The notes beneath the pieces are model-generated. The model was given only the letters and a program-made list of their open reading frames with translations. It had not been told where the DNA came from and searched no databases. From an uncultured Bacillota bacterium (GTDB lineage Bacteria > Bacillota > Sulfobacillia > UBA995 > UBA9673): a DNA stretch of 17,148 nt. Positions 1 through 17,148 of this stretch are shown here, one piece after another; the first letter of the stretch is position 1, and each line of letters opens with the position of its first letter. A program made the translations under genes and the position numbers. Location: positions 1 to 17,148 of the forward strand of contig CALMHV010000006.1 of assembly GCA_937863905.1 (NCBI GenBank), in the 5' to 3' direction.

Positions 1-1
1 C

Positions 2-259
2 GGGCCGGCGGAACACCGCGGCCACCGGGCGACCTACGAGATCATTGAGGACCGGCGGGAAGCCATCTTCCGGGCGGCCGCCATCGCCCGCAGCGGCGAC
101 CTCGTGGTCGTAGCGGGCCGAGGGCACGACGCCCGTCTCATCTTCGGGTCCCGAGTGGAGACCCTCGACGACCGGGTGGTCCTTGAGGAGGCCCTACGGC
201 AAGCCCAGGCGGCCTACTCCCACTCGATGGTCGAGGGCGGTTTGGAGGTCACGTCGTAG
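2..259 (+). CDS. MurE-like Mur ligase family protein, C-terminal fragment
   Basis: The reading frame is open from base 2 to a TAG at 257-259, giving the last 85 residues of a protein whose start lies outside the window. The fragment looks like the C-terminal domain of MurE-type Mur ligases, cytoplasmic enzymes that add an amino acid to UDP-MurNAc peptides using ATP. It has the order typical of that domain: [11 protein letters not shown], then [12 protein letters not shown] (family form GDxVLIAGKGHE), then a DDR..LEEAL motif near the end. Whether the substrate is the muramyl peptide or a related one cannot be told, because the ATP-binding and substrate domains are missing. The last 46 bases overlap the 3' end of guaA on the other strand, so the final residues (about [14 protein letters not shown]) are probably an unconserved tail. 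The family is fairly sure, the exact enzyme is not. Confidence 0.72.
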
Positions 260-1854
260 GCGACCCGGTTGACGTACGGCACCGTGCTCACGATGCGTGA
301 GGCGATGCGCTCCAGGAGGTCGTGCGGCAGGCGGGCCCAGTCGGCCGTCATACCGTCCTCGCTGGTGACGGCGCGCACGACGATGGTGTAGGCGTAAGTC
401 CGCTCGTCCCCCATCACGCCCACGCTCCGGACGCCCGGTAGGACAGCGAAATACTGCCAGAGGCGGTCCGCGCCGGCGCCGGCCGTCCCGGGGGCCGCGC
501 CGCCCGCGCTCCCGAAACCGGCCCTCTCTATCTCCTCGGTCACGACGGCGTCCGCTTCGCGCAGGACGGCCAGTTTCTTGCGGGTCACGGGCCCCACGAT
601 GCGGATGGAGAGCCCGGGCCCGGGGAAGGGCTGGCGCCAGACGATGTCCGGCGGGAGACCGAGTTCCAGCCCGGCCGCGCGCACCTCGTCCTTGAAGAGG
701 CTCCGGAGCGGCTCGACCAGACCGAGGGTCATGCGTTGGGGAAGCCCCCCCACGTTGTGGTGGCTCTTGATGACCGCGGCCACGCCGGCCACGCCGCCGC
801 TCTCGATGACGTCCGGGTAGGTCGTGCCCTGGACGAGGAAACCGCCGACCAGCCCCTGCCGCCGGGCCTCTTCCTCAAAGACCCGGATGAACTCCTCGCC
901 GACGATCTTCCTCTTCCGTTCGGGGTCGCGCACACCGGTGAGGCGCCGGAGGAACCGGCCCGAGGCGTCGACGGCCAGGAACGAGCCGCCCAGGCGCTCC
1001 CCGAAGGTCCGGGCCACCGTCTCCGGCTCGTCCTTACGGAGAAGACCGTGGTCCACGAACACAGCCGTCAGCCGCTCGCCGAGAGCCCGGTGGGCCATGG
1101 CCGCGGCCACGGCCGAGTCCACCCCGCCGCTCAGGGCCACGATGGCCCTCCCGTCCCCAACCTTCTCCCGGACCTCCCGCACCCCCGCTTCGACCATAGA
1201 CTCCGGGGTCCAGAGGGGGCGGCAGCCGGCGACCTTGAAGAGGAAGTTCCCGAGAATGCGGCGCCCCTGCGGCGTGTGGACGACCTCCGGGTGGAACTGC
1301 ACGCCGTAGAGGCGGCGCCCCGGGTCGGCGAAGGCCGCCACCGGGCTGTTTGCCGTACGGGCCAGAACCTCGAACCCCGGCGGAGCCTGGAGCACGAGGT
1401 CGCCGTGGCTCATCCAGCACTCGGTGCGCTTCTCGACGTCGGAGAACAAGACAGACCCATCGCCGGCCTCGACCGCCCCGGCCGGTCTATCCGCCTTCGT
1501 CACTTCCAGCGTGGTCCGCCCGTACTCCCGGCGATCGCCGTGCTCCACTTGGCCGCCGAGGAGGAAGGCCATGAGTTGCATGCCGTAGCAGATGCCGAGG
1601 ATGGGGATGCCCATCCCGAAGAGCGCCGGGTCGTAGCGGGGCGCGCCCGACCCGTAGACGCTGGCCGGCCCTCCGGAGAGAATCACGGCCTTCGGGCGGC
1701 GGGCCACGAGTTCGGACAAGGGCAGGGAGCGGGGCACGAGTTCGCAGTAGACCTTGTGTTCTCGGACGCGGCGGGCGATGAGTTGGCTGTACTGGGCCCC
1801 GAAATCGACGACCAGGACGAGGTCGCCGACCACGCTCGTCGGCCCGGGGCCCAC
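214..1854 (-). CDS. guaA: GMP synthase (glutamine-hydrolysing)
   Basis: GuaA converts XMP, ATP and glutamine to GMP in the cytoplasm. The 546-residue product has both halves. The N-terminal class I glutamine amidotransferase (about 12-205) carries the nucleophile Cys89 in GICYGMQ and His188/Glu190 in FHPE. The ATP pyrophosphatase domain has the P-loop SGGVDS at 242-247, followed by the dimerisation domain with QPFPGPGL and the family ending KPPSTIEWE. The start is a GTG whose G is also the last base of the hpt TAG stop (TAGTG), which suggests translational coupling. It is slightly longer than the usual 510-525 residues, mostly from a Gly/Ala-rich stretch at about 444-463, just before [10 protein letters not shown], in a normally short loop. 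The gene ends inside the convergent Mur ligase gene. Confidence 0.97.
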
Positions 1855-2402
1855 TAGCTGTAGACCTCAGAGCGCAGGGTGAAGATGTGGGGCACGTGCC
1901 TGTACTGGCCGGCGAAATCAAGACCGTAGCCCACGACGAAGGCGTCGGGGATCTCAAAACCCACGTAATCGAGGCGGACCGGGGTAGCGCGGCGGCTCGG
2001 CTTGTCCAGGAGGACGCAGACCTTGAGCGAGGCCGGGTGGCGGGTCTTGAGCAGTTCGACCAGGTAGGTCAAGGTGAGGCCGGTATCCACGATGTCCTCG
2101 ACGATGAGGACGTGCCGCCCCTCGATGCTCTCCTCCAGGTCCTTGATGATCTGGACCACGCCGGAGGTCTGCGTCGAGGCTCCGTAGCTCGACACGCTCA
2201 TGAAGTCGAAGGAGGCCGGCACGGTGATATGCCGGGCCAGGTCGGCCAGGAAGACCCAGGCGCCCTTGAGCACGCCGACGAGGAAGACCTGTTCGCCACG
2301 GTAGTCACGGGAGATGGCCTCGCCGAGTTCCTTGACCCGGTTCCGGATGGCCTCCGCCGTGAGCAGGACTTCTTGCTGGACATCTTCAGGGAAACTCGCC
2401 AA
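1854..2402 (-). CDS. hpt: Hypoxanthine phosphoribosyltransferase
   Basis: This enzyme salvages hypoxanthine and guanine to IMP and GMP with PRPP. The 182-residue product is of normal family length and carries the PRPP-binding motif [13 protein letters not shown] (98-110), the LKGAWVF segment (45-51), and [10 protein letters not shown] (66-74). The family-typical [16 protein letters not shown] follows near the C-terminus. The frame stays open far upstream, but similarity begins only around [11 protein letters not shown] chose the TTG at 2400-2402, which has a GGGGGCGG stretch a few bases before it. An ATG at 2463-2465 behind GGGAGG is the alternative; it adds 21 residues and has a short spacing. 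The stop overlaps the guaA start by one base, so hpt and guaA form a purine unit. No convincing promoter was seen in the 166 bases shared with the divergent gene. Confidence 0.93.
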
Positions 2403-2568
2403 GGCCGGTCCGCCCCCAACCCTAGTATGCGGATTCTCCTGGCAGATTGGCGAAGAGGCTGGCATTATCCTCCCGGCGTCTCGCTCGGAGATGTGAGCAG
2501 GATTTGGCTTTACCGCACGGAACTGTCCAGCGTCCATCTCGTTCGCCCCGAAGGGGAGGCCTTTGTTC

Positions 2569-4926
2569 ATGACCGCGAGAAGGCGGCCTAGAAACGCCGC
2601 GACCCTCACCTTCGTAACCGTGTTGGCCATGACGGTCATTCTCGCGGGAGCCGTCTGGCCGGCCGCGGTGGCCGGGGCCGCGCCGGGCGCCTCTCCGGCC
2701 GGCGCGCCCGCCCCCACCGGTCTCACGGCGAAGGCGGGAAGCGGGGTCGTGAGGCTGGCCTGGACGGCGCCGGCGGTCTCGGCGCCAGGGACGGGGGCCG
2801 GAACGGCCGCCCTCCTGGGCTACCATGTCTACCGCCGGGTCGCGGCCGGGACGGGCGGTACGGGCCAAGCCGGTGCCGCCGCAGCCACGCTGCTCGGCAC
2901 CGTGCCCGCCACCGGGCTGAGCTACTTCGACTACCAGGTGATGAATGGCTACGCCTACTCCTATACCGTGCGAGCCCTCTATGAGGGAAAGACCGAGAGC
3001 CCGGATGCCCTCTGGGCCCAAGCCACCCCGGCCCGAGCCGACGTGTTCGTCAAGCTGGTCCTCGGCCGGCAAACGGCCTGGGTCAACGGAGCGGAGACGC
3101 TCCTGGACGCCCCGGCGCAGATCGTCGGGGGCAAGTCCACGATGGTCCCTCTTCGCTTCATCGGGACGAGCCTGGGCGCGTCCCTGGACTACGACGGCCG
3201 CTACGGCCGGGTCACGGCCACTCTCGGCGGCCGCGTCGTGCGCCTCTGGGTGGACGACAAGGTGGCCGAGGTCGACGGCCGGAACGTGACGCTCGCCGCT
3301 CCGCCGGTGCTGCGAAGCGGTCGCGTCCTCGTCCCGGTGCGCTTCATCGCCGAGGCGTTCGGCGCGGTCGTGAACTACGACGCCCGCACGGCCGCCGTGA
3401 CCGTATCCTTCGCCGACACCGACACCGATTTCGCCGGAGCGACGACCCTGACGCCCGGGACGGTGGCTATCGGCGTCCTGAACGGGCCGGCCGACATCGA
3501 CGTCTTCCGCGCCACCGTGGCCCCCGGCCGGACCTACCGCATCCTCGTGGAGACCCCGGCCACCAGCCCCGACCTGGTCCTGACCTGGCTTGACGCCTTC
3601 CGGACCTCCGGGCTCGAGCCGGCGACGTTGGCCCGCACCGATTCCCCCGGCGCGACCGGGGCGGCCGGAAGCCGGACCGCTGAGGGCGAGATTGTGACGC
3701 GGCCGGACGAGACCCAACTCTACGTGCGGATCCAGGCGGTCGGCGCCGGCGGCAGCGGCTCGGCCGTCGGAGGCGCCTACCGCCTCCTGGTCGAGGACCG
3801 GACCGAGACCCCGGACACGGCGGGCGGCGCCACCTTGCTGCCGGTGAACGGGGAACCCCTGGCCGGAACCCTCCACACGCCTTCCGACCTTGACTACTAC
3901 TCTTTCCAGGCCACGGCCGGGCAGGACTACGCCGTCCACGCCGGCGGCGACACGTGGCTCGTCCTCGAGACGGCCGGCGGTGGGCCGGTCATGGCCGACG
4001 CCCGCCCATCCAGGGAGGGAGTGGCCGCGGACGACGGACGACGCCTGCTCTGGCGGTGCGAGGAGACCGGCCTCTACCTCCTGAAGGTCGCTTTGCTGCC
4101 GGGGGCCCTCTCCGGCGGTGGGGCGGTCCCGGACGCGGGCGCCCCCTACTCCCTGCAGGTTGTCCAGACCGGCCCGGAGGAGAACGAAAGCATCGGCCAG
4201 GCCAGCCTGCTCCGCGTGGACCACGACGCCGCCAGCGGATGGCTGTCGCGGCCGGGCGACCAGGACTGGTTCTCTTTCCCCGTCAGCCGAGGCCGGCGCT
4301 ACTACGTGCAGACCTACGACGCCGCTCCCGGGTGCGACACGGTCCTCACCCTCTATGGCGCCACGGGCACGCAGTTCGCCACGAACGACGATGCCCCGGG
4401 CTTCGGCGAACCCACGGGCGGCTCTCTTGTCTCCTTCGTCGCCACCTACGACGGCCTGGTCTTCGCCCGGGTCTCCCCCTTCCCGCCGATTGCGGCGTCA
4501 GAGGGACCGGCGACCGGCGGCGCGACGGGCGGTCGCTTCACCATCTGCGCCACGACGACCAGCCCGGAGAACGACTGGCGCCCGGACCTCGCCACGCGCC
4601 TGGAGCCGGCGGCGCCCCCGGTCACGCGTTCGCTGGTGACGGGAGACCAGGACTGGTTTGTCTTCGCGGTCACCCGCGGCCGCGTCTACGCTCTGTCGAC
4701 CAGCGGGCTGCGGGAAGGCTGCGACACGGACCTCTCGCTCTATGACTCGGCCTGGCGACTCCTGGCCGCGAACGATGACGTCGCCCCCCAAGACCCGTCC
4801 TCCAGCGTCCTGTGGACGGCGACCTTCAGCGGCACGGTCTACGCGCTCGTGAGCCCGGTCGAGCAGGAGGGCGCGAGCCAAGACGGGACCGGCTACTACT
4901 CGATGAGTCTCCGGGTCGGACCGTAG
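2569..4926 (+). CDS. Exported FnIII-like / copper amine oxidase N-like / four PPC-like module protein
   Basis: This 785-residue protein is probably secreted or cell-surface. Arg-rich residues 2-8 and a hydrophobic stretch at about 12-38 ending in Ala-rich sequence form a signal peptide. An FnIII-like region follows (about 48-154; GLTAKAGSGVVRLAWTAP, GYHVYRR, YSYTVRAL). Residues 160-282 match the copper amine oxidase N-terminal-like domain of Firmicutes surface proteins, with the paired motifs MVPLRFIGTSLGA and LVPVRFIAEAFGA. The rest is four PPC-like beta modules, starting near 285, 412, 538 and 665, marked by ADIDVF, SDLDYYSF, GDQDWFSF and GDQDWFVF. No catalytic domain was recognised, so a binding or scaffold role is inferred. 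The ATG at 2569 lies nine bases after GGGGAGG; a TTG six bases upstream is less well spaced. Most codons end in G or C like the neighbours. Confidence 0.85.
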   Translation: MTARRRPRNAATLTFVTVLAMTVILAGAVWPAAVAGAAPGASPAGAPAPTGLTAKAGSGVVRLAWTAPAVSAPGTGAGTAALLGYHVYRRVAAGTGGTGQAGAAAATLLGTVPATGLSYFDYQVMNGYAYSYTVRALYEGKTESPDALWAQATPARADVFVKLVLGRQTAWVNGAETLLDAPAQIVGGKSTMVPLRFIGTSLGASLDYDGRYGRVTATLGGRVVRLWVDDKVAEVDGRNVTLAAPPVLRSGRVLVPVRFIAEAFGAVVNYDARTAAVTVSFADTDTDFAGATTLTPGTVAIGVLNGPADIDVFRATVAPGRTYRILVETPATSPDLVLTWLDAFRTSGLEPATLARTDSPGATGAAGSRTAEGEIVTRPDETQLYVRIQAVGAGGSGSAVGGAYRLLVEDRTETPDTAGGATLLPVNGEPLAGTLHTPSDLDYYSFQATAGQDYAVHAGGDTWLVLETAGGGPVMADARPSREGVAADDGRRLLWRCEETGLYLLKVALLPGALSGGGAVPDAGAPYSLQVVQTGPEENESIGQASLLRVDHDAASGWLSRPGDQDWFSFPVSRGRRYYVQTYDAAPGCDTVLTLYGATGTQFATNDDAPGFGEPTGGSLVSFVATYDGLVFARVSPFPPIAASEGPATGGATGGRFTICATTTSPENDWRPDLATRLEPAAPPVTRSLVTGDQDWFVFAVTRGRVYALSTSGLREGCDTDLSLYDSAWRLLAANDDVAPQDPSSSVLWTATFSGTVYALVSPVEQEGASQDGTGYYSMSLRVGP

Positions 4927-4936
4927 AAGCATCGTA

Positions 4937-4964
4937 GCCCCGCCACTCGGGAGAGCGGCGGGGC
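4937..4964. terminator. Hairpin between convergent genes, probable shared terminator
   Basis: The sequence GCCCCGCC (4937-4944) pairs with GGCGGGGC (4957-4964). After one A-C mismatch the stem continues CTC/GAG around a GGGA loop. It lies 10 bases after the stop of the exported protein gene and about 50 bases after the stop of groEL, which arrives from the other side. There is no U-tract on either strand, so it is a hairpin terminator only by position and stability. Confidence 0.6.
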
Positions 4965-5015
4965 CACGCAACGTTACCACCACAGTTGACCGCGGGCAGG
5001 GCCCGGCTCGTGCGC

Positions 5016-6674
5016 CTACATCCCCGGCATGCCGCCCATTCCGCCCATTCCGCCCATACCGCCGCCCATGCCGCCCATCCCACCCATGCCGCCGGCGTCG
5101 TCCTGGCCGGGCTTGTCGACGATAACCGTCTCCGTCGTCAGGATAAGACCAGCGATGCTGGCCGCGTTCTGCAGGGCCGTCCGGGTGACTTTGACCGGGT
5201 CGTTGATCCCCTTCTTCACGAGGTCGCCGTACTCTCCGACCAGGGCATCGTAGCCATGGCCGGCCGGGGACCCCTTCACCCGCTGGACGGCGACGGAACC
5301 CTCGATCCCCGCGTTCTCGGCTATCTGGCGCAGGGGCTCCTCGAGAGCGCGCCGGACGATGTCGATGCCCAGCTTGATCTCGCCCTCGGCCTTGAGTTCA
5401 CCCAAAGCCTTGGCCGCGTCGAGGTACGCCCGGCCACCGCCGACGACGACGCCCTCCTCGACGGCCGCCCGCGTCGCGGACAGCGCGTCCTCGAAACGCG
5501 CCTTGCGTTCCTTCATCTCGACCTCGGTCGGGGCGCCGACCTTGATGACGGCGACGCCACCCACCAGCTTGGCCAAGCGTTCCTGAAGCTTCTCCCGGTC
5601 CCAGTCGGACTCGGTATCCTCTATCTCCTTGCGAATGCGGGCCGCCCGCTTGTCGATCTCCGCCTGACTCCCGGACCCCTCGACGACCGTCGTCTCTTCC
5701 TTCGTGATGCGGACCTGGCGGGCCCGGCCGAGCATGTCCAGCCCGACGTTCTCCCACTTGATGCCGAGTTGCTCAGAGACGACCTGGCCGCCCGTGATGG
5801 TGGCCATGTCCTCGAGCATCGCCTTCCGCCTGTCCCCGAAGCCCGGGGCCTTCACGGCCGCCACGGAGAGGGTGCCGCGCATCCGGTTCACGACGAGGAT
5901 GGCCAGGGCCTCACCCTCGACATCCTCAGCCACGATGAGCAGGGGTTTGCCCGCCGCCGAGACGCGTTCCAGGAGGGGGATGAGGTCCTTGACGGCGCTG
6001 ATGCGCCGGTCGGCCAGGAGGATGAGCGGCTCGTCAAGGACGGCCTCCATCTTCTCGGCGTCGGTGACAAAGTACGGGGAGACGTAGCCCCGGTCGAACT
6101 GCATCCCCTTGACGGCCTCCCAGGAGATGGTCATGCCCTTGCCTTCCTCGATGGTGATGATGCCTTCCTTGCCGACCTCGTCCATGGCCTCGGCGATAAT
6201 CCGCCCGATCTCCGGGTCGTTGCCGGCAATCGAGGCCACCTGAGCGATGGCCTCGCTCGACGCGATGGGCTTGGCGGCGGCCTTCATGGCTTCGACGCCC
6301 TTGGCCGAGGCCAGTTGGATGCCCTTCCACAAGAGCATGGGGTTGGCGCCGGCGGCCACGTTCTTCAGACCGGCGGCAATCATGGCTTGGGCCAGGACCG
6401 TGGCGGAGGTGGTGCCGTCGCCAGCATCGTCCTGGGTCTTGGTCGCCACTTCCCGCATCAGTTGGGCGCCGCAGTTCTCGAAGGGGTCGGGCAGCTCGAT
6501 GTCGCGGGCCACGGTGACACCGTCCGTGGTCACCGTGGGAGCGCCCCACTTCTTGTCGAGCACGACGCTGCGGCCGCGCGGTCCGAGCGTCACCCTCACG
6601 ACGCTGGCCACCGTGTTCACTCCGCGCTCCAGGGCGCGCCGGGCGGCCTCGTCAAAGATGAGTTGCTTGGCCAA
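5016..6674 (-). CDS. groEL: Chaperonin GroEL (Hsp60)
   Basis: GroEL forms the double-ring ATP-driven folding chamber in the cytoplasm and works with GroES. The 552-residue protein has the ATP-site motifs [13 protein letters not shown] (51-63) and GDGTT (85-89). The catalytic Asp equivalent to E. coli D398 is present at about 396 ([14 protein letters not shown]), with VVVGGG just after it and NDPVKVTR near the C-terminus. The C-terminal Gly-Gly-Met tail (528-552) is about 25 residues, longer than the roughly 13-residue E. coli tail; such tails project into the cavity. The start is a TTG seven bases after AAGGAGGAG. It follows groES by 53 bases, and the pair is controlled by the CIRCE operator at 7046-7072. 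It is the only chaperonin in the window and looks intact. Confidence 0.98.
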
Positions 6675-6727
6675 CCAGAACTCCTCCTTTCGGTGAAGCC
6701 TCGCCCCGGCGTGGGGCTCGGCGTCGG

Positions 6728-7012
6728 CTACAGGATGCCGAGGATATCTTCCTCGCGCAGAATGAGGTACTCCGTGCCGTCAAGCTTGACCTCGGTCCCG
6801 CCGTACTTCGCGAACAGCACCTTGTCGCCGACCTTGACCTGAGGCTTGACGACGGTGCCGTCGTCGAGCCGGCGCCCCGAACCAACTGCCAGGACCTCGC
6901 CCTCCTGCGGACGTTCCTTGGCCGTGTCCGGCAGAACGATGCCACCCTTTGTCTTCTCCTCGGCTTCGATGACCCTGACGATGATCCGGTCCGCCAAGGG
7001 CTTGAGGTTCAC
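6728..7012 (-). CDS. groES: Co-chaperonin GroES (Hsp10)
   Basis: GroES caps the GroEL ring. The 94-residue product begins [12 protein letters not shown], has the mobile loop around [16 protein letters not shown] (18-33), and ends [14 protein letters not shown], as in the family. I chose the GTG at 7010-7012 because it follows the strong ribosome site GGAGGAGGGG and gives the usual GroES length. An in-frame ATG at 7031-7033 would add a Gly-rich MGGGGVG extension and has no ribosome site of its own. It is the first gene of groES-groEL, preceded by a sigma-A-type promoter and CIRCE. Confidence 0.97.
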
Positions 7013-7045
7013 GCCTACCCCTCCTCCACCCATCTAGAAAGCGTT

Positions 7046-7072
7046 TTAGCACTCCACAGGGGCGAGTGCTAA
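7046..7072. promoter_or_regulatory. CIRCE operator (HrcA binding site)
   Basis: The inverted repeat TTAGCACTC, nine bases (CACAGGGGC), then GAGTGCTAA matches the CIRCE consensus exactly in both arms and in spacing. It lies at the expected start of the groES transcript, about 34 bases upstream of the groES GTG, where HrcA represses class I heat-shock genes. hrcA itself is not in the window. Confidence 0.97.
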
Positions 7073-7080
7073 CCGAGAGA

Positions 7081-7110
7081 ATGATACCGGATTGGCCGCC
7101 TGATAGTCAA
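7081..7110 (-). promoter_or_regulatory. Sigma-A-type promoter of groES-groEL
   Basis: On the minus strand a -35 box TTGACT (7110-7105) is followed after 18 bases by a -10 box TATCAT (7086-7081). Transcription would begin about 7 bases further, at or just before the CIRCE repeat, the normal arrangement for HrcA-controlled promoters. Confidence 0.85.
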
Positions 7111-7151
7111 GCACGGCGGGCGGTCGGGGACAGGCGTCGGCGGACCGGCGG

Positions 7152-8093
7152 CTAGCCGGGCTGCCCGCACTCGGCGCCCCGCCCGGTCAGGATCTCCAGG
7201 CCGTGGCCGAGGGCCGGCTTGATGGCCTCCAGGCTCTCGCTCACGCCTTTCGGGCTGCCGGGTAGGTTGATGATGAGCGTCCGGGCGCGGATGACGGCCA
7301 CGCCCCGGCCGAGCATGGCCCGCGGTGTCTTGGCCAGCCCGGCGGCTCGCATCGCCTCGGGCAGACCGGGAACCAGGCGATGGGCCACGTTCAGAGTGGC
7401 CTCGGGCGTCACATCGCGCGGGGAGAACCCGGTGCCCCCGGTGGTCAGGACGAGGTCGACCCGGCCCTCGTCAGCCCAGGCCGCGAGTTTGGCGGCGATG
7501 GCGTCGCGCTCGTCCGGGAGGACGGCGTGGTCGACCACCGGCCAGCCGAGTTCGTCCTCGACGATCCGGCGGACGGTCTCCCCGCTCACGTCCTCGCGTT
7601 CGCCGCGGGAGCCCTTGTCGCTCGCCGTGAGAATAGCCACCCGGAAGACCCCGACCAGCCCTCGGATAGGGTCGCCGACCGCGACCGGGCCGCCCCGGAG
7701 GACCCGGGCGAAGATGCCCTCGCGCGGCATGACGCAATCGCCGGCCTGGTAGAAGATAGCGCAGCGGGTGTGGCACTCCTTGCCGATCTGGGTGACCTCC
7801 AGGAGGGGCGGGGGGGATTGGCCGCCGACCGCGAGCAGGCTTCCTATAGGAAGGCTCGGAAGGTCCAGGCCCCGCGTGGTCAGGTTCTCGGCGAAGTCCC
7901 CGGGGCCGACGTCAAGTCCCTTGGCCCGCATCTTGTCGATGCTCTCGATGGCCAGCAGGCTCACCTGGCGATGCCAGTCGCCGGCGTGGGCGTCACCCTC
8001 AAGCCCGTGGCCGAGCACGAGGACGCCCCGGTCCACGTTTCGCTTGCGGGTTCCCTTCTCGGAGCTGACACAGACGGCTTCGATGCGGTTCAT
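7152..8093 (-). CDS. MOSC domain - MoaB/MogA fusion protein (Mo cofactor)
   Basis: The 313-residue protein joins two cofactor domains. Residues 1-148 form a MOSC domain (sulfur-carrier domain of the molybdenum cofactor sulfurase type), with [18 protein letters not shown] near the start and Cys107, Cys111 and Cys120 in the segment [14 protein letters not shown]. Residues 149-313 are a MoaB/MogA domain, the molybdopterin adenylyltransferase fold, with [28 protein letters not shown] (217-227) and NLPGSPKG (276-283). It would activate molybdopterin as MPT-AMP for MoeA, with the MOSC part perhaps handling sulfur or cofactor. The ATG overlaps the moaC stop (ATGA). An upstream in-frame extension of 14 residues lies within moaC and was not used. 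It is the last gene of the operon; no clear terminator was seen in the 40 bases after it. Confidence 0.92.
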
Positions 8094-8695
8094 GCCCTGG
8101 CCCCCTTCGGCTCCGGTTCTCCTTCTCTTGTCCACGTCCCGCTCTTCCCGCCTGATTTCCGGACCAGGCGGAGCGAGTCGATGACCATCCCGCGATCGAT
8201 CGACTTGGCCATGTCGTAGATGGTCAGGGCGGCTACGGCGCAGGCCGTGAGAGCCTCCATCTCCGCCCCGGTGCGTCCGGTGAGCCTTACCCTGGCCTCT
8301 ATCTCGAGGGCGGCGTCGGCGGGCGGCTGGAGGAGCAGGGCAGGCCGGGGTCGGCCATCTCCATCCGGCGCCCCGGTCGACGGCCCGGCCAAGGACCGGA
8401 ACGAGACCTCGACCGCGGACAGGGCCAGGGGATGACAGAGCGGGATGAGGTCGGCGGTCCGCTTGGCGGCCTGGATGCCGGCCACCCGCGCGACCGCGAG
8501 CGCGTCACCCTTCTCCAGGCCGCCCGCCAGGAGACGCTCGGCCGTGGCCGGAGCCATCAGCACCCGGCAGCGCGCCACGGCTTCCCGAACGGTCTCGGGT
8601 TTTGCCCCGACGTCGACCATGCGGGCCTGACCCTCCGGGTCAAGATGCGTCAGGCTCGAGCGTTCCGGGTCCGGGTCTGGACGGTGAGCGCTCAT
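8090..8695 (-). CDS. moaC: Cyclic pyranopterin monophosphate synthase MoaC
   Basis: MoaC converts the 3',8-cyclo-GTP intermediate made by MoaA into cPMP, the first stable pterin of the pathway. The 201-residue product shows the family order [15 protein letters not shown] (15-29), [15 protein letters not shown] (76-90, with the conserved Lys and His), [13 protein letters not shown] (140-152) and [14 protein letters not shown] (159-172, with the catalytic Asp/Lys). It is longer than the usual 155-165 residues because of a polar N-terminal tail, a Pro/Gly-rich insert at about 101-126 and a charged C-terminal tail. The ATG lies six bases after the moaA stop, and the stop overlaps the next gene's ATG. 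Confidence 0.96.
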
Positions 8696-8701
8696 TTCCG
8701 G

Positions 8702-9778
8702 TCAGCCCCCGATCTTGGACATCTGGCGCTTGGAAAGCTCCGGACGGCGTTCGGCCATCCGGTGGGCCTGAGGTTTCATCTCCACAGCCTGGGCCAGAAG
8801 GGCGGCGAGTTCGGCCTGAGGGGCGCCCGCCCGGAGCGGCCCGGCCAGGTCGATAGCGAAGGGCGAGGCCAGGCAAGGGTGGACCTGGCCGTCGGAGGTG
8901 AGGCGCAAGCGGTTGCAGGACGCACAGAAACCGTGGGTCATGGGGCTGATGACGCCCACGTGGCCCCGGCCGAGACGGAAGTACCGGGCCGGGCCGGCCC
9001 CGTACGGCCCGCGGCCCCCGCCGGTTTGCTCCCCGGCGCCGCTGGTCTCCTCAAAGGGCAGACCCCGGACGCCGGCCAGCCTCGCCAGACGCTCGGCAAT
9101 CTCGCCGGCCGGGACAAGGGCCGTCTCGCCCCAGACCCGCCCCTGCCCCAGGGGCATGAGTTCGATGAACCGCCAGATGAGGGCCGGTCCCAGGGAAGCG
9201 AGACGCCCGGCCGCCTGTCCGATGCCGGCCGCCTGTCCGATGCCGGCCGCCAGGAGGGCCATGTCCTCGACCTCGTCGTCGTTGAGGCCCCGGATGACCA
9301 CGGTGTTGACCTTGACCGGGGCGAAGCCCGCGGCCAGGGCGGCCTCCAGACCAACCCAGGCCTCCCGGAAATGGTCCGTCCTCGTTATCTCCCGGTAACG
9401 GTCGGGACGCAGCGTGTCGAAGGAGATGTTGACCCGCTTGACCCCGGCCGCGCGAAGGGGCCCGCTCAGGCCGGCCAGGAGGACCCCGTTCGTGGTCAGG
9501 GAGAGGTCGTCGAGGCCGGGCACGGCGGCCAGACCCCGGGCGAGGTCGACGATGCCGCGCCGGACCAGGGGCTCTCCCCCGGTGAGGCGCACCGACCGGA
9601 CCCCCAGGGTAACGGCGGCCCTGACCACCCGCTCTATCTCCTCGAAGCTCAGGATATCCCGGTGGGCCTTGAGGGGAACGCCCTCGGCCGGCATGCAGTA
9701 CACGCACCGCTGGTTGCAGCGGTCGGTGACCGACACCCGGAGATACGAGACCTTGGCCAGGCTGTGTCTTGCCGTCAT
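8702..9778 (-). CDS. moaA: GTP 3',8-cyclase MoaA (radical SAM)
   Basis: MoaA is the radical SAM enzyme that starts molybdopterin synthesis from GTP. The 358-residue product has the SAM-cluster cysteines C21-x3-C25-x2-C28 (CNQRCVYC), LTGGEPLVR, NISFDTL and VKVNTVVIRG. It also has the second cluster motif near the C-terminus (FCASCNRLRLTSDG then PCLAS). The usual double-Gly end is present as IGG. I chose the ATG at 9776-9778, which overlaps the stop of the upstream gene (ATGA). A long upstream open frame lies within that gene and is not coding. Relative to typical MoaA there is an insert before RFIELMPLGQ, made partly by an 18-base tandem duplication. Confidence 0.96.
   Translation of the reverse strand: MTARHSLAKVSYLRVSVTDRCNQRCVYCMPAEGVPLKAHRDILSFEEIERVVRAAVTLGVRSVRLTGGEPLVRRGIVDLARGLAAVPGLDDLSLTTNGVLLAGLSGPLRAAGVKRVNISFDTLRPDRYREITRTDHFREAWVGLEAALAAGFAPVKVNTVVIRGLNDDEVEDMALLAAGIGQAAGIGQAAGRLASLGPALIWRFIELMPLGQGRVWGETALVPAGEIAERLARLAGVRGLPFEETSGAGEQTGGGRGPYGAGPARYFRLGRGHVGVISPMTHGFCASCNRLRLTSDGQVHPCLASPFAIDLAGPLRAGAPQAELAALLAQAVEMKPQAHRMAERRPELSKRQMSKIGG
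9209..9251. repeat. 18-bp tandem duplication inside moaA
   Basis: Two identical adjacent 18-base units (GGCCGCCTGTCCGATGCC, 9209-9226 and 9227-9244) are followed by seven bases of a third copy. The unit length is a multiple of three, so moaA stays in frame and the protein reads GIGQAAGIGQAAG. It sits in a loop before the RFIELMPLG strand, where length variation should be tolerated. Confidence 0.9.
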
Positions 9779-11793
9779 AACGTCACTTCTTTCCCCGTGT
9801 CCCTGAGGTCGTAGCCGCCCAGCGACATGGCCGCCCCGCGGAACTCCGGGTCGCCGGCCAGTATCTCGCGGAGAAGGACCAGCCGCGGGTCGGCGTCGAG
9901 TTCCGGCAGGAAGGCAAGGTCGTACCTCTCCTCGGCCACCGGCACGAACTCGAGCCCGAGGGCCCCGGCCGCGGCCTGGAGGCCCAGTCCCGCGTCGGCC
10001 GCCCCGGAGGCCACGGCCGAGGCCACGCCCAGGTGCGAACCCTCTTCCCGGTCGTAGCCGGTGATGTCCGTAGCCTTTAGACCGCCCCGCCGCAGGAGGT
10101 AGTCGAGAAGCACCCGCGTTCCCGAACCCCTCTGCCGGTTGATGAAGACGACCCCGGGACGGAAGAGGTCCTCGAGGCCCCCGATCTTCTTGGGGTTCCC
10201 CGGACGGAGGATGAGCCCCTGCTGCCGCCAGGCGAGAGTCAGCAGGCGAACCTGGCGCCCGGGCAGCAGCCGGCGGACCCACGAAGCGTTGTACTCGCCG
10301 GTCTCCTCGTCCAAGAGGTGGGTGCCGGCCAGATGGCACAGACCGTCGCGCAGGGCCAGAAGGCCTCCCGTGCTCCCGACGCGCCCGGTGGAGAGCGCAA
10401 GGGATGGGTCGCGGGCGGCGAGCCGCGAGGAGAGCAGGTCCAGGAGGAGATCATGGCTTCCGGTCACGAGAAGGGCGCGGTCGATGGCCGCCCGGGGGCG
10501 GATGAGGGTCACGGTGACCGTCTCCCCGGCGTCGAGCCCCTCGCGCGAGGCCGGGACCAGGACCGTCCCGTCCGCCTGGGACAGGGCCGAAAGCAGACCG
10601 GCGCCGCGGGGCAGGGGGACGGCGATGTGGCGGGCGGGGTCACCGGCCTCCGCGCGGCCACCGGCGACCGCGCGGCCGATGAGACCGACCTTGACCCGGA
10701 CGAACTCATCAACCCCGATGGGCGACGGGATGGACCGCCCGAGACGGGCCGCCAATCGCTCAGGCTCGGGCGGCGCCTGTCCCTGCCAGGCGAAGATGAG
10801 CGGCCGGACGAAAAGGTCGAGGGCGAGGGCCGACGACACGGGATAACCGGGGAGCCCGATGACGGGCTTGGCTAAAGACGCCGCCCCGGCCAGCCGCGCC
10901 ACGCCGAGGACGACCGGCTTCCCCGGGCGCACGGCCACCCCGTGCACGGCGACCTGACCTCGCTCGGCGATGACACGGGCGGTGAAGTCGCCGCGCCCGG
11001 CGGACGAGCCGGCCCCGATGAGGACCAGGTCCGACGTGGCCAGGGCCCGGTCCAAGGCCTCGCCGATGAGGCGCGGGTCGTCGGGAACCGGGGGCAGCAG
11101 ATGAACGGTGGCGCCCCAACTCTCCAGGGCGAGGCGGGCCACCGTCCCGTTGGTCTCGATGATCTGCCCGGGCCTGGGGCGGTCGGCGAGAGGGCTGACG
11201 ACCTCATCGCCCGTCGGGATGAAGGTCACGACCGGGCGGCGCCAGACCTTGATCGTCCTCACGCCCGCGGCGAGCAGGAGTCCGGCGTCGGCCGGACCAA
11301 GCCGATGGTTCTGGCCGAAGAGGACCTGGCCGGCCACGATGTCCTCGCCCTGGACCCTGACGTGCTGCCAGGGATGGAGGGCGGCCTGGAGTTCAATGGT
11401 CGCCTCGACCAGGATGGCGTCCTCGAGGGGGACCACGGCATCGCACCCCGCGGGGAGAAGGTCGCCGGTGTCGATGCGGATAGCTGTCGGGGCAGCGGGA
11501 GGCTCGGCGCCGCCCGCGCCGCCCGCGCCGGGAACGCCTCCGGCGACCGGCAGCCGCACCGGAGTCCGCTCCGCCGCCCCGTAGGTGTCGACGGCCCGGA
11601 GGGCGTAGCCGTCCATGGCCGCGGCGTGGTAGTGCGGCGAGGAGAGTTCCGCTAGAACGAGGCCGGCCGTGACCCGCCCGCAGGTCGTCTCCGAAGCGAC
11701 CTCCTCGGCCCCGAGCGGCCTTGAGTCCACCAGAGCGGCAAAGCGCGAGCAGGCCTGGGGGAGCGGTGTGGCCTCAACGTATATCTTAGACAA
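9775..11793 (-). CDS. moeA: MoeA fused to a periplasmic-binding-protein-like domain
   Basis: The 672-residue protein has a full MoeA part (about 1-433): AAAMDGYALRA (57-67), FIPTGDEVVS (191-200), an AGSSAGRGDF segment and VIGLPGYPVSSALALD. MoeA inserts molybdate or tungstate into adenylated molybdopterin. Residues about 434-672 are a PBP-like (LysR/ModA-type substrate-binding) domain, with GSTGGLLALRDGLCHLAGTH, LLDEETGEYN, NRQRGSGTRVLLDYLL and EEGSHLGVASAVASGAADAG. This fusion is known in anaerobic Firmicutes and archaea; the second domain may bind the metal oxyanion, which is an inference. The start is TTG at 11791-11793 with a GAGGTG ribosome site. It overlaps the end of the preceding moeA by eight bases and the following moaA by four. 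A second, shorter MoeA lies immediately upstream. Confidence 0.93.
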   Translation of the reverse strand: MSKIYVEATPLPQACSRFAALVDSRPLGAEEVASETTCGRVTAGLVLAELSSPHYHAAAMDGYALRAVDTYGAAERTPVRLPVAGGVPGAGGAGGAEPPAAPTAIRIDTGDLLPAGCDAVVPLEDAILVEATIELQAALHPWQHVRVQGEDIVAGQVLFGQNHRLGPADAGLLLAAGVRTIKVWRRPVVTFIPTGDEVVSPLADRPRPGQIIETNGTVARLALESWGATVHLLPPVPDDPRLIGEALDRALATSDLVLIGAGSSAGRGDFTARVIAERGQVAVHGVAVRPGKPVVLGVARLAGAASLAKPVIGLPGYPVSSALALDLFVRPLIFAWQGQAPPEPERLAARLGRSIPSPIGVDEFVRVKVGLIGRAVAGGRAEAGDPARHIAVPLPRGAGLLSALSQADGTVLVPASREGLDAGETVTVTLIRPRAAIDRALLVTGSHDLLLDLLSSRLAARDPSLALSTGRVGSTGGLLALRDGLCHLAGTHLLDEETGEYNASWVRRLLPGRQVRLLTLAWRQQGLILRPGNPKKIGGLEDLFRPGVVFINRQRGSGTRVLLDYLLRRGGLKATDITGYDREEGSHLGVASAVASGAADAGLGLQAAAGALGLEFVPVAEERYDLAFLPELDADPRLVLLREILAGDPEFRGAAMSLGGYDLRDTGKEVTL

Positions 11794-13114
11794 GAGGGAT
11801 CACCTCGACCAGGGCTCCGGCCTCCAGCCCCCGGCGCCCGACGGGGATGTGGACCAGCCCGTCCGCGTGCGCGAGCATGGTGATGAGACCGGACTTACCC
11901 GGGACGGGCTCGGCCAGAAGACCGCCGGCCGAAGCGTCCTTGGACCAGAAAAGGTGAACGCAAAGGTATTCGTCGCGGCCTTGGTCGGACGAGACGGCCG
12001 TGGCCAGACGGGCGGTGAGGGCGGGCTGGGCGGTCTCTTCGAGACTGGCCGCTTCCCACGCCGGCAGGGTCTCGCCGCCGGCAATCCGCAGGGCGAGCCG
12101 GGCCAGCAGGCTGTAGACGACCAGCCCGGACACGGGGTGGCCCGGCAGACCGAAGACAGGCGCCCGGCGGGGGCCGCAGAGGCCGTAGATGGTGGGCTTG
12201 CCGGGCTTGAGAGCCAGCCCGTGGAAGAGGACGCCGGGCGGCCCCAGTTCAGCGATGACCGCGGCCGTATGGTCGCGGGCGCCGACCGAACTGCCGCCCA
12301 GGATGAGCACGAGGTCGGCGGGGCGGTCGCCCGCCGCGCCTCCGGCCCCGAGGGCGGAGGAGACCGCCTCGGCCAGGGCCTCCTTGCGGTCGGGGACGAT
12401 GTCCGTCACGCGGACCTCTCCCCCATCGCGCTCGATGAGGGCGGCCAGGGCCACCGAGGTGATGTCCCGCACCTGGCCGATGCCGCAGGACGGGCTGGCG
12501 GCCGGGATGATCTCATCCCCGGTCGGGATGACGACCACAAGCGGCGAGCGGCGGCAGGCCACCTCGCGGACCCCCACCGCGGCCAGGACGCCCAGGTCGG
12601 CCGGGGTGAGGCGGCGTCCGGCAACCAGGACTTCCGTCCCACGGCCGACGTCCTCGCCGGTCCGGACCACGTTCTCGCCCGGCGCGGCCGGGCGCGAGAC
12701 CTCGACCAGGCCGGACCCAGGGGTGACGGCGTGCTCGATCATGACCACGGCGTCGGCGCCGGCCGGGAGCATCCCGCCCGTGGGAACGGAGACCGCCTGC
12801 CCGGGCCCGACGGCGAGACCGGCCTCCTGGCCCATGGGCACCTGGCCGGCTTCGAACAGGAGGCACGGCGCGCTCTCGCCCGCCCCGAAAGTGTCGGCGG
12901 CCCGCACGGCGTACCCGTCGACCGTGGAGCGGTCAAAGCCCGGGACGTCCTCGGCGGCCAGGACGGAGGCGGCCAGGACACGGCCGGCCGCGCGGGCGGT
13001 CGGCACGACCTCCGCCGGGGAGGGGCCCCCCCTGACGGGTCCCTCCCCGGACGCGGCGGGTCCGGTCCGGGGCGGAAGCAGGCTCTCCAGGACCAAGCGC
13101 TTGGCCCGGCCCAA
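11786..13114 (-). CDS. moeA: Molybdopterin molybdenumtransferase MoeA
   Basis: This is a stand-alone MoeA of about 442 residues. It shows GFDRSTVDGYAVRA (Val where many MoeA have Met), VPTGGMLPAGADAVVMIEH, VVIPTGDEII, LILGGSSVGARDHT and VFGLPGHPVSGLVV, and it ends in the C-terminal beta domain. It would insert the metal into MPT-AMP together with, or as an alternative to, the longer MoeA fusion encoded next. The start is uncertain: the frame has no ATG or GTG in the right place. I chose the TTG at 13112-13114, 23 bases after the tupC stop. A CTG at 13139-13141 or an ATT at 13118-13120 would restore the family-typical start (IISLGRAKRLVLE). The open frame reaching upstream lies inside tupC and is not coding. 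Confidence 0.92.
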   Translation of the reverse strand: MGRAKRLVLESLLPPRTGPAASGEGPVRGGPSPAEVVPTARAAGRVLAASVLAAEDVPGFDRSTVDGYAVRAADTFGAGESAPCLLFEAGQVPMGQEAGLAVGPGQAVSVPTGGMLPAGADAVVMIEHAVTPGSGLVEVSRPAAPGENVVRTGEDVGRGTEVLVAGRRLTPADLGVLAAVGVREVACRRSPLVVVIPTGDEIIPAASPSCGIGQVRDITSVALAALIERDGGEVRVTDIVPDRKEALAEAVSSALGAGGAAGDRPADLVLILGGSSVGARDHTAAVIAELGPPGVLFHGLALKPGKPTIYGLCGPRRAPVFGLPGHPVSGLVVYSLLARLALRIAGGETLPAWEAASLEETAQPALTARLATAVSSDQGRDEYLCVHLFWSKDASAGGLLAEPVPGKSGLITMLAHADGLVHIPVGRRGLEAGALVEVIPLV

Positions 13115-13137
13115 AGAAATGATGTCTCGGTACCCGA

Positions 13138-13929
13138 TCAGAAGACCATTTCCCCTTCCACGAAAGCTTTCGTCCGGGGATCCGCCGGCCGCCCGAAGAC
13201 ATCGCGGGTCGGCCCGGCCTCGACTAGTCTTCCCGCCACGAGAAGACCGGTCCTTCCAGCGATACGTCTGGCCTGGAACAAGTTGTGGGTCACGAGGAGA
13301 ATCGCCGGGCGCCAGTCGCTCCCGCCGGCGGCCGCGACAAGGGCCCGCTCGATGATCCCGACGTTGGCCGGGTCGAGGTTGGCTGTCGGCTCGTCCAGGA
13401 GAAGGACCTCCGGCCTGATCACGAAGGCCCGGGCCACCGCGACGCGCTGGGCCTCGCCCGCCGAGAGGGAACGGCACGAGGTTAAGGCGAGGGCCCCGAG
13501 CCCAAGGTCGTCGAGGACCCGGGTCACGGCCGCTTCCGCTCCGGGGCCGGCGCGGCCACGGAGTTCGAGCCCCAGGACCACGTTGTCGCGCACGCTGCCC
13601 GTGAAGAGAACGGGGTTCTGGGAGACGAAGGCCAGCCCGCGACGCCAGGAGAGGAGATCGCCCGGAGAGGGGCCCACGGCGGGGGGACTCGCCGCCCACG
13701 TCGCGTCTTTGAACCGGACCTCGCCCGCGCTCGGCCTTTCCAGGGTCGCCAGGAGGCGGAGAAGGGTCGTCTTGCCCGACCCGCTCGGACCCATGAGGGC
13801 CAGGATCTCGCCCCGGTGGAGGGCGATCTCCCCCACGTCCAGCACGGTGCGTTCGCCGTAGGAACGCCGGAGGCCGGTCGCCGTCATGACCGGCGAGGCA
13901 GCCTCCGAGAGGGATGTCCTGGCCTTCAT
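13138..13929 (-). CDS. tupC: Tungstate ABC transporter ATP-binding protein
   Basis: TupC powers uptake by the permease TupB. The 263-residue ATPase has Walker A GPSGSGKT (47-54), a Q-loop Gln104 in SQNPVLF, the signature LSAGEAQR (155-162, Ala for the usual first Gly), Walker B LLLDEP (176-181) and the switch His215 in LLVTHN. No C-terminal Mop domain is present, unlike many ModC proteins, which fits a Tup-type rather than Mod-type transporter. The ATG overlaps the tupB stop (ATGA) and follows a GGAGG ribosome site by seven bases. An internal ATG at residue 15 is a weaker alternative. Confidence 0.92.
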   Translation of the reverse strand: MKARTSLSEAASPVMTATGLRRSYGERTVLDVGEIALHRGEILALMGPSGSGKTTLLRLLATLERPSAGEVRFKDATWAASPPAVGPSPGDLLSWRRGLAFVSQNPVLFTGSVRDNVVLGLELRGRAGPGAEAAVTRVLDDLGLGALALTSCRSLSAGEAQRVAVARAFVIRPEVLLLDEPTANLDPANVGIIERALVAAAGGSDWRPAILLVTHNLFQARRIAGRTGLLVAGRLVEAGPTRDVFGRPADPRTKAFVEGEMVF

Positions 13930-14591
13930 CGTCCGCCCTCCTTCCCGACCTGCAGCCGGTGGACGTAGGAGTTGATGGCAAAGCCGATGACCAGGAGCAC
14001 CGCGCCCAGGACCAGAGCGTCGCCGAAGTTGCCCCGCCTCGTCTCCAGGAGGATGGCCGTCGTCATGACCCGCGTCTCGCCGCGGATATTGCCCCCGACG
14101 AGCATCACCGCCCCCACCTCGGCGGTGGCCCGGCCGAGACCGGCGACGATGGCCGAGAACACGGCCGGACGGGCCTCCCGCACGACCAGAAGGCGCGTCT
14201 GCCGGGGCGTCGCGCCGAGAGCCACGGCCGTCTCGCGGTACCGCCGGTCGCGTTCCTCCACGGCCACGGCCACGAGCCCGGTGATGATGGGCGTGACCAG
14301 GACCCACTGGGCGATGATCATGGCCGCCGGGGTGAAAAGGAGGTTCAGGCTCCCGAAGGGGCCCTGTTTGGAGATGGCGATGTAGACCAGGAGCCCCGCC
14401 ACGGTCGGGGGCAGCCCCATGAGGGTATAGAGGACGCGCAAGACGACGGCCCGGCCCCGGAACCGGGAAAGCCCGAGCGCCGTCCCCAGCGGCACCGCCG
14501 CCGCCGCCGCGAGGAGAACGGCCGTCCCCGACACGGCCAGGGACAGGAGGATGATGCCTCCTAGTTCAGACCAGGAGCTGACCCCGAACAA
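13926..14591 (-). CDS. tupB: Tungstate ABC transporter permease
   Basis: This 221-residue integral membrane protein has about five hydrophobic segments, including residues about 11-38, 50-72, 85-105 and 194-211. It carries the permease loop region (ETAVALGATPRQTRLLVVREARP), which contacts the ATPase, and GLGRATAEVGAVMLVGGNI, as in TupB-type permeases. It would move tungstate from TupA across the membrane. The start is TTG at 14589-14591, eight bases after GGGGAGG. It follows tupA by 23 bases and overlaps tupC by four. Confidence 0.92.
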   Translation of the reverse strand: MFGVSSWSELGGIILLSLAVSGTAVLLAAAAAVPLGTALGLSRFRGRAVVLRVLYTLMGLPPTVAGLLVYIAISKQGPFGSLNLLFTPAAMIIAQWVLVTPIITGLVAVAVEERDRRYRETAVALGATPRQTRLLVVREARPAVFSAIVAGLGRATAEVGAVMLVGGNIRGETRVMTTAILLETRRGNFGDALVLGAVLLVIGFAINSYVHRLQVGKEGGR

Positions 14592-14614
14592 AGACCCGAC
14601 CTCCCCGAAAAACC

Positions 14615-15460
14615 CTACGGCAGCAGCCAGAAGAGCGGCTGGCCGTACTTATCCGCGCCGAAGGTGCTGATGATCTGGCGGGCCTCCTCGGAGGCGAGGT
14701 AGGCCGTGAAGGCCTCCGCCAGCTTTCCGTTGACGTTCGGGTGCGACACCGGGTCCACGATGATGACCGCGTACGGGTTGTAGAGGTCCTGGCCGCCCTC
14801 GAAGACGACGGCCAACTCGCCCTGACCGTAGCGGGCAAGATAGGTGGCCCGGTCGGTCAGGGTGTACCCGCCCTGTTCCGCGGTCATCCGGAGCGTGTCC
14901 CCCATGCCGGCGCCGACTTCCTGGTACCAGGCGCCCTCGGTAGCGAGGCTGAACTTGGCCCAGAGGCCCTTCTCCTTCTTGTCCGTGCCGGAGTCGTCGC
15001 CGCGCGAGAGGAAGACGGCCTTGCCCTCGGCTCCGGCCGCGCTGATGGCCACAAACAGGCTCTGGATGTCCGGCTTTCCCCGCAGGGCCAGCGGGTCGTT
15101 AGGCGGGCCGACCACGATGAAGTCGTTGTACATGAGGGGCGTCCGCGAGAGGCCGTGTCCCTCGGCCATGAAGGTCTGCTCGGCCGCGGGCGAATGCACC
15201 AGGAGGACATCGGCGTCGCCGTTCCGGCCAAGCTCCAGGGCCTGGCCGCTCCCGACGGCCACCACGTCGACCTTGCCTTTGTTGGCCGCCTCGAACGGCG
15301 GCAGGAGGACATCAAGCAGCCCGGAGTCGTAGGTGCTCGTCGTCGTGGCCAGGGTGAGCGTGCGCGCGTCGTCCCAACGGTTATGGACGTAGAAGCCGCC
15401 CCAGCCAAGCAGGCCGAGGACGGCGAGGCCGGCGAGGACGATGCCGACTCGTCTGGTCAT
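14615..15460 (-). CDS. tupA: Tungstate-binding protein TupA
   Basis: TupA captures tungstate outside the membrane for TupBC. The 281-residue product has a basic start and a hydrophobic stretch (5-25). It then carries the TupA signature TTTSTYDSGLLD (39-50), AVGSGQALELGRNGDADVLL and LMYNDFIVVGP, which are diagnostic of the Tup family rather than ModA. The hydrophobic stretch has no cysteine lipobox, so it is either cleaved as a normal signal or kept as an N-terminal anchor. The ATG at 15458-15460 follows GGAGAGGGG; the frame upstream of it is inside the leader of the gene and shows no similarity. The specificity (tungstate over molybdate) is inferred from the family. Confidence 0.94.
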   Translation of the reverse strand: MTRRVGIVLAGLAVLGLLGWGGFYVHNRWDDARTLTLATTTSTYDSGLLDVLLPPFEAANKGKVDVVAVGSGQALELGRNGDADVLLVHSPAAEQTFMAEGHGLSRTPLMYNDFIVVGPPNDPLALRGKPDIQSLFVAISAAGAEGKAVFLSRGDDSGTDKKEKGLWAKFSLATEGAWYQEVGAGMGDTLRMTAEQGGYTLTDRATYLARYGQGELAVVFEGGQDLYNPYAVIIVDPVSHPNVNGKLAEAFTAYLASEEARQIISTFGADKYGQPLFWLLP

Positions 15461-15498
15461 GAACCGTACCCCTCTCCAGTGGGTCAGAAGGTGATGCC

Positions 15499-15723
15499 CT
15501 ACGACTTCCGCGACCGCCGCCCGAAACACCCGAGCTGGCAGGCGACGATCTTGACCCCCAGCCGGTCGCAGGCTTCGCCAACGGCCTGGGGGCGGCAGCC
15601 CAGCCGCTCACAGAGGGCCAGGGCCTGGGCGCAGGCTATCGAGCCGTCCCTGGCCTCGGCCAGAAGAGCGTCGCCAAGAGTCTTCTCGCGGTCGTTCCCC
15701 TTCGCGTTCGGGTGGTCGGTCAC
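15499..15723 (-). CDS. Small cysteine-rich conserved protein, first gene of the operon
   Basis: The 74-residue product has a strong AAAGGAGGT ribosome site nine bases before a GTG start, so it is very likely translated. It has six cysteines (31, 38, 43, 52, 62, 66). The part CAQALALCERLGCRPQAVGE then DRLGVKIVACQLGCFG reads as two short helices followed by a CxxxC end. I recall similar sequences among short Firmicutes hypothetical proteins but cannot name a characterised family. No signal peptide or membrane segment is present. It stands directly after the riboswitch/terminator leader and 38 bases before tupA, so it is co-regulated with tungstate uptake and cofactor synthesis. A metal or Fe-S binding or regulatory role is only a guess. 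Confidence 0.75.
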   Translation of the reverse strand: MTDHPNAKGNDREKTLGDALLAEARDGSIACAQALALCERLGCRPQAVGEACDRLGVKIVACQLGCFGRRSRKS

Positions 15724-15759
15724 GGCCAGGCGACCTCCTTTCCGGCCAGCCAGACAGGC

Positions 15760-15788
15760 AAAAGCCGGCGCCCGTGGGGAGCGCCGGC
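15760..15788 (-). terminator. Intrinsic terminator in the operon leader
   Basis: On the minus strand GCCGGCGC (15788-15781) pairs with GCGCCGGC (15771-15764) over a nine-base loop, which can close by two further pairs, and is followed by TTTT (15763-15760). It lies between the structured leader RNA and the first gene's ribosome site, so it looks like the expression platform of a transcription-attenuating riboswitch rather than the end of a gene. Confidence 0.75.
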
Positions 15789-15816
15789 CAGGGACACGTT
15801 TGGCCCTGCTGGCTGG

Positions 15817-15955
15817 GCGGCTCCTTTCCGAATACGGGAGGCGCTCCGGTTTCCCGGGGCACCCTTGTCCGACGGCTGTCCCGCCGGAGCCGGCCAGGAG
15901 CCACGACCCAGCGCCGACTGCGGGCTGGGCCAGGGAGGCTCACTGGCTCGGAGCG
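15817..15955 (-). promoter_or_regulatory. Structured leader RNA, candidate Moco/Tuco riboswitch
   Basis: The leader before the Tup/Moco operon folds on paper into several helices. GUGGCUCC (15904-15897) pairs with GGAGCCGC (15824-15817). CCCAGC..CCG with CGG..GCUGGG forms a nine-pair hairpin (15929-15907). GGUGCCCCGG (15863-15854) pairs with CCGGAGCGCC (15849-15840), one mismatch, under a GAAA tetraloop. CCG-UAUU-CGG lies just before AAAGGAG. A GNRA-capped arm is a known feature of the Moco RNA class, and these RNAs sit before molybdenum and tungsten cofactor and transport operons. GCUCC at 15954-15950 could also close against GGAGC, so the outer helix is not settled. A terminator follows at 15760-15788. 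The class is assigned from context and structure only; the ligand (Moco or Tuco) is unknown. Confidence 0.68.
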
Positions 15956-15978
15956 CTTGGTTCCTCTATCTGTGTGGC

Positions 15979-15995
15979 CTGATAGGCGTTATCAG
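15979..15995. promoter_or_regulatory. Short inverted repeat upstream of the leader
   Basis: CTGATA, five bases, then TATCAG form a perfect six-base inverted repeat between the stop of the membrane zinc-ribbon gene and the leader RNA. It could be a protein operator near the operon promoter or a weak hairpin. No clear -35/-10 pair was found here. It does not match the E. coli ModE site as I know it. Confidence 0.35.
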
Positions 15996-15999
15996 CCGG

Positions 16000-16269
16000 C
16001 TATCCCTCGCCCGAGGCAGCAGCGGACGGGCGCCAGCGCTTTCGGCAGTCCAGGCAGTTCAGGGTCGGCGGGAGCGTATAGGCCGTGTAGATGAGGTAGA
16101 TACCGGCCGGGATGACCAGAATGAGCACGGGGGCAAAGACGAGCGAAAGCAGAAAGCCGACGACCGTCGTGCCGATCGCACTGAGCATCTCGCCCTTCCT
16201 GTCGACCGGCTCGACGTTCCGGGACCCGCACTTCGGGCAAGGTTCACGCTTGATGCCGGACTCAACCAC
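16000..16269 (-). CDS. Small membrane protein with split CxxC zinc-ribbon
   Basis: The 89-residue product starts at a GTG eight bases after GAAGGAG. It has CPKC (11-14) near the N-terminus and CLDC near the C-terminus, a zinc-ribbon pair. Between them lies one long hydrophobic region (about residues 31-65, AIGTTVVGFLLSLVFAPVLILV onward), long enough for two short segments or a membrane hairpin. Both cysteine pairs would then be on the same side of the membrane, as in LITAF-like domains. The resemblance is one of layout, not of detected similarity. An upstream in-frame ATG extends the frame by 13 residues but has no ribosome site. Its partner and role are unknown. It ends just before the leader of the molybdenum/tungsten operon. 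Confidence 0.65.
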   Translation of the reverse strand: MVESGIKREPCPKCGSRNVEPVDRKGEMLSAIGTTVVGFLLSLVFAPVLILVIPAGIYLIYTAYTLPPTLNCLDCRKRWRPSAAASGEG

Positions 16270-16343
16270 GATAATCGCTCCTTCTCTGCCGGGTGCAACA
16301 GGGGTCACCGTTCGACATAGGTTGTCCGCTCCCCTGCCCGCCG

Positions 16344-17147
16344 CTACATCGTCGACTCTCCCGCGAACCCGATGCCCTGGGAAATGTCCAGGGCCAGGCG
16401 GTGGAGACGACGGCCCGCGTCCTTAAGCCTGGGGCCGACCAGACGGTTGGCTGGACCGGTAACGCTGACAGAAGCGACAATCTCGCCGTGGTGGTCGCGA
16501 ACGGGCGCCCCGACGCAGCAGAAATCCTCGGTGCCCTCCTCGTCGTCGAAGGTGTAGCCTCGCTTGCGGGAGGCGGCCAGATTCGCGTGGAGGGCTCCGA
16601 CGGCCGTGATGGTCCGGGGCGAGGTCCGCGGCAGCGGATCGGGACCGACAAGGTCGGAGAGCGCCATCAGGTCCAGGTCAAGGAGGAGGGCCTTGCCGGA
16701 CGCGGAGTTGTGCATCAGGCAGGGAACGCCGCGCGGTATCTCCACCCGAAGTCCGGGTGGGCCCTGAGATTCCACGACGACCATCCGCGAATCGAAGCGG
16801 ATGGCCAGGTTCACGGTCTCGCCGAGTTCGTCGCAGGCCACCCGCATCAGCGGCTGGGCCGAAGCATGAACGCCAGTGGCGTGGGGCAGGCGGTGAGCCA
16901 CCTGGTAGACGGCCCAGCCGAGGCGGTACTTGCCGGCGGGCATTCCCCGGGCGACGAAGTTGAACTCGACCAGAGTCGTAAGGAGGCGATGGGCCGTGCT
17001 CTTGGAGACGCCGAGTTGAGCGGCGATCTCCGTGACGCCGAGGGGCCGCAGGCCGGGGCTGTCGGCCAGGAGGTTGACGATGGACAGGGCTCGCTCAACC
17101 GCCTGGACGGGGTAACGGGCGCTTTCCGCCCCCTCGGGAATGTTCAC
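16344..17147 (-). CDS. IclR-family transcriptional regulator
   Basis: IclR proteins are dimeric DNA-binding regulators that sense small organic molecules. The 267-residue product begins with the winged-helix domain (about 12-80), with the recognition helix in GVTEIAAQLGVSKSTAHRLL (37-56). A linker and the effector domain follow, with VEIPRGVPCLMHNSASGKA and DEEGTEDFCCVGAPVRDHHG, typical of IclR ligand domains. The GTG at 17145-17147 sits one base from the window edge, so its ribosome site cannot be seen and the true start could lie further upstream. The target genes are not evident: it is followed by the membrane zinc-ribbon gene on the same strand, 74 bases away, and nothing catabolic is nearby. 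Confidence 0.9.
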   Translation of the reverse strand: MNIPEGAESARYPVQAVERALSIVNLLADSPGLRPLGVTEIAAQLGVSKSTAHRLLTTLVEFNFVARGMPAGKYRLGWAVYQVAHRLPHATGVHASAQPLMRVACDELGETVNLAIRFDSRMVVVESQGPPGLRVEIPRGVPCLMHNSASGKALLLDLDLMALSDLVGPDPLPRTSPRTITAVGALHANLAASRKRGYTFDDEEGTEDFCCVGAPVRDHHGEIVASVSVTGPANRLVGPRLKDAGRRLHRLALDISQGIGFAGESTM

Positions 17148-17148
17148 T

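Follow-up and report, generated by a model that had tools for sequence, protein, structure and literature searches.

A Moco/Tuco-class riboswitch with a P3 stem heads, and most likely turns off, a tungstate-uptake and cofactor-synthesis operon

The leader described here, on the minus strand of a 17,148-nucleotide stretch of DNA from an uncultured Bacillota bacterium (the window), is a genuine Moco/Tuco-class riboswitch, a member of an already known class, and it most likely turns off the tungstate-uptake and cofactor-synthesis operon behind it. We put the probability that it works in cis as an OFF switch of this class, by premature transcription termination, at about 0.8. When the cofactor is scarce, positions 15824-15809 would pair with the 5' side of the terminator (15791-15778), and with the terminator blocked transcription would read through into a small ORF, tupABC, moeA, a moeA/PBP fusion, moaA, moaC and MOSC/mogA. 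When the cofactor is bound, P1 would be locked, the terminator arm freed and the terminator formed, stopping metal uptake and pterin synthesis. The operon encodes metal uptake and pterin steps, on which the cofactor would feed back. We infer both ligand binding and the direction of regulation, and the metal of the pterin would be molybdenum, tungsten or both. The main interest lies in a P3 stem that shows no link to tungstate context across the taxonomic class, and in an unnamed protein family associated with moeA and tupA.

Scanning the window against Rfam with cmscan gave a minus-strand match to RF01055 (Moco/Tuco RNA) of 45.8 bits (E 2.7e-8), above the gathering score of 36. A Moco/Tuco riboswitch had been proposed from the sequence alone, with an Infernal search of this strand as the check, and the covariance model bears the proposal out. 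Rfam's own alignment spans 15912-15808, and the match is the single one to RF01055 in its assembly, which comprises 1.94 Mb in 452 contigs at 93% completeness. Two further matches in the window, NiCo-like (19 bits) and sR38 (17.7 bits), were dismissed as chance. None of 200 dinucleotide shuffles folds as stably as the 241-nt leader (z -4.07).

The unconstrained fold of 15956-15760 (-114.7 kcal/mol) consists of a five-stem aptamer (15817-15956), which the RF01055 model and two same-family relatives (L028 and L030) also support, followed by the terminator. In P1, the 5' strand GCGCTCC (15950-15956), identical in L028 and L030, pairs with 15824-15817, so that the 3' strand ends at 15817, where the sequence-only reading had placed the end of the closing helix. 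P2 (15893-15947) is built of GCCAG/CTGGC, GAGCC/GGCTC and a distal hairpin; in L030 the partner of GAGCC is GGTTC, which preserves the pairing. P3 (15868-15888) is a stem of 8 bp (15888-15881/15875-15868) with the loop GACAG and a z of -2.6 against shuffles. P4 (15839-15864, strands 15864-15854/15849-15839), closed by a GAAA tetraloop at 15853-15850, and P5 (15828-15837) are found by both the covariance model and the fold. The mutually consistent helices seen earlier in the sequence, including the one capped by GAAA, are thus present in the unconstrained fold, and the RNA has P1, P2, P4 with its GNRA loop and P5 around the conserved junction. In RF01055 RNAs, P2 carries a tetraloop receptor, CCTAAG/TATGG; at that position the window reads CCTCCC and CGTGG, a partial likeness by eye.

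The leaders of the same-family genomes G002 (L028) and G003 (L030) start with GCGCTCCGAGCCAGTGAGCC, which in the window lies at 15956-15937, upstream of Rfam's match, and includes the family consensus CUCCGAGC. Rfam's match begins too far 3'. Its placement of P1, P2 and P3 in the window was rejected, as it forces P3 into a stem of three pairs whose loop is a single nucleotide, a reading on which the window RNA would pass as the P3-lacking 'Tuco' type. The limits given from the sequence alone, 15760-15955, fit the re-anchored aptamer and terminator better than Rfam's alignment does. Among the three same-family RNAs compared (L001, L028 and L030), RF01055 was mis-anchored in two, those of the window and L030; mis-anchoring of this kind would mislabel P3 in automatic surveys.

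The RNA thus resembles the Moco RNA motif RF01055 in its five-stem layout, the GAAA tetraloop of P4, the conserved CCTCCCGTNTTNGGAAAGGAG, the terminator platform and the Moco biosynthesis operon, and differs in that the Rfam model begins in the wrong strand and in that a P3-bearing RNA stands immediately upstream of tup genes. A score of 45.8 bits is among the lower matches in the class list, as might be expected of a degenerate RNA that has lost ligand binding. This explanation is very improbable, since the low score accompanies Rfam's mis-anchoring and the conserved CTCCGAGC, the GAAA loop, CCTCCCGTAT and GGAAAGGAG are all intact.

The intrinsic terminator (15760-15788) has a 10-bp stem (15788-15779/15773-15764), the loop CCCAC and TTTT at 15763-15760, where the U-tract is short (TTTTG). 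A simple consensus scan of the window found no terminator (0.9 expected) and missed this one, whereas a purpose-built scan and folding both detect it, in agreement with the terminator and TTTT reported earlier behind the aptamer. The purpose-built scan, applied to 73 of the 74 RNAs of the class (that of G021, which has no anchor, was left out), detected a terminator after 40 of them, where shuffles predict 7.1. Mismatch-free terminator stems of differing sequence are present in all three same-family leaders (window, G002 and G003), and G002 and G003 retain the RNA, the terminator and the tup operon despite these differences. A palindrome just 5' of the leader, CTGATA-N5-TATCAG at 15995-15979, is a possible operator.

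We propose that the switching strand is the P1 3' strand with its flank (GGAGCCGCCCAGCCAG, 15809-15824). Its predicted partner is the terminator 5' side (15778-15791), which holds a second GCGCTCC at 15784-15778; because the same heptamer stands at 15956-15950, the P1 3' strand can use either partner. GCGCTCC recurs repeatedly across this G+C-rich window, with three copies on the minus strand and five on the other. For nascent RNA that ends at the terminator loop, the lowest-energy structure is the antiterminator (-104.7 kcal/mol; 15824-15820/15782-15778, 15818-15816/15785-15783 and 15813-15809/15791-15787), in which the 5' side of the terminator is occupied. Forcing P1 gives -101.2 kcal/mol, and holding the P1 5' strand wholly free gives -100.7 kcal/mol. 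In this model the antiterminator is favoured over P1 by 3.5 kcal/mol, a difference that ligand binding might reverse.

Across 40 loci of the class, the P1 3' strand pairs better with the terminator 5' arm of its own locus than with swapped arms (mean -13.01 against -11.78 kcal/mol permuted; p 0.0014 in 20,000 permutations that ignore the kinship of loci). The 3' arm of the terminator gave no such own-pair effect in the 40 loci (p 0.237). In the window the duplex reaches -20.8 kcal/mol and ranks 2 among 40 partner arms. The own duplex is better than the swapped mean in just 24 of the 40 loci, so that the class average is carried by a subset. Within the family the antiterminator duplex is weaker in G002 (rank 18 of 40) and G003 (rank 12 of 40). 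For their full leaders, the best fold compares with the canonical P1 fold at -120.6 against -118.3 kcal/mol in G002 and -138.8 against -136.2 in G003. In nascent G003 RNA the P1 fold (-121.9) falls short of the best one (-122.9) by no more than 1.0 and improves by 3.3 on the fold with the P1 5' strand free. Furthermore, the whole 241-nt leader of the window, including the ribosome binding site, favours a different fold, this being a very G+C-rich RNA with many alternatives.

The sequence-only reading had offered another switching pair, between CCAGCCAG (15816-15809) and CTGGCTGG (15753-15746). Both elements are located where it put them, together bounding 15746-15816, and the first does take part in the predicted antiterminator (15813-15809/15787-15791). 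The second was rejected as the switching partner: it lies beyond the U-tract and is made only after it, so the outer pair is not part of the termination decision, and in a fold of 15816-15720 the two elements pair alongside the terminator, with which their pairing is therefore compatible. By eye, a comparable 7-base outer match exists in L028 and is missing from L030, the two same-family leaders inspected. After readthrough the outer pair could matter for the ribosome binding site AAAGGAGGT (15733-15741) before the small ORF, just 5' of which CTGGCTGG sits. That proximity, together with the lowest-energy fold of the 241-nt leader, which pairs 15952-15934 with 15738-15720 and covers the ribosome binding site and start, would suit an RNA that chiefly controls how the small ORF is translated, masking this site, instead of acting through termination. 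We consider such a mode improbable, given that each of the three same-family leaders carries a mismatch-free terminator stem behind the aptamer and ahead of its first ORF, and given the class-wide excess of terminators, and we prefer control by termination.

Behind the leader, and likewise on the minus strand, lies the tungstate/cofactor operon that had been recognised in the sequence, and profile matches identify both its tup-like and its moe/moa genes. The first ORF (15499-15723, 74 aa) belongs to a C...CQLGCF family. It is followed by a tupA-like gene for a tungstate/molybdate binding protein (14615-15460; PF12849 at 1e-42), for which the ATG at 15460 was chosen as start over the mechanical ORF beginning at 15529, a tupB-like permease gene (13926-14591) and an ABC ATPase gene in the tupC position (13138-13929). 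TupA and TupB are the best NCBIfam equivalog names, well ahead of Mod (ModB reaches 86.9 bits where NF041773 TupB reaches 145.2), but the scores fall below the curated cut-offs (206.1 of 400 bits for NF041772 TupA, 145.2 of 320 for TupB), and we treat the transporter as a putative TupABC. A plasmid search with TupA added nothing. The cofactor genes comprise moeA (11786-13138, start approximate; MoeA_N, MoCF_biosynth and MoeA_C domains), a moeA fused to a PBP-like domain (9775-11793; NF011068, 672 bits, above cut-off), moaA (8702-9778; TIGR02666, 310.5 bits, above cut-off) and, from profile matches, moaC (8090-8695) and a MOSC-MogA fusion (7152-8135).

In Regulski 2008 (PMC2408646), RNAs containing P3 are reported to go with Moco, those lacking it mostly with Tuco, and homologues of tupA and tupB serve as a marker of tungsten use; how a single RNA class could discriminate Moco from Tuco is left there as a correlation. 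Among the open-licence papers listed in our literature searches, titles and opening abstract lines contain no later test of the rule. The earlier suggestion of a tungsten-cofactor ligand was to be judged by P3, and the window RNA, with its P3 of 8 bp, falls into the Moco type by the 2008 rule. P3 is likewise present, as long stems, in G002 and G003. The RNA shares with the P3-lacking 'Tuco' variants a tungstate-transporter, AOR-rich context and differs from them in bearing P3.

We surveyed 74 RF01055 matches from 50 of 154 genomes of the class, with about 6 kb downstream of each, less at contig ends. The state of P3 was called by folding, for a few RNAs by eye, with P2 ends chosen by folding; operon types were entered in a table by hand, and AOR genes were detected with two AOR reference proteins. 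A degenerate RNA before a tupA piece (G046:C141) was left out. Among the remaining 73 RNAs, 40 have P3. Those heading tup operons number 19, 13 with P3 and 6 without (Fisher p 0.19 against all others, kinship ignored), and two of the 13 operons start with tupB (G046:C107 and G020:C301). All four RNAs assigned to mod or MOT1 genes have P3, one of the 'mod' assignments (G032:C108) resting on a modA match about 1 kb downstream, and 20 of the 33 P3-lacking RNAs head 'other' genes, with no reference match or only ABC ATPases and similar. P3 does not mark tungstate context in this class, and so the P3 test does not decide the ligand; the 2008 rule on ligands is not thereby disproved. RNAs with P3 before tup genes provide natural test pairs; among the genomes concerned, G022 and G042 hold both RNA forms, and in G035 and G045 the tup and moeA RNAs both have P3.

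Several loci of the survey are unusual in other ways. Three RNAs of one family (L186, L193 and L197) have P3 segments of 102-106 nt and head moaA operons; tupABC-like genes lie further downstream of L186 and L197, and L193 stops at a contig edge. RF01055 RNAs stand in tandem, about 105-120 bases apart, at L061 (G024:C59) and L161 (G027:C212). Six RNAs without P3 (L159, L162, L163, L067, L166 and L161) head genes for PF00174-like lipoproteins, ECF-type (PF09819) membrane proteins and ABC ATPases, Pfam having been run on three proteins of these loci; an ECF transporter is possibly under Moco/Wco control there.

A tungsten-cofactor context is present around the leader, with the tup operon and four AFOR_C (AOR-family) matches in the genome, against two PF00384 and one MoCoBD_1. 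Among Mo importers, which also include WtpA, MOT1 and Mol, the search covered ModA (TIGR01256); it was found in none of eight genomes, the bacterium's own and seven of its family and order, and 11 of 14 controls were positive. These genome matches, the lack of ModA and the tup genes at the head of the operon favour the tungsten cofactor as the specific ligand, in which case the RNA would be a Tuco riboswitch in spite of its P3, a reading that we hold tentatively, at somewhat less than even odds. It is weakened by the P3 stem, tied to Moco in Regulski 2008 (PMC2408646), and by the MoCoBD_1 protein of the genome. AOR homologues turned up in E. coli in the control search as well, and AOR counts therefore do not fix the metal. 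MoCoBD_1 proteins usually use Mo. With no ModA in the genomes searched in the order, TupABC may also take up molybdate and serve as the entry for both metals; the ligand would then be Moco, as P3 predicts, and the P3 rule would be unbroken. We hold this reading to be a little less probable than the first. The P3 of the window RNA, the P3 of the four mod/MOT1-assigned RNAs, and G022 and G042, where the P3-lacking RNA precedes tup and the P3-bearing one a small ORF and moeA, are consistent with it; G035 and G045 speak against it, as do G002 and G003, which combine seven AOR-family matches each and no MoCoBD_1 with their long P3 stems.

The small CQLGCF protein belongs to an unnamed family tied to moeA and tupA. 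Counted by recognised genes, it immediately precedes moeA or tupA at 21 of 21 loci of the class; in the phylum it precedes moeA at 24 of the best 27 further loci, and 142 of 398 sampled genomes have homologues (E <= 0.001). Wherever listings gave a descriptive name, it was 'hypothetical' or 'uncharacterized'. The protein had no sequence match in Pfam and NCBIfam and no fold match at E <= 0.001, a helix-turn-helix fold is weakly supported, and among the open-licence papers listed in our searches titles and opening abstract lines do not describe it. Small helix-turn-helix proteins of the FeoC type occur in iron uptake operons; the family resembles them in size, metal-uptake setting, a possible helix-turn-helix core and cysteines, and differs in that the helix-turn-helix is weakly supported and Pfam and NCBIfam gave no match. 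None of 80 named TupA loci, searched for the small protein alone, has a homologue and the RNA and tup genes of G003 stand without the small ORF, which argues against a general link between the small protein and tup.

At tup- or moe-headed operons of the class, the small ORF goes with 13 of 28 P3-bearing RNAs and 0 of 10 without P3. RNAs matching RF01055 accompany 12 of the 27 small-ORF loci sampled from the phylum, and they were read as six with P3 and six without (two of the latter calls had no P2 found, and one, L268, has a 13-nt unpaired gap); the idea that the small ORF accompanies P3-bearing RNAs was therefore rejected. We regard as doubtful, though worth stating, the joint reading that P3 is not a metal selector and that the CQLGCF protein serves the metal cofactor as an additional sensor or as an assembly factor, an HTH-like protein whose three invariant cysteines would bind metal, Fe-S or dithiolene and which would act alongside MoeA in operons often controlled by the RNA. 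For Mo/W cofactor biology, the conserved small gene next to moeA represents a concrete gap still to be filled. Behind the cofactor operon of the window, groES- and groEL-like ORFs were recognised by eye at 7033-5016, and likewise by eye behind the small-ORF homologue at L251.
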